Shown here: positions 1 through 64,000 of the stretch, one piece after another
Numbering within the stretch: the first letter of the stretch is position 1
Layout of the letters: the number at the start of each line of letters is the position of its first letter
From: an uncultured bacterium
GTDB taxonomy: Bacteria > Cyanobacteriota > Vampirovibrionia > Gastranaerophilales > Gastranaerophilaceae
NCBI GenBank assembly: GCA_949284715.1
Contig: CASDWH010000009.1
Location: 1 to 64,000, forward strand
DNA length: 64,000 nucleotides
Direction of reading: 5' to 3'
Program-made: the position numbers and the translations under genes
Notes under the pieces: generated by a model
What the model saw: the letters and a program-made list of their open reading frames with translations, nothing else
Database searches by the model: none
What the model was told of the DNA's origin: nothing

Positions 1-498
1 CTCTACCTCTTTTATAAATCCGTTATACTTCGCCTCAGGAGGGGTTACTGTTGTTGTTCCGCTTCCGCCTGCTGTCCCCTGCTGTTTAAATATGTTTATT
101 CCATTATATTCTGTACTATCATATATTCGCTCTGATTCACTTAACAATGAATCTATTTCACCCTGTATTCCTCGTCTGGAGGCTTCATCATATGTTCCGT
201 TCGCTGCCTGTTCTGCTAACGCACGTGTTCGCAGTAAATGCTCTGATATTACTTCCAAACTACCCATCGCTGTTGATAACATATCAAGACCCATATACGT
301 ATTCTGTTCGGCTACAGTATAAGAAGATAATTTACTGCTCATCTGTGCGCCTATTGCATATCCCGCTGCATCATCTTTGGCGTGGTTTATTCTAAATCCT
401 GTTGACAATCGTTCAAGGGCTGTATTCAGGCCGTTTGTTGCTTTATTTAGTGAATTCTGTACTATCAATGAGGAGATATTGGTATTTATGCTTACCAT
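1..498 (-). CDS. fliC: Flagellin, N-terminal 166 residues (gene runs off the left edge)
   Basis: Reading leftward from the ATG at 496-498, the frame stays open to the window edge. The translation begins MVSINTNISSLIVQNSLNKA and continues with LERLSTGFRINHAKDDAAGYAIG (split here: LERLSTGFRINHA, then KDDAAGYAIG), LAEQAANGTYDEASRRGIQ and TEYNGINIF. These are the conserved N-terminal D0/D1 helices of flagellin, the subunit of the flagellar filament secreted by the flagellar type III system. A GGAGGT Shine-Dalgarno sequence lies at about 502-507. After NGINIF comes a low-complexity GGSGTTTVT stretch, where the variable domain should begin; the rest is outside the window. Two plus-strand ORFs over 92-395 are shadows of this gene. 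Confidence 0.94.
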   Translation of the reverse strand, partial: MVSINTNISSLIVQNSLNKATNGLNTALERLSTGFRINHAKDDAAGYAIGAQMSSKLSSYTVAEQNTYMGLDMLSTAMGSLEVISEHLLRTRALAEQAANGTYDEASRRGIQGEIDSLLSESERIYDSTEYNGINIFKQQGTAGGSGTTTVTPPEAKYNGFIKEVE

Positions 499-671
499 AA
501 TACCTCCGCTCTAGTTCTATGTAATATCAGGGTTATTTTGCTATATGCCTGAAACCCTTTATCTATTAGGGTTGTACCCCCCCCCGAAACGCAGGCAGCA
601 CAAGGGATTGACATATTTACTGTCACAGCTGTTTCTCTCATTTTTTTAAGCACATCCCTTAGCTGCTTCAT
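492..671 (-). CDS. Possible 59-residue ORF upstream of and overlapping flagellin
   Basis: An ATG at 669-671 opens a 59-codon frame starting MKQLRDVLKKMRETAVTVNM and ending in RTRAEVLW. Its TAA (492-494) lies just inside the flagellin gene. A weak AAGGA lies about ten bases before the ATG. The frame contains IPCAACVSGGG, whose three glycines and preceding base come from a run of nine G on this strand. Nine G keep the frame open; by hand translation eight or ten G stop it within a few codons. I recognise no family. It may be a phase-variable leader peptide, or merely the flagellin 5' leader. Confidence 0.35.
   Translation of the reverse strand: MKQLRDVLKKMRETAVTVNMSIPCAACVSGGGTTLIDKGFQAYSKITLILHRTRAEVLW
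577..585. repeat. Homopolymer tract C9 (G9 on the flagellin strand)
   Basis: Nine consecutive C on the plus strand, 79-87 bases upstream of the flagellin ATG. No other run of this length in C or G was noticed in this AT-rich window. Such tracts are slippage-prone in bacteria that phase-vary surface genes. Confidence 0.9.
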
Positions 672-893
672 TTCGTTCGTTCCTTACATGTTTCTTATTC
701 CACTTTTTTGAACTTTTGTAACATCTCAGGAGTTTTTTTTCTTTTTTTTTACACTCTATCCCTTTTCTCCTATCTTCACATATTTCTCTCCCTTTTTCAT
801 ACTGTGTTAAGGGGATTTTTGGGGAAATGTTTCAGCACGACGGGAATAATGGCTGCAAGTTTTAGGAAGTTGGGCGGGGAATTAATAATATTA

Positions 894-977
894 GTCATGC
901 TGAATTTATTTCAGCATCTTGCCAATTGGGCGTTATACTTGCATTCCGGTAAGCTCCCGAAACAAGTTCGGGATGAC
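894..977. repeat. Composite palindromic element bounded by GTCAT/ATGAC
   Basis: The 84 bp unit begins GTCATGCTGAA and ends TTCGGGATGAC. It contains two perfect stem-loops: 898-916 (TGCTGAA/TTCAGCA) and 955-973 (TCCCGAA/TTCGGGA). This resembles the dispersed intergenic repeat of the type 'GTCATGCTGAA...TTCAGCATCT' seen in many bacterial genomes. Only one copy was noticed in this window. Confidence 0.6.
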
Positions 978-1009
978 AGTTTTACAGGTGGCGGGGATTC
1001 AATAATACC

Positions 1010-1030
1010 CCTTCCCCAGATTGGGGAAGG
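1010..1030. repeat. Palindrome CCTTCCCC/GGGGAAGG
   Basis: A near-perfect inverted repeat with a 5-base centre, followed by CTAGGATGGGGG. It is of the 'CTTCCCC..GGGGAAG..TAGGATGGGG' kind that recurs in intergenic DNA of unrelated bacteria. There is no T-run, so it is not a simple terminator. Confidence 0.5.
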
Positions 1031-1132
1031 CTAGGATGGGGGACTGTCCTTAATTTTGACTCTAAAACCGCTCCCCTCCCCTTTCCCCTCCCCTAGTCGG
1101 GGCGGGGAAATTAATAAAAAAAGTTTAGAGTT

Positions 1133-1150
1133 GGTGCAATAAATTGCACC
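1133..1150. repeat. Perfect inverted repeat GGTGCAAT-AA-ATTGCACC
   Basis: An 8-bp perfect inverted repeat with a 2-base centre, about 130 bases before the Cys-rich gene. It could be an operator or a repeat relic. A second weaker inverted repeat, TACCC/GGGTA, lies near 1217-1230. Confidence 0.4.
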
Positions 1151-1279
1151 CTGCTGCTAATTGGTGCGGTAAATAAATACCCGTGCCGCTGGATTAATAA
1201 TAGCCTGATTAATATACCCTTGCGGGTATATAAAAATTTACAAAACTCTTATAAACTCCTTGTATAAAAGGAGGGAATA

Positions 1280-1576
1280 ATGAAAAAAACATTATCAGTA
1301 TTAGGTATTTTATCAGTGTTAGCATTCTCCGCACAAGCATCCCACGCTTTTAGCTGGAAATATTTAAACCCGGCAAACTGGGGAACCTGTCCCAAATGTG
1401 AGTGTCAAAAAGACAAATGCAAATGCCAAAAAGAATGCGATCCATGCAAAAAGAACGACTGCGGATGTGTTCCAGAATGTGATGACGGATGTCCATGTCC
1501 GGCAGCACCGCCTGCACCGTGCGATGCCTGCGATCAGCTTCAAAATCAAATGCAGCACAGAAATAGTATTAAATAG
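1280..1576 (+). CDS. Small secreted cysteine-rich protein (14 Cys)
   Basis: 98 residues with a clear signal peptide (MKKTLSVLGILSVLAFSAQA, probable cleavage after SHA near residue 23). The mature part opens FSWKYLNPANWG and then has 14 cysteines within roughly 55 residues as CxxC, CxC and Cx4C spacings, ending in a Pro/Ala-rich CPAAPPAPCDACDQ. AAAGGAGGG at about 1266-1274 is a strong ribosome site and a terminator follows. The pattern suits metal binding or a disulfide-stapled envelope protein. I know no named family with this arrangement. Genus-specific small envelope protein is the most I would claim. Confidence 0.85.
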   Translation: MKKTLSVLGILSVLAFSAQASHAFSWKYLNPANWGTCPKCECQKDKCKCQKECDPCKKNDCGCVPECDDGCPCPAAPPAPCDACDQLQNQMQHRNSIK

Positions 1577-1583
1577 TCAATTT

Positions 1584-1620
1584 GAGCCGCTTATTAGAAG
1601 AAATAATGCGGCTCTTTTTT
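1584..1620 (+). terminator. Intrinsic terminator after the Cys-rich gene
   Basis: GAGCCGC at 1584-1590 pairs with GCGGCTC at 1608-1614 around an AT-rich loop and is followed by six T. Confidence 0.9.
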
Positions 1621-1661
1621 ATTATTGGTGTTAATTTTTATTAAAACACTTGATTTAAGGC

Positions 1662-1689
1662 TTGCTTAGGTTTATAATTGTAGTATAAT
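1662..1689 (+). promoter_or_regulatory. Sigma70-type promoter of the zinc-ribbon/rimM/trmD operon
   Basis: TTGCTT (1662-1667), 16-base spacer, TATAAT (1684-1689). This predicts a start near 1696 and a leader of about 80 bases before the ATG at 1779. Confidence 0.65.
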
Positions 1690-1778
1690 TTATTTATCCA
1701 CTTATTGAGGAGTATTTATTAAGTTATTAAGTTAAGTATTTTATTTTCACAACCTAAGTAATTAAGAGGCTTTAATCT

Positions 1779-2780
1779 ATGTATATCAACAAGTGCATTA
1801 AGTGTGGTGCTGAATTTGAGACTAAAAACCCCAAACGCGTTATATGTCCGAAATGTTTATATGCGGACAAGTCATCCGACGGTTCAACAGAAGATAAACC
1901 GCTCCAAAGCTATAGTTCATACTCGGCAGGAGATGACAGAGGAAACTATGACAGGCCGCGGTACAACAATAACTATAATCAAGGCGGATACCAGCAGCGC
2001 CAGAGAAATGACTACAGGCGTGACAATAATTACCAGCAAAAACGTTACAACGACAGAGGTCATGACAATGCACAGGGCGGGTTTAGAAGACCCGACAACA
2101 GATATCAGAATAACAGGAACAAATTTCAAAGCAATAACAGGTTCCAAAACAACAGAAAGCCGTTTAACAAACCGAAAAAACAGCAGAAACCTTTATTGCT
2201 CTCTAAAGAACAATTAGAGAATATTGAAGCACTCTATAAAACAATGTTACCGCTACCTAATCCGGATGCTCACGAAATGATTGGGGCTAAACTCGGTATT
2301 GAACCGCAAAAAGTATTCTTTGGCATCAATTTAATAAGACAAAAAATGATGCTGCCAAAACTTGCTTTCCCAAAAAGAAAACTTGCAATTACCCCGGATC
2401 AAATGATGGCTATAAAAAGTCTGTATGAGCCTTTGCTCCCGCTTCCGCCAATCGGATGCCACAAAATTATTGCAGCGCAGCTTAAAATGGAAGAATGGCG
2501 TGTTCACGTCGGGATTAAGCTTGTAAGAGCGCAGTTAGGTTTGGAAAGATGGAACGAGGACAGGGCTGACAAACCGGCCGATTGTATGATTCCTAAACAC
2601 CCAAGACCTGAAAAGACTAAAAAAGAACAACCGGCAGAAGAAACAAAAGTTGAACAGCCGGCAGAAACAATTACAGAGCCTAAAGAAACAGAAGCCCCCG
2701 AACCTGTTGCTGTCGCCGCTGAAGAAGCTCCGGCTAAACCCAAAAGGGGCAGAAAGCCTAAAGTAAAAAATGAAGAGTAA
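1779..2780 (+). CDS. Zinc-ribbon protein with Asn/Arg/Gln-rich linker, duplicated helical domain and basic tail
   Basis: 333 residues. Residues 6-26 form a CxxC-x13-CxxC zinc ribbon (CIKC..CPKC). Residues about 40-138 are low complexity, rich in N, R, Q, Y and G with RG/RY pairs, like an RNA-binding or condensate-prone linker. Residues 141-193 and 204-255 are two copies of one helical module sharing LYxxxLPLPxxxxHxxIxAxL...GIxLxR. A Pro/Glu/Ala stretch follows, and an AT-hook-like KPKRGRKPK end. Its stop overlaps the rimM start by 11 bases, so it is translationally coupled to 16S maturation and tRNA methylation genes. I infer a nucleic-acid-binding role, perhaps with ribosomes or RNA. No family name is known to me. 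Confidence 0.9.
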   Translation: MYINKCIKCGAEFETKNPKRVICPKCLYADKSSDGSTEDKPLQSYSSYSAGDDRGNYDRPRYNNNYNQGGYQQRQRNDYRRDNNYQQKRYNDRGHDNAQGGFRRPDNRYQNNRNKFQSNNRFQNNRKPFNKPKKQQKPLLLSKEQLENIEALYKTMLPLPNPDAHEMIGAKLGIEPQKVFFGINLIRQKMMLPKLAFPKRKLAITPDQMMAIKSLYEPLLPLPPIGCHKIIAAQLKMEEWRVHVGIKLVRAQLGLERWNEDRADKPADCMIPKHPRPEKTKKEQPAEETKVEQPAETITEPKETEAPEPVAVAAEEAPAKPKRGRKPKVKNEE

Positions 2781-3282
2781 ATATATCTCTTTTGGGAAAA
2801 TCCTGAATTTTCATGGTATCAAAGGAGAAATAAAACTCGGATACTCTAAAGGCAGAGAAAATTGGGTTGAAAAACTGGATAAAGTATACATAGAAACAGA
2901 AGAAAAATTGGTTCCTGTTACTTTTCAGTATGTAAAATTTACCCAAAAATCAGCAATTGCAAAATTTCAAGAATTTAATAACATAAATGATATTTTACCC
3001 TACAAAGGCTGCCTTCTCTATATAGAAAAAGACAAAGCAGGCGAGTCGCTTGAAGAAGATGAATATCTTATAAATGACCTCATTGGAATGGAAGTATACG
3101 TAAAAGACAAATTTTCAGGTGTTATTACCGGAGTGTCAAATAACGGTGCAACGGACTTATTATCTGTAAAAACAAAAACAGGCAGCATAAGTCTTGTACC
3201 GTTTGTAAAAGCAATAGTTACAGGGGTCAATTTAAAAGAACGTAAAATAACCATTACAGATATGGAAGGGCTGCTGGAATGA
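2770..3282 (+). CDS. rimM: 16S rRNA processing protein RimM
   Basis: 170 residues. RimM binds the 30S head (S19) and assists late 16S rRNA maturation. The N-terminal beta-barrel has the typical GKILNFHGIKGEIKL opening (residues 9-23). The C-terminal PRC-barrel half carries YLINDLIGMEVY (97-108) and LVPFVKAIVT followed by an ITITDMEGLLE end. Length is usual. It starts inside the upstream zinc-ribbon gene and its stop overlaps trmD as ATGA. The rimM-trmD pairing is conserved across bacteria. Confidence 0.96.
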   Translation: MKSKYISFGKILNFHGIKGEIKLGYSKGRENWVEKLDKVYIETEEKLVPVTFQYVKFTQKSAIAKFQEFNNINDILPYKGCLLYIEKDKAGESLEEDEYLINDLIGMEVYVKDKFSGVITGVSNNGATDLLSVKTKTGSISLVPFVKAIVTGVNLKERKITITDMEGLLE

Positions 3283-3950
3283 GGTTTGATGTACTTACGC
3301 TCTTTCCCGAAATGATAGAAGCAAACTTTGAGTACAGTATAATGAAACGGGCCGTTGCTGCCGGTATTATTGAAATAAATACCATTAATCCGCGCAATTA
3401 TACTCTCAATAAACACAAAAAAGTTGATGACACACCATACGGAGGAGGCGCCGGCATGGTTTTAATGCCGCAGCCTTATGTCGATGCGTATGAAAGTGTA
3501 GAAAAGCTTGAAAATAGCTGTACAATAATGTTAACCCCGCAGGGAGAACCATTCAATAATAAAATATGTTCAAATCTGGCTGAATATAATCAGCTTATTT
3601 TGCTATGCGGACATTACGAAGGGTTTGATGAAAGAATAAGAGATATTATAAAGCCAAGAGAAATTTCTATTGGCGATTTTGTGCTTACAGGGGGAGAATT
3701 GCCGGCACTCTGCATTATTGACAGCGTAAGCCGGCGTCTGGAAGGAACCTTAGGCAAAATAGAATCCATGGAAGATGACAGTTTTTCAGACGGACTTTTA
3801 GAATACCCGCAGTATACTAAGCCCAGAGAGTTTCGGGGATATAAAGTCCCTGATGTCCTGTTAAACGGAAATCACAAAGAGATTGAACAATTCAGACACC
3901 AACAAAAAATTGAGAGAACACAACTCCGCAGACCGGATTTACTCCAATAA
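3279..3950 (+). CDS. trmD: tRNA (guanine-37-N1)-methyltransferase TrmD
   Basis: 223 residues. TrmD methylates G37 next to the anticodon using S-adenosylmethionine, which prevents +1 frameshifting. The N-terminus MRFDVLTLFPEM, DDTPYGGGAGMVL (51-63), LLCGHYEGFDERI (108-120) and the knot signature ISIGDFVLTGGELPA (129-143) are all present. The conserved C-terminal helix region ends in QLRRPDLL. The start overlaps rimM by four bases (ATGA). Confidence 0.98.
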   Translation: MRFDVLTLFPEMIEANFEYSIMKRAVAAGIIEINTINPRNYTLNKHKKVDDTPYGGGAGMVLMPQPYVDAYESVEKLENSCTIMLTPQGEPFNNKICSNLAEYNQLILLCGHYEGFDERIRDIIKPREISIGDFVLTGGELPALCIIDSVSRRLEGTLGKIESMEDDSFSDGLLEYPQYTKPREFRGYKVPDVLLNGNHKEIEQFRHQQKIERTQLRRPDLLQ

Positions 3951-3955
3951 AAAAA

Positions 3956-3980
3956 AGCGGCCTTTGCCGCTATGGATTTT
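3956..3980. terminator. Terminator between trmD and the convergent gene
   Basis: AGCGGC (3956-3961) pairs with GCCGCT (3966-3971). A-rich on the left and T-rich on the right, so it can serve trmD and the leftward gene ending at 4014. Confidence 0.75.
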
Positions 3981-4013
3981 TTGAAATAAAGAGTGGAATA
4001 AATGCGAGAATGA

Positions 4014-4325
4014 TTATCTAGGATTTTTGTGAATGCGATGTAAATGAATGTTTGGTTTTCTATGTTTTATTACAGGTATCGGCATCACAGACGGAGGCGG
4101 CATGAAATTTGCACCGCCGCCATAATACAAATAGTTCCTGTAGTATGGTCTGTTAAACATATAATATGGAGAATAAAACCCGCCATATATAAATGGATCA
4201 GTCATAATAACCGGAGTGCCGACTCCTGTCCCGACAGAAAAAGAATAGTGTACGGCTGCACAGGCCGGAAGTCCGGCAGCCAGTATAATTAGACTTAAAT
4301 ATTTGAACATTCCTCTTTTTATCAT
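4014..4325 (-). CDS. Small Tyr/Pro-rich exported or lipoprotein-like protein
   Basis: Up to 103 residues; starts at 4325 (MIKRGM) or 4310 (MFKYLSL) are both possible. The N-terminus FKYLSLIILAAGLPAC looks like a signal peptide with a plausible lipobox (LPAC). The mature part is rich in Tyr, Pro and Gly (FIYGGFYSPYYMFNRPYYRNYLYYGGG) and ends in a His/Arg-rich tail. No family recognised. It stands alone, converging on trmD. Probably a lineage-specific envelope protein. Confidence 0.65.
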   Translation of the reverse strand: MIKRGMFKYLSLIILAAGLPACAAVHYSFSVGTGVGTPVIMTDPFIYGGFYSPYYMFNRPYYRNYLYYGGGANFMPPPSVMPIPVIKHRKPNIHLHRIHKNPR

Positions 4326-4393
4326 ACAATCCTTTTAGTTCTGTCATATATATAACGAAGCTAAAAGAAAAAAGTTCATTTTTTATTTAAAGA

Positions 4394-4984
4394 TTAATAA
4401 AACTCTTTAAGAAGACTATTATAAATATCTATTGTAGGATAACAAATAACCAGATTTCTGTCTGCCAGACTTTTGATAGTAAGTTTATAAGATTCTAAAA
4501 TCGCTCTATCTAAACCGTTTTCACCTTTCAAGAAAACTTCAATCTGTTCTCTATATTCAGCAGGGCGGGTACGTTTTTCTATTTTATCTGCAAGATATAT
4601 TATTTTTTCTAACAATGTCATATCCTTTTTCCCGAGGGTATGCCATCTGATAGCCGATAAAATTTCTTTATCATTAATACCATATTCTTTTTGAGCAACA
4701 AGAACGCCGGCCGGAGCATGGAAAGTTTTATAATTTAATAATTCACACTCATCAATTGCCCATATATCCTTGTTTTTAACAATAATATCAAGAAGTTTTT
4801 CTTTTGGCAGACATTTAGCACAGTCATGCAAAAGACCTGCAATACACGCTTTTTCTATATCCGCACCGTAAATTTCAGCAAGGCGGACAGCTTCTTCTGC
4901 AACACCAATCGAATGTTCATAACGCTCAGGTGTCAAAGTCATTTTAAGTTTTTCTAATATATCTTTATGCTTGGTAAAGTCCAT
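4394..4984 (-). CDS. yqeK: HD-domain hydrolase YqeK (symmetrical Ap4A hydrolase type)
   Basis: 196 residues from the ATG at 4982-4984 (MDFTKHKDILEKL). The frame extends 14 codons further into nadD, but that N-terminus is unlikely. HD-superfamily metal ligands are visible in YEHSIGVAEEA, the HD pair in GLLHDCAKCLP, H in WHTLG, and D in YLADKIEKRTRP. YqeK-family enzymes hydrolyse diadenosine tetraphosphate to ADP. The gene follows nadD with a 20-base overlap, the order common in Firmicutes and other lineages. Confidence 0.9.
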   Translation of the reverse strand: MDFTKHKDILEKLKMTLTPERYEHSIGVAEEAVRLAEIYGADIEKACIAGLLHDCAKCLPKEKLLDIIVKNKDIWAIDECELLNYKTFHAPAGVLVAQKEYGINDKEILSAIRWHTLGKKDMTLLEKIIYLADKIEKRTRPAEYREQIEVFLKGENGLDRAILESYKLTIKSLADRNLVICYPTIDIYNSLLKEFY

Positions 4985-5555
4985 TTTCTTTAATATATTC
5001 CAACACCTTATCAGGCAGCAAACCATTACAAGGTTTTCCTTTATAAATACGGCTTCTTAAAACAGTGGAGGATAAATCAATAAACTCCATAGGCGCAAAC
5101 TCATAGTCATAATTCCACTCTGTAAACCTTTGGAAATTCTTTTCGTGGAAATTTTTAGTCCTGGGATAAACAATAAAATGCACCTGTTTCTTTAAATCAT
5201 CAGCGAATTTCCAGCCGTCAATTTCTCTAAAAGAGTCTGTACCTATCAACAAATTAATTTTACCTTCCGGTTTGTAACGTTTATACAATTCCAGTACAGT
5301 AAAATATGTATAGGAAAAACGTTCATTCTGGTATTCAATATTACTGATTTGAAACTGTGTATTACCTTCTATTGCTAACTTTACCATATTATATCTATGA
5401 GTAGCCAGCGTATCGTCAATCTCTTTATGCGGAGGCTTATATGCCGGAATAAAGAGAATTGTATCAAATTTATAATATTTCAGGGCAAACTCCGCAACTG
5501 CCAAATGCACATTGTGTATAGGATTAAATGTACCCGGATAAATACATAATCTCAT
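4965..5555 (-). CDS. nadD: Nicotinate-nucleotide adenylyltransferase NadD
   Basis: 196 residues. NadD adenylates nicotinate mononucleotide in NAD synthesis. The nucleotidyltransferase signature GTFNPIHNVHL (8-18) carries the HxxH motif (H14, H17). IPAYKPPHK, LLIGTDSF and the C-terminal ISSTxxR-like DLSSTVLRSRI are present. AAGGAG lies about nine bases before the ATG. It overlaps yqeK downstream. Together with pnuC at 10509 it gives two NAD-related genes in the window. Confidence 0.96.
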   Translation of the reverse strand: MRLCIYPGTFNPIHNVHLAVAEFALKYYKFDTILFIPAYKPPHKEIDDTLATHRYNMVKLAIEGNTQFQISNIEYQNERFSYTYFTVLELYKRYKPEGKINLLIGTDSFREIDGWKFADDLKKQVHFIVYPRTKNFHEKNFQRFTEWNYDYEFAPMEFIDLSSTVLRSRIYKGKPCNGLLPDKVLEYIKENGLYQA

Positions 5556-5595
5556 GTCATACTCTCCTTATAATATATATTATCATAGAATATTC

Positions 5596-5623
5596 AAAAA
5601 AAAACCTGATTTTTGAAATCAGG
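5596..5623 (-). terminator. Terminator for the small gene at 5667
   Basis: CCTGATTT/AAATCAGG stem at 5605-5623. The nine A at 5596-5604 read as a U-run on the minus strand. Confidence 0.85.
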
Positions 5624-5666
5624 CGCTGAATAAATAGTATTGGGGGAATTAATATAAGTATTATCT

Positions 5667-5828
5667 TTATCTTCTCATATATCTCAGTATATTTAGATTT
5701 GTTTCTGCAAAAATTTGCATTTCATCATATAATATTTGAGATTTATCATTTGCATCCGGTTCTTTTATAAAATCTTTATAGATTGAATTAGCTTTTGCAT
5801 TTATATCATAGATATTTAACACTGCCAT
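5667..5828 (-). CDS. Small hypothetical protein, 53 residues
   Basis: I chose the ATG at 5826-5828 (MAVLNIYDINAKANS), which has a GAGG about nine bases upstream. A longer frame from 5894 adds a lysine-rich stretch without a ribosome site. The product is short, charged and probably helical, with no signal peptide or recognised domain. It has its own terminator at 5596-5623, which supports it being a transcribed unit. Confidence 0.6.
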   Translation of the reverse strand: MAVLNIYDINAKANSIYKDFIKEPDANDKSQILYDEMQIFAETNLNILRYMRR

Positions 5829-6028
5829 AATGCTTGCCTCATCTTTCTTTCGTCTTACATATATATAAAGTATATATTTTTTATCTAATTTCACAATTGG
5901 ATTTTTTTGTTACAAAACTTAATATAAAATGTAATATTTTTATGTAACAGTTTCGTTACAAATTAGCAATTTTTATTTTTGAGGATTGTTTAATAGAATA
6001 TAGGTTAAAAGGAAAGGAATATAAAATT

Positions 6029-6526
6029 ATGGCAGTAGATTCTATTCAAACAGTTAAGGTTAACGCACCCCAATTCAAAGCGGCTGAAAACCCGTCAATG
6101 ATAACGGAAAGACCAAACGCTGCTGAAACAAAAAAAGATGGTAATAAATTATTATACGGCTCTCTTGCAGCGCTTGGCGTATTAGCAGTAGCAGGCTTAA
6201 CCTATGGAGCCTTAAAAGGTAAGAAAGTTGATTTTGCAAAATTTAAACAACTCGGTTACAAATTTGAAAACGGCAAAATGCTAAATAAAAAGGGGAAAGC
6301 ATACACCGGTAAAATGACAGGAGAAACAAAAAGCGGAAACCGTATTACTGTTGAATACAAAGACGGTGTCAAAAATAAAATTACTATCAAATATAAAGAC
6401 GGAGATAAAAAATCCGTAACCCGTGAATATGCCCGTGATAACGACGGAAACATTATATCTACAAAGGAAACTATCGTAGATAAAGACGGGAAAGCTACAA
6501 CAGTAGAAATTGCAGCAGAAGAATAA
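6029..6526 (+). CDS. Single-pass membrane protein with YwqK/MORN-like repeats
   Basis: 165 residues. A short polar N-terminus (MAVDSIQTVKVNAPQFKAAE) precedes a hydrophobic segment YGSLAALGVLAVAGLTYGAL (about 43-62). After it come beta-rich repeats of the NGKxxxxxGKxYTGKM and EYKDGVKNKITIKYKDG kind, resembling YwqK/MORN-like repeats. An AAAGGAAAGGA ribosome site lies upstream and a terminator downstream. It shares style with the product of 26272-27126 (polar N-terminus, small-residue TM, GxLLKDxNG-like repeats). Function unknown; presumably membrane-anchored. Confidence 0.75.
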   Translation: MAVDSIQTVKVNAPQFKAAENPSMITERPNAAETKKDGNKLLYGSLAALGVLAVAGLTYGALKGKKVDFAKFKQLGYKFENGKMLNKKGKAYTGKMTGETKSGNRITVEYKDGVKNKITIKYKDGDKKSVTREYARDNDGNIISTKETIVDKDGKATTVEIAAEE

Positions 6527-6556
6527 AAGATTAATAAAAAATGTATAAATCCAAAA

Positions 6557-6583
6557 AGAGTCTTGAATAAAGACTCTTTTTTC
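6557..6583 (+). terminator. Terminator after the 6029 gene
   Basis: AGAGTCTT (6557-6564) pairs with AAGACTCT (6570-6577), followed by a T-run. Confidence 0.9.
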
Positions 6584-6643
6584 TTTACAAAAAAAATAAA
6601 CACAAATTAATGAATTGGTCAGGTGTCAAAAATGTCTTGTTTC

Positions 6644-6652
6644 TGATATAAT
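6644..6652 (+). promoter_or_regulatory. Extended -10 promoter of ftsH
   Basis: TGATATAAT (TG plus TATAAT at 6647-6652) 30 bases before the ftsH ATG. Only a poor -35 (GTGTCA, 6623-6628). Confidence 0.5.
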
Positions 6653-6681
6653 TCTTAGTATAAATAATAAGAGGGGATTCT

Positions 6682-8574
6682 ATGAATAAAAGTCAATCTA
6701 CAGGAATGTACATTATCCTTGCCATTATGGTTCTGGCATTTGTATCTATGCTTTTTAACGGGCCTGCTACAAACACCAAAGAGCTTGCATATTCATCATT
6801 TCTGCAAATGGCGGAAAAGGGCGAGATAAAAAGTGTTGATATTGATAAGGATTACTTGATTGCGGTTCCTGTTAATCAGCCTCAGCCTGAAGAAACCCAA
6901 AAACCGGCTTCTCAGAGTCCTCTTTTAGCTCCGCAAAAAACAGGAGAACTCCAATACAAAGTCCTTATTCCGCAAGGTGCTGATGTCGTTCAAAAAATGG
7001 AAGAACTTAACAATGTAGAAATAAAAGCAAAAAAGCCGAGTGAATCAAGTCAATGGCTCGGGGCATTAGGCGGTTTAATATTACCTTTATTATTTATAGT
7101 ATTCCTGATTATGCTGGCAAGAGGGATTCAGGCCGGCGGAACACAGGCTATGTCATTTGGTAAAAGCAAGGCAAAAATGATGCTTGATAATAAAGTAAAA
7201 ACAACCTTTAACGATGTTGCAGGTATTGACGAAGAAAAAAAAGAACTGGAAGAAATCGTAGACTTCTTAAAGAATGGTGAAAAATACTTAAAACTCGGAG
7301 CTAAAATTCCTAAGGGTGTCCTGTTAGTCGGCGCGCCCGGTACCGGTAAAACATTAATGGCTAAAGCCGTTGCAGGAGAAGCAGGCGTTCCTTTCTTCTC
7401 AATAAGCGGCTCGGACTTCGTTGAAATGTTCGTTGGTGTTGGCGCAAGCAGAGTAAGAGATCTTTTTGAACAGGCTAAAAAACACCAGCCCTGTATCGTT
7501 TTCATTGACGAAATTGACGCCGTCGGCCGTCAGCGCGGTGCAGGTCTTGGCGGCGGACATGACGAAAGAGAACAAACGTTGAACCAGTTATTGGTTGAAA
7601 TGGACGGTTTTGACGAAAATACTAATATCATAATTCTTGCAGCAACAAACAGACCGGATATTTTAGACAATGCTCTTCTTCGCCCAGGCCGTTTTGACCG
7701 GCAGATTATGGTAAGTCTGCCTGATGTTAAAGGGCGTGAACAAATTTTAAAAGTCCATGCTAAAGGCAAGCCGCTGGATGATGATGTTGATTTACCAACT
7801 CTTGCAAAACGTATCCCGGGATTTACTGGTGCTGACATTCAGAGTCTGCTAAATGAGTCTGCGCTTCTTGCAGCAAGAAAAAATAAAAACAAAATTTCAA
7901 TGGCAGAAGTTGACGAATCAATAGACCGTGTCATCGCCGGTATCGAAAAGAAAAGCAAGGTAATGACAGAAGATGATAAAAAACGTACATCTTACCACGA
8001 AGTCGGTCATGCATTGCTTGCCAAATTACTTGAGCATTGTGACAAGTTACACAAAGTTACTATCATTCCGCGCGGTTATGCTCTGGGTTTAACCTGGACA
8101 AAGCCCGAAGATAATAAAGTCAGCGTAAGCAAAGCAAAACTGTATGATGAAATTACAATGATATTAGGAGGCAGAGTTGCTGAAGAAATCGTTTTCGGCC
8201 CTGATGATATAAGTACAGGAGCCTCTAACGATATCGAAAAAGTTACAGGGATTGCAAGAAAAATGGTTACACAATGGGGCATGTCAGAAAAAATGGGTGC
8301 TATGGCCTACGGAAAATCACAAGAACACGTTTTTATGGGCAGGGATTTCGGACAAACCCGCGATTTTTCCGATGAAATTGCCGCTGATATTGATAAAGAA
8401 ATGAAACGTATTATTGATGAAAGATACAATATCGCCAAAAATCTTTTGAATGAAAACAGAGATATGCTTGAATACATTTCATCTGCACTGCTTGAAAAAG
8501 AAACTCTGGAAGAAAAAGATTTTGAAGAATTAATGGAAAAAGTAAGAAATGAAAGAGGTAATCAACAATGTTAA
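6682..8574 (+). CDS. ftsH: ATP-dependent zinc metalloprotease FtsH
   Basis: 630 residues, usual length. FtsH is a hexameric inner-membrane protease that degrades misfolded membrane proteins and regulators. TM segments lie at about 9-25 and 127-147, flanking an extracytoplasmic domain with a Pro/Gln-rich insert (about 64-86). The AAA module has Walker A GAPGTGKT (217-224), Walker B IVFIDEID (272-279) and the SRH region [20 protein letters not shown]. The zinc site is HEVGH (439-443). GGGG-like ribosome site AGAGGGG precedes the ATG. The stop overlaps the next gene by seven bases. Confidence 0.98.
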
Positions 8575-9041
8575 CTAAAGAAGAATTTGTGCTTGAACAA
8601 TATAAATTGTATTCCGAACAAAAAGAAAAATTTACTTCGCGAAACTTTTCAACAAATAAATTTTATCTCACTGCATCTGTAGTTCTGGTTTTGTTAACTA
8701 TCTATACCGGCTCAATTGTGTTCATGAAGCTTATCCCGGGTTCGCTTTTATTTTCTGCAATCGGTGCTATCGTTTGTATACTCTGGTGGATGAATATTGA
8801 TACCTATAATCTGATGATAAAAATTAAATACCAGAATGTTCTGGAAGAGATGGAAAACTACCTTCCGATTAAACCATATACCCAGGAAAGAGATGCTCTT
8901 CAAGAATACAAAAAGAAGAAAAAAGCCTTTTTATTCTCTGATATGCAAAAAACTCTGGCAATTGTAGGATTGGTATTCTTCTTTGCATTATTTGTTTGTG
9001 ATGCAGTGCCTATTGTTTATAAACTTTGCTTTATGAACTAA
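8568..9041 (+). CDS. Three-TM membrane protein resembling the RipA-type octameric family
   Basis: 157 residues. The pattern is an N-terminal amphipathic EQYKLYSEQKEKFTSRN, TM1 at about 30-50 (FYLTASVVLVLLTIY), TM2 at about 57-75 (LLFSAIGAIVCILWWMN), then IKYQNVLEEMENYLPIKPYTQE and a C-terminal TM at about 127-146. This matches the general layout of small bacterial membrane proteins annotated as 'RipA family octameric membrane protein' (LxxxFxLTxN..., CxxWWxxI...K...LExxLP). The family call is from memory. It overlaps ftsH by seven bases, so a role near the protease or membrane quality control is an inference. Confidence 0.7.
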   Translation: MLTKEEFVLEQYKLYSEQKEKFTSRNFSTNKFYLTASVVLVLLTIYTGSIVFMKLIPGSLLFSAIGAIVCILWWMNIDTYNLMIKIKYQNVLEEMENYLPIKPYTQERDALQEYKKKKKAFLFSDMQKTLAIVGLVFFFALFVCDAVPIVYKLCFMN

Positions 9042-9062
9042 AATAAAAATTAAATTAAAACT

Positions 9063-9149
9063 GGAGGAATGTCCGAGAGGTTTAAGGTGCAGATCTCGAA
9101 AATCTGTGTGGGGGAAACTCCACCGTGGGTTCAAATCCCACTTCCTCCG
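9063..9149 (+). tRNA. tRNA-Ser, anticodon CGA
   Basis: Acceptor GGAGGAA (9063-9069) pairs with TTCCTCC (9142-9148), discriminator G at 9149. The anticodon stem CAGAT/ATCTG encloses the loop CTCGAAA, giving CGA (codon UCG). The long variable arm and GGTTCAAATCC T-arm are typical of tRNA-Ser. CCA is not encoded. Confidence 0.96.
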
Positions 9150-9189
9150 GTTTTATTTATTATAAGTACACTAATCAATAAAGGTAAAT

Positions 9190-10512
9190 ATGGAACAAAA
9201 ATCTCTATTTGAAAACGAAGTAAATCAACCGCTCGCCTCCAGGCTAAGACCTCAAAATCTGGATGAGTTTGTAGGGCAGCGCCATCTTATCGGAGAGGGG
9301 AAAATATTACGAAAACTAATAGAAGATGATAATATCACTTCCCTAATATTCTGGGGGCCGCCCGGAGTCGGGAAAACAACGCTTGCTACTATAATTGCAA
9401 ACAAAACCCATTCAGAGTTCATTAACTTTTCAGCAGTAACAAGCGGAATCAAAGAAATTAAAACAGTTATGACTCAGGCAGAACAAGCCAGAAAACTAGG
9501 AGAAAAAACAATAGTTTTTGTTGATGAAATCCATCGGTTTAATAAAGCACAGCAAGATGCGTTTTTACCATTTGTAGAGAAAGGCAGTATTATACTTATC
9601 GGGGCAACCACCGAAAATCCTTCCTTTGAGGTCAACGGAGCGCTGCTATCCAGATGTAAAGTTTTCGTCTTGCAAGGACTAAAGACTGAAGATCTTGTAT
9701 CCTTACTAAAGCGCGCAATAACAGACCCGCGCGGATTTGGAAGCCAAAGAGTTAATATTTCAGATGAACATCTGGAAATTATAGCAAAATTTGCAAACGG
9801 AGATGCCAGAAACGCACTTTCCACACTAGAAATGGTTGTATTAAACGGTAATGTTGATAAAAACGGGGAAATAACCGTCACTGATGAAACCTTAGAACAA
9901 TGTATATCAAAAAAATCTCTTTTATATGACAAAAATGGAGAAGAGCATTACAATATAATTTCGGCTCTGCATAAATCAATGCGCAACTCGGATCCGGATG
10001 CTGCAATATACTGGCTTGCAAGAATGCTTGAAGCCGGTGAAGACCCGCTTTATGTTGCAAGAAGAATTATCCGTTTTGCAAGTGAAGATATAGGACTCGC
10101 TGACCCGCACGCATTAGAAATTGCTGTTGCGGCATATCAAGCCTGCCATTTTATCGGCATGCCTGAATGTTCTGTTAATTTAACAGAAGCGGTAGTTTAC
10201 CTGTCTTTAGCCCCTAAATCAAATGCCCTCTACAGAGCATACGAAACAGCAAAAAGAGATGCAATAAAAGAGTTAGCAGAACCGGTACCGCTAGTCATCA
10301 GGAATGCACCGACAAAATTAATGAAAGAACTTGATTACGGAAAAGGGTACCAGTATGCGCATGATACGGAGGAAAAAATTACAAATATGCAGTGTCTGCC
10401 AGATTCATTAGCAGGCAAAGAATACTACAACCCGACAGAGCAAGGGCTTGAGGCAAAATATAAGGCAAAATTAGAAAGAATTAAAAACTGGAAAAAAGCT
10501 CACCAACTTTAA
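9190..10512 (+). CDS. rarA: Replication-associated recombination protein RarA (MgsA), AAA ATPase
   Basis: 440 residues. RarA acts at stalled replication forks with SSB and RecA. Features are PLASRLRPQNLDEFVGQRHLI (in two parts: PLASRLRPQNL, DEFVGQRHLI), Walker A GPPGVGKT (56-63), Walker B VFVDEIHRF (about 107-115), sensor 1 GATTENPSFE, an arginine-finger LLSRCKVF and the C-terminal clamp-loader-like domain with RIIRFASEDIGLADP and KxYxYAHD. It follows tRNA-Ser by 40 bases. Its end overlaps convergent pnuC by four bases. Confidence 0.97.
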   Translation: MEQKSLFENEVNQPLASRLRPQNLDEFVGQRHLIGEGKILRKLIEDDNITSLIFWGPPGVGKTTLATIIANKTHSEFINFSAVTSGIKEIKTVMTQAEQARKLGEKTIVFVDEIHRFNKAQQDAFLPFVEKGSIILIGATTENPSFEVNGALLSRCKVFVLQGLKTEDLVSLLKRAITDPRGFGSQRVNISDEHLEIIAKFANGDARNALSTLEMVVLNGNVDKNGEITVTDETLEQCISKKSLLYDKNGEEHYNIISALHKSMRNSDPDAAIYWLARMLEAGEDPLYVARRIIRFASEDIGLADPHALEIAVAAYQACHFIGMPECSVNLTEAVVYLSLAPKSNALYRAYETAKRDAIKELAEPVPLVIRNAPTKLMKELDYGKGYQYAHDTEEKITNMQCLPDSLAGKEYYNPTEQGLEAKYKAKLERIKNWKKAHQL

Positions 10513-11237
10513 TCACGAACTGGTTCTTGAACTTCCTCCAATTCTCTGTGCCATTTGATATAAAAATAAATGCCAAGTATAAAATATACTGTCCACATTA
10601 CAATAGTTGAATAAACCCTTTCGCCATGCAAAGCAACTTTCAGCCACATCATTACAGAAAGAGCATTAACAATTATCCATACTCCCCACTGCTCAATACA
10701 TCGTCTTACTGTAAGATACATTCCAACAAGAGATAAAACCGTTGTTATACCATCTATAACTGGACTGGGGTCATGCATAAATTTAAGAATAAATATTGCT
10801 CCTGCACACCCCATAAGAGATATGACTAAAAGATTTAATAACTCATCTAACCCCAAACTTGTTTTATAAATTTCATGCGTTTTCCATTTTAAATGTTCAC
10901 TCCACTTAAAAATACCAACTATCTGCATTGGAATATAATAGGCTGCATACAACAGCATGTTCCCATAAAGCGCATTTTTAAAAGATAAATAAACATAGAA
11001 GCCTGAGCCTAATAAGCCAAAGAAATAACAAGAAATCTTACCTTTACCGGCTAGAAAAGTATACAATATCCCGCATAGAGCAGACATTACAGCAACAAGA
11101 CTGTCATTAAAGAGCAGCGCATTCACCCCGATTATACAAAAAACTATCGCAAGCCCAAAAAATTCTCCAAAACTCCAGCCCCTTAATTCAAATTTTACAA
11201 AATGTTTAGTTTCTTTAATAATAGTTTTACTTTTCAT
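10509..11237 (-). CDS. pnuC: Nicotinamide riboside transporter PnuC
   Basis: 242 residues with about seven membrane segments. PnuC facilitates uptake of nicotinamide riboside, which is trapped by phosphorylation. Family signatures are GKGKISCYFFGLLGSGFYVYL (quoted parts: GKISCYFFGLLG), YYIPMQIVGIFKW, and near the C-terminus WGVWIIVNALSVMMWLKV. It is transcribed divergently from the 11263 gene with a 25-base gap. No NAD- or preQ1-type riboswitch fits in that gap. It pairs functionally with nadD. Confidence 0.93.
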   Translation of the reverse strand: MKSKTIIKETKHFVKFELRGWSFGEFFGLAIVFCIIGVNALLFNDSLVAVMSALCGILYTFLAGKGKISCYFFGLLGSGFYVYLSFKNALYGNMLLYAAYYIPMQIVGIFKWSEHLKWKTHEIYKTSLGLDELLNLLVISLMGCAGAIFILKFMHDPSPVIDGITTVLSLVGMYLTVRRCIEQWGVWIIVNALSVMMWLKVALHGERVYSTIVMWTVYFILGIYFYIKWHRELEEVQEPVRD

Positions 11238-11262
11238 TACTATTGTTATCTAATAAAAATAG

Positions 11263-12276
11263 ATGAAAGTAAATCTTTTTAATCAAAATATCTATAAAAA
11301 TAAAATATTACTCAAAGGATTAGAATTTGCAGCAAACAACGGGGCATTATTTGTAGCAGCATCTACCTTCACCCTATCAACAGTTGTACGCCCCTTATCA
11401 ATACTTGCGACACCCAAAACTGACAAAGAAAACAAAAAGTTTGCTCTAATAAAATCCTTAGCCTCATCTGCCGGCGGGTATTTACTAATTATGGCGGCAT
11501 CAATACCTGTGGCTAATAGTGTTAAAAAAATTGATAAAAATCCGATAAAATACCTTACACCTCAATCTATACAGGCTTTAGGAAAAGGAGAAAAAAATAT
11601 TACGGCTTCAAAAAACTATCAGTTCGCAACACAATTATTTAAACTTGGACTCGGAATGGTAATGGCTGCACCAAAATCAGTTTTTACCAATATGTTAATA
11701 TCTCCGTTTCTGGCTCTTAACAATAAAATAAAGCACAAGCATAACACTAAACGCGAAAATAATAGCGAAAACAAAGAATTAACATTTAAAGGCAAAGGCG
11801 ATCCTCTAACAAGGGGTATCGCCAAAATTTTAAATATGCCATGTATTCATGCATTCTCGGAGCGGCTCAAAAATTCAAATTTTGCAATGCATATCATGGC
11901 CTTAACCGATACTATTTCAACACTTACACTTATAGGTTTAATTAACAAGAATAAACATCTTAATAAAGACAGAAAGCGGGTGCTAAACTATAATTCAGCT
12001 ATTGCAACGGGTTTAAGCATCGGCTGTAGTTATGTTGCAGATGCTGCGCTTGATGGAGTAACGGAGAAATTTGTAAAAAAATTCACAGAAACTAACAAGA
12101 ATTCGCCCAAATTAAGTAAATACATAGAAGGTATTAAGATTGCAAAACCAACATTAATTCTTGGAATTACTTATTATGCTTTAATTCCTCTTATATCAAC
12201 ATTTCTTGCCGAACGCATAGATAATGCAAGCCATCATAAACACTTGGAGTCTGCACAGTCTAAAAAAACTACTTAA
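11263..12276 (+). CDS. Lineage-specific multi-span membrane protein
   Basis: 337 residues, no recognised domain. Hydrophobic segments at about 24-50 (ALFVAASTFTLSTVVRPLSIL), 65-85 (SLASSAGGYLLIMAASIPVA), 122-150, 205-225 and 285-312 alternate with Lys-rich loops. A middle KELTFKGKG recalls the F-[K/G]-[G/A] tag of other unrecognised proteins here. No obvious ribosome site precedes the ATG. It ends inside the convergent AsmA-like gene by eight bases. Unknown function, very likely inner membrane. Confidence 0.75.
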   Translation: MKVNLFNQNIYKNKILLKGLEFAANNGALFVAASTFTLSTVVRPLSILATPKTDKENKKFALIKSLASSAGGYLLIMAASIPVANSVKKIDKNPIKYLTPQSIQALGKGEKNITASKNYQFATQLFKLGLGMVMAAPKSVFTNMLISPFLALNNKIKHKHNTKRENNSENKELTFKGKGDPLTRGIAKILNMPCIHAFSERLKNSNFAMHIMALTDTISTLTLIGLINKNKHLNKDRKRVLNYNSAIATGLSIGCSYVADAALDGVTEKFVKKFTETNKNSPKLSKYIEGIKIAKPTLILGITYYALIPLISTFLAERIDNASHHKHLESAQSKKTT

Positions 12277-15112
12277 TTTTCTTCAGCGATGACAGGAAGT
12301 TATTATGTTCTACATCCCCGTCAACGGTTGTTAAAAATACCTGACAATCCTTTTCATCAGCATTAATAGATGGTAATAACTTAAGCTCTGCTGCATAGTA
12401 GTTTGCATCACTATTATTTGCCCCTAGAGAAACCCTATTTGCAAGACTATTTAAGGACAAATTCCGCAGGAAGCCGGCAATACCTTTATTTTTATTCGCA
12501 AATTTTGTATAAATTCTTAATGAAGCATCACGTGAAACTAAATCAAATCTTCCCATAATAAGGCACGCAAGCTGCTCTGCTGAGGATATAATCTCCATAC
12601 GGTTAATAACATTATCTTTCATCTTCAATGTGCCGGAAATCTTCGCAAAACGTCCTTCCGGAATATTAACCAAATCAAACACTGTTGAAGGGCTGACCAT
12701 TGCCATCGGATTACGGAAAATTGATACAAAGTTAAGTGCATACTCAACCAGACCTATTTTTTCGATTGTCCCGTCAAAAATTGCAAATTTTATCATCCCG
12801 TTGAGTGCTAACGACTTATCCGTATTAATATCAATAATACCGCTGGCTTTACCGGTAATCTCTCTTTTTAAATTTAGCATCGCTGATGCAACTCTGTCCG
12901 AATCAATGTCTTTTACCCCAAGAATAACCCTGTATAAATTATTAACTAGGTCGCAGCGGACTTTCACGGAAGAATGTCCATCAGCAAAATCAAACCTGTT
13001 TGAATCAATTTTGAGTTTGCCGTCTTTACTTAAAGACGCAGAAGCATGAAGATTGCCGAAATTAATATCTTTATATTTTCCTTTAAGTAAATGGAATCCG
13101 GCATGTTCTATAGCAATGATTCCAGGAACAAATATCTGCACATTATCTTCCGCTATATCAGCTTCCGCAAGCTCGGAATCAGAACCACTTTCGGCTGTCG
13201 CCATAAAGTTTTCCTGCGCCTTTTGCTCTTCAACACTTGGCGATTCCGCATTTGGCTTAGATGCCGGCGGCGCAGCAACAGACGCCATCATTCTTTCAAC
13301 ATCAACATTATCAATTGTAAAATCAATATCTTTAATAATTACAGGCAGCACCATCTGATTAAGCATCGTTCCGGTAAGCTTGTAGTCAGAGCGCTTATAC
13401 TTCCCGCTTGAAGAGAGGTTAAGTGTTCCGTTAGTTGTACTAAAACTGCCATCTCTGATAAATAATCTTTGTGATGGTACAAATACTTTTTCAGCTTTAA
13501 GTGTGCCTTTTAATACCGGAACTTTTCCTGTATTAACCCATTCCATATTTCCGGAGATTAAACCGCGCCTAAAAAGTTTTTGTCCGATTAATACATTAAG
13601 AAACTCACTTGGAAGCGGATTAGGAACATCAAACCCGAGATTAAGAATATTGTTATTATCCGCAATATCAATATTACCAAAGATAGTAAGAATAGGTTTT
13701 ACTTTTGACCCTTTATTAATCTCTTTTGCTATATAATATCTAATGTTTTCTATATTTAAAATATTTCCTTTTAAGTGAATATCAGCAGCAACTGCACGAT
13801 CGTAACCGGTCGGACTAAGCGATGCTCCTTCTATTAGTATATCGTTGCCCGCCGCAAGTTTTGCCATATACACAACATCAACATTGTTATATTTAGAAAA
13901 TACCTTAATCAAGGTTCCGGCAGGTTTTTCGCCAGTCATTGTAATAGAACAGCCGGCGAGTTTAGACAGATATCTTCTTGTAAAATCATCTGTCATAATT
14001 GTTTTTATATCTATTTTGGTATCAACAGATTTGTAATAATCAGTAACTGTACCGGTTAAAGTTAATTCGTTTTTCTTATTTCCAGCATAGTATCCGGTAA
14101 AATCCTCCAGTGTAATCAAGTCCGGTTTTATATCAATATGCCCGCCCGTCACATTTACCGGCATATCAGCCAGCGAGCGAAGGTTAAATGATGAATCCTT
14201 TACTTTTATATCGCCGTTTAGGCCTTTTCTTGTATAAAGTAATTTAAAATCAACATGCCCTTTAAGATTTTTAGTTTCAGCTATAATATCACTGCCGTTA
14301 TTTATAAATAAATTAGCCCCCAATAAATTTGCACCGTCTGCAAGGCTGAAATTATTGGATTCTAATACAATTGCATATTTTTTCTCTGAAGCCATCGACT
14401 TGATTATTATTCTGGAATTATTTATATCAAGCGGACATTCCTCAATAATCAGACGTCTTTTATCTGTATAAAACTTGTTGTTATCGCTTAATGATATTTT
14501 CAAATCTTTGCCGTTCTTAGAAATAACCGTATCTATAATAAAACGAACATGTTTAGGGTTTCGTTTTTCCTCTATCAGCATTTTACGGCCGTTTAAAGTC
14601 AACTTTGTATCCTCGGAGAGGGAGGCTAGAATTTTGCAGTTATTTATATACAGTTTTGAATTAAAAATATCTAACTTTGTAGATATAGGTTTTGTTTCTT
14701 TTTTTTCTTGCTCTTGAGCCGGAATCAGCGCCATTATTTTATCTACATCAACGAATAAATCATCTATACCGAGAGTCTTAAAAGTAATTTCATTTTTAAG
14801 GAGTTTGGCGAAGGAAATTTCAGTTTTAAAATCTTTAACAACTAATAAATCCTCATTTTCTTTTCTTAAAGCAATCTTGTCTACATCAAACGAAAACCCG
14901 GGTCTGAATCCGGTTTTTAACTCCGGGTTAACTATGGTAAGTTCTGCACCTGTTGACTTAAGAGTCTGTTCTTCAACAAAATTTATAACTGATTTACTTG
15001 ATACAACCTTTGGAAGTATAAGAGTATAAAAGGCAATTATTATAAATACTAAGATAATTACTGATATTGCAAACAGCCTAAATAGACGTTTAACCGGTAT
15101 AAAACTTTTCAT
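12269..15112 (-). CDS. Large AsmA-like envelope protein
   Basis: 947 residues. An N-terminal TM anchor (about 11-33, FAISVIILVFIIIAFYTLIL) is followed by a very long beta-rich extracytoplasmic region. The C-terminal part resembles the AsmA C-terminal domain: ASGIIDINTDKSLALNGMIKF (parts), ALNFVSIFRNPMA, then EGRFAKISGTLKMKDNVINR. A Pro/Ala/Glu linker sits at about 630-665. AsmA/TamB-type proteins are bridge-like and are thought to move phospholipids to the outer membrane. This fits a diderm cell. Which AsmA subfamily it belongs to cannot be told by eye. Confidence 0.82.
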   Translation of the reverse strand: MKSFIPVKRLFRLFAISVIILVFIIIAFYTLILPKVVSSKSVINFVEEQTLKSTGAELTIVNPELKTGFRPGFSFDVDKIALRKENEDLLVVKDFKTEISFAKLLKNEITFKTLGIDDLFVDVDKIMALIPAQEQEKKETKPISTKLDIFNSKLYINNCKILASLSEDTKLTLNGRKMLIEEKRNPKHVRFIIDTVISKNGKDLKISLSDNNKFYTDKRRLIIEECPLDINNSRIIIKSMASEKKYAIVLESNNFSLADGANLLGANLFINNGSDIIAETKNLKGHVDFKLLYTRKGLNGDIKVKDSSFNLRSLADMPVNVTGGHIDIKPDLITLEDFTGYYAGNKKNELTLTGTVTDYYKSVDTKIDIKTIMTDDFTRRYLSKLAGCSITMTGEKPAGTLIKVFSKYNNVDVVYMAKLAAGNDILIEGASLSPTGYDRAVAADIHLKGNILNIENIRYYIAKEINKGSKVKPILTIFGNIDIADNNNILNLGFDVPNPLPSEFLNVLIGQKLFRRGLISGNMEWVNTGKVPVLKGTLKAEKVFVPSQRLFIRDGSFSTTNGTLNLSSSGKYKRSDYKLTGTMLNQMVLPVIIKDIDFTIDNVDVERMMASVAAPPASKPNAESPSVEEQKAQENFMATAESGSDSELAEADIAEDNVQIFVPGIIAIEHAGFHLLKGKYKDINFGNLHASASLSKDGKLKIDSNRFDFADGHSSVKVRCDLVNNLYRVILGVKDIDSDRVASAMLNLKREITGKASGIIDINTDKSLALNGMIKFAIFDGTIEKIGLVEYALNFVSIFRNPMAMVSPSTVFDLVNIPEGRFAKISGTLKMKDNVINRMEIISSAEQLACLIMGRFDLVSRDASLRIYTKFANKNKGIAGFLRNLSLNSLANRVSLGANNSDANYYAAELKLLPSINADEKDCQVFLTTVDGDVEHNNFLSSLKKIK

Positions 15113-15161
15113 AAAGCAAACATCCTCTCCTAGAAAAAAATTATAGCATAAAAAAATTTTA

Positions 15162-15170
15162 TGATATCAT
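15162..15170 (+). promoter_or_regulatory. Extended -10 directly before the WG-repeat gene (leaderless candidate)
   Basis: TGATATCAT (TG 15162-15163, TATCAT 15165-15170) ends seven bases before the ATG at 15177. No Shine-Dalgarno sequence is present. Confidence 0.5.
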
Positions 15171-15176
15171 GCAGTT

Positions 15177-16100
15177 ATGAAGAAAATCTTTTGCAGAGCT
15201 TTATTATTAGTTTTATTATTATCAAGCTGTAGTTTTGCGGCTGATGTTTCGGTATTTAGCGAGGATGGTAAATTCGGGTTAAAAGACTCTAAAGATAACG
15301 TCATTGCAAAACCTGTATACAAAAAGCTAATTGCACTCGGCGAAACCTCATACATAGCGCTAAAAGGCAGCAAATACGGACTTGTTGCAAAAGATGGCAG
15401 TACAATTCTAGACTTCAAATACACGCATGCGGCAAGAGTGCTTGGTAAATTTGTTAAATTCGGGAATTATAAAGGTTATGGTTTATACGACGAAGAGGGG
15501 CGTGTTATAATTCCTCAGGAACAAGACTCAATAGATATTCTTTTTGGCGGGATGTTTCTTGTAAGCAAAAACTACAAGTACGGACTTGTCGATTTTAACG
15601 GAAACATAATCCTTGATTATGTCTGTGATGATATTTATATGCCCAAGCCCAATATCATGAGAGTTAAATACAATGGCGAATGGTATGAAATAGAACAGGT
15701 ATCAGCACAATCACTTTCTCTGCCCAAAGATATTCAGGAATTAAAAACAAGCAGTGAGTTCAAAATCACCAAACTTGTTACAAGCCCTGGTGCCGCCTCA
15801 AAGTATTCAGTTGTAACAACAACAGATTATTTCTTAAAAATTCTTTCATCAATATCCCCTGCGTACGAAGCAACTATTGATGAACTTATGCTCTCGCAAG
15901 GCGCTGAAGCTGTATCTATATTTATGAAAGTAAGCTGGCTTCCTAAATTCCCGTTTGTTTATGCAAAAAATTATTACAAAACCTTCAGAAACCCGAATAA
16001 CGGGCCGCTTTCCGGGTTAAAAGAAAATATTATGAGAGAACTTCAAACAAAAGAAACTCCTGATAATCCAGAAACAGAAAAAAAAATAACTGACAATTAG
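15177..16100 (+). CDS. Exported WG-repeat protein
   Basis: 307 residues. The N-terminus MKKIFCRALLLVLLLSSCSFA is a signal peptide, with either an LSSC lipobox or cleavage before ADVS. At least four WG-type beta repeats follow in residues about 30-180: DGKFGLKDSKDNVI, GSKYGLVAKDGSTIL, YKGYGLYDEEGRVI, NYKYGLVDFNGNII. The remaining C-terminal part (about 190-307) is helical without a recognised domain. WG-repeat proteins are usually surface or periplasmic, of unknown function. Its promoter appears to start transcription at the ATG. Confidence 0.85.
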   Translation: MKKIFCRALLLVLLLSSCSFAADVSVFSEDGKFGLKDSKDNVIAKPVYKKLIALGETSYIALKGSKYGLVAKDGSTILDFKYTHAARVLGKFVKFGNYKGYGLYDEEGRVIIPQEQDSIDILFGGMFLVSKNYKYGLVDFNGNIILDYVCDDIYMPKPNIMRVKYNGEWYEIEQVSAQSLSLPKDIQELKTSSEFKITKLVTSPGAASKYSVVTTTDYFLKILSSISPAYEATIDELMLSQGAEAVSIFMKVSWLPKFPFVYAKNYYKTFRNPNNGPLSGLKENIMRELQTKETPDNPETEKKITDN

Positions 16101-16118
16101 ATTTTTATATAGTAAAAT
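16090..16118 (+). promoter_or_regulatory. Promoter of the DUF1653 gene (leaderless candidate)
   Basis: CTGACA (16090-16095), 17-base spacer, TAAAAT (16113-16118), seven bases before the ATG at 16125. The -35 overlaps the stop of the preceding gene. Confidence 0.55.
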
Positions 16119-16124
16119 AATAGT

Positions 16125-16331
16125 ATGATTGAATTAAATAAATTATATAAGCATTACAAAGGAACAGTATATCGCACAATATTTTTCGCAAAAGACAGCG
16201 AAACAGGTAAAGATGTGGTTATATATCAAAATCCTGAGAATTTTCAAATCTGGGTTCGCCCGATAGATATGTGGGAAGAAGTTGTTGATGATAACGGAAC
16301 AAAAAGATTTACTCTTATTGAGGAAGAATGA
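16125..16331 (+). CDS. DUF1653 family protein
   Basis: 68 residues, the usual short length. The pattern LYKHYKGTVYRTIFFAKDSETGKDVVIYQ (quoted in parts: LYKHYKGTVYR, AKDSETGKDVVIYQ), then IWVRPIDMWEE matches DUF1653 (xYRHYKGxxY..., hsEt.e..VvY..., WVRPxxMF). Function unknown; the fold is a small beta barrel. It is coupled by an ATGA overlap to the 50-residue gene that follows. Confidence 0.85.
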   Translation: MIELNKLYKHYKGTVYRTIFFAKDSETGKDVVIYQNPENFQIWVRPIDMWEEVVDDNGTKRFTLIEEE

Positions 16332-16480
16332 TTACAAAAGAAGTCAACGACTGGATAAAAAAAGCTGAGCAGGGCCGATATTCATACGATTCCGCAATAG
16401 AAGAATTTATGAGAATCTCTAAGTATCTTACTAAAGAAGAGGTCAGGCAGATTCTTTCGAGGCTAAAAAAAGCCCTGTAA
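16328..16480 (+). CDS. Small helical protein, 50 residues, coupled to the DUF1653 gene
   Basis: The ATG at 16328 overlaps the DUF1653 stop as ATGA, and GAGGAAGA just upstream can act as ribosome site. The product begins MITKEVNDWIKKAEQGRYSY and ends VRQILSRLKKAL. It is charged, with three predicted amphipathic helices and no membrane segment or Cys. The stop codon lies in the stem of the terminator shared with the convergent gene. Close coupling suggests it works with the DUF1653 protein. Confidence 0.7.
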   Translation: MITKEVNDWIKKAEQGRYSYDSAIEEFMRISKYLTKEEVRQILSRLKKAL

Positions 16481-16497
16481 TAAATACAGAGCTTTTT
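16464..16497. terminator. Bidirectional terminator overlapping the small gene's 3' end
   Basis: AGCCCTGTA (16471-16479) pairs with TACAGAGCT (16485-16493), with one G-U pair on the minus strand. T5 lies on the right and A7 on the left, so it fits the SIMPL gene (minus) best. Confidence 0.75.
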
Positions 16498-16503
16498 CGT
16501 TAA

Positions 16504-17232
16504 TTACTTGACTGCAAATACAACATTTGCAACGGCTGTTACCTTTTTATCTATTGTAGATGTATCATTTATACCCATATCGGAAACATTTGTTGAATCC
16601 ACCGGTGTTATTTGAAATACTCCCATTCTTACCGATTTAATTTTTCCGACATTGTCATTTGTTGCCTTTAACATTGCCTTTGCGCGAGCCTTTGCATCTT
16701 TTGTAGCTTCTTCAAGAAGCTCAATTTTCAGCGCACCTAAATCCGAATAATAGAAACGCGGCTCATTAACATTTAGGTCTATTCCTTTTGACAGCAGCGA
16801 TTGAATATCCTTTGCTATTTCCTTAATCTTCTCAACATCTTTTGATTTTATTTCAACCCCTTGTGTAAGGTTATAATGATCAATCTCGTTAGTATTACGG
16901 CCTTCCGGTGTATATTTATAAGTATAATAGCCGTTCATTGATTTATACTCAATATCCTTTTCCGGAATTCCTGCGGCTATAAGAAATTCATTAACTACAG
17001 GATATTGTTTTACAACCTTGTTATAGGCATCGCTCTTTGTTTTACCCGTACAATTAATATAAAACCACAGGCTGCCGGAATCAGATTTTACAACCTTATA
17101 GGCTGAGCCTGTAACTGCTATGCCATCACTTCTTACAAGTTTTGAAGCAGCAAAACCTGTTGCAATCATAAACGCCAATGAAATAATTAAAGCAGATACT
17201 ACAACCTGAAATTTTTCTAATTTTTCAAGCAT
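16504..17232 (-). CDS. SIMPL-domain (DUF541) periplasmic protein
   Basis: 242 residues. An N-terminal TM or uncleaved signal (about 9-31) is followed by the SIMPL domain: IAVTGSAYKVVKSDSGSLWF near the start, then alternating EVKDVEKIKEIAKDIQSLL-like helix (KDVEKIKEIAKDIQSLLSKG) and ATKDAKARAKAMLKATN, ending VTAVANVVFAVK. This is the usual layout of the YggE/OMP28 type. Family members are oligomeric and periplasmic, with loose links to oxidative stress. GAAAGGAG lies before the ATG. Confidence 0.88.
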   Translation of the reverse strand: MLEKLEKFQVVVSALIISLAFMIATGFAASKLVRSDGIAVTGSAYKVVKSDSGSLWFYINCTGKTKSDAYNKVVKQYPVVNEFLIAAGIPEKDIEYKSMNGYYTYKYTPEGRNTNEIDHYNLTQGVEIKSKDVEKIKEIAKDIQSLLSKGIDLNVNEPRFYYSDLGALKIELLEEATKDAKARAKAMLKATNDNVGKIKSVRMGVFQITPVDSTNVSDMGINDTSTIDKKVTAVANVVFAVK

Positions 17233-17389
17233 ACAAACTCCTTTCTTTGTCGTATTTATTATATCAGAAAATATATTTCAAAGCATTACTAAAGTGCCAA
17301 TCTTCATTAACATATAATACCAGTCAGGTATATATAGTATATTATTAAAAAGGGTGGTAAAATGAACATATATTCGGATAGGAGGCGTT

Positions 17390-17833
17390 ATGAGCTATTT
17401 AGATATTTCACTGGAGGGTGTTGTTTTAAACGAAGATAAAAAAGAATACAAACTGTCAGATTTTGCAGGAAAAAATGTAATTCTTTATTTCTACCCTAAA
17501 GATAATACTTCCGGCTGCACATCAGAAGCCAATGCATTCAATGAAATAACTCTGCCGGATAATACAATAGTAATCGGAGTAAGTCCGGATAGTATAGCCA
17601 GCCACAAAAAGTTTGCTGAAAAATACGGACTCAAATTTTTATTACTTTCGGATTCGGAGCATAAACTTGCCGATGCTTTCAGTGTCCGGGGCGAAAAATC
17701 AATGTATGGCCGAAAATATTTCGGTATAATTCGTTCAACATTTATACTTGATAATAATGGAAATATAACAAAAGAATGGCGGAAGGTTAAAGTTAACGGA
17801 CATGCAGAAGAAGTCATAAGCCACATAAACTAA
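17390..17833 (+). CDS. bcp: Thiol peroxidase, PrxQ/Bcp type peroxiredoxin
   Basis: 147 residues. It reduces hydroperoxides using a thiol. FYPKDNTSGCTSEANAF holds the peroxidatic Cys at 43. The position five residues on (48), often the resolving Cys in PrxQ, is Asn, so this is a 1-Cys form or uses a partner thiol. SPDSIASHKKFAEKYGLKFLLLSD (parts) and STFILDNNGNI match the family. GGAGGCG precedes the ATG; the next gene starts 12 bases after the stop. Confidence 0.95.
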   Translation: MSYLDISLEGVVLNEDKKEYKLSDFAGKNVILYFYPKDNTSGCTSEANAFNEITLPDNTIVIGVSPDSIASHKKFAEKYGLKFLLLSDSEHKLADAFSVRGEKSMYGRKYFGIIRSTFILDNNGNITKEWRKVKVNGHAEEVISHIN

Positions 17834-17845
17834 AAGGAGATTAAA

Positions 17846-18187
17846 ATGTATTTAGTTATTCAATTTATATGTTATGCACTTGCCATTCTTTTTACGGCAT
17901 GGATTATCCCGGGAATTGAAGTAGAAAATTTTTGGTCGGCAGGTTTGCTTGCAATTGTCATAGGTCTTATAAATCTTACAATAAAGCCAATACTACTGCT
18001 GGTAACACTGCCTGTCAATATTCTGACCTTCGGGCTGCTCACATTTGTAATAAATGCACTGCTGCTTATGTTTGCAGGCGCAATTGTACCTGGCGTCGAT
18101 GTAGAAGGGTTCTTAAGCGCATTACTAGGGTCAATACTAATATCTATCTTATTTGCAGGAGTTGCACGATTCACTAGATATTATTAG
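17846..18187 (+). CDS. YvlD-type small four-TM membrane protein (phage-holin-IV-like superfamily)
   Basis: 113 residues, almost entirely hydrophobic, with four membrane segments. The signature AWIIPGIEVENFWSAGLLAIVIGLINLTIKP (parts: IIPGIEVENFWSA, IGLINLTIKP) and GAIVPGVDVEGFLSALLGS matches YvlD/DUF360 proteins. AAAGGAG precedes the ATG. It is probably transcribed with the peroxiredoxin. Despite the family title there is no phage context here. Its end overlaps the convergent gene at 18174 by 14 bases. Confidence 0.87.
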   Translation: MYLVIQFICYALAILFTAWIIPGIEVENFWSAGLLAIVIGLINLTIKPILLLVTLPVNILTFGLLTFVINALLLMFAGAIVPGVDVEGFLSALLGSILISILFAGVARFTRYY

Positions 18188-18494
18188 TGTTACCGGCCGT
18201 ATTTCTTTTCTTGTACTGATGCTTGTTCCATTCTGCAATTCCAAGGTGAATAACGGCAAGTACACCGGCTGCATAGGCAAGAGATTTATGAGCTTTAAAC
18301 TTTTTCATCCCGGCAGCAATACCGGAAGCAGCACCGGCAGCTAACGCTGCATAGCCCGTATAAGATATATAATTTATTTTCCGCCCTACAGGCTGTGTGG
18401 TATTTTGTCCGGAAATCCTTCCGGCCTGTCCCACCTTCTGTCCCTGACCATTTGCAGCATAAAAATTGTTTTGTTTAATCGGCGATACGTTCAT
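18174..18494 (-). CDS. Small two-TM protein, lineage-specific
   Basis: 106 residues. A polar Gln/Asn/Gly-rich N-terminus (MNVSPIKQNNFYAANGQGQ) precedes two short hydrophobic segments at about 45-62 (YTGYAALAAGAASGIAAGM) and 70-85 (SLAYAAGVLAVIHLGIA), then a basic tail. Similar organisation to the genes at 6029 and 26272. No domain recognised. Converges on the YvlD-like gene. Confidence 0.65.
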   Translation of the reverse strand: MNVSPIKQNNFYAANGQGQKVGQAGRISGQNTTQPVGRKINYISYTGYAALAAGAASGIAAGMKKFKAHKSLAYAAGVLAVIHLGIAEWNKHQYKKRNTAGNTNNI

Positions 18495-18533
18495 ATATAT
18501 AAAATACTATAATCCGCTGACGTTTTCAAGCCT

Positions 18534-18725
18534 TTATATAAACCCCAGCATTGAAAATACTAAATACACCGCCGCAATAAATAACAGCACTATCCCGTAA
18601 AATACAACAATTATTCTGCCATACTTTTTGTATAAATTAATATTAAATAAGGCACTGATTAATACTAGTGCTAAATTGGTTACAACTAAAAATGATACAA
18701 GCAGGAATAATATTTTTATAATCAT
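18534..18725 (-). CDS. Small two-TM hydrophobic protein, 63 residues
   Basis: Nearly all hydrophobic: TM1 at about 2-27, a short KKYGR loop at about 33-37, TM2 at about 38-62. It lies 40 bases upstream of the 18494 start in the same direction; GAAAGG sits before the ATG. No family recognised. Confidence 0.6.
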   Translation of the reverse strand: MIIKILFLLVSFLVVTNLALVLISALFNINLYKKYGRIIVVFYGIVLLFIAAVYLVFSMLGFI

Positions 18726-18946
18726 ACCTATAGCCTTTCTAAATATATTATATCTTTTATTTTTTATTTACAAATCCTGTTAATTACCGATTAATTTTAA
18801 ACCATGAATTTAACGGACAAATAGAACCTCAACTTTTTGGGGATCTTCAATTGTAAATTTTTGTTAAGAAAACCTTAGAAAAAAGAGCAATTTTTTTACA
18901 AAGATATACTTTATATATATAAGGATATTATAAAAAGGACTAGCTT

Positions 18947-20347
18947 ATGTTTTCATTTTTCTCACCATCATACGTTGACAATTATTGGATAAAAGACAGA
19001 ACCTTTTTTTCTGATATGAAACTGGGTTTAACTAATGCAGCGCTTGGTGCTGAATTGAATATGCTCCATAGCTGGTCATATAACAACCCGTTTGGACTTA
19101 CACAGCAGTATGATTTAGGCTCGCTTCTTGCAGGCTTCTGGAATACTGCTTACAAAAATGCAAACGCAAGTTTTTCAATGAATATGATGAACATGCCTAT
19201 GCTGCAAGATTTCCAATTTCCGGGAGTAACCGGAATAACCCCTCCTTCTAAAGGAGATTTAGGCAAGAAAGAGGGTGCTAAAGAGTTAACAGATGAAGAA
19301 AAGAGAGAATTCCAACAAAAGAAAGATGCATTCAATAAATTGTACAAAGAATACGATGAACTTGATGCAGCAACAAAAGAAGCTCTCGGATTAAATAAAA
19401 TTCTTAAAAGTGTAAGAGAATCTTACAATGCAGATTCAAACAATACGCCTGAAACTATGCAAAATTGCATCGATGAATTAAATGAAAAAATCAATGAAAT
19501 TACCAGCAGCAAGTTGAAAGATATCTTAGGCAAAGTGAAGAATGAAGAATTAAGAGATAACAGAGCCGATGCATTATATAAGAAAGACACTGATGATGAT
19601 ACAATAAAAGGCATAACCGAGGGTGCTTCTGCTATTACTAAAGACAATATATTATCAGAGCTTGATACCGTAATGGGCGGGAAGGGCGAAAAATCAGTTA
19701 TAGAAGTTTTAACTTCTCGTGAGGACGCAAAGGAAGAGCCGATTAAAGCCGCAGTCGCATCAATTACAAATGCATTGATAGAGCGCGCAGCAGAAGAAGA
19801 TGTTAAAGGCGCAAATAATGTCAAAGAAGCAAGAAACGCTCTTATAACTGCCAGAGATGCTTACAAAGAAAAAGTAAATGATGGAACTAAAAAGAATCTG
19901 GTTACAGCATTTGAAAATCTCTATAAAGTAATAAAACTTACAAAAGCACAAAAACAAGATGAAGAAAATCTGAAACAAATTGAAGAATTGCCGGATGCAT
20001 TAAAAGAAAGATACCTGACAGAAGACGGCAAACTAAAAGATGAATTCAGAATTAATGAAAAAGAAACCATTAATTTCTTAAACGGGATTAGAAAAGGCTG
20101 GGTAACAGAACAAGAACTCACGGCATGCGGTTTTACTAATATGGCACTGTTTTCTAATACAGCAGCGGGAATAGCTCCTGATAAGGATACCGATACCGAT
20201 AAAAACGGCGATGGGGCAGATGATGAAAAACCTGATAATGATAAATTGGCAGAGCTGCAAAAATATAGAAACAGACGCGAAGACAAAGAAAGAGGTTTTT
20301 GGTCTTATTGGATAGAATCCTTAACTCAAGCAAATCCTAGAAGATAA
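18947..20347 (+). CDS. Long coiled-coil protein with an Asp-rich calcium-loop-like segment
   Basis: 466 residues, no recognised family. Residues 1-105 are aromatic and Met-rich (SPSYVDNYWIKDRTFF, NNPFGLTQQYDLGS, MNMMNMPMLQDF). About 110-400 is Lys/Glu-rich and helical, probably coiled coil, with repeating NEKINEI, DELDAATKEAL and NALITARDAYKE motifs. At about 416-427, DTDKNGDGADDE fits an EF-hand or thrombospondin-3-like calcium loop (DxDxNGDGxxDE). The C-terminus FWSYWIESLTQANPRR is aromatic again. No signal peptide. AAAGGA lies before the ATG. The end abuts the convergent gene at 20348. Confidence 0.75.
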   Translation: MFSFFSPSYVDNYWIKDRTFFSDMKLGLTNAALGAELNMLHSWSYNNPFGLTQQYDLGSLLAGFWNTAYKNANASFSMNMMNMPMLQDFQFPGVTGITPPSKGDLGKKEGAKELTDEEKREFQQKKDAFNKLYKEYDELDAATKEALGLNKILKSVRESYNADSNNTPETMQNCIDELNEKINEITSSKLKDILGKVKNEELRDNRADALYKKDTDDDTIKGITEGASAITKDNILSELDTVMGGKGEKSVIEVLTSREDAKEEPIKAAVASITNALIERAAEEDVKGANNVKEARNALITARDAYKEKVNDGTKKNLVTAFENLYKVIKLTKAQKQDEENLKQIEELPDALKERYLTEDGKLKDEFRINEKETINFLNGIRKGWVTEQELTACGFTNMALFSNTAAGIAPDKDTDTDKNGDGADDEKPDNDKLAELQKYRNRREDKERGFWSYWIESLTQANPRR

Positions 20348-20608
20348 TTACACCTCAATAAACAGTCTTTGACCGACAATATTGGGTTTATTATTATAAT
20401 AGCCGGCAAAATAACCGCCCTGGACAGGGCGGTTTTGTCCGTATGAGCGGAACGGATTATTAGCGGATGCTGATGAAACAAAGGGGTTTGAGAAGTCACC
20501 GGCAAACGGGTTTGATGAAACTTTCCGCTCAACAGGTCTTGCTGCCTGTAGTTCGTACATCTTAGGTTTTATTAACGCCTGCGCTATGATACTAACAAGT
20601 CCTGCCAT
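20348..20608 (-). CDS. Small protein with three NPF motifs
   Basis: 86 residues. Helical start MAGLVSIIAQALIKPKMYEL, then a disordered Ser/Asn/Gly-rich part with NPFAGDFSNPF and NNPFRSYG, and a Tyr-rich end. GAAAGGCAG precedes the ATG. The neighbour at 18947 also contains NNPF, and the two genes meet tail to tail with no gap. Unknown function. Confidence 0.6.
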   Translation of the reverse strand: MAGLVSIIAQALIKPKMYELQAARPVERKVSSNPFAGDFSNPFVSSASANNPFRSYGQNRPVQGGYFAGYYNNKPNIVGQRLFIEV

Positions 20609-20820
20609 TTTTCTGCCTTTCTTTTTTAGTTAAACTCTTATCTGTTATTTAACTATTAATCATAATAAGTCAACATATTATACGGAAAGTTTTTTATATT
20701 CTCAAATATTTTTCACAAAAATCCGCCATTTGGAGTATTTCACCAGAACAAATAGTATCCTTTACTAGTTTATTTTTTTAAGTTAAAATCACAAAGGCAG
20801 TAAACAATAAGGATATTAAC

Positions 20821-22140
20821 GTGAGTGTAAATCAATATATTAAACCATGGACTACAGAAGTAAAAGACGGACATTTAGTAATAGGCGGATGCGATACAGT
20901 TGAACTTGTAAAAAAATACGGTTCACCGCTATACGTTATTGATGAAAAAACACTTAGAACAATATGCAGAGAATACATTTCTGCATTTAAGGGCTATCCT
21001 GATGTTTCGATTCTATATGCTTCAAAAGCTCTTGCGACATCAGCTATATTTAAAATAGTTACACAGGAGGGCCTCGGGTTAGATATCGTATCGGGCGGAG
21101 AAATGTACACAGCATATAAAGCCGGAATTGATATGTCTAAACTGATGTTTAACGGCAACAACAAGCAAGAATGGGAGCTTGAATCAGCAATTGACATCGA
21201 AGTCGGCAGGATTTCCGTTGATAATTTCCATGATATCGAACTTTTAGGAAAAATTACGGAAAACAGAAACAAAACAGCAGACATTCTTCTAAGAATAACT
21301 CCCGGCATAGACTGCCACACGCACGAATATATCCAGACAGGGCATTTAGACTCAAAGTTTGGATTTGATTTGACGCAGGTTGATAATGCCGTTAAACTTA
21401 TTAAAAACAATTACCCGAAGATAAATATAAAAGGGCTGCACGCTCATATCGGCTCCCAAATTTTTGATACAGCAGGTTATGTTGATGAAGCAAAAATTCT
21501 GGTAAAAGAACTGGTAAGAATTAATAAAGAATACGGACTTAGCCTGTCAGAACTAAATCTTGGCGGAGGGCTTGGAGTAAAATATGTAGAATCCGATACT
21601 CCGCCGGACGTTAAATCTGTTGCTGATATTGTACTTAAAACACTCTGTAGTGAATTTAAAGCAAACGGACTAAGCGGTATAAAATTATATATTGAACCCG
21701 GAAGGAGTATAATATCTACCTGCGGCGTAACTTTATACACTGTAGGGGCAGTAAAACAAGTACCCGACGGAACAAAATACTTATCAGTTGACGGAGGGAT
21801 GGCTGACAATCCCCGCCCTGCAATGTATCAGGCTGAATACACCTGTGATGCTGCCAACAAAATGGAAGAAAAAGAATGCGAAAAAGTAACTATTGCCGGC
21901 AGATACTGCGAATCCGGTGATATTTTAATAAAAGATATCTCTCTGCCCGTACTTGAATCAGGTGATATAATCTGTGTATACAATACAGGCGCTTACAATT
22001 ATTCCATGGCGAGCAACTACAACCGCGTACAAAAAAACGGCATGGTACTTGTAAATAATTCACAATCTGATATTATTGTATATAGAGAGACACTAGAGGA
22101 TTTAATTTCTCACGACAATATCCCGGATAGGTTAAAGTGA
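20821..22140 (+). CDS. lysA: Diaminopimelate decarboxylase
   Basis: 439 residues, GTG start with TAAGGA upstream. LysA decarboxylates meso-diaminopimelate to lysine with pyridoxal phosphate. The PLP lysine is K69 in YASKALAT. GGLGxKY (LGGGLGVKY), EPGRSIIS and the substrate motif GRYCESGDIL are present. Usual length. Its TGA overlaps the cdaA ATG by one base (TGATG). meso-DAP is also the stem-peptide residue added before MurF acts. Confidence 0.98.
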   Translation: MSVNQYIKPWTTEVKDGHLVIGGCDTVELVKKYGSPLYVIDEKTLRTICREYISAFKGYPDVSILYASKALATSAIFKIVTQEGLGLDIVSGGEMYTAYKAGIDMSKLMFNGNNKQEWELESAIDIEVGRISVDNFHDIELLGKITENRNKTADILLRITPGIDCHTHEYIQTGHLDSKFGFDLTQVDNAVKLIKNNYPKINIKGLHAHIGSQIFDTAGYVDEAKILVKELVRINKEYGLSLSELNLGGGLGVKYVESDTPPDVKSVADIVLKTLCSEFKANGLSGIKLYIEPGRSIISTCGVTLYTVGAVKQVPDGTKYLSVDGGMADNPRPAMYQAEYTCDAANKMEEKECEKVTIAGRYCESGDILIKDISLPVLESGDIICVYNTGAYNYSMASNYNRVQKNGMVLVNNSQSDIIVYRETLEDLISHDNIPDRLK

Positions 22141-23057
22141 TGTTTGATCAAATTGTAAACATTTTAAAAAGTTCACTTGAAGAAATATGGTTATCACTTA
22201 GTTGGGTGAATGCTTTTGAAATATTTATAATCGTAGTAACACTATTATTTATGTATCAGCGTTTCATAAGAAACACGCAGTCTGAAAAACTTGTAAAAGG
22301 TTTATTTTTTCTTGCTGCAGCCTGGATATTTTCACAAATTCTGATTTACCTTAATATCCGGATTATCGGCGGATTTATACAGCTAATGGTTCTTGTTATT
22401 ACCCTGAGCCTTATAGTCATCTTCCAGCCGGAATTAAGACGGCTTCTGGGATATCTGGGGCAGCCCGGAATTATCAGCAGAGTTCTGTTCGGCTCCGGCG
22501 TGCATTCTGCAAGAATGAATAAAGATGTAGATATCGTTAAAGAAATTGTTGAAGCAATTAAATATCTCTCAAAAACAAGAACAGGAGCATTAATCGTATT
22601 CCAGAAAGATATGAGCGATACTGTTTTTTCTGATGTCGGAACAAAATTAAACGCTGATATATCAACAGAATTAATACTTACAATTTTTCACCCCAATACA
22701 CCTCTCCATGACGGAGCTTTAGTAATAAGAGATAACCGTATAATCTCGGCAGGTGTGCTTCTGCCCCTGACTGAAGACCCTAAATTAAGCTGGAAATACG
22801 GAACACGCCACCGCGCGGCTATAGGTATGTCAGAGTGCAGCGACTCTGCTTGTCTTGTCGTATCGGAAGAAACCGGAGATGTTTCAATATCTATAGACGG
22901 CAACCTAAAAAAATACGATGATTTACATTTACTAAAAGCAGATTTAGCCGCTATTCTGGGGATAAAAGAAGATGAAACGAATCCTGAAACAAAAAAAGAC
23001 CATACAATATTTGATTTTAGTAAAATCCTCCCTAATAAATCAAAGGAGAATAATTAA
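22140..23057 (+). CDS. cdaA: Diadenylate cyclase CdaA (c-di-AMP synthase)
   Basis: 305 residues from the ATG at 22140; a GTG one codon earlier is possible. Three N-terminal TM segments (about 20-95) precede the DAC domain with the active-site motifs HDGALVI (DGA) and GTRHRAAIG (RHR). CdaA makes the second messenger c-di-AMP, which controls potassium and osmotic and cell-wall homeostasis. A short Lys/Glu tail ends the protein. In Firmicutes cdaA is next to glmM; here it is between lysA and yitT. Overlap TAATG with yitT. Confidence 0.96.
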   Translation: MFDQIVNILKSSLEEIWLSLSWVNAFEIFIIVVTLLFMYQRFIRNTQSEKLVKGLFFLAAAWIFSQILIYLNIRIIGGFIQLMVLVITLSLIVIFQPELRRLLGYLGQPGIISRVLFGSGVHSARMNKDVDIVKEIVEAIKYLSKTRTGALIVFQKDMSDTVFSDVGTKLNADISTELILTIFHPNTPLHDGALVIRDNRIISAGVLLPLTEDPKLSWKYGTRHRAAIGMSECSDSACLVVSEETGDVSISIDGNLKKYDDLHLLKADLAAILGIKEDETNPETKKDHTIFDFSKILPNKSKENN

Positions 23058-23941
23058 TGTTTGGCAGGCACTCAAAACCACCGGTTGTTGTTAAATCAAA
23101 AAAACAAATTTTTATTGAATATTTTATAAGATATATAGCTTTAACCATAGGTGTATTCATCACAGCCGCCGCTCTTGAATGTTTCTTAGTACCCAATAAC
23201 GTTATTGACGGAGGCGTTATCGGCTCTGCAATGATTATAAGTTCATTAACCAAAACCAATCTGGGTTTACTAATCCTGATTATTGATATTCCGTTTATAA
23301 TCCTCGCTCTGCAAAAATTTCAAAAATCATTTGTTATACAAACTTTTTACTCTGTATCGGTACTTGCTTTTGCTACCAATATTTTTCACAACCATAATTT
23401 TACGCACGACCTGCTTTTAACAACAGTATTCGGTGGTATTCTCCTCGGGCTTGGCGTGGGTATTATACTTAGGAATAACGGTTCCCTTGACGGCACAGAA
23501 ATCTTGTCAATGTGGCTGTTTCAAAAATACAAATTATTCTCCGTCGGACAGATGCTGATGGGGATAAATATGTTTGTATATACAGCAGCAGGGCTTGTAT
23601 TCGGGTGGGACAAAGCTATGTACTCTGTTTTAACCTATTTTATAGCATCAAGGGTTATAGATATGGTTATGGAAGGTTTCAACAAAATGAAATCAGTACG
23701 CGTATTCTCGCCCTACTACAAAGAAATAGGCTCTGCAATTATGAAAGAGCTTGATATAAGTGTCACCTATATGCGCGGTATGGGCGGTTACTCCAGAGAA
23801 GAAAAAATTATTACTTACTGTATTGTTTCCCGTTTTGACCTCCCTAAACTTAAAGATGTTGTTATGAATATTGATCCATCAGCTTTTTTTGCAATAGGTG
23901 AAGTATTTGAAGTCCACGGCGGTAGATTTAATAATAAATAA
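23057..23941 (+). CDS. YitT-family membrane protein (DUF2179 C-terminus)
   Basis: 294 residues. About five to six TM segments (residues about 23-205) include the family motif FLVPNNVIDGGVIGSAMI and LGLGVGIILRNNGSLDGTEIL. A cytoplasmic DUF2179-type domain follows, with SVTYMRGMGGYSREEK and a FFAIGEVFEVHGGRF end. YitT proteins have unknown substrate. It overlaps cdaA by one base, so lysA-cdaA-yitT is one operon. Confidence 0.93.
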   Translation: MFGRHSKPPVVVKSKKQIFIEYFIRYIALTIGVFITAAALECFLVPNNVIDGGVIGSAMIISSLTKTNLGLLILIIDIPFIILALQKFQKSFVIQTFYSVSVLAFATNIFHNHNFTHDLLLTTVFGGILLGLGVGIILRNNGSLDGTEILSMWLFQKYKLFSVGQMLMGINMFVYTAAGLVFGWDKAMYSVLTYFIASRVIDMVMEGFNKMKSVRVFSPYYKEIGSAIMKELDISVTYMRGMGGYSREEKIITYCIVSRFDLPKLKDVVMNIDPSAFFAIGEVFEVHGGRFNNK

Positions 23942-23970
23942 TTGTTAAAATAAAAAAAATATTATACAAT
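23942..23970 (+). promoter_or_regulatory. Sigma70-type promoter for the 24000 gene
   Basis: TTGTTA (23942-23947), 17-base spacer, TACAAT (23965-23970), about 30 bases before the ATG with GAAAGGA between. Confidence 0.65.
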
Positions 23971-23999
23971 AAACATAGTTAACGAAAGGATTATACAAA

Positions 24000-24350
24000 A
24001 TGGCTAAGAATATTGATACTATTCCAATAGAAGTCTGTATACTTACTCAGGATCACGATATAAAAGGTGTTGTACATGTTTCCAAGTACACAAGTACAAA
24101 CAGGGAACTCACAGATTTGCTAAATGACAGAGAAAGACGTTTTCTTGCCGTTACAAATGTAGAAATTTATACAAGAAATTCAAACCAGCCGCCGAAACGT
24201 TATAATTTCCTTGAAATTCACATGGATTATATACTAATGGTTCATCCAACTTCGCAAGCTTTATTTAAAGAGGTTGGAAACAAAGCGCAGGAAGATATTA
24301 ACAGGTTCCAGGAGCTTAGAAGAAAACTCGGTCAAACAAAGCCTTTCTAG
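24000..24350 (+). CDS. Conserved hypothetical protein, 116 residues (possibly DUF6812-like)
   Basis: A small beta-rich domain opens with IPIEVCILTQDHDIKGVVHV and LTDLLNDRERRFLAVTNVEIY, which recalls a family of small proteins that pair a 'xGTVHL' strand with 'LLNDxxRxFLxVTxV'. FLEIHMDYILMVHP follows, then a charged helical tail. The family name is uncertain. It stands alone with its own promoter, upstream of rimP-nusA. Confidence 0.75.
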   Translation: MAKNIDTIPIEVCILTQDHDIKGVVHVSKYTSTNRELTDLLNDRERRFLAVTNVEIYTRNSNQPPKRYNFLEIHMDYILMVHPTSQALFKEVGNKAQEDINRFQELRRKLGQTKPF

Positions 24351-24403
24351 TTTATATTTCTTAATATTAATCTTATATTGTTTACTTATATTTTAATGTT
24401 GTG

Positions 24404-24459
24404 TATAATAATAGAGTAAAGGTTTCTTAAAAAAAGAACGGTTTGCCCGTTCTTTTTTT
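24404..24459 (+). promoter_or_regulatory. Promoter plus intrinsic terminator in front of rimP-nusA (possible attenuator)
   Basis: TATAAT at 24404-24409 predicts a start near 24416. AGAACGG (24435-24441) pairs with CCGTTCT (24447-24453), followed by T7, and the rimP ribosome site TTGGAGG follows at about 24465-24471. The terminator thus lies inside a short leader. It could instead end the 24000 transcript. Confidence 0.55.
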
Positions 24460-24474
24460 GTCAATTGGAGGCTT

Positions 24475-24957
24475 ATGAAACAGGATATTAACAGACACGA
24501 GATTCTCGAAAAAGTTACACCGCTCATTGAAAATACCGCAATTAGGTTTAATCTTATACCTATAGAAATCGAGTTTGTCAAAGAAAATCATAGATGGTTT
24601 CTGAGAATATTTCTATACTCAAACGAACGAAATATCACTATTGATGACTGCGAAAAAGTAACAAGAAGTTTGAATGAATTTCTTGATGACCTTATTCCTG
24701 TAAAATATTCTCTTGAAGTTTCCTCTCCGGGTCTGGAAAGGAAGTTCAAATCAGATAAAGAGTTCTTAATTTTTAAGGGAAGAAGAATAAGTATTAAGCT
24801 TAAACAGCCTATTGAGGGAGAAACTGAAAAAATTTTTAAAGGCGAAATTCTTGATTGGGATGACAGAGAAGGTTTAACATTTTTCAGGTTTGAAGATGCT
24901 AAAGAAATGGTAATTCCAAAAGAAAATATACAGTCCGCAAAATTATATATAGATTAA
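24475..24957 (+). CDS. rimP: Ribosome maturation factor RimP
   Basis: 160 residues. RimP assists 30S assembly. The alpha-beta N-domain carries IEFVKENHRWFLRIFLYS and the typical ITIDDCEKVTRSLNEFLDD (short quote: DDCEKVTRSLNEFLD). The hallmark YSLEVSSPGLERKF is present, then the SH3-like C-domain ends in PKENIQSAKLYID. It lies 13 bases before nusA, the classic rimP-nusA pair. Confidence 0.97.
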   Translation: MKQDINRHEILEKVTPLIENTAIRFNLIPIEIEFVKENHRWFLRIFLYSNERNITIDDCEKVTRSLNEFLDDLIPVKYSLEVSSPGLERKFKSDKEFLIFKGRRISIKLKQPIEGETEKIFKGEILDWDDREGLTFFRFEDAKEMVIPKENIQSAKLYID

Positions 24958-24970
24958 ACACTAAAGCCGA

Positions 24971-26245
24971 ATGGCAGAAAGGTATGAAATGATAAAAATC
25001 GGAACAGCACTATTTGAAGCTTGTGAAGAGCTTGAAAGAGAAAGAGGTATCTCGAAAGATGTATTAATTGCCTCTCTATGTGATGCAATGGTTGCAGCAT
25101 ACAAAAGACACATGCACGTAAAGGAAGCCACAAATATTGAAGCAATTCTTGACGAACAAGCAGGAGAAATCGGAGTATTTTCCACCAAGCTTGTGGTTAA
25201 AGAAGTAGAAGATCCTGAAACCCAAATTTCTCTTAAAGACGCTAAAGAAATTGATGAGGATGTCGAACTTGATGATGAAGTAAAAATCGAAGTTACTCCT
25301 GAACAGTTCGGCAGAATCGCCGCACAAACAGCTAAACAGGTGATTACACAGCGGATAAGAGATGCTGAACGGAATAATATACTTAATGAATTTCTTGAAA
25401 AGAAAGGTACTCTTGTTACCGGCATTATCCAAAGAGTAGAAAACCGTAATGTTATTGTTAATATAGGCAAAACTGACGCTATTATGCCGCAAAGAGAACA
25501 AATTCCAAGAGAATACTATAAACCCGGAAACAGAATAAGAGTCTTTGTACTTAACGTTAAAGAAACAAACAGGCTGCCGCAAGTTATAGTTTCTCATGCA
25601 CATGCCGAAATTGTAAGAGAACTGTTTGATTTAGAAGTACCTGAAATTGAAGACGGAATTGTTGAAATCAAATCTATTGCAAGAGAAGCAGGCTACAGAA
25701 CAAAACTTGCTGTCTGGTCGAACGATCCGGAAGTTGACAGTGTTGGCGCTTGTATCGGGCCAAGAGGAAGCAGAATTCAAACGATTGTAAGCGAACTTAA
25801 AAACGAAAAAATTGATATAGTAAGATGGTCGCCTGATCCTGTTGAATACATCGTTAATGCTATTTCTCCGGCACGTGTTGTATCTGTTGATATAATGACA
25901 GATGATGAAGATACAAAAGATGCGCTTGTTGTTGTACCTGATGACCAGTTATCGCTTGCAATCGGGCGCGAAGGCCAAAACGTAAGATTAGCACACAAGC
26001 TTACCGGCTGGAAAATAGATATTAAAAGTGTTTCTCAAATGGAAAGAGAAGAAGCTAATGCTCAATCTACAGTATATAAATACGATGAGCAGGCTGATGC
26101 TGATTATGAAGAACAAACCGCTAATGACGACGAGTTACAGCAAGAAATAGAAGAAGAAATGAATCAGCAAGCTATTGATGAAGATGACTTTACAACAGAA
26201 GAATCATCAGATGCTAACGAAGAAGAAAGTTCAGTAGAAGAATAA
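24971..26245 (+). CDS. nusA: Transcription termination/antitermination factor NusA
   Basis: 424 residues. The N-terminal RNA-polymerase-binding domain (FEACEELERERGISKDVLI) is followed by an S1 domain (about 132-200; GTLVTGIIQRVENRNVIVN) and two KH domains (VGACIGPRGSRIQTIVSEL; SLAIGREGQNVRLAHKLTGW). From about residue 355 the tail is Glu/Asp-rich and lacks the C-terminal AR repeats of gamma-proteobacteria. The start may be ATG 24971 or the ATG six codons on. A terminator follows. Confidence 0.97.
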   Translation: MAERYEMIKIGTALFEACEELERERGISKDVLIASLCDAMVAAYKRHMHVKEATNIEAILDEQAGEIGVFSTKLVVKEVEDPETQISLKDAKEIDEDVELDDEVKIEVTPEQFGRIAAQTAKQVITQRIRDAERNNILNEFLEKKGTLVTGIIQRVENRNVIVNIGKTDAIMPQREQIPREYYKPGNRIRVFVLNVKETNRLPQVIVSHAHAEIVRELFDLEVPEIEDGIVEIKSIAREAGYRTKLAVWSNDPEVDSVGACIGPRGSRIQTIVSELKNEKIDIVRWSPDPVEYIVNAISPARVVSVDIMTDDEDTKDALVVVPDDQLSLAIGREGQNVRLAHKLTGWKIDIKSVSQMEREEANAQSTVYKYDEQADADYEEQTANDDELQQEIEEEMNQQAIDEDDFTTEESSDANEEESSVEE

Positions 26246-26261
26246 TTTCTACTAATACAAA

Positions 26262-26292
26262 ACGGGTGCCGTTACACGGTACCCGTTTTTTT
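26262..26292. terminator. Terminator after nusA that includes the last codons of the convergent gene
   Basis: ACGGGTGCCGT (26262-26272) pairs with ACGGTACCCGT (26276-26286), with one wobble, followed by T7. The final codons and stop (26272-26274) of the minus-strand gene lie inside the hairpin. Confidence 0.9.
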
Positions 26293-27126
26293 ATTTAATT
26301 TATCCAGTACAAGCCGCTGTTCTTTTAACGTCTTTGCAATCGCCTTAATATCATTAAGTTTAAGGTTATAATCATTTGTACCTTTTTTTATTTCATTTAC
26401 GATATTTTTAACCTCTAAGAGATATCCTTTTAGCTCATCACTATATTCAACCTTATCAGATGGCTTTTTATCTTTTATTATTTTATTTATTTCATCTTGT
26501 ACCCGTTTATATTTTTTATTTAACAAGGTTAATTCTAATCTTATTTTTATAATTTTACGCTGATTTTCAACCAGTTCACGACTTAATGCCTCAATCTTTG
26601 CTTCAATAATTTTCTTTTTTTCGTCTATAGTTAAAATATCTTTGGCATTTTGTATAATACGCCCCTTATTACGTCTTTCGGATGTTATTTCTTTCAACTT
26701 TCCATCTTGAATATTATATTTTACCGCATAGTAATCAATATTATCACTAAGCGGTTTACCATCTTTATCAATATTTTTACCGGAAAGTATAAGAGTACCA
26801 TCTTTATACTTTCTAAGATATTTGCCAGCTTTAGTATTATATTCAAAAATATCAGAAACCGGCGTGCCATTCACATCCTTGAGCAGCCCTGTGCCTTTTT
26901 CTATACTCAGCTTTTTTGCATCAAATAAATTATGTAATGCTGTTGTTCTTCCTTTTACTAAACTGACTCCGGCAACTATAGCGCCTGCGGCAGCAAGTGC
27001 GGAAAGCGTAGACCACAATACGGCGGAACGATTTGCATTGTATTCCTTATTGTTTTCAATTTTTGATTCGCCGGATATTCGAGAAGAAAATGTTGTTGGG
27101 GTCAATTTATTTACTAATATTGGCAT
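26272..27126 (-). CDS. Single-pass membrane protein with coiled coil, lineage-specific
   Basis: 284 residues. A polar N-terminus (MPILVNKLTPTTFSSRISGE) precedes one TM at about 34-58 (AVLWSTLSALAAAGAIVAGVSLV). Residues about 70-160 are beta-rich with GTGLLKDVNGTPVSDIFEYN and RKYKDGTLILSGKNIDKDGK, similar to the YwqK/MORN-like part of the 6029 product. About 160-284 is Lys/Glu-rich coiled coil. GGAAGAAAGGA lies before the ATG. Function unknown. Confidence 0.72.
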   Translation of the reverse strand: MPILVNKLTPTTFSSRISGESKIENNKEYNANRSAVLWSTLSALAAAGAIVAGVSLVKGRTTALHNLFDAKKLSIEKGTGLLKDVNGTPVSDIFEYNTKAGKYLRKYKDGTLILSGKNIDKDGKPLSDNIDYYAVKYNIQDGKLKEITSERRNKGRIIQNAKDILTIDEKKKIIEAKIEALSRELVENQRKIIKIRLELTLLNKKYKRVQDEINKIIKDKKPSDKVEYSDELKGYLLEVKNIVNEIKKGTNDYNLKLNDIKAIAKTLKEQRLVLDKLNKKTGTV

Positions 27127-27377
27127 AATAAGTCCTTTCTTCCTCTACAAAAGTTTCTAAAAGAATAAATTGCTATTTCCTGACCAAAACTCTTTTAAAT
27201 TGTTACAGAAGTTTACAATTATCACAAATTAATACCCTGTGGGGATTAAATATTACTTAAATTCTTAATAATTTTAAATATACACTTTAATCCGGGCAGA
27301 TTTTACTGTAAAATATAATTATTATATATATGGATTATGTGATAAAAGATTAAGGACTGTAATTTAAAGGGGCATAT

Positions 27378-27731
27378 TTGAAAGAGTTGTATTTTATTCT
27401 GGTATTTCTGGTATTGTCAACCCTATTTGCGGTTGCGATGGTTGCAGCCGGTTTTATATGCCAGTATAAGAAAAAAGATTATATAAAAAATACACCCTAT
27501 GAGTGCGGTGTTAACTTATTTTCTGATGCCAGAGCGAAATATGATATAAGATTTTTCAATTATGCAATTCTTTTTCTTATTTTCGATGTAGAAACTATTT
27601 TTCTTTATCCGTTTGCAAAAAACTTTTCACAGCTTGGCTTGCTTGCTGTTCTGGAAGGCCTGTTCTTTATCTTTATCCTTATTATTGCTCTTGTTTATAT
27701 AATTAAGAAAAATGTTCTGAGGTTCAGATGA
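27378..27731 (+). CDS. nuoA: Complex I subunit NuoA
   Basis: 117 residues, TTG start (KELYFILVF) with AAAGGGG upstream. Three TM segments; the conserved NTPYECGV ([14 protein letters not shown]) and [26 protein letters not shown] (part: [13 protein letters not shown]) with the Asp/Glu pair are typical. NuoA is a membrane-arm subunit near the quinone tunnel. First gene of a ten-gene operon; the stop overlaps nuoBC as ATGA. A TATAAT lies at 27314-27319 but without a convincing -35. Confidence 0.97.
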
Positions 27732-28705
27732 ATATAATTGTAACAACAATTGATTATATTCTAAACTGGAGCCGTGCAAACTCGCTCTGGCCATTCACTT
27801 TTGCTACATCATGCTGCGGGATAGAGTTAATGCAGACGACTGCAAGCAATAATGATATTGCACGTTTTGGTTCAGAAGTATTCAGAAACTCACCGCGTCA
27901 GGCAGATTTGCTAATCTGCGCAGGTACTATTAATCATAAAATGGCACCGGTGCTTTTGAAGCTTTACCAGCAAATGGCTGAACCCAAATATGTCATCGCA
28001 ATGGGCGCCTGTGCCTGCGGCGGTGGAATGTTCTGTGATAACACCTATTCGGTAGTTAACGGCATAGATAAAATTATACCGGTAGATATATACCTGCCAA
28101 TGTGTCCGCCGCGGCCGGAAGCTCTCCTTGATGCAATAAGAAAGCTGCAAAAAAAGATTAAAACGGAAACAATCACAAAAAGAAAAGAGTTTGTTAATTC
28201 ACACAAATCAAATCTTACAGAAAAAGCTGAAGTTCTTGTCAAAGCACCGGACTTAAAAATAGTTAAAACTGATAATTGTTATCTGGATTATGCAATGGAA
28301 TTTGAGTGCAAAGACTATTCCCAAACTCCTTCTATTGAATATATTGTTGATTATGAGAGTGAACTGCTTAATAATCTTGCAAATCTTAAGTCTGCCGGAT
28401 TTAATATCCTGACCTCAATTATTGCAACCGACTGGAAAGACTGCGTGGAACTTAATTACAGACTTTATTCAACATTCCAGAGCCGTTTTTTTGACCACAA
28501 AATTTATGTAAAATCCGAAACCGACTCAGTTACGGGAATTTATCCGAGCGCTTATTTTGACGAGTGCGAAATATACGATTTATTTGGTATAACCTTTAAA
28601 GGGAACCCTAATCTAAAAAGGCTCCTAAATCCTAAAAGCTGGATTGGACATCCTCTAAAAAAAGATTATGTCCAGTGTGACGAAAGGCTGGTTTGGAATG
28701 AGTAG
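27728..28705 (+). CDS. nuoBC: Fused complex I subunits NuoB-NuoC
   Basis: 325 residues. Residues 1-about 145 are NuoB with the N2 [4Fe-4S] ligands in [17 protein letters not shown] and [15 protein letters not shown] Lys-rich linker (about 146-185) leads into NuoC (about 200-325): [22 protein letters not shown]-like [11 protein letters not shown], and the signature [21 protein letters not shown] with RLLNP and [10 protein letters not shown]. The two are separate genes in most bacteria. The frame is continuous, so this is a true fusion. It overlaps nuoD by eight bases. Confidence 0.96.
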
Positions 28706-29783
28706 AATGAAACTTAACCTTGGGCCGCAGCACCCCTCTACGCATGGTGTTCTAAGACTCATTCTGGATGTTGACGGAGAGAAAATTCTGGGATGTGAAC
28801 AGGTAATCGGATACTTGCACCGGGGAATGGAAAAAATGGCAGAAGGAATGACATACCTTCAATATCTGCCGACCGTTGACCGGATTGATTATCTGAGTGG
28901 TTTTTTCAACTCCTATGCCTATGTTACAGCCGTTGAAAAATTGTTAAAACTCACAATTCCTGAACGAGCTTCCATTATAAGAGTTTTATTAATGGAGTTA
29001 AATAGAATTGCTTCCCACTTACTATGGCTCGGAACTTATCTTCTTGACCTCGGAGCAGTTTCTCCTTTCTTCTACACTTTCAGAGAACGCGAGTTAATTC
29101 TAAACTATTTTGAAAAAATTTCCGGGCAGCGCATGATGTACAACTATTTTGTATTTGGCGGCGTAAGACACGATATTGAATATGTTAATGAAATTATGCC
29201 AATAGTAAAAACAATAGTTGAAAAGCTTGATGATTATGAAAAGCTTTTGACAGACAATCCAATATTTATTTCAAGAACAAAAAATACAGGGGTTTTAGAC
29301 CGAGAAGAAGCTCTTGCTTATTCAATTACAGGGCCTAATTTAAGAGCCTCCAATTCGCACCTGGATTTCCGCTCACAATCAGAAATATACAAAAAATTTG
29401 AATTTAAAATAGCAAAAGCTGAGGCCGGCGACTGTTTTGCAAGATATAAAGTAAGACTGGAAGAAATAAGAGAATCTTCTAAAATAATTTATCAGGCCGT
29501 TGATATACTGTTGTCAAGCGGCGGAGAATACAATACAGGACTAAATCCCGTCAATCTGAATATTGAAGCGGGGGAAGCTTTTGCCGATGTTGAAACGCCG
29601 CGGGGATTAACAACCTGTTGTATAAAATCAGACGGTTCCGGCACCCCATACCGCGTCAAATGGAGAACCGGCTCCTTTTATGCCGTTCAGATACTGCCTA
29701 AACTTCTTACAGGAAATATGATTTCTGACATAATGGCTATATATGGCTCATTAGACGTCATGCTGCCGGAGGTAGACCGATGA
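28698..29783 (+). CDS. nuoD: Complex I subunit NuoD (49 kDa type)
   Basis: 361 residues from the ATG at 28698, which gives [20 protein letters not shown]; the frame opens ten codons earlier inside nuoBC. NuoD forms the quinone-binding site with Nuo[37 protein letters not shown] and the C-terminal DVMLPEVDR are present, where NiFe-hydrogenase relatives carry metal ligands. Eight-base overlap upstream; ATGA overlap with nuoH. Confidence 0.97.
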
Positions 29784-30874
29784 ACTATTTGTACTGCGCA
29801 TTCATTGAATTACTCGCTAAATATAATTTTCCGGAAGGGCTGGCTTTAATTATTTTCCCGCTGCTTCCCTTCTGTATTCTTGCTCTTGGACTTCTTATTA
29901 TGGTTTTATTCCTAGTACTTGCAGAGCGCAAAATATTAGGCTACCTAACCCAGAGAAAAGGCCCAAACCGTGTAGGCTACCGTGGATTAATGCAAACAGT
30001 GGCCGATGCGTTTAAACTTTTGTGTAAAGAAAACATTACACCTTCAGGTGCTGATAAATTTTTGTTTACTTTAGCGCCGCTAATTGCATTTATCCCTGTA
30101 ATGCTCGTATGGGGAATATTACCGTACAATGCTGAATTTGATTTAATGTCAACTCCGGCCAATCTTATTTTCTATTTATTTCTTGCGTTCATGCCTGTAC
30201 TCGGCATCTTTTTAGGCGGCTGGGCAAGCAATAGCAAATACTCTATAATAGGCTGCGTGCGTGCAATTGCACAGGCCATCAGCTACGAACTTCCTATAGC
30301 ATTTTCGCTGCTTGGAATAGTAGTCCTATCCTCTTCCCTAAACCTATCTCAAATAACTCTTGCCCAATCCTCAGTCTGGGGGCCGGCAAAATGGTTCATA
30401 ATTCCTGCCTTCATTGGTTTTATTGTCGTTTTTATTTCAATAATCGCAGAATTAAACAGATGTCCATTTGATTTACCTGAAGCAGAAAGCGAACTTGTTG
30501 CAGGATACAGCACAGAATATTCAGGAATGAGATTTGCATTATTTTACATCACTGAATATTCTATGATGTTTGCAAATGCGGCATTTATAGTTGTACTGTT
30601 CTTCGGCGGATATCTTTCTCCTTTTGGCGGATATTTGTCTAACATAATTTTTGGAGATTCTCTAACCGCAAATATTCTTGTTTACTTTGAACAAACTTTC
30701 TGGTTTCTTTTAAAAACCTTCGTAATTCTTTTCTTGTTTATACTTATAAGGGCAACTTATCCAAGACTTCAATCGGATAAATTATTGAAATTATCCTGGA
30801 CAATATTGCTGCCGCTGTCAATTATTAATTTGTTTATTTGTATGCTTATAAAAGCTATCGGAGGTGCAATGTGA
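29780..30874 (+). CDS. nuoH: Complex I subunit NuoH
   Basis: 364 residues, about eight TM segments. NuoH links the quinone site to the proton-pumping arm. Signatures: LAERKILGYLTQRKGPNRVG, the acidic INRCPFDLPEAESELVAGY (here LNRCPFDLPEAESELVAGY) and YSGMRFALFYITEY. Usual length. Ends as GTGA overlapping nuoI. Confidence 0.97.
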   Translation: MNYLYCAFIELLAKYNFPEGLALIIFPLLPFCILALGLLIMVLFLVLAERKILGYLTQRKGPNRVGYRGLMQTVADAFKLLCKENITPSGADKFLFTLAPLIAFIPVMLVWGILPYNAEFDLMSTPANLIFYLFLAFMPVLGIFLGGWASNSKYSIIGCVRAIAQAISYELPIAFSLLGIVVLSSSLNLSQITLAQSSVWGPAKWFIIPAFIGFIVVFISIIAELNRCPFDLPEAESELVAGYSTEYSGMRFALFYITEYSMMFANAAFIVVLFFGGYLSPFGGYLSNIIFGDSLTANILVYFEQTFWFLLKTFVILFLFILIRATYPRLQSDKLLKLSWTILLPLSIINLFICMLIKAIGGAM

Positions 30875-31266
30875 TTAAATTTCTAAAATCAATAAAAGCA
30901 CTTCTTGAAGGTATGTTTACAGTTTTTAAACATCTGTTTAAAAAATCTGTAACGCTTCAATATCCAGAAGAACTTCCCAACTTACCGGAAAGATTCCGCG
31001 GCGGTCATACACTAAAAGGCTGCATAGGATGCGGAATATGCCAGCAGGTTTGCCCGTGCAACGCAATAACAATAAAAAAGTCCGGTGGAAAAGTTACATC
31101 ATATACTATTAATATGAGAAAATGTATGTTTTGCGGAAATTGCCAGTATTATTGTCCGGTCGGAGCGATTAAATTGGGTACGGATTTTGAACTTGCTACA
31201 GACAGTAATAAAGAGTTACTAAATGAACTGATTGAAACCAATGAAAGCGAGGCGGATAAAGAATGA
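30871..31266 (+). CDS. nuoI: Complex I ferredoxin-type subunit NuoI
   Basis: 131 residues from GTG at 30871 (IKFLKSIKALLEGM); the longer frame from 30838 runs inside nuoH. Two [4Fe-4S] motifs are visible: CIGCGICQQVCP and CMFCGNCQYYCP, each with CxxCxxCxxxCP, giving clusters N6a and N6b. It is shorter than many NuoI (about 160-180). Without NuoE/F/G these clusters may take electrons directly from ferredoxin, as in cyanobacterial NDH-1. ATGA overlap with nuoJ. Confidence 0.95.
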   Translation: MIKFLKSIKALLEGMFTVFKHLFKKSVTLQYPEELPNLPERFRGGHTLKGCIGCGICQQVCPCNAITIKKSGGKVTSYTINMRKCMFCGNCQYYCPVGAIKLGTDFELATDSNKELLNELIETNESEADKE

Positions 31267-31769
31267 CAACTGCTTTAATATTCTATCCTACAGCATTAAT
31301 AATTATAATATTTTCTATCTTCTCAATTTTATCTAAAAAAATTGTATATTCGCTAATATCGGCAATTGTAGTATTTATGGCAGCCGGATTAATCTTTTAC
31401 CTGCTCGGAGCAGAATACAATGCTGTAATACAGCTTGCAATATATGGATTAGCTGTGCCTGTTCTTCTTGCAATGGCTATTATGTTTACTGATGTAAAAA
31501 ATGAAAAACACGCAATAGTAACAGGAGCCAGAAAATTCGTAATAATAACCGCTGTCCTGCTTATTGCAATGTCTGTTGTATATTTAACAGCAATTGCCGT
31601 AAATCTTACAATCGGCCCGATTTTTAGCACAATAAGTACAAACCTGAATTCGTTTAGAATCTTTGATGCAATAACTGACGGATTTTTTACATCATACATT
31701 ATTGCCTTTGAATTATTTTCAATTCTTTTACTTGCAGTAGTTGCGGGGGTATCTGACAATGCTAAATAA
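31263..31769 (+). CDS. nuoJ: Complex I subunit NuoJ
   Basis: 168 residues, five TM segments. The conserved YSLISAIVVFMAAGLIFYLLGAEYNAVIQLAIYGLAVPVLLAMAIMF region (parts: FYLLGAEYNAVIQLAIYGLA) is the helix TM3 with its pi-bulge. Membrane-arm subunit. Overlaps nuoK by 11 bases. Confidence 0.95.
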   Translation: MTTALIFYPTALIIIIFSIFSILSKKIVYSLISAIVVFMAAGLIFYLLGAEYNAVIQLAIYGLAVPVLLAMAIMFTDVKNEKHAIVTGARKFVIITAVLLIAMSVVYLTAIAVNLTIGPIFSTISTNLNSFRIFDAITDGFFTSYIIAFELFSILLLAVVAGVSDNAK

Positions 31770-32070
31770 TATAGGAATTTATCACTATTTAATACTCGGT
31801 TTCATTCTGTTTTTAACAGGATTATGCGGGGTTGTATTATCTAGAAATATTATTAAAATACTTATTTCCATTGAATTTATGCTTACCGCTGTAAATATAA
31901 ATTTTACAACCTTCGGACTGCACTGCAAAAACCTTGCATTTGACGGATATATATTTGCACTATTCTACATTGCGGCAGGGGCTGTGGAACTTGCTATTGC
32001 GCTGTATATTTTTTATGCAATGTATCGTGAAAAACAAACATCAAACATAGAGGATTATGGTGACGTATGA
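31759..32070 (+). CDS. nuoK: Complex I subunit NuoK
   Basis: 103 residues from ATG 31759 (MLNNIGIYHYLILG); the open frame begins six codons earlier at a TTG. Three TM segments with the conserved membrane glutamates in ISIEFMLTAVNINF and AAGAVELAIALYIFY. Antiporter-like proton channel subunit. ATGA overlap with nuoL. Confidence 0.96.
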   Translation: MLNNIGIYHYLILGFILFLTGLCGVVLSRNIIKILISIEFMLTAVNINFTTFGLHCKNLAFDGYIFALFYIAAGAVELAIALYIFYAMYREKQTSNIEDYGDV

Positions 32071-33926
32071 GTGAATTTTTTACAGACAACTTAATATGGG
32101 TAATACTATACCCTCTCTGGATTTTCCTGTTAATTGGGACAGCCAGACTGTTTGCAATAAGAATGTCAAAAAAACTTCTTACATTAATAACACTTGCCGG
32201 TTCAGGGCTAGGAATTATTTTTTCATGCGGAGCGCTTATAAATACTTTCCTATACGGTGGAAAAGAATTTGTATTTACTTTTATAAAAATACAGAATTTT
32301 CTCTTGCAGCTAGGGGTAAATATTGATAAACTTTCTGCAGTTTATATGCTTTTATTATTCACTATATCCTTTATCATACAACTTTACGCATCATCATATA
32401 TGAGCAGGGAGCCGAAATATTACAGATTTTTTGGATACCTGAACCTATTTAATTTTGCAATGTGTTTTCTGCTCACCTCGCCCAACCTGTTTCAAATATA
32501 TGCAGGATGGGAGTTAGTCGGGCTTGTTTCATACCTGCTAATCGGATTTCAATATGTAAACCCTGTTAAGTCCAAAGCAGCCGTAAAAACCTTTATTATA
32601 AACAGGATTGGAGATACCGCTCTTTTAGCCGGTATATTGTGCTTAATTTATATTATGTGGACATACTCTGTGCCGGGAGTTGTTACTCTTGATTTTTCAG
32701 ATTTCAACATAATATCATCTATTGTATATGCTCATACAAACAATTTTACATTCTTCATTTTATGTCTGCTGCTTTTCACAGGCGCGATGGTGAAATCAGC
32801 CCAGTTTCCATTTCACACCTGGCTTCAGGATGCAATGAACGCGCCAACTCCGGTAAGCGCGCTAATTCACTCAGCTACAATGGTCGCCGCAGGCGTTTTT
32901 CTAACAATAAAACTGCTTCCATTATTCACATTATCCAGAGAAATACTTCTTTTTATAGTAATATTAGGAATGTTTACAGCACTATTTTGTTCACTGTGTG
33001 CAATATGCCAGAACAATGTAAAATCGGTACTGGCTTACTCTACCTCTGCAAACCTCGGATTAATGCTTGCCGCTGTCGGCTGCGGAAATATTGATTTGGC
33101 TGTAATATATCTGATAGTCCATGGTTTTATTAAAGCCGCCCTGTTTCTAAGCTACGGAATGACAAATAATGAATATGCAGAAGATAAAAGCATTACACTG
33201 CCCCCTTCATTTATAATTGCCTCATTTGCGCTGGCAGGACTGGCTTTTGCCGGTTTAAACTGTAAAGAACTGTTTTTTGAAACATTCAAACAAAATACTT
33301 TTTTAAGAATAGAATTTCTTTTAGCAGCATTTATGTGTGCAGTTTATATATTTAGACTATGTTGTAAATACCCGCTGGCAACAGGACAGCGCCCGCATAT
33401 AAGAGAACAAATATCAGTATGGCTACTTCTTTTGATTATTACAGCAGGAACTTTTGCTGTTTCAGGCTCACAACTCGGTGTTCCATTCTGGACTGCTTTT
33501 GCCGGAGCAATAACAGCCGTAATTATAAGTATAAAAGCAAAGGATTGTAACGAAGGTGCCGTAACAAAGATATGCGGAGGCGGATTTTTTATAGATAGAT
33601 TTTATACCAAATACATTTACTCACTTTATGGTAAATTAGCAGATACAGCAAATATGATTGATTCATATATATCAAACAACAAATTACTGCTATATTTGTC
33701 TAAAAAAGCTGTAGCTATTGCTGAATTCATCGAAAAATACATCTTTGAAGCACCTGTTAAGCTATGTGTTATTTGTACAAAATTTGCTTCCAGGGAACTA
33801 GAACATGCTCAAACAAAAAATGTACAAACTTATATCGCCTATGGAGCATTGATTGCAGGAATTATTTTTACAGCTATACTATTAACTTATACATTTGTAA
33901 TAAACAATTTAGGAGGGATAGGATAA
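32067..33926 (+). CDS. nuoL: Complex I antiporter-like subunit NuoL
   Basis: 619 residues, about 16 TM segments. Family motifs: YAGWELVGLVSYLLIGF, KTFIINRIGDTALLAGIL (NRIGD), AQFPFHTWLQDAMNAPTPVSALIHSATMVAAGV (parts: PFHTWLQDAMNAPTPVSAL). The C-terminal lateral helix region follows with DRFYTKYIYSLYGKL. It pumps protons at the distal end of the arm. nuoM begins two bases after the stop. Confidence 0.96.
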   Translation: MSEFFTDNLIWVILYPLWIFLLIGTARLFAIRMSKKLLTLITLAGSGLGIIFSCGALINTFLYGGKEFVFTFIKIQNFLLQLGVNIDKLSAVYMLLLFTISFIIQLYASSYMSREPKYYRFFGYLNLFNFAMCFLLTSPNLFQIYAGWELVGLVSYLLIGFQYVNPVKSKAAVKTFIINRIGDTALLAGILCLIYIMWTYSVPGVVTLDFSDFNIISSIVYAHTNNFTFFILCLLLFTGAMVKSAQFPFHTWLQDAMNAPTPVSALIHSATMVAAGVFLTIKLLPLFTLSREILLFIVILGMFTALFCSLCAICQNNVKSVLAYSTSANLGLMLAAVGCGNIDLAVIYLIVHGFIKAALFLSYGMTNNEYAEDKSITLPPSFIIASFALAGLAFAGLNCKELFFETFKQNTFLRIEFLLAAFMCAVYIFRLCCKYPLATGQRPHIREQISVWLLLLIITAGTFAVSGSQLGVPFWTAFAGAITAVIISIKAKDCNEGAVTKICGGGFFIDRFYTKYIYSLYGKLADTANMIDSYISNNKLLLYLSKKAVAIAEFIEKYIFEAPVKLCVICTKFASRELEHAQTKNVQTYIAYGALIAGIIFTAILLTYTFVINNLGGIG

Positions 33927-33927
33927 A

Positions 33928-35424
33928 ATGTTTGACTTTAGTAATATATTATCTTTACCGGTTTTAGTATTTTTACCATTGATATTTGGTCTTGTAATAT
34001 TAATGCCGTTCTTCCCGAACAATGATATTATCGTAAGAAGATTTGCAAAAGGCTGTATTTTCGTTCATTTAATATATACTCTTCTGTTCTGGATATTTTA
34101 TAATGACAGCTTCATAAGCCTGTACGCTCCAGATTGGATAAAAACATTAGGTATAAATTTCGGATTTGCAATGGACAAACTTGCCCTTGTTTTTACAGTC
34201 CTTACAACTATTGTCTTTACTCTTGCAGGAATAGCAAGCAAACTGCATATACGCCACGGACAAAAATACTACTACGCTTTGTTACTGTTCTTTGAAACAA
34301 CTATCCTCGGAATATTTAACGCTTCCGATATTTTTACATTTTTCCTGTTCTGGGAGTTGGAACTTATTCCGGCATATTTTCTAATCGGATACTGGGGAGA
34401 AGGAAACAGTGCAAAAAAATCAGCAATGAAATTTATATTGTATACATTCCTCGGCAGTTTGTTTATGCTTGTAGGACTTATCTTACTTCACTATTTCAAT
34501 TTCCTCTCCGCAGGAATTCTTAACGGCCAAATAGGATTATATAACCTTGACAAAGTAAGTCCTGAGCTTCAAATATTAATTTCTATACTACTTCTGATTG
34601 GTTTCGGGGTAAAACTGCCGATTGTTCCAATCCACACCTGGCTGCCTGATGCCCACACAGATGCAGCTACGCCTGTCAGTATGATTCTTGCAGGGATTCT
34701 GCTTAAAACAGGGGCCTACGCTATAATAAGATTTAATCTCCAGACACTTACTGAAGGGTTTAAATATATTGCGCCGGTACTGGCAGTATTTGCACTCATA
34801 AATATCCTTTATACAGCTCTCGTTGCTTATGCACAAACGGATATCAAAAGAATTGTCGCTTATTCAAGTATTTCCAATATGGGGCTTATTTTACTCGGTA
34901 TTTGTTCAATGAACATTATCGGGCTTTCAGGGGCTGTTTTCCATTCAATAGCACACGGATTAATAACCGCCGGGCTTTTCGCAGTCTGCGGAATTGTACT
35001 TTTAAGATGCAGAGAACGTAATATAAATAAACTGGGCGGAATTGCAGCAAAAATGCCAAGATTGTTTGGTTTTGCAACAGTTATAGTACTTGCTTCAATA
35101 GGGCTGCCTTCCCTTGCAGGATTTGTCGGAGAAGTAATTTCAATAACAGGTGCATTAGCTTCCGAATTAAGCGATTATACAAAGTTTACAGCTTTATTAG
35201 CACTGCCTGTGCTTATTCTCAGCTCGTGCTATATGCTAAAATTTCTTCACAGAGGATTTTTCGGAGAAGAGGGCGAATGCAAACCGGCAGCAGATATAGC
35301 AAATCACGAATTTGTTATTCTGTTTTCAATTGTCGTATTACTTTTTATTCTGGGCTGCTTCCCCGCCTCAATACTTGACATCATACAAAAAATTAGTGTA
35401 ACAAACGGAGCTGTTGTATGGTAA
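33928..35424 (+). CDS. nuoM: Complex I antiporter-like subunit NuoM
   Basis: 498 residues, about 14 TM segments. FFLFWELELIPAYFLIGYWG holds the key Glu. LPIVPIHTWLPDAHTDAATPVSMILAGILLKTGAYAI (parts: HTWLPDAHTDAATPVSMIL), then TDIKRIVAYSSISNMG and HSIAHGLITAGLF. Proton-pumping subunit in the middle of the membrane arm. Seven-base overlap with nuoN. Confidence 0.97.
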   Translation: MFDFSNILSLPVLVFLPLIFGLVILMPFFPNNDIIVRRFAKGCIFVHLIYTLLFWIFYNDSFISLYAPDWIKTLGINFGFAMDKLALVFTVLTTIVFTLAGIASKLHIRHGQKYYYALLLFFETTILGIFNASDIFTFFLFWELELIPAYFLIGYWGEGNSAKKSAMKFILYTFLGSLFMLVGLILLHYFNFLSAGILNGQIGLYNLDKVSPELQILISILLLIGFGVKLPIVPIHTWLPDAHTDAATPVSMILAGILLKTGAYAIIRFNLQTLTEGFKYIAPVLAVFALINILYTALVAYAQTDIKRIVAYSSISNMGLILLGICSMNIIGLSGAVFHSIAHGLITAGLFAVCGIVLLRCRERNINKLGGIAAKMPRLFGFATVIVLASIGLPSLAGFVGEVISITGALASELSDYTKFTALLALPVLILSSCYMLKFLHRGFFGEEGECKPAADIANHEFVILFSIVVLLFILGCFPASILDIIQKISVTNGAVVW

Positions 35425-36860
35425 ACGATTTACTTAACATCTTTATACCTCACATAATTCTTATTCTAACTATAATTGCACAGTTAGTTCTCGGAATACT
35501 TAAACCATATTCACTGGCATTCAAATACAAAGATATAAACATAAGAATAAGCAATGTGGTCACAATTATCGGAATTATAGGAGCCATTGCAGGCACTTTA
35601 TATTCCAGCGGTGATTATGCTGGCTTTAACTATTCTATGATAGTAACCTCTGATGTTAAAGCACTTTCTGTATTAGTATTAATATGCGGTTTAATCACTG
35701 TATTTCTAAATACAAATCTGTTAAGAGGAAATAGGCAAGGGTGCTATAAATATCATACATTACTTTTAACCGCATTACTCGGCGGCATTTGTGCTTTGGG
35801 TGCAAACGACTTCTTAACACTGTTCATATCACTGGAGAGTATGAGTTTTGCCCTATATTTTTTAATTGCATTTCCAAAAGGCTACAACTCAAAGGAAGCT
35901 GGGTTTAAATATCTTATAACAAATGCCATATCCATTGCATTTTTCCTATTTGGGGTATCATATATACTGGGGCTAACTTCCAGTCTAAATTTTACAGAAA
36001 TAACACAAATTCTGGAATCTGAAAGATGCAGTATAATTTATGCAATAGCTTCAATTATGATTTTTGCAGGCCTTGGAATGAAACTTGCATTATTTCCTTT
36101 TGCAAACTGGATATTAGATGTTTTTGCAGGAAGTGAAACTTCTATTTTAAACCTGCTTTCTACTGTCCCCAAAATTGTTGTTACAGGCGTTTTAATAAGA
36201 CTGCTTTCCGGAGTCATGGGATTTAATGCCGAAGTAAATGCAGTAATACTCATTCTCGGGCTGATAACCGCATTGTGGGCAAATATATACGCGATAAAAG
36301 AAACTAATGTAAAAAAGATTCTGGCATGCTCGTCAGCAGCGAATGCTGCTTATATGATAGTTATATTAGCCGTCTTTTCTTCATTTGCAGCCTCTGCTGT
36401 TATATTTTACTTAATCTGTTACATTTTTATGAATATGGGTGCATTTGCATATCTAAATATGATTGAACCGGAATGCAAACAATTAACTCTTGATAAGCTT
36501 TCAAGAACTGACTCAAGATTAAGTGCTTCGGCATTCGCAGTCTGCTGCTTAGGACTTGCGGGATTACCGGCGACATCCGGATTTGTAGGCAAAATATTTT
36601 TGCTTTATTCCCTGCTTCAATCAGGACTAATATTATTACCGATTGTTCTGCTTTTGCTTTTGCTATTTACTACCGGACTTTATTTCTATATTAAACTTGC
36701 AAGAAGTATTATTCAAACCAACCAGACTGTTATTCACCTCCATTATAAAATATTAAATTCTTTTTCAAGACCTGTATTATTATTAATGGCACTAATTACT
36801 ATTGTTATCGGAATCTTCCCGATTAACCTTATTGCACGCTGCTTGCTGCTGTTTCAATAA
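35418..36860 (+). CDS. nuoN: Complex I antiporter-like subunit NuoN
   Basis: 480 residues, about 14 TM segments. FLTLFISLESMSFALYFLIAF (part: LFISLESMSFALYF), GLGMKLALFPFANWILDVFAGSET, NVKKILACSSAANAAY and GLPATSGFVGKIFLL match NuoN. The usual FHxWxPDVYEG region is altered to FANWILDVFAG, so the normal conserved His is replaced by Asn. It is the last gene of the operon; no clear terminator follows before the panE promoter. Confidence 0.94.
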   Translation: MVNDLLNIFIPHIILILTIIAQLVLGILKPYSLAFKYKDINIRISNVVTIIGIIGAIAGTLYSSGDYAGFNYSMIVTSDVKALSVLVLICGLITVFLNTNLLRGNRQGCYKYHTLLLTALLGGICALGANDFLTLFISLESMSFALYFLIAFPKGYNSKEAGFKYLITNAISIAFFLFGVSYILGLTSSLNFTEITQILESERCSIIYAIASIMIFAGLGMKLALFPFANWILDVFAGSETSILNLLSTVPKIVVTGVLIRLLSGVMGFNAEVNAVILILGLITALWANIYAIKETNVKKILACSSAANAAYMIVILAVFSSFAASAVIFYLICYIFMNMGAFAYLNMIEPECKQLTLDKLSRTDSRLSASAFAVCCLGLAGLPATSGFVGKIFLLYSLLQSGLILLPIVLLLLLLFTTGLYFYIKLARSIIQTNQTVIHLHYKILNSFSRPVLLLMALITIVIGIFPINLIARCLLLFQ

Positions 36861-36907
36861 AAATATCCGCATTTATTACAGTGAACTATTTTTTTAATTT
36901 AGTTTAG

Positions 36908-36916
36908 TGATATAAT
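36908..36916 (+). promoter_or_regulatory. Extended -10 directly before panE (leaderless candidate)
   Basis: TG (36908-36909), A, TATAAT (36911-36916), seven bases before the ATG at 36923, with no Shine-Dalgarno sequence and no good -35. Confidence 0.6.
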
Positions 36917-36922
36917 TCAGAT

Positions 36923-37885
36923 ATGGATAGAATTAATAATGTAATTATTTGCGGATTGGGAGCTGTAGGTACTGCATTTGCAGTTAAAATATTAAATTCG
37001 AGGCCGGAAACACTTAGAATTTTAGTCGATGAAAACAGGCTCAGCCGTTATCAAAAAAATCCCAGAATCTTTAACGGCAAGCCCTTAGAATTTCAATATA
37101 TTACACCTGATGAAAGAGATTATAAAGCCGATTTAATTCTAATTTCAGTAAAATACAAAACCCTTGATGAAGCTATTTATAATATAAAAAACTTCGTCAA
37201 ATCAGATACAATAATACTTTCACTGCTTAACGGAGTAACAAGCGAGTGCAGAATAGCGCAAAACTATGGCTGGGATAAACTTCTTCTGTCGTATTTTATC
37301 GGGCACAGTGCGATGAGAGAAAACGATAAAATAATGCATGACGGAGTTGCAACTATAGTTTTTGGAGAAAAAAAGCATACTATTGAATCAAAACAAAATA
37401 TTGACCGAGTAAAAACTTATCTGAAATCCGTAAATATAGATTATCAAATACCAGAAGATATGAACAGGGCATTGTGGCTGAAATTCATGTTAAATACTGC
37501 CTGCAACCAGCTTTCTGCCATATTAGGAATGACCTTTGGCGAAATGCTTGTTAATAATGAATTTATGGCACTTGCCAAAAGCGTTATGAAAGAAGTGGAG
37601 CTTTGCGCAAAAGCTGAGGGAATAAACGCTGCGGATACGATGATTAACGAAGTTATCAGCCACATGCAGACGATGATACCGGAGGGGAAAACCTCTATGC
37701 TTCAGGATATTGAAGCCGGACGTGAAACAGAAGTTGATAATTTTGCCGGCACAATTATTGAACTTGGTGAAAAATACAATATACCAACACCGTATAATAG
37801 GATTTTAAAACAAATGATTGATGCTATATATTTGAAATCACATCCTGAACGCTATCTTGAAAAAGCTTACCAAACTCTTCCATAG
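36923..37885 (+). CDS. panE: 2-dehydropantoate 2-reductase (ketopantoate reductase)
   Basis: 320 residues. It reduces ketopantoate to pantoate with NADPH in coenzyme A synthesis. N-terminal Rossmann motif GLGAVGTAFAVKI (residues about 11-23), then LILISVKYKTLDEAI, LLNGVTSECRI and the C-terminal helical domain with LWLKFMLNTACNQLSAILG, KEVELCAKAEGI and EGKTSMLQDIEAGRETEVD (part: KTSMLQDIEAGRETEVD). The last 62 bases overlap the 3' end of convergent lipM. Confidence 0.93.
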   Translation: MDRINNVIICGLGAVGTAFAVKILNSRPETLRILVDENRLSRYQKNPRIFNGKPLEFQYITPDERDYKADLILISVKYKTLDEAIYNIKNFVKSDTIILSLLNGVTSECRIAQNYGWDKLLLSYFIGHSAMRENDKIMHDGVATIVFGEKKHTIESKQNIDRVKTYLKSVNIDYQIPEDMNRALWLKFMLNTACNQLSAILGMTFGEMLVNNEFMALAKSVMKEVELCAKAEGINAADTMINEVISHMQTMIPEGKTSMLQDIEAGRETEVDNFAGTIIELGEKYNIPTPYNRILKQMIDAIYLKSHPERYLEKAYQTLP

Positions 37886-38498
37886 AAACATCCGGTAATA
37901 TTTCTTTTATTGAAGTAAGAGAAGATGTATCAACAGGAGCCTTGAAGATTTTTTCTAACACGTCAGCATCATAGTCATATAAAATTGATCCGTGCTGTAA
38001 AATATAACCTTTTGCACGATACTGGGCAGAACCTATAAGTTTTTTTCCGTTGTAATTAAGATCTGCGCCTGTGGAAACAAGCATGCAGTAATTATTTTTC
38101 GTATGAACATCACCGCTGCCTGTCGAAAGATTAATTCCAATTTTTTTTAAAGCCTGCACTAATATTCCTGAAATTATTTTATAAGAAGAGATAACACTTT
38201 CAGCGCCGCTGAAGTAATCAGACGGACAAACAAAGCTATACGTAACCTCTTTATCATGCAGAAGCGCCCTGCCGCCGGTCAATCGTTTGACTACATCAAT
38301 CCCGTTTTTTATTAAAAACGCTTCGTCCAGAAAATCACTGTTTTGGTTCCTTCCAAGGCTTACACACGCAGGTTTCCAGCCATACAGTCTAAATACCGGT
38401 TCATGTGAGTTTGATAAGACAGCCTCATTGAAAATAGACTCATCCTTTGCCATATTCTCTGCGCCGGAAAAATATTCAAACGGAATAAATCTAACCAA
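37824..38498 (-). CDS. lipM: Octanoyltransferase LipM-type (biotin/lipoate ligase fold)
   Basis: 224 residues. The fold motifs are RLYGWKPACVSLGRNQ, VVKRLTGGRALLHDKEVTYSFV and GKKLIGSAQYRAKGYILQHGSIL. A cysteine at 138 in NNYCMLVST sits where LipM enzymes have the catalytic Cys (ATCFxxxS), so transfer of octanoyl from ACP is more likely than ATP-dependent ligation. Somewhat short (LipM is about 270). It overlaps aroA by eight bases and panE's end by 62. Confidence 0.85.
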   Translation of the reverse strand: MVRFIPFEYFSGAENMAKDESIFNEAVLSNSHEPVFRLYGWKPACVSLGRNQNSDFLDEAFLIKNGIDVVKRLTGGRALLHDKEVTYSFVCPSDYFSGAESVISSYKIISGILVQALKKIGINLSTGSGDVHTKNNYCMLVSTGADLNYNGKKLIGSAQYRAKGYILQHGSILYDYDADVLEKIFKAPVDTSSLTSIKEILPDVSMEEFGKLFQDSVQDVISNI

Positions 38499-39771
38499 CG
38501 CCTAACGACTCCATCAAATTTTCAAAACCCGGAAAAGAAATTTTAGACCACTCAAAGCCATCTATTACAATCGGATTTTTAGAAACCAGTCCGGCTACAT
38601 AGAAACTCATCACCAGCCTGTGGTCGTGGAATGTTTCCAATTCACATCCGCCTTTTAATTCCGTTTTGCCCTTGATAACAAATCCATCCGTACGCTCTTT
38701 TATATCAGCACCCATAAGTTTTAGGGCATTTACTACCGTCGTAATTCTATCAGCCTCTTTGTTTCTTAAATCAGACGAGTCCTTCACAACGGTTATCCCT
38801 TCTGCCTGAGTTGCAAGCACAGCAATAACAGGTAGTTCGTCAATAAGGCGAGGAATATCCCCCCCGGAAATATCACAGGCTTTAAGTTTACTGTAAGAAA
38901 CTCTTATATCCGCAACCGGTTCTCCGGACTCTTCTCTTTCATTAAGCAATTCTATACTGCCGCCCATACGTTTTACGACATCAATAATACCGGTTCTGGC
39001 AGGATTAACGCCAACATTTTTTAAAAGAATTTCAGATTCCGGAACTATTAGTCCCGCAGTAATAAAAAATGCGGCAGAAGATATATCACCCGGAACCGTT
39101 ATCTGTACCGGTGCAAGTTTTGACTTTGATATTACAACGGTGTTACCATCAACTGTTATATCAGCACCCATAGCCTTTAACATTCTTTCTGTATGATCCC
39201 TTGATTTAGCAGGCTCTGTATAACTCGTTACTCCATCAGCATAAAGTCCGGCAAGGAGTATACAAGACTTTACCTGTGCGCTTGCAAGTTTAGAGCGGTA
39301 TAATATCCCATTTAATCGTTCCCCTTCAATTTTAAGCGGAGCTTTGTTGTCATTAGCAGTAATTCTCGCACCCATTAGTGACAGCGGCTCAATTACCCTC
39401 TTCATCGGTCGTCTTGAAAGGCTCTCATCCCCGATTAATACAGAATTAAAATTCTGTCCTGCAAGTATTCCGCTCATCAAACGCATTGTCGTACCAGAAT
39501 TCCCGCAATCTAACGGTTCAGATGGCTCTTTTAAATTTCCGTCAGATATAACTTCAATCGTTTTATCATCAAGATAGTTAATATTAACTCCCAGATTACG
39601 GCACACATTAAGCGACGAAACACAATCGGCACCGGCGGAAAAATTTTTGATAACAGAGCGGCCTTTCGCTAAAGAAGAAAAGATTACTGCTCTATGCGAT
39701 ATAGATTTATCAGATGGAATTTCTATACACCCTTTTAATGGCGCTATTGCAGGCATAACTTGTTTTTTCAT
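38491..39771 (-). CDS. aroA: 5-enolpyruvylshikimate-3-phosphate synthase
   Basis: 426 residues from ATG 39769-39771 (MKKQVMPAIAPLKGCIEIPSDKSISHRA in sequence). The frame is open 75 codons further upstream, but that part has no family similarity. AroA joins shikimate-3-phosphate and PEP in chorismate synthesis. SDKSISHRA, DCGNSGTTMRLMSGIL, LIGDESLSRRPMKR, SAQVKSCILLAGL and FHDHRLVMSFYVAGL are present. No Shine-Dalgarno sequence; see the promoter at 39779. With tyrA it marks aromatic synthesis. Confidence 0.96.
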   Translation of the reverse strand: MKKQVMPAIAPLKGCIEIPSDKSISHRAVIFSSLAKGRSVIKNFSAGADCVSSLNVCRNLGVNINYLDDKTIEVISDGNLKEPSEPLDCGNSGTTMRLMSGILAGQNFNSVLIGDESLSRRPMKRVIEPLSLMGARITANDNKAPLKIEGERLNGILYRSKLASAQVKSCILLAGLYADGVTSYTEPAKSRDHTERMLKAMGADITVDGNTVVISKSKLAPVQITVPGDISSAAFFITAGLIVPESEILLKNVGVNPARTGIIDVVKRMGGSIELLNEREESGEPVADIRVSYSKLKACDISGGDIPRLIDELPVIAVLATQAEGITVVKDSSDLRNKEADRITTVVNALKLMGADIKERTDGFVIKGKTELKGGCELETFHDHRLVMSFYVAGLVSKNPIVIDGFEWSKISFPGFENLMESLGVG

Positions 39772-39788
39772 ACAACTGATTTTATCAT
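39760..39788 (+). promoter_or_regulatory. Putative promoter of the RNA candidate at 39795
   Basis: TTGTTT (39760-39765), 17-base spacer, TATCAT (39783-39788). It overlaps the divergent aroA promoter. rpsO has the same -10 (TATCAT) and spacing. Confidence 0.5.
39779..39787 (-). promoter_or_regulatory. Extended -10 directly before aroA (leaderless candidate)
   Basis: On the minus strand TG-A-TAAAAT (TAAAAT at 39779-39784) ends eight bases before the A of the aroA ATG; TTTACT at 39802-39807 is a fair -35 at 17 bases. Confidence 0.55.
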
Positions 39789-39794
39789 CAGCGG

Positions 39795-39943
39795 GGAAAA
39801 AAGTAAACCATTTGTAGGATATTTCTATCCCCTTGCTAAAGATTTTTCCCCGTATTCCGAAACACATAATATAAGAAACAATTTCGTTTCTTATACCTCC
39901 TCCCCAAGTCTGGTAGCCGTTCTCTAAAACGGCTTTTTTTTTT
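39795..39943 (+). ncRNA. Candidate structured small RNA with C-rich unpaired segment
   Basis: About 150 bases between two genes that seem to have their own leaderless promoters. In order: a 10-bp stem CGGGGAAAAA/TTTTTCCCCG (39792-39801 with 39843-39852) enclosing GGATA/TATCC; a 10-bp stem-loop TATAAGAAAC/GTTTCTTATA (39870-39879 with 39886-39895); an unpaired CCTCCTCCCC (39896-39905); and a terminator hairpin AGCCGTT/AACGGCT (39915-39934) with T10. No plus-strand gene precedes this terminator. The C-rich stretch could pair with Shine-Dalgarno sequences. No known RNA family recognised. The first base of the 10-bp stem may lie slightly upstream of the predicted start. Confidence 0.5.
39915..39943 (+). 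terminator. Orphan intrinsic terminator
   Basis: AGCCGTT (39915-39921) pairs with AACGGCT (39928-39934), followed by ten T. Upstream on this strand is only the antisense of aroA, so it implies an unannotated transcript. Confidence 0.85.
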
Positions 39944-39953
39944 GCACCAAATC

Positions 39954-39962
39954 TGATATATT
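39954..39962 (+). promoter_or_regulatory. Extended -10 directly before the TPR gene (leaderless candidate)
   Basis: TGATATATT (TG 39954-39955, TATATT 39957-39962) ends eight bases before the ATG at 39970. No Shine-Dalgarno sequence. Confidence 0.45.
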
Positions 39963-39969
39963 TAACTGT

Positions 39970-40878
39970 ATGGAGAATGAAATTAAAAACCTTCAAAAAA
40001 TTCTAAAATCATCACCTGACAATTTTCAGGCAAGGCGCCAGTTAGCTATGCTGCTATTGGAAGAGGGGTTTAATGAAGAAGCTATTACAAATTTAAAATA
40101 TCTGCTAAAAATATTTCCTGATAATGATGAAATGTGGTTTAATCTCGGAATCGCTTACGAAAAAATCAAAGAAAAAGATGAAGCGGCAAATGCATACAGA
40201 CACGCTGTTTCTATTAAACAGGAAGAAGATTACAGCTACAACCTCGGCTCTGTTCTTATAGAACAAAAAAATTATCAGGAAGCGCTTACCGAATTTTTAA
40301 AAGTTAACCAAACATCTCCAAACGATGAAAATACCATTTTTAACATCGGTTTATGCTATTTTCATTTAAAAGATTATAATAAAGCTCTGGACTTTTTCCT
40401 TCAGGCCATAGAGCTTGACAGGTATGATGTATACGCTTATTTTTACGCCGGATACATTTATAAAGAACAAGGGCTTACAAACTTTGCAATAGAAAATTAT
40501 AAACGCGTAATAGAAATATCTCCGGACTATAGCTGGGCATATTTCAACCTTGGAGCAATATCCTATGAAAACGGCAATATTGATGACGCCGCAGAATACC
40601 TTAAAAAAACTCTTTTTTACAATCCGCAGGATATAGGAGCATACCAGATTCTCACAAAAATATATGTATCCAAAAATGAACCGGACAAAGGACTTAATAT
40701 TTTACTTGATGGAATTGAAAAAACACAAAACAACGGCGATTTATGCTATGACGCCGCCTGTCTGTATAAAAAACTCGGAGATGAAACTAACCGGCAAAAA
40801 TATCTTAATCTTGCACTTGATAACAAGTTAACACTTACATACCCCGCAGACACAATTAAGCTCGAACTTAAGAATTAA
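39970..40878 (+). CDS. Tetratricopeptide repeat protein
   Basis: 302 residues, made of about eight TPR units from residue 1 (for example NFQARRQLAMLLLEEGFNEEA, MWFNLGIAYEKIKEKDEAANAY, AYFNLGAISYENGNIDDAAEY in family style). No signal peptide, TM or catalytic domain. TPR proteins are protein-interaction scaffolds and the partner cannot be told. The stop overlaps convergent tyrA by four bases. Confidence 0.92.
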   Translation: MENEIKNLQKILKSSPDNFQARRQLAMLLLEEGFNEEAITNLKYLLKIFPDNDEMWFNLGIAYEKIKEKDEAANAYRHAVSIKQEEDYSYNLGSVLIEQKNYQEALTEFLKVNQTSPNDENTIFNIGLCYFHLKDYNKALDFFLQAIELDRYDVYAYFYAGYIYKEQGLTNFAIENYKRVIEISPDYSWAYFNLGAISYENGNIDDAAEYLKKTLFYNPQDIGAYQILTKIYVSKNEPDKGLNILLDGIEKTQNNGDLCYDAACLYKKLGDETNRQKYLNLALDNKLTLTYPADTIKLELKN

Positions 40879-41651
40879 AAAACATTTTTTCCGTTCTTAT
40901 CATACATTTTACTGCGTTTTTCAGCAATCTCTTGCAGCTTTTCCCTGTTATATCCGGCAAGCAATTCACCTATCTTTGAATAAAGCTTAAGCAAACATTG
41001 TTCAATATTCTTATGATTAAGCTCCACCATATCCATTGCCATTTCAGTGTTTGAAGAAGCAAGACGGGTCATATCTCTGAAACCGCTTGCCGCAAGCTTC
41101 ATGGCTAACTCATTTTTTGATGCAGCCTCAAAAAGTGCCTGCGCAAGAATCATAGGCATATGAGAAATCATTGCCACTGCCTTATCATGTTCCGCGGGTT
41201 TTGTATAAACAGGAACCGCACCCATAGATTTTATTAATTCTTCAAGCGGCCTAATATCAATATTTTTAAATGGAGTTATTACCCATCTGGCACCCTCAAA
41301 CAGTTCAGGAAAAGAGTTTTCATACCCGCTGAACTCCGTACCCGCCATCGGATGTGAAGGTACAAACTTAAAAGGATATTCCTTTTTAGTAACAAATTCT
41401 TTCAAACTTGATACATCAGACACAATAGTATCCGGAGAAACAAATTCAGAAAGTTTATCAAGAGTTTCGATAACAGCATTCATCGGTGTACAAACAAAAA
41501 TAACACCGCACTCTTTGAGTTTAGAATAATCAGAATAAATATCATCACCTGTTTGAGATGAAGAAATACCAATAACATCATATCCTGAAGCTTTTAATCG
41601 TTTGAATATAGAACCGCCGATTAATCCGAGTCCGATTACACCTGTTTTCAT
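40875..41651 (-). CDS. tyrA: Prephenate (or arogenate) dehydrogenase
   Basis: 258 residues. It oxidatively decarboxylates prephenate or arogenate for tyrosine synthesis. GVIGLGLIGGSIFKRL (4-19) binds NAD(P). SDVSSLKEF, VPSHPMAGTEFSGY (catalytic His) and AVAMISHMPMILAQAL are typical. No C-terminal ACT domain and no chorismate mutase part; short form. Specificity cannot be decided by eye. The start overlaps proA by four bases. Confidence 0.93.
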   Translation of the reverse strand: MKTGVIGLGLIGGSIFKRLKASGYDVIGISSSQTGDDIYSDYSKLKECGVIFVCTPMNAVIETLDKLSEFVSPDTIVSDVSSLKEFVTKKEYPFKFVPSHPMAGTEFSGYENSFPELFEGARWVITPFKNIDIRPLEELIKSMGAVPVYTKPAEHDKAVAMISHMPMILAQALFEAASKNELAMKLAASGFRDMTRLASSNTEMAMDMVELNHKNIEQCLLKLYSKIGELLAGYNREKLQEIAEKRSKMYDKNGKNVF

Positions 41652-42901
41652 AACTCTAAGTCCTTGTGGTGAAATTGTTTGGTTCCATCTGCATAATCAC
41701 CTGCGATATCACCATTGCCTCTGATAGTATATTTATAGATTGTAAGGCCTTCAAGTCCTACAGGGCCTCTGGCATGTGTTTTATTTGTTGATATACCTAC
41801 CTCTGCTCCAAAACCATATCTAAATCCGTCAGCAAACCGTGTAGACACATTATGGTAAACGCCGGCAGAATCAACCCGCCGGAGGAATTTATCAGCATTT
41901 TCTTTATTCTCGGTTATAATCGCATCTGTATGTCCGGAGCCATAAGTATTTATATGTCTGATTGCAGAATCTATATCAGTAACAATCAAATAACTTAAAA
42001 CCGTATCGGAATACTCGTGATGCCAATCTTTAGGAGTATCAACAATATCTATTCCGGAATCAATAAGAGTATCCCTGAGTGCGGGAGCATAAGGGAAATC
42101 CTTATGCACGATAACTGTTTCTACAGAATTACAGGCACTGGGATATTGAGTTTTAGCATCAACAATTATTTTTACAGCCTTTTCCAAATCCGCAGACTCA
42201 TCGACAAATATATGACAAACCCCGTCAGCATGCCCTAGGACAGGGATTTTGGTATTATTCTTAATAAACTGTACAAGTTTATTGCCGCCGCGCGGAATTA
42301 TTAAGTCAATCAATCCGTCGCATTTCAACATCTCAGCGACATCTTCTCTTGTAAAAATCTGCTGTAATGCATCTTTCGGAAATCCTTCAACTTCACCTGC
42401 CGCTGATTTTATCAATTCAAAAAGAATTTTGTTTGTATTAACCGCTTCTTTACCACCCTTTAAAATAACCGCGTTCGCTGATTTAATGGCAAGTGCGGAT
42501 ACCTGCACAATTACGTCCGGTCTTGCTTCAAAAATAACACCGAGAACCCCGATAGGGCAGGATATCTTTTCCAGAATAATTCCTTCATCTAACTGTCGTC
42601 TTAGCAACATTTTATTGACCGGATCCGGCAATAAAATCAAATCCCTTATCCCCTGCACCATATCACGTAATTTGTTTTCATCAAGTTTCAATCGTTTATA
42701 AACCGCCGGTGTAATCTCACCTGATAAAACAAGCTGTTTGGCAGCCTCTAAATCCTTTAGATTCGCCTCAAAAATTGCGGCTGCATTTTGTTCCAGTTTA
42801 TCCGCCGAATTTTGCAAAACTCTGTTTTTTAATTCAGTATCTGCATCAGCAAGTTTTAATGCCGCATCCTTTGCACTCTTTGCAATTTCTGTAAAATCCA
42901 T
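41648..42901 (-). CDS. proA: Gamma-glutamyl phosphate reductase
   Basis: 417 residues. ProA reduces gamma-glutamyl phosphate to glutamate semialdehyde in proline synthesis. CPIGVLGVIFEARPDV, ILKGGKEAVNTN, the catalytic Cys region QYPSACNSVETVIVH, and GSGHTDAIIT with FGAEVGISTNKTHARGPVGLEGL (part: GAEVGISTNKTHARGPVG) are present. proB is not in the window. Coupled to tyrA. Confidence 0.97.
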   Translation of the reverse strand: MDFTEIAKSAKDAALKLADADTELKNRVLQNSADKLEQNAAAIFEANLKDLEAAKQLVLSGEITPAVYKRLKLDENKLRDMVQGIRDLILLPDPVNKMLLRRQLDEGIILEKISCPIGVLGVIFEARPDVIVQVSALAIKSANAVILKGGKEAVNTNKILFELIKSAAGEVEGFPKDALQQIFTREDVAEMLKCDGLIDLIIPRGGNKLVQFIKNNTKIPVLGHADGVCHIFVDESADLEKAVKIIVDAKTQYPSACNSVETVIVHKDFPYAPALRDTLIDSGIDIVDTPKDWHHEYSDTVLSYLIVTDIDSAIRHINTYGSGHTDAIITENKENADKFLRRVDSAGVYHNVSTRFADGFRYGFGAEVGISTNKTHARGPVGLEGLTIYKYTIRGNGDIAGDYADGTKQFHHKDLEL

Positions 42902-43080
42902 ATATCCCTTTTCTCTTTTAAAATTACAACCGAATCAATGACTCTTCTAAATTTTACTCCAAAACCGCTTTTTTGTAAATTTATATTAAGAGTTTTATCA
43001 TTCAGGTAAAATAAATAGCAATTTTTTATATTCACCTGTTTTATTTTGGTTACAATAGAAACTAAGAATAGAAGGTAAGT

Positions 43081-44262
43081 ATGAATTTAACAATTACTCC
43101 CAATTTATTTCGTTTTGTAAAAAATGAAGCGCAACAAACACAACCGCAAACAAAAACAAGCATATACCCAAATCTGGCACCGCTTGTAAAAGACACCGTT
43201 TCCTTCGGTGTTGGTGAAAAACAACTAAAAGCAGGGCAAAGATTATCAAAACAATTTGGTATGAATATGGCAATAACTCTTGAAAAGCCGTTTACAATGT
43301 TTAAAAACAAATTAGAAAGCGCCTTTTCCTCGATGAAATCAACTGAAAACCATCCGGACAGACCTATTTACAAAATAAAAACAAGAATGAAATCACCCGA
43401 ATCTATTGCCGAAAAAGGCGGAGCAAGAGATGTAAAAAACTTTACAGAATTAACACAAAAAATTCAGGATATGATTGGCGGGCGCCTTATTATGCGCGAC
43501 ACTTCAAAAGAAAGCATAAATATGGTTCTAAAAAAATTTGAAGATATGGTGTTAAAAGGAGAATTATCAATTACGGAAATTGAAAACTTCTATGGAGATC
43601 CAAAACTGGCTTATGCAACAGAAAAGCAGTTAAAACCGCTCATAAAAGCCTGTGAAAAAATGATTGGGCCGATAAGATTCTCTCAGGAAAAACACCCGAT
43701 GGGATACAATGCTATACATATGACAGTTAAATTTCCGCCCAGCAAATATGGAGAAACCTACGCAGAAATTCAAATTATGGGGTCTGATATTGCCGCGCTT
43801 AAAGATGTTGAAGACTTAACCTACAAAATAAGATGCGGCAAAGCAATACAAAGCAAATATAAACCTATGATGAAATATCTTAAACCGTTACAGGATGGTG
43901 ATGATACTTTAAAAAACGCATTTGCAGACTATACAAGACAAGCTTATTTACATCAAAGGAGAAGGAAAAGTATTACACTAAAGGAGCTGCAAGAACGTGA
44001 AACACCGGATTTTCTGCCGCTTCCGTGGTATATTTCCAATAAAGAACTCGATTTCAACTTTCTGTATAAAAAGATGAAAGAGTGCGAAGAGGCGGCTGCA
44101 AAAGCAAAAAATACAGTTAAAAAGACAACCGCTGCAAAAACGAACAAAGCAAAGACAACCAGACAAGCTGCAGCAAAAACGGAAAGTAAAACCACTCCGG
44201 CAAAAAAGTTACAAACCTCTGAAAACATTTCGGGACTTGCAATCTTTGATGAAATCGTATAA
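43081..44262 (+). CDS. RelA/SpoT-fold nucleotidyltransferase-like protein with VSFG N-terminus and Lys/Ala tail
   Basis: 393 residues. Residues 1-60 are polar and contain KDTVSFG (V40-G43). Residues about 96-255 look like a (p)ppGpp-synthetase fold: IKTRMKSPESIAEKG (R102, K104), IQDMIGGRLIM (D130), GYNAIHMTV (208-216) and YAEIQI (E229). These align by eye with RxK..SI..K, DLIAIRxIM, GYxSIH and IEIQIRT of RelA/SpoT. There is no HD, TGS or ACT domain. The tail from about 335 is Ala/Lys/Thr-rich (KKTTAAKTNKAKTTRQAAAK). AAGGTAAG precedes the ATG and TACAAT lies at 43051-43056. Could make alarmones, modify RNA or act on another target; not a standard RelA or small alarmone synthetase. Confidence 0.75.
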   Translation: MNLTITPNLFRFVKNEAQQTQPQTKTSIYPNLAPLVKDTVSFGVGEKQLKAGQRLSKQFGMNMAITLEKPFTMFKNKLESAFSSMKSTENHPDRPIYKIKTRMKSPESIAEKGGARDVKNFTELTQKIQDMIGGRLIMRDTSKESINMVLKKFEDMVLKGELSITEIENFYGDPKLAYATEKQLKPLIKACEKMIGPIRFSQEKHPMGYNAIHMTVKFPPSKYGETYAEIQIMGSDIAALKDVEDLTYKIRCGKAIQSKYKPMMKYLKPLQDGDDTLKNAFADYTRQAYLHQRRRKSITLKELQERETPDFLPLPWYISNKELDFNFLYKKMKECEEAAAKAKNTVKKTTAAKTNKAKTTRQAAAKTESKTTPAKKLQTSENISGLAIFDEIV

Positions 44263-44281
44263 GATTTTCATATAGCACAAT

Positions 44282-44363
44282 GCCGACGTGATGAAATCGG
44301 TAAACATGCACGTTTCAGATGCGTGTGGAGAAATCCTTGCGGGTTCAAGTCCCGCCGTCGGCA
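44282..44363 (+). tRNA. tRNA-Leu, anticodon CAG
   Basis: Acceptor GCCGACG (44282-44288) pairs with CGTCGGC (44356-44362), discriminator A at 44363. The anticodon stem CACGT/GCGTG encloses TTCAGAT, giving CAG (codon CUG). A variable arm of class II length and GGGTTCAAGTCCC T-arm are present. CCA is not encoded. The 3' end is duplicated at 44526-44546. Confidence 0.94.
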
Positions 44364-44371
44364 GATAAAAG

Positions 44372-44392
44372 AGAGCCTATCGGCTCTTTTTT
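44372..44392 (+). terminator. Terminator after tRNA-Leu
   Basis: AGAGCC (44372-44377) pairs with GGCTCT (44382-44387), then T6. Confidence 0.85.
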
Positions 44393-44400
44393 ATTTACTT

Positions 44401-44546
44401 TGCCGACAAGAGGACACAGAACCCCTTGCGAAGCAGTTTGAGGTTCAAGCGCGAGGAAGCAGAGGCTGGAGTACCGGAAACGGTGAGTTTGCGGTACGTA
44501 ATGCCGTTTTACGCGACCGAGCAAGAAGTCCCGCCATCGGCAGATA
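44401..44546 (+). repeat. tRNA-Leu-like remnant: duplicated tRNA ends around a GC-rich insert
   Basis: TGCCGAC at 44401-44407 repeats the tRNA start (44281-44287). The 21 bp at 44526-44546 repeat the tRNA 3' end and flank (44347-44367) with one mismatch (AAGTCCCGCC, then R, then TCGGCAGATA). Between them are about 118 bases richer in GC than the neighbours, containing GTACCG/CGGTAC inverted repeats. This looks like an attachment-site duplication or a decayed second tRNA with an inserted repeat. A minus-strand DinD-like gene follows directly. Confidence 0.65.
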
Positions 44547-44550
44547 TTTT

Positions 44551-45396
44551 TTAATCATTATTCTTTATCTGCTTAGTTTCTTTGTTTGCAGGAAGAAAAT
44601 TATTATCAGTTACAACTTTTGCACCTGTTCTTTGTTCAAAGTCCTCTTTTGCACATTTAGCAATATTCCCGCCGACTTTAGCTGCCTTTTTATTTTCCGG
44701 CATGCCTGTTGCATTTTCACTTTCGGCAACTTGCCTTGTAGAAAGTTCCGCCAGCGCCGTAAAAATCAATTCAGCCTCACTCATATGATCTCTGAGGTTT
44801 TGAGATTTCAATCCTTTAAGATTTTTGTGTTCTTTTACAGATAATCCACTCCATTCCTGATGAATAATATTTGTAAGGATAGCGTATTCTTCACCTTCTT
44901 TTATATCATGTTCAGCCCAGTAATCTGTTAACTTATTTCCGGTTTCCTGTCCTGTCATTCTCTGTTGAATCCATTTTTCAGAACGACCGAGTTTTTTATA
45001 TGTTTCTCTTGCCCTGTCAATCGCGGCTGCCGGGTCAGCCATTTCCTGAACTCTTTCCTGTCCGACTTTTGCAAGCCATTGCTTAATCGGTTCAGCTTTT
45101 TTAGAAGGGACAGATTGAATTATGCGAAAAATCGTTTTAATATCAGCAACATCAGTCTTTCGCATTTTGCCGTCATCCGCTGGCAATTTCAACTGGTAAC
45201 AAATTGTTACCAGTTCGGTAAATCCTTCATTAACAAGCCTTCCTTTTAAAACTTTCCAGTATTTTCTTGCGGATTGATAATCTTTTTCAATCAAAATTGC
45301 AATTATATCAACTACAGAAAAATAATATATTTCTTTTTCTTCGTCATATATATGTCTAATTCTATTTCCTTCAAATAAACTTAAATCGTCGGTCAT
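44551..45396 (-). CDS. dinD: DinD/BRO-N family protein
   Basis: 281 residues. The N-terminal BRO-like domain has NRIRHIYDEEKEIYYFSVVDIIAILI and YWKVLKGRL, then LVTICYQLKLPADDGKMRKTDVADIKTIFRIIQSVPSKKAEPIKQWLA (in parts). The middle holds RARETYKKLGRSEKWIQQRM, as in DNA-damage-inducible protein D. BRO/DinD genes are common cargo of phages and islands; DinD inhibits RecA filaments in E. coli. AGAGGAT precedes the ATG. Its place beside tRNA-Leu and the duplicated tRNA end suggests acquisition. Confidence 0.88.
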   Translation of the reverse strand: MTDDLSLFEGNRIRHIYDEEKEIYYFSVVDIIAILIEKDYQSARKYWKVLKGRLVNEGFTELVTICYQLKLPADDGKMRKTDVADIKTIFRIIQSVPSKKAEPIKQWLAKVGQERVQEMADPAAAIDRARETYKKLGRSEKWIQQRMTGQETGNKLTDYWAEHDIKEGEEYAILTNIIHQEWSGLSVKEHKNLKGLKSQNLRDHMSEAELIFTALAELSTRQVAESENATGMPENKKAAKVGGNIAKCAKEDFEQRTGAKVVTDNNFLPANKETKQIKNND

Positions 45397-45634
45397 GCAT
45401 ATCCTCTTATATTACTACCATAAAACCTGTACTAATTACTAATGCCAGCCTCATATTATAGTACTTCTGTGCAGTAGTCAAGTTCCGTGTACCATCCATT
45501 GTCCCCTATCCGTTACAGGTCAAGCTGAATGTGAACAGAGTGCGGAGGACTTTTGCGAAAAGAATATTAACAATAAGTACCACTATTCGGCGTTATTATG
45601 TTAAAATATAAACACAAATTATTAAGGAGTAAAA
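45397..45634. other. Intergenic region between dinD and kdsD
   Basis: About 240 bases with no convincing gene. Reading on the plus strand gives short Cys-rich open stretches without a start. A TTAAGGAG ribosome site for kdsD lies at the end. It may hold eroded island DNA. Confidence 0.5.
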
Positions 45635-46621
45635 ATGATAAACACCGCAAATTCTGATAAAGTCTTAATGGATAAAAATACTGCATACAAAACTGTTGAT
45701 TCAGAAATTCAAACACTTGAAAAATTAAAACAAGAACTTAACTATGAATCACTATCCAAAGCTCTTGATTTAATGCAGAATTCCAAGGGACGAATCATAA
45801 TAACAGGTATGGGGAAATCCGGGCATATCGGGAAAAAAATTGCGGCATCTCTTGCTTCAACAGGAACCCCCTCCTTTTTTGTTCATCCTGCAGAAGCAAG
45901 CCACGGCGATTTGGGTATGATTACAGAGGATGACGTTGTAATTGCTATATCAAACAGCGGAGAATCAAAAGAGCTTGTAGATATACTCAATTACTGCAAG
46001 CGTTTTGGAATAACTCTTATTTCCATAACCAAAAACCCTGGCAGCTCGCTCGGAAAAGCAGGCGATATAACACTATTATTACCAAACAACGGAGAAGCCT
46101 GCCCGCTTGGACTGGCGCCGACAAACTCCACTACTGCAACTCTAGTCCTCGGCGATATCATAACAGTAAGCTTGATAGAAAGAAAAGGATTTTCTAAGTC
46201 CGACTTCAACGACAGGCATCCGGGCGGAAAACTCGGTTCTATCCTTCAAAGAGTTTCAGATTTAATGCACACCGGTGAAGATATGCCTGTTCTCCATCAA
46301 AACTCCGGTATGCAGAATGTACTGCTTGAAATAACCTCTAAACGACTTGGATGCGTAGGATTTATTAACGATGACGGGGTTTTGACAGGAATTATAACAG
46401 ACGGAGATCTCAGAAGATGTTTATCTGCAAGAATTTTTGACGAAAAAGCCGTTAATATAATGACTAAAAACCCAAAAACAATATCTCCAGACACTCTGGC
46501 GTCAGAAGCGCTAAACATAATGAATACAAAAAAAATAACTAACCTTTTTGCCGTTGATGACAATAATAAACCTATCGGCGTTATACACATCCATGACCTG
46601 CTTGCTAACGGTGTTAAGTAA
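45635..46621 (+). CDS. kdsD: Arabinose-5-phosphate isomerase KdsD/KpsF
   Basis: 328 residues. It converts ribulose-5-phosphate to arabinose-5-phosphate, the first step to Kdo, the inner sugar of LPS. SIS domain: IITGMGKSGHIGKKIAASLASTGTPSFFVHPAEASHGDLGM (in parts), AISNSGESKEL, LAPTNSTTATLVLGD. After the DFNDRHPGGKLGS hinge come two CBS domains (about 212-328). TAAGGAG lies before the ATG. It indicates a diderm cell with LPS. Confidence 0.95.
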   Translation: MINTANSDKVLMDKNTAYKTVDSEIQTLEKLKQELNYESLSKALDLMQNSKGRIIITGMGKSGHIGKKIAASLASTGTPSFFVHPAEASHGDLGMITEDDVVIAISNSGESKELVDILNYCKRFGITLISITKNPGSSLGKAGDITLLLPNNGEACPLGLAPTNSTTATLVLGDIITVSLIERKGFSKSDFNDRHPGGKLGSILQRVSDLMHTGEDMPVLHQNSGMQNVLLEITSKRLGCVGFINDDGVLTGIITDGDLRRCLSARIFDEKAVNIMTKNPKTISPDTLASEALNIMNTKKITNLFAVDDNNKPIGVIHIHDLLANGVK

Positions 46622-46624
46622 AAA

Positions 46625-47188
46625 TTGGCCATATGGGTGATTTATTCATTTCCAGTTTTATGCATAATTTATATATTAATTATATTAAGAATTATGGGGA
46701 TAAATTTGGAGATTAACACTTACCAGCTCAGCGAAAGTATGCGGAAGAAAAAACAAAGAAGCAGAATACTATTACAATTATTTACAAAGGGTGATATTTT
46801 CTGTTTAAAAGAATATCTGGAAAATATTACGTATGAGGAATACAAAGAGTGGTATAAAGATAATGCGGATTTAATAATAAATATATCAAATGTACCTCCG
46901 CTCGGATGTATTCAATCAATGCTGTCAGGATATGCCAAAACAGAGAGAATATTGCTGATACATGCTGCTTTGCAAGAAATAGAATCCTGTATAAGGCTGG
47001 AGTTTCACCTTAGAACATCTAATGATTTTTCCCTAAAAAAAATAGGACAGGCAAAAAGCATAAAAGAAATATTCTCAAATGTTAACCAACTCTTGAAAAA
47101 CAGTGAAGAATCTTACGGCGGTTCTTTAAACTGGTGGGCCTTTAATGAAGTTTGTACAGCTCCCCGTTTTAAAAATAGTGAGAAATAA
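46625..47188 (+). CDS. Hypothetical protein with N-terminal membrane segment
   Basis: Up to 187 residues from a TTG at 46625; an ATG at 46694 (MGINLEINTYQ) would remove the hydrophobic stretch WVIYSFPVLCIIYILIILRI. Neither start has a clear ribosome site. The rest is helical and charged, with ESCIRLEFHLRTSNDFSLKKIG and a C-terminal NWWAFNEVCTAPRF. No family recognised. It lies directly after kdsD. Confidence 0.6.
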   Translation: MAIWVIYSFPVLCIIYILIILRIMGINLEINTYQLSESMRKKKQRSRILLQLFTKGDIFCLKEYLENITYEEYKEWYKDNADLIINISNVPPLGCIQSMLSGYAKTERILLIHAALQEIESCIRLEFHLRTSNDFSLKKIGQAKSIKEIFSNVNQLLKNSEESYGGSLNWWAFNEVCTAPRFKNSEK

Positions 47189-47229
47189 AAAGTATATTTG
47201 TGTTAAAATTATCCTAAAAGGAGAGGATA

Positions 47230-47589
47230 ATGTTTGAGATAAAAAAGCAGATGAGTTTTTCTGCCGCACATCACCTGCTCAACTACGACGGGGAATGCGA
47301 AAATCAGCACGGGCATAACTGGCTCGTAGAAGCTTATGTACAAGGAAGCGGACTCGATAAAAGCAATATATTAGTGGACTATAAAGTATTAAAGTCTGCA
47401 ATGAAAAAAGTTCTGGATTATATTGACCACAGCGATATTAACGAACTTCCTGAATTTAAAGGAGTCAGCCCTAGCAGTGAAATTCTTGCAAAATTTATAT
47501 ATGACAGATTAAAAGAAGAATTTCCGCAATTAAGTAAAGTTTCAGTCTGGGAAACTCCCACATCTTGCGCCAGTTATTTTGAGGATTAA
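47230..47589 (+). CDS. queD: 6-carboxy-5,6,7,8-tetrahydropterin synthase QueD
   Basis: 119 residues. QueD makes the queuosine/preQ0 precursor from dihydroneopterin triphosphate. SFSAAHHL and ENQHGHNW carry the zinc histidines, and the catalytic Cys lies in GECENQHGH. LVDYKVLKSAMKKVLDYIDHSDIN (part: DYIDHSDIN) and VSVWETPTSCASYF match. AAAGGAGAGG precedes the ATG. A eukaryote-type PTPS role is less likely. uppP follows after two bases. Confidence 0.94.
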   Translation: MFEIKKQMSFSAAHHLLNYDGECENQHGHNWLVEAYVQGSGLDKSNILVDYKVLKSAMKKVLDYIDHSDINELPEFKGVSPSSEILAKFIYDRLKEEFPQLSKVSVWETPTSCASYFED

Positions 47590-47591
47590 AC

Positions 47592-48434
47592 ATGGGATAC
47601 TTAGAAGTAATATTAATGGGTATAGTTCAAGGCTTAAGCGAGTTTTTGCCTATTTCAAGTTCTGCACATCTGGTATTTACCTCCAATATCTGCAAACTTG
47701 TTAACGGATCTGAGTCTGTATACAATGCTCAAGAGGTTTTTCTTGACATAGTACTGCACTTTGGAACTCTTGTTGCTGTACTTATCTACTACAGAAAAGA
47801 AATATGGCAGATTATAAAAGCTTTGTGCTTTGCGTGCAAAAATAGAGATTTTAGCGCACCGGATGCCAAACTCGGTGTATATCTTATTGCCGGAACTGTT
47901 GTCACAGTCTTAATAGCATATCCGCTCCACGATATCGCAGAAATGCTCGTATTTACTCCGATGATTGTCGGTGTTCTGCTAACATTTACAGGATTCTTGC
48001 TGTTATTTAGCGAATATATTTCCAAAAATATACTTGATAAAAAAGAAGCTGTTGATTGGAAAACTTCTTTATTAATAGCTGCTGCTCAGGGGATGGCTGC
48101 GCTGCCCGGTTTTTCACGCTCGGGTCTTACAATATCAACAGGACTTTTGTGCGGGCTTGACAGAAATACCAGCGCAAGATATTCTTTTCTCTTAAGTATT
48201 CCTATTATTCTCGGAGCCTCAATGCTATATCCGGTGATAAAACTTGATTTGCACGAAGCAGCACAATTTGATTTTCTGTTACTTTCCACCGGCGCTTTAG
48301 TTTCCGGGGTTGTGGGATTCTTTTGTATAAAATATTTTATAAAATTTATTTCAAAATTCTCACTTAAAGTATTCGGTATATACTGCCTTATTGTCGGAAT
48401 TGCAATGACTGCACTGTTTTATTTTGTTAAATAA
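47592..48434 (+). CDS. uppP: Undecaprenyl-diphosphatase UppP (BacA)
   Basis: 280 residues, eight TM segments. It dephosphorylates undecaprenyl diphosphate to recycle the lipid carrier of peptidoglycan. GIVQGLSEFLPISSSAHL (11-28) and the arginine motif AALPGFSRSGLTIS are the active-site signatures. Immediately upstream of rseP. Confidence 0.97.
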   Translation: MGYLEVILMGIVQGLSEFLPISSSAHLVFTSNICKLVNGSESVYNAQEVFLDIVLHFGTLVAVLIYYRKEIWQIIKALCFACKNRDFSAPDAKLGVYLIAGTVVTVLIAYPLHDIAEMLVFTPMIVGVLLTFTGFLLLFSEYISKNILDKKEAVDWKTSLLIAAAQGMAALPGFSRSGLTISTGLLCGLDRNTSARYSFLLSIPIILGASMLYPVIKLDLHEAAQFDFLLLSTGALVSGVVGFFCIKYFIKFISKFSLKVFGIYCLIVGIAMTALFYFVK

Positions 48435-48448
48435 CTAAAGGAAAAACT

Positions 48449-49822
48449 ATGTCACTAATTATAATGATACTTTTATTAAGCTTACTAATTCTGGTTCACG
48501 AAGCCGGACACTTTTTTACTGCCAAATTATTCGGGATGAAAGTTGATAAATTCGGGTTTGGACTTCCTGTCGGACCGGTTTTATATGAAAAAAAATTCGG
48601 CGAAACTACCGTTTGCGTTCATGCTTTTCTATTAGGCGGCTACGTTTCATTTCCTGATGATGATGAAAACTGTACCCTGCCCGAAGACTCTGATGAAAGA
48701 TTTATTAACAAACCTTATTACCAAAAAGCAGCCGTTGTAGCAGCAGGAGTTATTTCAAACGTAGTATGCGCGGTTATTCTTGTGTTTATTACAGCCGCCC
48801 TCTGGGGACATCTGCCCTCAGGAACCTATGATATTTATGCAAAAAAAATTGTCGCCCCTGCTGATTATTCTGTTTGGCAGTCCGGCTTAAAAGAGGGTGA
48901 TAAATTTATTAAAATAAACGGACAAAAAGTAGATAATGTATATTCATTTTTAACCTATATAAAATCAAGCAAGGGGTTTGACGGAAAAACAACCAGAACA
49001 GTTATTGATAAAACATATAACGAACTTAAAGAGCTTAATCCGGCTCTTGAACGCGATGAAATAATTCCGGAAGGCGTAAATGTCCGTCTGCCTGAAACAA
49101 TATATGAAGAAAGTATAGTTTTAGACAAATATGAATCAAAAGGCGCAAAATATCCAAAAGATACACAAATCAGAATTTCGGACAAAGCTCTAAAATTAAG
49201 AGATGAACTAAGAAAAGAAAATAAAAACTATTACACATCTAATGCACAATATTCTTTATACGAACTGGCAGAAGCCCTTTCAGATAATACGCACCCGTTA
49301 AATATAACAATATTGAGAGATGGTAAAGAAATAAACCTTAATCCGGTTTACATAAATGAAAAAGGTGCGCTTGGAGTTGAACTGGAAATAAAAGAAATTA
49401 ACATAGAAACCAAAACACCCGGAGCAATAATAAAATCAAGTATAAAATATTTAATAGACAATACATACCTTATGCTGTACGGATTAGGGCAGATTTTCAG
49501 CGGGAATGTTCCACTGAGTGATTTGCACGGAGTTATTGCAATTACTAAAATCGGCGGAGATGAAATTGAGCATGGAGGAATATTCCCCGGGCTGCTTTTA
49601 ACAGCACTCATATCAATGAATCTGGCGCTAATAAACATACTGCCTATTCCGGCTCTGGACGGCGGACATCTTCTGTTTATGACAATAGAAAAAATCTCTG
49701 GGAAAAAATTAAACGAAGATATTATAAACAAAATAGCCTCAACATTTTTCTTCCTGCTGATTTTGCTTATGATTTATATTATATTTAACGATATATACGC
49801 GCTTATAATCCATAAATTTTAA
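48449..49822 (+). CDS. rseP: Site-2 zinc metalloprotease RseP/RasP
   Basis: 457 residues. It cleaves membrane proteins within the bilayer, typically anti-sigma factors or signal peptides. HEAGHFF (H17 region) is the zinc motif in TM1, followed by VDKFGFGLPVGPV. A PDZ domain (about 125-165; WQSGLKEGDKFIKINGQKV) and a Lys/Glu-rich insert of about 100 residues follow. The C-terminal LINILPIPALDGGHLLFM supplies the third zinc ligand. AAAGGAAA ribosome site. Confidence 0.95.
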   Translation: MSLIIMILLLSLLILVHEAGHFFTAKLFGMKVDKFGFGLPVGPVLYEKKFGETTVCVHAFLLGGYVSFPDDDENCTLPEDSDERFINKPYYQKAAVVAAGVISNVVCAVILVFITAALWGHLPSGTYDIYAKKIVAPADYSVWQSGLKEGDKFIKINGQKVDNVYSFLTYIKSSKGFDGKTTRTVIDKTYNELKELNPALERDEIIPEGVNVRLPETIYEESIVLDKYESKGAKYPKDTQIRISDKALKLRDELRKENKNYYTSNAQYSLYELAEALSDNTHPLNITILRDGKEINLNPVYINEKGALGVELEIKEINIETKTPGAIIKSSIKYLIDNTYLMLYGLGQIFSGNVPLSDLHGVIAITKIGGDEIEHGGIFPGLLLTALISMNLALINILPIPALDGGHLLFMTIEKISGKKLNEDIINKIASTFFFLLILLMIYIIFNDIYALIIHKF

Positions 49823-49900
49823 AAAAATTAACAAATACTGTACAATTGGATATGTTTCATATAATATTAAATTACACTAGCTATTAATAGGAGAAAAACA

Positions 49901-50404
49901 ATGCAAGTCATATTGAAAAGAGATGTACAAAATGTTGGTGAAGCCGGCGATTTAGTAAGCGTAAAAGATGGTTATGCACGTAATTATCTATTACCCAAAA
50001 ATTACGCAGAATTAGCAACCCCCGGAGCCATCCAGAACAGAGAACAAAATATTGCAAGAATTAAGGCAAAACAAGAAAAATTACATGCTGAAGCATTAGC
50101 AAAAGCTGAACAAATTGAAAAAATATCACAACTTGAGCTTTCCGCTAAAGCAGGTGAAAGCGGAAAATTATTCGGTACAATTACTACCAAACGCCTTTGT
50201 GAAGAACTTCTTGAAAAGACAGGAATTGATGTTGATAAGAAAACTATCTCCCTCAATGCTCCTATCAATAAAGTAGGTGAATACACTATGCTTATCAAGT
50301 TAACTTCCAAAGTTAAAACAGAATTAAAGGTTGTTGTTACAGCTTCTGAAGTAATAAAAGAATCTATTGAAGAACCTGCTGAAACAGTTGAAGAAAATGT
50401 TTAA
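49901..50404 (+). CDS. rplI: 50S ribosomal protein L9
   Basis: 167 residues. MQVILKRDVQNVGEAGDLVSVKDGYARNYLLP (in parts: DVQNVGEAGDLVSVKDG, YARNYLLPKNYA) is the L9 N-domain, followed by the long connecting helix and the C-terminal domain. A Glu-rich tail of about 15 residues is extra. AATAGGAGAAA precedes the ATG. A terminator follows. Confidence 0.97.
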   Translation: MQVILKRDVQNVGEAGDLVSVKDGYARNYLLPKNYAELATPGAIQNREQNIARIKAKQEKLHAEALAKAEQIEKISQLELSAKAGESGKLFGTITTKRLCEELLEKTGIDVDKKTISLNAPINKVGEYTMLIKLTSKVKTELKVVVTASEVIKESIEEPAETVEENV

Positions 50405-50410
50405 TTATAA

Positions 50411-50448
50411 AAAAAGGGCGGAGTATATATAATACTTCGTCCTTTTTT
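50411..50448 (+). terminator. Terminator after rplI
   Basis: AAGGGCGGAGTAT (50414-50426) pairs with ATACTTCGTCCTT (50432-50444) with G-U pairs, then T6. Confidence 0.9.
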
Positions 50449-50462
50449 AATAAGAGGAGAGA

Positions 50463-51524
50463 ATGGATATATCGTGTCTGCATTTGGGTATTCTGCCGCA
50501 TAAAAATCTTAACGCCGTTGTTGATATTATTAGCAAGCATTTTCCAGACCTTCCTTTCTGGGCGCAGCTCCCGAATTACGCTCCTGTTGAAGGACAATTT
50601 CTGCAATTTACAACACCTATACCAGGGATAAAAAGCGATATTCTTAAAACAAAATATTATTTGGATACCCGGAGTTATGTCTTTCAAACAAGAAGCCGCG
50701 GTATAATCAAAGATTACGAAGATATTTCATTTGATAAATTAAAAAAATACAGACCCAATTCAGTATTTTTTGATTATTTTTTAAGAATAATTGATGAATT
50801 TAAACCTGAATTCGCAAAAGGACAAATAACCGGCCCCATAACAATTGGACTGCTGCTTAGCGATGAAAGGGGAGTACCGTTAATTGAAAACCATAAAGTT
50901 ATGGACTTAATAACAAAGTGCTGCCTTTTACAATGTATTTCCCAAATTTGTGAAATGAAGGCTGTACACCCGCCTGTAAAACCTATTATTTTTATAGATG
51001 AACCGGCTCTGGGCAAAGCGGTTATTACTGACAATGCCTGCCGCTCTCCTAAAGTAATCAAGTCTATTTTAAAAAAAATTACACAAGCAATAAAAGAGAA
51101 CGGAGGAATTCCGGCTATATCATCTTCAAGCTGCACAGACTGGAATTACGCAGTAGAAAGCGGCTTTAAAATTATATGCATAAATCCTGCCACTCAGTTT
51201 GTTACACTGTTAAACAAAGATTTAAAACTCGATAAATTTCTAAACTCAGGAGGAAAAATTGCGTGGATAGCAATACCTGATAACGAAGAAAAAATAAAAA
51301 AAACAGAACTAAACCAATTACTTCAACAATATTTGAGTAATGTCATAAGATTAAAAGATTTTCATAAACTCCACAAATCATTAATACTTTTAAATTCAAT
51401 CATCGCGGTCGGGAGCAGTAATCCTGCAATCTCTGACACTCTTGCAGAAAAGTCAATCGTGCTGGCAAGAAGTCTGGCAGACAGAATACAACAAGAAATA
51501 GCCGCATTGCAGGAAGAAGAATAA
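50463..51524 (+). CDS. UROD/MetE-like protein with altered metal site
   Basis: 353 residues. The start LGILPHKNLNAVVDIISKHFPDLPFWAQLP, then EFAKGQITGPITIGLLLSD, IFIDEPALGK and SSSSCTDWNYAVESGFKIICI follow the layout of stand-alone MetE/UROD-like methyltransferase proteins. In relatives I recall a zinc His-Cys pair before the TDW motif (HCCGNTDW); here the pair is replaced by Ser. Hence a methyltransferase fold is clear but activity is doubtful. GAGGAGAG precedes the ATG. Partner and substrate unknown. Confidence 0.75.
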   Translation: MDISCLHLGILPHKNLNAVVDIISKHFPDLPFWAQLPNYAPVEGQFLQFTTPIPGIKSDILKTKYYLDTRSYVFQTRSRGIIKDYEDISFDKLKKYRPNSVFFDYFLRIIDEFKPEFAKGQITGPITIGLLLSDERGVPLIENHKVMDLITKCCLLQCISQICEMKAVHPPVKPIIFIDEPALGKAVITDNACRSPKVIKSILKKITQAIKENGGIPAISSSSCTDWNYAVESGFKIICINPATQFVTLLNKDLKLDKFLNSGGKIAWIAIPDNEEKIKKTELNQLLQQYLSNVIRLKDFHKLHKSLILLNSIIAVGSSNPAISDTLAEKSIVLARSLADRIQQEIAALQEEE

Positions 51525-51564
51525 ATATATATTGATAACTATTTTATTTTATGATAGTTTTGTT

Positions 51565-52341
51565 ATGATGAAAAAACTAATTTTACTATCCTTCATTTTA
51601 TTAACGGCTGTGCATACAGCAGCGGCAAAAGATGTGCGCTTCGTACAAGTAGCAGAAGCAGAGTATAATCCTAACAATAAAATAAAACTGGTGAGGTGCG
51701 TAGATGATATTAACACACTCAAAAATATTGACTTTGTAGTCTTTACCGGTGATAATATTTCTTCTGCGCATAAAGAGTATTTAAAGGAATTTTTAAAAGA
51801 AATTAGAAAAATCAAATTTCCTGTATATATAGTAATCGGTGACAGAGATGTTTCAAAAGAAAAGGGACTTAATAAAGAAACCTACAGAGAAGAAGTTTTC
51901 AAAAATCTGGGTTTAGGACAATCACTAAAAACTAACTACAAATTCAAAAAAGGAGGAATTGTATTTATAGTCGCCGACGGGGCTAAAGAATTTGTTACGG
52001 CAGAAAACGGATACTATAAACAAAATACAATAACCTGGCTGGACAAAGAGCTTAGCAAAAACAAAGATAAAAAAGTCATTATCATTCAGCATTTTCCTCT
52101 AATCAAAGGGAAAATTTCTGCCAATAATACATATAAAGCAGAATTATATACAGAAATGCTCTCAAAACACTCCAATGTAGAAGCGATTATAGCCGGACAC
52201 TTTAAACAAAATTCAGAAGAAATAATAAATGGCGTAAATCATATCATTACCCCCTCGTACAGCATTACAGGAGAATACAAAATTTTTGATATTCCTGAAT
52301 ACAGTGATACAATATACACTCAACTCCGCCATGTTGACTAA
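51565..52341 (+). CDS. Exported metallophosphoesterase-like protein with degenerate motifs
   Basis: 258 residues from ATG 51565 (MMKKLILLSFILLTAVHTAAA), a signal peptide; the open frame begins 11 codons earlier. The calcineurin-like fold is visible as RFVQVAEAEY, DFVVFTGDNIS, YIVIGDRDVS, IIIQHFPL and IIAGHFKQN. Active family members have DxH, GDN/GDx, GN-H-D/E, H and GHxH; here DxH is replaced by Glu-Ala-Glu, GNHD by GDRD and the last His by Lys/Gln. Probably a pseudoenzyme or altered metal site. No clear ribosome site. Confidence 0.75.
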   Translation: MMKKLILLSFILLTAVHTAAAKDVRFVQVAEAEYNPNNKIKLVRCVDDINTLKNIDFVVFTGDNISSAHKEYLKEFLKEIRKIKFPVYIVIGDRDVSKEKGLNKETYREEVFKNLGLGQSLKTNYKFKKGGIVFIVADGAKEFVTAENGYYKQNTITWLDKELSKNKDKKVIIIQHFPLIKGKISANNTYKAELYTEMLSKHSNVEAIIAGHFKQNSEEIINGVNHIITPSYSITGEYKIFDIPEYSDTIYTQLRHVD

Positions 52342-52347
52342 TCCTCC

Positions 52348-52376
52348 TTGCTTTTTTCCTTCAAACTTCATACAAT
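52348..52376 (+). promoter_or_regulatory. Promoter of the PilZ-like gene (leaderless candidate)
   Basis: TTGCTT (52348-52353), 17-base spacer, TACAAT (52371-52376), seven bases before the ATG at 52383. No Shine-Dalgarno sequence. Confidence 0.65.
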
Positions 52377-52382
52377 AAAATT

Positions 52383-52976
52383 ATGAATCTTGTAAGAGAA
52401 GGGCAAAAACTTAACCTTATATTCAATAAAGGCGACAAGACTGTAGAAATCACCTGCGTTGTGGCAGGTATAGAATTTGACAGACTGCTTGTAGAATTAC
52501 CAAAGTCTTTCATGCGATATATTGAATTTCTTTCAACCGGATGCGAAGTCAGCGTCAGAGTGTTTTCAACGGCTGGAATTCTCGCGTTTAACTCGATTGT
52601 AATAAACGGCGGACTTGAAGATTTTTTCTCTATAGAGTACGACGAAAATGCTGTGAGAATGGAGCCTTACACAGAATCACCTTCTATAGAAGAAATCCTT
52701 GAACTTTTAATTAAAGATAAAAGCGGCAGAAGTTATGCAGCTAAAACAATAGAAGTAGGAACAAAAGGATTAAAATTTGTTTGTGAAGAAAAATTAGAAT
52801 TAGAAACGATTTACGATTTTACACTAATAACAAATGAAGAATTTGGGAATATAGAATTTACCGGACTCATAAACTCATATGATGAAGTTTTTCCGGAAGA
52901 ATATGTTATGTCCTATACAAAAATTTCAGGAATAGACAGGCAAAATATTTTGCGTTTTATTTATAGTGTGGGATAA
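52383..52976 (+). CDS. PilZ/YcgR-like protein
   Basis: 197 residues in two beta-rich halves. The first (about 1-95) recalls the flagellar-brake-type N-domain: VAGIEFDRLLVELPKSFMRYIEFLSTGCEVSV (parts: GIEFDRLLVELP). The second (about 115-197) has a PilZ-like AKTIEVGTKGLKFVCE and ends ISGIDRQNILRFIYSVG. The c-di-GMP-binding RxxxR is not visible, so ligand binding is unproven. The window also carries flagellin. The gene overlaps the open frame of the TPR gene that follows. Confidence 0.65.
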   Translation: MNLVREGQKLNLIFNKGDKTVEITCVVAGIEFDRLLVELPKSFMRYIEFLSTGCEVSVRVFSTAGILAFNSIVINGGLEDFFSIEYDENAVRMEPYTESPSIEEILELLIKDKSGRSYAAKTIEVGTKGLKFVCEEKLELETIYDFTLITNEEFGNIEFTGLINSYDEVFPEEYVMSYTKISGIDRQNILRFIYSVG

Positions 52977-53004
52977 TAGAAGAGAATGGTGGAATATAAT
53001 AACT

Positions 53005-54594
53005 ATGAAGGAAACTCTTGATAAAAAAACAGAACTAAACAATACGACGAAGTCTAATAAAGTTTTGCGGGAAATTGAAAAATTAAGACTTTCTTTAACA
53101 AAAGACCCGAATAATGCTAAACTTCATGTCAGACTTGGAGATTTGTATGTCGCCTGGCACCTTGATATATCAAATTCTTATCAGTATATTGACGAAGCAA
53201 TTACAGAATACCAGATTGCTCTTGAGTCTTATATGGAAGAACCTGAGCTTTTTTATAAAATAGGTAAAGCTTTCTATTATAAAGGTGATTTTGATAAAGC
53301 CAATAACTATCTGGACTTGGCGATAGGTAAAAAGGCTAATTATTCTCAGGCTTACTACCTTAAAGCTGACATATTTACAAAAAAAGCAAATTTTTCAGAA
53401 GCAAAGCGCTTTGCGCAAATTGCCTCTAAAGGGTTATGGAACAGTTCTAATGCCCATTATCTTCTATACAAACTATACGATACATCATCGTTTAAAGATT
53501 TTAAAACATCAATAATTGCAGGCTGGGAAAAACTATTATCAGTATTAACTCTTCCATTTGATAAAGATGCAATTGAAAATGTATATCTTAATATCTATTA
53601 TTTAAGGTTTATTCCGCTGTTTATACTCGGATTCTATTATCTAAGCTCTAAGAAATTTGATAAGGCACGTGATTTATACGATTCAGCAATAGAAAAGGCG
53701 CCTGGTTTTGCTTCTTTATACTGCCTGCTTGGAGATATCTACATTGCCTGCGGACATTATGAAGATGCTATTTGCGAATTCAAAATGGCAATCTGGCTCG
53801 ATAGTCTTAATATACAGGCATACAGAAGGCTGTGCCGCGCATATGAAGAACAGGGCGACTATAATCAGGCTATTGATGTCTATTATAAATTAATTTCACT
53901 TGCTCCAAATATGCCCGATTTATACTCTAACCTGGGTAATATTTTTTATATCAAAGGAGAATTTGAACTGGCTATAAAGAATTACCAGACAGCAATAACT
54001 CTAAACCCTAATAAACGATGGACAAGCGTAATAGCACAAACTTTAGGGTTTGTATATCAGGAAAATAAACAAGATCCTGATAGCGCCATTTCAGCTTATC
54101 AAACAGCGTATATGCTTACCCCCGACGATATTGATATATATATAAACATGGGCAGCGCTTTTTATGATAAAGATGACTACGATAACGCACTGGCTATATA
54201 TAGAAAAGCTCTGGAATTATCACCAAACAATGCAAAAATCCACTGTAATCTCGGTTTCTTATACTGGGGTAAAGGTGATACAGAACAAGCAATCCAGGAA
54301 TATGATCTAGCTATCAGATACGATAAGAATTACGCAATAGCTTACAACAACCTCGGAGTTATATATTTAGATGATTTAGGGCGGATACAAAAAGCCATAG
54401 AACTATTTAAATCCGCAATAACTGCAAATCCTAATTACGCTCTGGCATATTTTAACCTTGCCCGCGCAACTACTATTACAGGTGATAAAGTTGAAGCCGC
54501 TAAATTATACCAGATTTCTCAGGATATAAATAAAATTACAATGGAAATCGATCCGCAGGATATTGAAGAAAAAATCAAAGGACTTTTTGAATAG
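53005..54594 (+). CDS. Large tetratricopeptide repeat protein
   Basis: 529 residues from ATG 53005 (MKETLDKKTELNN), with GGTGGA 12 bases upstream. The frame begins 13 codons earlier. About ten TPRs fill residues 40-500, for example PELFYKIGKAFYYKGDFDKAN, AYRRLCRAYEEQGDYNQAID, IYINMGSAFYDKDDYDNALA and IHCNLGFLYWGKGDTEQAIQE. A hydrophobic YLRFIPLFILGFYYL in the middle (about 195-210) may be a TPR helix or membrane contact. Scaffold protein of unknown partner. Confidence 0.9.
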   Translation: MKETLDKKTELNNTTKSNKVLREIEKLRLSLTKDPNNAKLHVRLGDLYVAWHLDISNSYQYIDEAITEYQIALESYMEEPELFYKIGKAFYYKGDFDKANNYLDLAIGKKANYSQAYYLKADIFTKKANFSEAKRFAQIASKGLWNSSNAHYLLYKLYDTSSFKDFKTSIIAGWEKLLSVLTLPFDKDAIENVYLNIYYLRFIPLFILGFYYLSSKKFDKARDLYDSAIEKAPGFASLYCLLGDIYIACGHYEDAICEFKMAIWLDSLNIQAYRRLCRAYEEQGDYNQAIDVYYKLISLAPNMPDLYSNLGNIFYIKGEFELAIKNYQTAITLNPNKRWTSVIAQTLGFVYQENKQDPDSAISAYQTAYMLTPDDIDIYINMGSAFYDKDDYDNALAIYRKALELSPNNAKIHCNLGFLYWGKGDTEQAIQEYDLAIRYDKNYAIAYNNLGVIYLDDLGRIQKAIELFKSAITANPNYALAYFNLARATTITGDKVEAAKLYQISQDINKITMEIDPQDIEEKIKGLFE

Positions 54595-54662
54595 CTTGTG
54601 GCAGAAATCTTTTGTTCATGTTAAAATCTTCACAAAATACAGATAAAAAAGGAGATTTGAAT

Positions 54663-55322
54663 ATGCAAGCAAGACGTGCTGCAAGAGAATTAGCACTTAT
54701 ATTACTTTCTCAACTGGATAAAAAAATTATAAATTATTCCACCGAAGATTTTGATGATATTATCTTAAAATCTGTAAGAATCCTTTCAAATAATACACTG
54801 GATGAATTAAAGCTTACAACGCGTTCACTGGTTGAAATGAAGGACAACATAGAAACCTACGAGGCTGAACACGAAACAAATTTAGCAAGACCTATAGGTG
54901 CGAAAAACAAGCCTGTCCCAATTCCTATGACCACAGATATGGTTAAAAATATAGAAAACATGCTTGAAATTGCAGAAAAGGCAATTGCGGCTCTTGAGAT
55001 TGCTGAATTTACCACTCTGGAATCTCATGATGATGTAAGAAATTACGTAATTAAAATTGCCGAAACCTATAAAAAATACAATGAGGCGATTGATAATGAA
55101 ATTAAAAAATACGCAAGCGGCTGGGATTTTTCAAGACTTGTAAAAATGGACAAGGATATTTTGAGAATCGCTATAACAGAACTTTTATATATACAAGACG
55201 CTCCGATAAAAGTTGTTGTTGATGAAGCCTTAGAACTTGCTAAAAAATACTCAACAGATGATAGTTCCTCGTTTATCAACGGAATTCTTGCAAAAGTAAT
55301 TGCCGATAACGGAGTAAAATAA
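54663..55322 (+). CDS. nusB: Transcription antitermination factor NusB, long form
   Basis: 219 residues from ATG 54663 (MQARRAARELALILLSQLDK), with AAAGGAG eight bases upstream. NusB binds boxA RNA with S10 in rRNA transcription. The C-terminal RNA-binding helices have FSRLVKMDKDILRIAITELLYI and VVVDEALELAKKYSTDDSSSFINGILA (parts). Between the halves is an insertion of about 70 residues (KPVPIPMTTDMVKNIENML region), giving the long form I associate with Cyanobacteria. The stop overlaps ftsY by one base. Confidence 0.93.
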   Translation: MQARRAARELALILLSQLDKKIINYSTEDFDDIILKSVRILSNNTLDELKLTTRSLVEMKDNIETYEAEHETNLARPIGAKNKPVPIPMTTDMVKNIENMLEIAEKAIAALEIAEFTTLESHDDVRNYVIKIAETYKKYNEAIDNEIKKYASGWDFSRLVKMDKDILRIAITELLYIQDAPIKVVVDEALELAKKYSTDDSSSFINGILAKVIADNGVK

Positions 55323-56236
55323 TGTTCGGATTTTTCTCCTCTAAAATTGATAATATAAAGCAAGCAGTATCTAAAACAGCGCAGGCGCTTGTCGGAAATA
55401 TTACCGGTGCAATTTCCGGAGAAGAAGAGTTTTCAGAATTCCTGTATGATGAAATGGAAGATATTCTTATAAGTTCAGACTTAGGTGTCGGTTATGCTGC
55501 CGAACTTATTGATGAACTCAGAGAGAAAAAAAATATTAAACCTTCGCAGGTAAAAGAATATTTAAAGAATTCTTTTACAAAAACTCTGGAAAAAGCGGGC
55601 AGCAGTTCTATTGAGTATAAAGACGGAGAAATAAACATTTATTTTATCGCAGGGGTAAACGGGGCAGGAAAAACCACTTTAATCGGAAAACTCGCCTATT
55701 TATTCAAACAAAAAGGGAAAAAAGTACTTATAGCAGCAGCAGATACATTTAGAGCCGCAGCAGAGGAGCAGGTTGATATTTGGTCAAAACGCGCCGGCGC
55801 TGATATTATAAGAAGAGATAAGGCAGATCCTGCATCTGTTGTTTATGAAGCAATAGAAAAAGCAAAAAAAGAACATTATGATGTAATTCTTATCGACACA
55901 GCCGGCCGGCTGCATAATAAATTTAACTTAATGGAAGAACTGTCAAAAATCAAAAACGTTATCAGCAAAAATCTTCCTGGCGCGCTAAGGGAAAGTATCC
56001 TTGTAATAGATGCAAATACAGGGCAAAACGGACTTAATCAGGCAAAAGTGTTCAAAGATTGCATAAATCTTACATCTGTTGCTGTTACAAAACTTGACGG
56101 TTCTGCTAAAGGGGCAATAGTCCTTGCAATTGCGCGTGACTTCGGGCTGCCGGTAAAACTGGTCGGTGTCGGAGAAAAAATGGAAGATTTAAAAGAATTT
56201 AATCCTGCTGACTTTATTAACGCAATTTTCGATTAA
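55322..56236 (+). CDS. ftsY: Signal recognition particle receptor FtsY
   Basis: 304 residues. FtsY receives the SRP-ribosome complex at the membrane. It lacks the long acidic N-domain; the NG domains are complete: GVNGAGKTTLIGKLA (P-loop), AADTFRAAAEEQ, IDTAGRLHNKFNLM, VTKLDGSAKGAIVLAI and GVGEKMEDLKEFNPADF. Overlaps nusB (TAATG). Confidence 0.97.
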   Translation: MFGFFSSKIDNIKQAVSKTAQALVGNITGAISGEEEFSEFLYDEMEDILISSDLGVGYAAELIDELREKKNIKPSQVKEYLKNSFTKTLEKAGSSSIEYKDGEINIYFIAGVNGAGKTTLIGKLAYLFKQKGKKVLIAAADTFRAAAEEQVDIWSKRAGADIIRRDKADPASVVYEAIEKAKKEHYDVILIDTAGRLHNKFNLMEELSKIKNVISKNLPGALRESILVIDANTGQNGLNQAKVFKDCINLTSVAVTKLDGSAKGAIVLAIARDFGLPVKLVGVGEKMEDLKEFNPADFINAIFD

Positions 56237-56237
56237 T

Positions 56238-56858
56238 ATGAACAAATTTTACACAAAAAACGGAGCAGAACTCAAGCTTATAAAACCTGAATCCGGAGAT
56301 TTTAAAATACTGACGGCAGGTGTAATTCATGGTGACGAGCCGCAGGGTAAAGATTTAATCATAAACTACTTAAATACCGTTAAAAAGAGTAATCTTGGTT
56401 TTATTCCAGTCCTGAACCCTGACGGGCTTGCCTTAAATACACGGACAAATGCAAACGGTGTTGATTTAAACAGGAATTTTCCCACTCAAAACTGGATTTC
56501 AACCCCTAAAAATAAATACTGGGGCGGTGACTTTCCGGCAAGCGAGCCTGAAACACAATTCTTAATAAATGTACTGGAAGAATTTGAACCCAAATTAATT
56601 TTAACATTCCATGCCCCGTATAAAGTAGTAAACTATGACGGAGATGCTCTTATTTATGCAGAAGAGATTTCAAAACTTACAGGCTACCCTGTTTCTTCTG
56701 ACATAGGCTACCCGACTCCCGGAAGTTTTGGGACTTATGCGGGAATTGAAAAAAATATACCTGTAATAACTTTAGAACTTGATGAAGAGCGCTCTATTTC
56801 TCAGTTAGAACCCTCAATTTTTAATGTCTTAAATTATTTGGAAACACTTTGTTTGTAG
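56238..56858 (+). CDS. M14-family zinc carboxypeptidase/amidase (MpaA-like)
   Basis: 206 residues. AGVIHGDEPQGKDL gives the HxxE zinc pair, VLNPDGLALNTRTNANGVDLNRNFP (parts: NPDG, NGVDLNRNFPTQNW) the substrate-binding Arg/Asn, LTFHAPYKVVNYDG the third zinc His, and VITLELDEE the catalytic Glu. In size and layout it resembles murein-peptide amidase MpaA. Its place before murF suggests peptidoglycan peptide recycling. It starts one base after ftsY. Confidence 0.88.
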   Translation: MNKFYTKNGAELKLIKPESGDFKILTAGVIHGDEPQGKDLIINYLNTVKKSNLGFIPVLNPDGLALNTRTNANGVDLNRNFPTQNWISTPKNKYWGGDFPASEPETQFLINVLEEFEPKLILTFHAPYKVVNYDGDALIYAEEISKLTGYPVSSDIGYPTPGSFGTYAGIEKNIPVITLELDEERSISQLEPSIFNVLNYLETLCL

Positions 56859-56864
56859 TATAAT
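56859..56864 (+). promoter_or_regulatory. -10 element directly before murF (leaderless candidate)
   Basis: TATAAT at 56859-56864, eight bases before the ATG at 56872. TTGGAA (56838-56843) is a -35 at 15 bases. No Shine-Dalgarno sequence. Confidence 0.5.
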
Positions 56865-56871
56865 ATTTGCT

Positions 56872-58218
56872 ATGAAGAGCAGTTTTTTCTATTGTTTAAA
56901 AAGCGGGAACATAATAAAAAGAGAAGAGTATTCTTATAAAAAAATCTCAACAGATACGAGAACTATTGAAACAGACGACTTTTATATTCCTTTAAAAGGC
57001 GAAAACTTTGACGGGGAAAATTTTATAGAACAGGCTGTTAATCAGGGTGCCGCCGGTTTTTTAACAGCAAACAAAAACACTGCTGAAAAATATATTGATG
57101 ACACAAGGGTCAAAACAATTATTCTTGTTCCGGATACAAAAATTGCGTATATGGAACTTGCAGAACACAGAATTAAAGAAGCCGGATACAAAGTAATAGG
57201 AATAACCGGCAGCAGCGGAAAAACTACAACTAAAGAGATGGTAAACACTGTTATTTCAGAGAGTTTCAATACCTGGAAAACAAAACTTAACCACAACAAT
57301 GAAATAGGATTTTGCCAGACCGTTTTTGAAGCGCCGGAAGATACACATATTTTAATTATAGAAATGGGTATGCGCGGAATTGGAGAAATTGATTTAATTG
57401 CCAAATATGCAAAACCTGATATAGCAATTATTACAAATATTGGCACTGCACATATAGGGCGGCTTGGTTCTATGGAGAACATTGCGCGTGCCAAGTGTGA
57501 AATTACTAGATATATTAAACCTGATGGAATATTTATTGCAAGAAACAACGATTTAATAAAAAAATATTCAGAATTTAAAGGGAGTACAAAATATTATTCG
57601 ATTAATGATGTTATTATAAAAGAACAACATGTAGGGTATTCGAGATTTGAGTATGAGGGATTTGAGTACGAACTTCCTATAGAGGGCGCGCATAATATTG
57701 AGAATGCTCTTGCAGCCATCAATACAGGATTATTTATAGGTATTCCGCCAAGAACTATATTAAACGGACTCAGAAAGTTTGAAACAATAGAAAACAGATG
57801 GAATGTTGAAAAAATCGACGGATTTGAAGTCATTAATGACGCATATAACGCAAACCCTGAATCAATGAAAGCCACTGTCGGTACTATTCTGGATATGTAT
57901 GATGAGCCTGTTCTGGTACTCGGGGATATGGGGGAACTAGGTGAAAATTCGGCAGCTTACCACGCTAATATAGGCCGATTCATTAATAACCACCCCAGAA
58001 CAAATAAAAACACTGTTGTATTAACTGTTGGAGAATTGTCCAAAGAAATAAGCAAACAAATAACCAACTGTATAACAAAGAATTTTGATAATATTACTCA
58101 GGCGGCAGATTATATCTTGAAAAATAAAAATATCGGGAATATACTGTTTTTTAAAGCATCACGTGCAATGAAATTTGAAGAGATAATAAATAAACTTAAA
58201 GGAAAAGGAGAACACTAA
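56872..58218 (+). CDS. murF: UDP-MurNAc-tripeptide:D-Ala-D-Ala ligase MurF
   Basis: 448 residues. It adds D-Ala-D-Ala to UDP-MurNAc-tripeptide. STDTRTIETDDFYIPLKGENFDG is the N-domain; GITGSSGKTTTKEM the P-loop; LNHNNEIG, GMRGIGEIDLIAKYAKPDI and VINDAYNANPESMKA are family motifs. The stop overlaps mraY by one base (TAATG). Confidence 0.96.
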   Translation: MKSSFFYCLKSGNIIKREEYSYKKISTDTRTIETDDFYIPLKGENFDGENFIEQAVNQGAAGFLTANKNTAEKYIDDTRVKTIILVPDTKIAYMELAEHRIKEAGYKVIGITGSSGKTTTKEMVNTVISESFNTWKTKLNHNNEIGFCQTVFEAPEDTHILIIEMGMRGIGEIDLIAKYAKPDIAIITNIGTAHIGRLGSMENIARAKCEITRYIKPDGIFIARNNDLIKKYSEFKGSTKYYSINDVIIKEQHVGYSRFEYEGFEYELPIEGAHNIENALAAINTGLFIGIPPRTILNGLRKFETIENRWNVEKIDGFEVINDAYNANPESMKATVGTILDMYDEPVLVLGDMGELGENSAAYHANIGRFINNHPRTNKNTVVLTVGELSKEISKQITNCITKNFDNITQAADYILKNKNIGNILFFKASRAMKFEEIINKLKGKGEH

Positions 58219-59189
58219 TGATAATGATGTGTGTAGGCGGTATACTTGCATTGGTATTAACAATGTTATTCGGCATTCCGTACATTGACCTGATGAAGAA
58301 AAAAATGTGCGGTCAATTTATACGGGAAGTAGCTCCGGAAGCTCATGCAAAAAAAGCCGGAACCCCGACAACAGGAGGCGTTTTTATTATTGCGGCTATA
58401 CTGATTGCTTCTATTGTAACACTTTTATTAGCACAGAAACTAAACAATTACAGCTGGATAATCCTTGTTACTACCCTGCTTTTTGCTTTACTGGGATATA
58501 AAGATGACAGCTTAAAATTAAAAAGAAAAAACAATCAAGGATTGACCGCTAAAACTAAGCTTATACTTCAAATTATAATATCATTGATTCCGGCAATATA
58601 TATGTTCAAAACCGGCGGCTCTATGATACATTTTGGTACCTTATATATTCAATTAGGCTTCTTTTATCCGATATTTGCTGCGTTTGTAATTATTGCAAGT
58701 TCAAATGCTTTTAATCTTACTGACGGACTGGACGGATTAGCCTCAGCCTCCGGAGTCCCTGTATTTTTTGGCTTAGCGGCGCTTGCATCGCTTACCCACA
58801 GGCCTGAAATAGGAATTATAGCGGCGGTTGCAGTCGGAGCATTAATGGGATTTTTAAAATACAATAAACCCAAGGCGCAAATATTTATGGGCGATACCGG
58901 TTCGCTTGCGCTCGGCGGGTTAATGGGAACCCTTGCCGTTATCGGAAAGTTTGAACTTTATTTTGCAATAATAGCCGGATTGTTTGTAATAGAAGCCCTC
59001 TCTGTTATTATACAGGTTGTTCACTTCAAAATAACAGGAGAAAGATTTTTCAAAATGGCACCGCTGCACCATCATTACGAATTATGCGGCGACAGTGAAG
59101 AAATGATTGTTAAACGTTTTGCGTTTGTATCAATGTTATTTGCTCTTTTAGGCGTCTTGCTTGCTTCAGGAGGCAGGTTAATATGGTAG
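58218..59189 (+). CDS. mraY: Phospho-MurNAc-pentapeptide translocase MraY
   Basis: 323 residues, about ten TM segments. It makes lipid I. HAKKAGTPTTGGVFII, LGYKDDSLKLKRKNNQGLT (Asp-Asp), SNAFNLTDGLDGLA, FMGDTGSLALGG and the C-terminal MAPLHHHYELCG are the active-site signatures. AAAGGAGAAC precedes the ATG. Overlaps murD by seven bases. Confidence 0.98.
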   Translation: MIMMCVGGILALVLTMLFGIPYIDLMKKKMCGQFIREVAPEAHAKKAGTPTTGGVFIIAAILIASIVTLLLAQKLNNYSWIILVTTLLFALLGYKDDSLKLKRKNNQGLTAKTKLILQIIISLIPAIYMFKTGGSMIHFGTLYIQLGFFYPIFAAFVIIASSNAFNLTDGLDGLASASGVPVFFGLAALASLTHRPEIGIIAAVAVGALMGFLKYNKPKAQIFMGDTGSLALGGLMGTLAVIGKFELYFAIIAGLFVIEALSVIIQVVHFKITGERFFKMAPLHHHYELCGDSEEMIVKRFAFVSMLFALLGVLLASGGRLIW

Positions 59190-60541
59190 ACCAGGCGAAA
59201 GCTCTAATTCTAGGATGCTCAATTAGCGGAATATCTGCTGCCAAGCTTCTTTTAAATCTGGGATATAATGTTTATATTTCAGATTACGGGAAATGCCCTG
59301 ATAAATTTGTAAAAGATGTGGATGAGCTTGCCTCTAAAGGTGTCCAGCTTGAATTTGGAGGACATACCGAAGAGTTTTTAAAAGGTGCGGCATTTGCAGT
59401 CACAAGTCCAAGCATACCAAATGATGCAAAGATTTATACTATTTTAAAGGAGCTGGGGATTGAAGTTATATCAGAACCGGATCTTGCATATAGAGAGTCT
59501 GGCAGCAAAGATGCATTTATAGGGATTACGGGAACGAACGGAAAAACAACAACGACAGCGGCTGTTTCTCATTTATTATCAGCCCGCTTCAAAGCTCCAG
59601 CGTGCGGGAATATAGGCTGCCCGCCGACAGCTTTTGTATTGGACAAACCTGACTGGTTTGTAACAGAAATAAGCTCATTTCAACTTGAAAAAAGTAAACT
59701 TTTCAGAGCGCACATTGCCTGCTGGACTAATTTTACCCCTGACCATATAACCTGGCACGGTTCACTGGAAAACTATTTTAATGCAAAAGCAAAAATGTTC
59801 CTAAATCAAACAAGTAAAGACTTTGCAATATTAAACGGGCAGGATAAAAAATTAACAGAGTTCGGGAATTTATGCCCTGGACAGGTATTTTTCTTTGACA
59901 AAGAATTAGAGAATAATTGCGCTTTTATAAAGAACAATATTATTTATACAAAAATAAATAATATAACAGAGAAAATAATTGAACTTTCAGAGTGCAATTT
60001 AAGCGGACACCATAATTATCAGAACCTGATGTGCGCAATACTCATTTCAAAATTAGCAGGGCTACCAACAGAGCTTGTAAGAGAAAGACTTAAAACATTT
60101 AAAGCACCTGAACACAGGATGGAGAGATTTGCACAGTTTGATGGTATTACATTTTACAATGATTCAAAAGCCACAAACCCTGAATCTGCAATTGCCGCAA
60201 TAGACGCATTTAATGACCAGAAGGTAGTACTTATTGCCGGAGGAAGGGATAAACTAACTTCATTAAACGAGTTTTGCAGCTCTGTAAAAAATCATATAAA
60301 TTCTGTTATACTTATAGGTGAAGCAACAGAAAGATTTGAATCAGAATTACGAAAAAACGGTTTTGACAAAAATATATATAAAGAAAACAGCTTGCAGTCA
60401 GCCGTAGATAAGAGTATAGAACTAAAGCCGCAATCTGTATTACTCTCGCCGGCATGCGCAAGTTTTGACATGTTTAGCGGATACGAAGAACGCGGAAAAG
60501 TTTTTAAAGATTATGTCATATCAAAATTTTCAAACAAATAA
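59183..60541 (+). CDS. murD: UDP-MurNAc-L-alanine:D-glutamate ligase MurD
   Basis: 452 residues. It adds D-glutamate to UDP-MurNAc-L-Ala. GITGTNGKTTTTAA is the P-loop. CGNIGCP, WFVTEISSFQLE, CWTNFTPDHITWHGS, APEHRMERFAQFDGITFYNDSKATNPES (parts: EHRMERFAQFDG, FYNDSKATNPES) and LLSPACASFDMFSGYEERG are diagnostic. The start lies inside mraY by seven bases and the end overlaps ftsW by 29. Confidence 0.98.
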   Translation: MVDQAKALILGCSISGISAAKLLLNLGYNVYISDYGKCPDKFVKDVDELASKGVQLEFGGHTEEFLKGAAFAVTSPSIPNDAKIYTILKELGIEVISEPDLAYRESGSKDAFIGITGTNGKTTTTAAVSHLLSARFKAPACGNIGCPPTAFVLDKPDWFVTEISSFQLEKSKLFRAHIACWTNFTPDHITWHGSLENYFNAKAKMFLNQTSKDFAILNGQDKKLTEFGNLCPGQVFFFDKELENNCAFIKNNIIYTKINNITEKIIELSECNLSGHHNYQNLMCAILISKLAGLPTELVRERLKTFKAPEHRMERFAQFDGITFYNDSKATNPESAIAAIDAFNDQKVVLIAGGRDKLTSLNEFCSSVKNHINSVILIGEATERFESELRKNGFDKNIYKENSLQSAVDKSIELKPQSVLLSPACASFDMFSGYEERGKVFKDYVISKFSNK

Positions 60542-61679
60542 CCCGAATAACATACCTGAAATAGATATAAGGAAAATACCGCCTGATAAACCGCTGGCAG
60601 TAACCGTTGCGTTCCTTGTAATAATCGGGCTTATGATTATATTTTCGGCAAGCGCACAAAAGTGTATTGATATGGGATATACCCCTCTGAGGTTTTTTAT
60701 ACAGCAGCTTCTTGGCGTTGGTGCCGGAGTGGTCGGCGCATATTTTTTAAGCAATTACAATTATAAAAATTACAAGAACAAAAGTTTTATCTTTGCAATT
60801 CTGGTAATAATTCTTCTTATCCTTGTTAAACTGATAGGAACTACAGTAAACGGCGCACAGCGCTGGCTTTATATCGGGCCTGTAAATTTGCAGCCCTCTG
60901 AGCTTGCTAAACCTGCAATTGTCATGCTAATGGCGGGTGCGTTTTGCAAGGGAACAAAATTATTCACAAAAAGCAAAATACTTCTTGCTTATATACCGAT
61001 ACTCCTGATGCTCGGACTGATATTCAAGCAGCCAAACTTATCAATGGTATTACTGCTGTTGATAACTTCTGTTGTAATGTATCTGTCTGCCGGAGGCTCA
61101 TTCAAATTAATTTTTGGAGTCGGTATACCGGCTGCCGCATTCTTATTACTGCACGGATTACATGATTACCAGTCCAGCCGGATTATGACCTGGCTTAATC
61201 CCGGTGCAGACCCCTTAGGGGCAGGATATAATATTGTTCAATCACTTGTTGCAATAGCTTCCGGCAGTTTCTGGGGAGTAGGTTTTGGAAATTCAAAACA
61301 AAAACTGGCATGGCTTCCGGAAGCACATACGGACTTTATTTTTTCTGTTTATTCAGAAGAAATGGGATTTATAGGCTGCCTGCTCTTAATCTGCCTATTC
61401 TGGAGTTTGTTGCAGCGCGGAGTTATTATAGCCTCCAAATGTCCTGATATGTACGGAAAACTGCTTGCTCTAGGCCTCACTTTTTCAATCTGTTTTCAAG
61501 GTTTTTTAAATATGTGGGTTGCAAGTTCATTTGTTCCGGCAACAGGGGTTCCAATGCCATTTATTAGTTACGGAGGAACCTCGGTTATGGTATCATTATG
61601 GATGGTTGGAATTTTATTTAATATATCAAAAGAGAATGAGAAAAAAATAAGGATGCAGCATAATGTCAGATACCTCTAA
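60513..61679 (+). CDS. ftsW: SEDS peptidoglycan polymerase FtsW/RodA type
   Basis: 388 residues from ATG 60513 (MSYQNFQTNNPNNIPEIDIR); the open frame runs 16 codons earlier within murD. About ten TM segments. IFSASAQKC, NGAQRWLYIGPVNLQPSELAKPA (parts), NPGADPLGAGYNIVQSLVAIASGSFWGVGFGNS (part: GYNIVQSLVAIASG), LPEAHTDFIFSVYSEEMGF and TGVPMPFISYGGTS are SEDS signatures. Being in the murD-murG cluster it is most likely FtsW. Overlaps murG by 17 bases. Confidence 0.95.
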   Translation: MSYQNFQTNNPNNIPEIDIRKIPPDKPLAVTVAFLVIIGLMIIFSASAQKCIDMGYTPLRFFIQQLLGVGAGVVGAYFLSNYNYKNYKNKSFIFAILVIILLILVKLIGTTVNGAQRWLYIGPVNLQPSELAKPAIVMLMAGAFCKGTKLFTKSKILLAYIPILLMLGLIFKQPNLSMVLLLLITSVVMYLSAGGSFKLIFGVGIPAAAFLLLHGLHDYQSSRIMTWLNPGADPLGAGYNIVQSLVAIASGSFWGVGFGNSKQKLAWLPEAHTDFIFSVYSEEMGFIGCLLLICLFWSLLQRGVIIASKCPDMYGKLLALGLTFSICFQGFLNMWVASSFVPATGVPMPFISYGGTSVMVSLWMVGILFNISKENEKKIRMQHNVRYL

Positions 61680-62763
61680 AACATTTTTTGTGACCGGCGG
61701 CGGAACCGGCGGACACATATACCCCGCAATAGCTATAGCCGATGAATTACTAAAAGAAGGCAAAGTTTATTATATAGGAAACCCCTATAACATGGAGTAT
61801 GTCCTGACAGTTGAAAAAGGATACAGATTTTTACCTGTATTCATTAAGGGCATGCCGAGAAAAATAAGTTTCAAATTTCTTCCGTGGATTACAGGATTAA
61901 TATTTTCGACTATAAAATGCTTTACCTATATTACAAGGTACAAACCTGATGTAGTATTTGCAACCGGCGGATACATTGCAGCTCCTATGCTTATAGCATG
62001 CCAGATTATGAAAGTCCCTTATATATTACACGACTGCGATGCAAGACCGGGGCTTGTTACAAGAAAATTCGCACCGCATGCAAAGGCTGTAACTTTAGCT
62101 TTTGAAGAAGCAAAAAGTTTTATAAAAAATAATAATGTTCATGTAACCGGCAACCCGATAAGAAAAGATTTTAAAACAATGACAAGAGAGGCCGCAAAAT
62201 CCTTTCTCGGACTGAAGAATAAACTTACATTATGCATAACAGGCGGCTCTCAGGGTGCAAAAAGTATAAATAATGCAGTCGTTGATATATTAAGAGAGAT
62301 GAGTGAAACTCTTAATATTCAGATTGTATTTCAGACGGGGAAAAAGAATTATGATGAGGTATTGAAACATCTTGAACTTGTCTATCCCAAGTATCGTAAA
62401 GATTTGAATCTTATCGTAAAGCCGTATTTTGCAGACATGATAACAGTGATGAAAGCGGCAGATATAATTATTTCCCGCGCTGGTTCTTTAAGCCTGAGTG
62501 AAATATCTGCAAGCGGAGCAGCGCCTATTCTTGTTCCGTATCCTTACGCGGCACAGGATCACCAGAGATATAATGCAAAATGCTATGCAAGTAACAATGC
62601 ATGTATTTATATTGAAGATAATTCGCTTGATGCAAATATAATTCTTAACACTGTAAAGGATTTAATTAAGAACCCGCAGAAACTTAAGGATATACAACAA
62701 AACTGTGCAGCATTTGCAAATTATAATGCACTGGAAGAGATTAGAAATATAATATTAAATTAA
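61663..62763 (+). CDS. murG: N-acetylglucosaminyltransferase MurG
   Basis: 366 residues. MurG adds GlcNAc to lipid I to make lipid II. TGGGTGGHIYPAIAIA, ATGGYIAAPMLIA, CITGGSQGAKSINNAV, ISRAGSLSLSEISASG and PILVPYPYAAQDHQRYNA are family motifs. The dcw cluster stops here: murC, murE, ftsI, ftsQ and ftsZ are not in the window. Its last four bases overlap the convergent 62760 gene. Confidence 0.97.
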   Translation: MSDTSKTFFVTGGGTGGHIYPAIAIADELLKEGKVYYIGNPYNMEYVLTVEKGYRFLPVFIKGMPRKISFKFLPWITGLIFSTIKCFTYITRYKPDVVFATGGYIAAPMLIACQIMKVPYILHDCDARPGLVTRKFAPHAKAVTLAFEEAKSFIKNNNVHVTGNPIRKDFKTMTREAAKSFLGLKNKLTLCITGGSQGAKSINNAVVDILREMSETLNIQIVFQTGKKNYDEVLKHLELVYPKYRKDLNLIVKPYFADMITVMKAADIIISRAGSLSLSEISASGAAPILVPYPYAAQDHQRYNAKCYASNNACIYIEDNSLDANIILNTVKDLIKNPQKLKDIQQNCAAFANYNALEEIRNIILN

Positions 62764-63464
62764 ATAAAAATCTGTTCAGCGGCTGAATCTTTATGAACTT
62801 TTTTAGATGCTCTGTTAAGTTTATCAAAAGCGATTACAAACTCTATGGCCTCTTTATCGCGTGAAACTGCCTGTCTTAACATAAGCATTTGTTTAATCTG
62901 AATTTGTTTTAAAAGCTTATCTTCACCTTTTACAAAGTATCTTATAAACAGCTTGTGTGTTTTATAATCAAATCCCGGCAGCCCCATATCCATAGCAAGC
63001 CATAAATAGAAATCATGCAGAAAATCAGTGATTTCTTGAATCGTGGTTTCAATAATAAACATCGGCTCCGATTTAAAGCCAAAACCGCTCCCTGATATGA
63101 GATTAAGATACAATGCTTTGAATCCGGATGCTTCACAAATAAATCCCGGAGTTTCCTCCACAAAGGATAAAAGTTTTTTAGCATTGCTAAGACGTACTAC
63201 CTTATACCCTCTTGATGAAATATAATCAAGTATAGCCAGTGTACTCTTATTATAAAGATTAACAATTTCAAAGGCTTTTTCTTTAACCTTTTCTATTTGT
63301 TCTTCCGCTTTAGCATTAATATCAAGCGAACACCCTTTTCCAAAATGTTTTTTATTAAACGCATTTTGATAATCAACATTCAAAGAGTCTTTCAGCGTAA
63401 AAGAAAGAACTTTGTTTTGCGTTTCAAGTTTTATTTTATTAATCTTATCAAAAATACTGGGCAT
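62760..63464 (-). CDS. Hypothetical helical protein, 234 residues
   Basis: I chose the ATG at 63462-63464 (MPSIFDKINKIKLETQNKVL), which has AAAGAGGAT upstream; the frame opens 39 codons earlier without a ribosome site. No domain recognised. The product is charged and helical, with SSRGYKVVRLSNAKKLLSF in the middle and KVHKDSAAEQIFI at the end, and only a modestly hydrophobic FLHDFYLWLAMDMGLPGF. Probably cytoplasmic. It converges on murG. Confidence 0.7.
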   Translation of the reverse strand: MPSIFDKINKIKLETQNKVLSFTLKDSLNVDYQNAFNKKHFGKGCSLDINAKAEEQIEKVKEKAFEIVNLYNKSTLAILDYISSRGYKVVRLSNAKKLLSFVEETPGFICEASGFKALYLNLISGSGFGFKSEPMFIIETTIQEITDFLHDFYLWLAMDMGLPGFDYKTHKLFIRYFVKGEDKLLKQIQIKQMLMLRQAVSRDKEAIEFVIAFDKLNRASKKVHKDSAAEQIFI

Positions 63465-63552
63465 ATCATCCTCTTTATATATATAAAAACACTGTACACT
63501 AAAAAATTGATTAAAGACAAGTTTGTTACTTAATAAAACGTAATAATATAAC

Positions 63553-63635
63553 TTGCAATTTGATATAAAATATATTATCATTTGTATGTAGGGTGCTTAC
63601 GCCAATAGTCACTCAACAAAAAAGGGAAATTTAAA
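63553..63635 (+). promoter_or_regulatory. rpsO promoter and leader hairpin
   Basis: TTGCAA (63553-63558), 17-base spacer, TATCAT (63576-63581), predicting a start near 63588. The leader begins with GGTG-CTTA-CGCC, a small stem-loop with a G-U next to G-C (about 63592-63603), then AAAAGGGAAA before the ATG. S15 often represses its own mRNA by binding the leader. Confidence 0.6.
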
Positions 63636-63899
63636 ATGAACTTAAAAAACAAATCAGAAATCGTTACAAAGTTTGGCGCCAGTGAGAAAGATACAGGATC
63701 TGCACGCGTACAAATCGCTCTTATGACACAAAAAATCAGTGAATTGACTGAACACTTAAAGAACAATAAGAAAGATTTTGCGACAAAACGTGGTCTTTTA
63801 ATGCTTGTTGGTAAAAGGAAAAGATTGTTATCTTACCTTAAGAGCCAGGATTTGGAAGGTTACAGAAGCCTGCTTAAAGAACTTAATATCAGAGGTTAA
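63636..63899 (+). CDS. rpsO: 30S ribosomal protein S15
   Basis: 87 residues, usual length. EIVTKFGASEKDTGSARVQIALMTQKISELTEHLKNNKKDFATKRGLLMLVGKRKRLLSYL (in parts: FGASEKDTGSARVQIAL, TEHLKNNKKDFATKRG, LVGKRKRLLSYL) is the whole S15 helical core that binds 16S rRNA. It ends LKELNIRG. A terminator follows. Confidence 0.98.
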   Translation: MNLKNKSEIVTKFGASEKDTGSARVQIALMTQKISELTEHLKNNKKDFATKRGLLMLVGKRKRLLSYLKSQDLEGYRSLLKELNIRG

Positions 63900-63923
63900 T
63901 TCTGTTACCTTAAGAATTTCCAG

Positions 63924-63951
63924 AGGGGGGGCTAAAAAGCCTCCCTTTTTT
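63924..63951 (+). terminator. Terminator after rpsO
   Basis: GGGGGGCT (63926-63933) pairs with AGCCTCCC (63938-63945), then T6. Confidence 0.9.
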
Positions 63952-64000
63952 GTTATTTCTAAACTTAATTGCCGTATTTTATTATATTAGTTATAATAAA

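What the first reader, a model, noticed from the sequence alone, without database searches (positions are those of the whole stretch)
43081..44262. Non-canonical RelA/SpoT-fold protein with intact catalytic motifs
Seen: RxK..SI..K (R102, K104), DMIGGRLIM (D130), GYNAIH (208-213) and AEIQ (E229) appear in the order and approximate spacing of the (p)ppGpp synthetase domain. HD, TGS and ACT domains are absent. The protein adds a polar N-terminus with VSFG and a long Ala/Lys/Thr tail. Known: RelA/SpoT-fold enzymes include small alarmone synthetases, toxic synthetases (toxSAS) and tRNA-modifying forms. Inference: the tail suggests nucleic-acid or ribosome association. The gene sits next to tRNA-Leu and an island-like locus. 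No antitoxin-like small gene is adjacent, so a simple toxSAS pair is not supported.
Basis: partly seen in the sequence, partly recalled or inferred. Interest (0 to 1): 0.62.

Follow-up and report, generated by a model that had tools for sequence, protein, structure and literature searches.

The report
Alarmone synthetase-like enzyme with sorting tag
A gut bacterium related to cyanobacteria carries an enzyme of the "stringent response" alarmone-maker type whose front end bears a short tag, also found on many unrelated proteins of the same bacterial order, that looks like a shipping label, so the enzyme may be sent out of the cell.

Summary
ORF 43081-44262 (+, 393 aa) is a SYNTH-only RelA/SpoT homologue: PF04607 above cut-off, an AlphaFold2 model (pLDDT 83) matching RelP/RelQ, CapRel and the exported synthetase SaEAS, and invariant catalytic residues in 43 homologues. 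The host is a Candidatus Gastranaerophilales genome, which has a separate canonical Rel. There is no antitoxin or immunity gene here or at relatives' loci.

The same motif begins many unrelated proteins (HNH-like, ankyrin, protease, PRPP synthetase). It was found in 43 of 48 genomes of this family and 0 of 69 outside the order; dN/dS is 0.04 in the motif. I read it as a sorting signal, most likely for export. All 39 order genomes keep a second FlhA-type type III export gate, even where flagellin is lost: the leading candidate route (inferred, not shown). The Ala/Lys/Thr tail is genus-specific and weakly constrained.

Verdict: a real pyrophosphokinase-fold enzyme; new variant of a known kind.

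The parts
43081..44262 (+). gene for a SYNTH-only RelA/SpoT-fold protein, 393 aa
   Evidence: ORF; PF04607 28.7 bits, cut-off 27; 43-member family; fold match to SAS, CapRel and SaEAS
43084..43164 (+). N-terminal leader, residues 2-28: disordered, Asn/Gln/Thr/Pro-rich, nearly free of acidic residues, fast-evolving
   Evidence: pLDDT about 40; D+E 1.6% in the family against 10.1% background, N+S+T+Q+P 46% against 25%, over residues 2-30; dN/dS about 0.5
43165..43221 (+). conserved N-terminal motif, residues 29-47 (YPNLAPLVKDTVSFGVGEK), putative sorting signal
   Evidence: D and F 29/29, L at -3 27/29, P at -4 23/29 in non-redundant members; shared with unrelated proteins, near the N-terminus; 43/48 family genomes against 0/69 outside the order; dN/dS 0.04
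43249..43845 (+). synthetase (nucleotidyltransferase-fold) domain, about residues 57-255
   Evidence: AlphaFold2 pLDDT mostly above 90; Foldseek to RelP/RelQ; dN/dS 0.05-0.08 for residues 55-345
43384..43416 (+). R102-x-K104-x3-S108-x3-K112, ATP-side motif
   Evidence: K104 and K112 invariant, R102 and S108 at least 90% in A4; aligned with SAS structures
43468..43485 (+). D130-x4-R135 (DMIGGR), Mg-binding Asp by analogy with SAS
   Evidence: D130 invariant, R135 at least 90%
43702..43719 (+). G208-Y209-x3-H213, G-loop (GYNAIH)
   Evidence: Y209 and H213 invariant
43765..43776 (+). E229-I-Q231-I (EIQI), second Mg ligand by analogy; followed by the family-specific M-G in place of the SAS R-T
   Evidence: E229, Q231, I232 and G234 invariant
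43852..44181 (+). C-terminal helical region, residues 258-367
   Evidence: model helices 258-272, 275-294, 325-367
44182..44259 (+). end of the low-complexity Ala/Lys/Thr tail, residues 368-393, disordered, genus-specific
   Evidence: pLDDT below 50; absent from other genera; dN/dS 0.37-0.46 for residues 346-393
44281..44364 (+). tRNA-Leu (CAG) just downstream; conserved neighbour within the genus only
   Evidence: ARAGORN
41648..42901 (-). divergent upstream neighbour, proA-like by sequence reading; housekeeping, not part of the system
   Evidence: ORF; same neighbour in L134 and L135

Best explanation
The gene encodes an ATP-dependent pyrophosphokinase of the RelA/SpoT fold (SYNTH domain only) that would transfer pyrophosphate from ATP to a 3'-OH of GDP/GTP, or of another nucleotide or tRNA. 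It works outside the stringent-response circuit of the producing cell, which has its own canonical Rel. It carries a disordered leader followed by an L-x-P-L-x-x-D-T-[VI]-S-F-[SGT] motif, a sorting signal used by the Gastranaerophilales on many otherwise unrelated proteins. The signal most likely sends the protein out of the cytoplasm; the best candidate machine is the second, FlhA/SctV-type type III export apparatus kept by every genome of the order that was searched. Shown computationally: fold, conserved catalytic site, purifying selection, shared motif and its lineage restriction, presence of the second export gate. Inferred: catalytic activity, substrate, that the motif is a sorting signal, export, the export route, and any target cell.
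For: Fold and site. Selection on core and motif. Motif shared by unrelated proteins and within the first 70 residues in 25 of 27 scored cases against 6.4 expected if placed at random. Lineage restriction, 43/48 against 0/69 genomes. Leader composition typical of type III signals and no transmembrane segment. Separate canonical Rel (748-aa frame). Second FliE/FliF/FliH/FlhA set and FliI-type ATPase, retained in flagellin-less genomes; 9 of 12 flagellin-less genomes carry motif proteins. Precedent for exported alarmone synthetases, including T3SS-linked XopAD types and single genes without immunity gene: PMC12691689.
Against: No experiment shows export. Some motif carriers look metabolic (PRPP synthetase L099, M29 peptidase L259, GH130 phosphorylase L254), which fits an intracellular address at least as well. 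The second export gate is present in all genomes, so co-occurrence cannot be tested. Its nearest curated models are flagellar (FlhA, FliF, FliE) and no secretin, needle or translocon was looked for. Known T3SS signals have no strict consensus motif (my knowledge). Substrate specificity cannot be read from sequence; the family has M-G where SAS have R-T after EIQI.
Confidence: 0.5

Rival explanations
1. An intracellular small alarmone synthetase. It makes (p)ppGpp as a second, stress-specific source next to Rel, and the N-terminal motif is an intracellular address or docking peptide (pole, membrane surface, protein compartment) shared with other enzymes.
For: The nearest solved structures are ordinary cytoplasmic SAS. 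Carriers include metabolic enzymes. Genes sit singly between housekeeping genes in stable, clade-specific positions.
Against: The leader composition is like that of type III substrates. Many carriers are effector-like (ankyrin repeats, HNH-like), and divergent RSH domains occur in giant multidomain proteins. Constitutive extra SYNTH activity without an HD domain would need tight control, and none is visible.
Confidence: 0.33
2. A toxSAS or CapRel-like tRNA pyrophosphokinase acting in a toxin-antitoxin module or in phage defence.
For: Fold match to Salmonella CapRel (E 2.7e-4) and FaRel2 (E about 0.02); a phage-type BRO-N gene and a tRNA gene lie downstream.
Against: No conserved small toxin-antitoxin-like neighbour in about 43 loci; no PADLOC or PHROGs match to the protein; positions are stable within clades, and the BRO-N/tRNA neighbourhood is local.
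Confidence: 0.12
3. A catalytically dead relic or a binding-only pseudo-enzyme.
For: The PF04607 score is only just above cut-off, and one paralogue group (L008/L010) has lost G208 and Q231.
Against: In the main family all catalytic residues are invariant or nearly so and the core is under strong purifying selection.
Confidence: 0.05

Closest known systems
Small alarmone synthetases RelP/SAS2 and RelQ/SAS1 (YwaC, YjbM)
   Same: SYNTH-only architecture, same fold, one-to-one catalytic residues
   Different: About 18% identity; extra disordered leader and motif, M-G instead of R-T after EIQI, long C-terminal helical region; lineage-restricted
Exported alarmone synthetases (EAS; SaEAS, VpEAS, Apk1/Tas1, XopAD-type), PMC12691689
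   Same: Same fold (SaEAS 8vx3, E 3.4e-4); single genes without immunity gene, as for SaEAS and VpEAS; N-terminal sorting element suspected
   Different: No Sec signal peptide and no known secretion domain; the main text of the survey does not mention cyanobacteria, Melainabacteria or Gastranaerophilales; the motif here is unlike any listed there
toxSAS / CapRel tRNA pyrophosphokinases
   Same: SYNTH fold (7ztb E 2.7e-4)
   Different: No antitoxin gene beside it and no recognised antitoxin domain
Canonical Rel of the same genome (G000:C34:7896-8225, 748-aa frame)
   Same: Shares PF04607
   Different: 154 bits against 29 bits; the long form, at another locus

Membership tests
RelA/SpoT homologue (RSH) synthetase superfamily | PF04607 above curated cut-off and SYNTH fold | tested here: met
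   28.7 bits against 27; Foldseek to 39 chains at E at most 1e-3, all SAS, CapRel or SaEAS
RelA/SpoT homologue (RSH) synthetase superfamily | Catalytic RxK, D, GY..H, ExQ residues | tested here: met
   invariant or at least 90% conserved in 43 members; aligned with SAS
RelA/SpoT homologue (RSH) synthetase superfamily | Pyrophosphate transfer from ATP to a 3'-OH | not testable with these tools
   needs an enzyme assay
Small alarmone synthetase (SAS) | No HD, TGS or ACT domain | tested here: met
   only RelA_SpoT above threshold
Small alarmone synthetase (SAS) | Acceptor is GDP/GTP; RelQ-like tetramer | not testable with these tools
   substrate and oligomer need biochemistry
toxSAS (toxin-antitoxin) | Adjacent antitoxin or immunity gene | tested here: not met
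   no recurrent small antitoxin-like neighbour in the family loci; none beside the window gene
toxSAS / CapRel | tRNA CCA-end pyrophosphorylation or fused antitoxin domain | tested here: inconclusive
   no such domain found by Pfam or PADLOC; activity untested
Exported alarmone synthetase (EAS) | Sec signal peptide or a known secretion-system domain (WXG/LXG, XopAD, MuF, DUF4157, Rhs/PAAR) | tested here: not met
   no hydrophobic segment (largest window hydropathy in the family 1.41); no such Pfam domain at E up to 1
Exported alarmone synthetase (EAS) | Export from the producing cell | not testable with these tools
   inferred only, from leader composition and the shared motif
Type III secretion substrate | Disordered N-terminus rich in N/S/T/Q/P and poor in acidic residues | tested here: met
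   72% of family members and 61% of other carriers pass a simple filter, against 4.4% of background ORFs; low pLDDT at residues 1-50
Type III secretion substrate | Secretion that depends on the export gate | not testable with these tools
   needs genetics; the gate is universal in the order

The most novel reading that the evidence does not exclude
Gastranaerophilales, a common and mostly uncultured gut order, use a second, non-flagellar FlhA/FliF-type type III export machine to send a set of proteins marked by a consensus N-terminal motif (LxPLxxDT[VI]SF[SGT]) into neighbouring bacteria or host cells, and an alarmone synthetase is one of these effectors. A type III signal with a recognisable consensus and a new exported RSH clade would both be new.
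Probability: 0.27. Interest if true: 0.85.

Novelty: new variant of a known kind. Interest (0 to 1): 0.6.

Why it matters
RSH enzymes are known as stringent-response regulators, toxins and, recently, exported enzymes. This family adds a clade in a mostly uncultured gut order, and its address tag is shared by dozens of other proteins. If the tag is an export signal, it gives a sequence handle for listing the candidate secretome of an order known mainly from metagenomes, and points to a specific machine to test.

Tried and rejected
1) Tail as nucleic-acid binder: genus-specific and weakly constrained. 2) toxSAS pair: no neighbour. 3) Flagellar export as the only route: motif proteins occur in 9 of 12 flagellin-less genomes. 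4) The large count of the DNA pattern in G026 is a DNA repeat (GACACAGTCACNTT), not the protein motif. 5) A generic [VI][STC]F[GSTKA] pattern is not enriched at N-termini in genome samples; only the longer motif is informative, and in the sampled part of the own genome the strict form occurs only in this gene. 6) A second motif-bearing family (A5) looked RSH-like at 97% hhalign probability, but with the N-terminus removed the probability falls to 6% (E 0.006, collinear catalytic motifs; reversed control E 0.19), so homology stays unproven. 8) Literature: no paper found in the library ties Gastranaerophilales or Melainabacteria to type III effectors or SAS.

Full report
Observation. The ORF at 43081-44262 (+) encodes 393 residues. 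Pfam finds one domain, RelA_SpoT, at residues 101-236 with 28.7 bits against a cut-off of 27; single-sequence comparison with solved structures gives only weak hits to small alarmone synthetases. The genome (G000, 2.0 Mb, window = contig C9:1-64000) has one canonical Rel elsewhere (C34, 748-aa frame, 154 bits). Relatives are in genomes titled Candidatus Gastranaerophilales, Melainabacteria or uncultured bacterium. tRNA-Leu(CAG) starts 19 bases after the stop codon and is a fixed neighbour only within the genus.

Family and fold. A scan of GTDB species genomes gave 42 relatives; with the window protein they make alignment A4. K104, K112, D130, Y209, H213, E229 and Q231 are invariant and R102, S108, R135 and G208 nearly so; further invariants peculiar to the family follow EIQI (G234, K241, D245, K249). 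A profile of A4 finds YwaC (SAS2) at 1e-10 and other SAS, with the catalytic motifs aligned in order. AlphaFold2 with this alignment gives mean pLDDT 82.9 and pTM 0.74; residues 55-355 are well folded, 1-50 and 368-393 mostly are not. Foldseek against the PDB returns RelP/SAS2 (E 2.7e-6), RelQ/SAS1 (target TM up to 0.66), Salmonella CapRel (2.7e-4) and SaEAS (3.4e-4); FaRel2 is weaker. The protein is thus a SYNTH-fold enzyme with an intact site. Whether it uses GDP/GTP, adenine nucleotides or tRNA is not decided by these data.

The N-terminal motif. In nearly all relatives the start is a variable, Asn-rich leader followed at residue 27-65 by L-x-P-L-x-x-D-T-[VI]-S-F-[SGT]. In 29 non-redundant members D and F are invariant, L(-3) 27/29, P(-4) 23/29, L(-6) 25/29. 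Between the window gene and its nearest orthologue dN/dS is 0.04 in the motif and 0.08 in the core, but 0.49 in residues 2-30 and 0.46 in the tail; synonymous differences in the motif region are many (pS 0.61), so this is protein-level, not DNA-level, conservation.

The motif is not confined to this family. A DNA pattern and a profile of the motif (A3) find it at the start of unrelated ORFs: HNH-like proteins, ankyrin-repeat proteins, an M29 metallopeptidase, a GH130 phosphorylase, a PRPP synthetase, calpain-like and kinase-like proteins by eye, and families without Pfam match. In the best-scoring loci the motif lies within the first 70 residues in 25 of 27 scorable cases, against 6.4 expected for random placement; homologous members make these not fully independent. 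Across the phylum, 43 of 48 genomes of the family have a hit at E at most 0.01 and 0 of 69 genomes outside the order do. Leaders of the family and of the other carriers have 1.6% and 3.3% acidic residues against 10.1% in background ORFs, and 45-46% N+S+T+Q+P against 25%; 72% and 61% pass a simple filter that 4.4% of background ORFs pass; none of the 71 proteins has a 19-residue window above hydropathy 1.6, against 34% of the background. The motif itself lies mostly outside the residues scored, so selection of proteins by motif does not force this composition. One of the 31 'other carriers' is a wrong ORF of locus L264; it does not change the picture.

Export route. All 39 genomes of the order have FlhA-type FHIPEP proteins. 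Twelve lack flagellin. A second full-length FlhA-type protein scoring about 690-730 bits is seen in flagellated and flagellin-less genomes alike. In G000 it lies in a cluster FliE - FliF/YscJ - 338-aa protein - FliH - FlhA, with a FliI/YscN-type ATPase about 17 kb further on, and the same gene order is seen in flagellin-less G012. FlhB is likewise present once in most flagellin-less genomes and twice in most flagellated ones (G000 shows one, and it is a draft of 42 contigs). Nine of the twelve flagellin-less genomes have motif proteins. This makes a non-flagellar type III route plausible for the motif proteins. It is an inference: the machine is universal in the order, so no presence/absence test is possible, and secretin, needle and translocon were not searched. 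NCBIfam places the parts nearer flagellar than injectisome models; the gate and ring proteins fall below the cut-offs of both.

Neighbours and context. Family genes sit alone among housekeeping genes, with clade-specific positions (proA/tRNA-Leu; a SIS-domain/outer-membrane-efflux-like cluster; YraN-like and oxidoreductase genes; a pgi-like gene), without a recurring antitoxin-like partner (gene names by sequence reading). PADLOC and PHROGs give nothing for the protein. This argues against a toxin-antitoxin or defence module and resembles the isolated, immunity-free exported alarmone synthetases of Streptomyces and Vibrio (PMC12691689). That study lists Sec, WXG/LXG, XopAD, MuF, DUF4157 and Rhs/PAAR routes; the motif described here is none of these.

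Related architectures. Divergent RSH domains also occur in this order as parts of larger proteins: behind a hydrophobic, glycine-rich segment (L012, L013, L015, L017) and at the C-terminal side of a giant protein with a putative metallopeptidase region (L018), or inside one (L016). Such placements are usual for effectors or polymorphic toxins, but activity is unknown.

Weighing (my estimates). That this is a SYNTH-fold enzyme under selection is nearly certain (about 0.95); that it is active, about 0.8; that the motif is a sorting or docking signal, about 0.75; that the signal means export, about 0.5; that the route is the second type III gate, about 0.3.

Noticed in passing
L266:6109-12060 (G000:C20) and L267:9409-10752: Second set of type III export genes (FliE, FliF/YscJ, 338-aa protein without Pfam match, FliH, FlhA; FliI/YscN-type ATPase about 17 kb away), kept in flagellin-less genomes of the order.
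   Followed up: partly
L269:10400-11869 (-) (G000:C7): Stand-alone protein of about 489 aa with only the C-terminal (cytoplasmic) half of the FlhA/SctV family; a similar protein of about 480-545 aa appears in nearly all genomes of the order.
   Followed up: no
L016, L018, L012, L013, L015, L017: Divergent RelA_SpoT-like domains inside larger proteins, some behind hydrophobic segments, one giant protein also having a putative metallopeptidase region.
   Followed up: partly
L251, L249, L248, L089, L257, L262 (alignment A5): Second motif-bearing family with a collinear K..S..K / D..R / Y / E pattern; remote RSH relationship suggested but not proven.
   Followed up: partly
L099, L259, L254: Metabolic-type enzymes (PRPP synthetase, M29 peptidase, GH130 phosphorylase) carrying the same N-terminal motif.
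   Followed up: no
window 44551-45396 (-): Phage-type BRO-N protein (PADLOC PDC-S13, phrog_15286) next to tRNA-Leu; likely a mobile-element remnant.
   Followed up: partly
window 6029-6526 and 26272-27126: Short proteins with a polar N-terminus (PQFKA, TTFSSR) followed by a hydrophobic Gly/Ala segment; perhaps a looser version of the same kind of N-terminal element.
   Followed up: no
G026 (46 places, e.g. L104-L133): Dispersed DNA repeat GACACAGTCACNTT, about 40 copies; the enrichment is seen in this genome only.
   Followed up: no
window 76-489 (-): Flagellin N-terminal domain ORF at the window edge.
   Followed up: no
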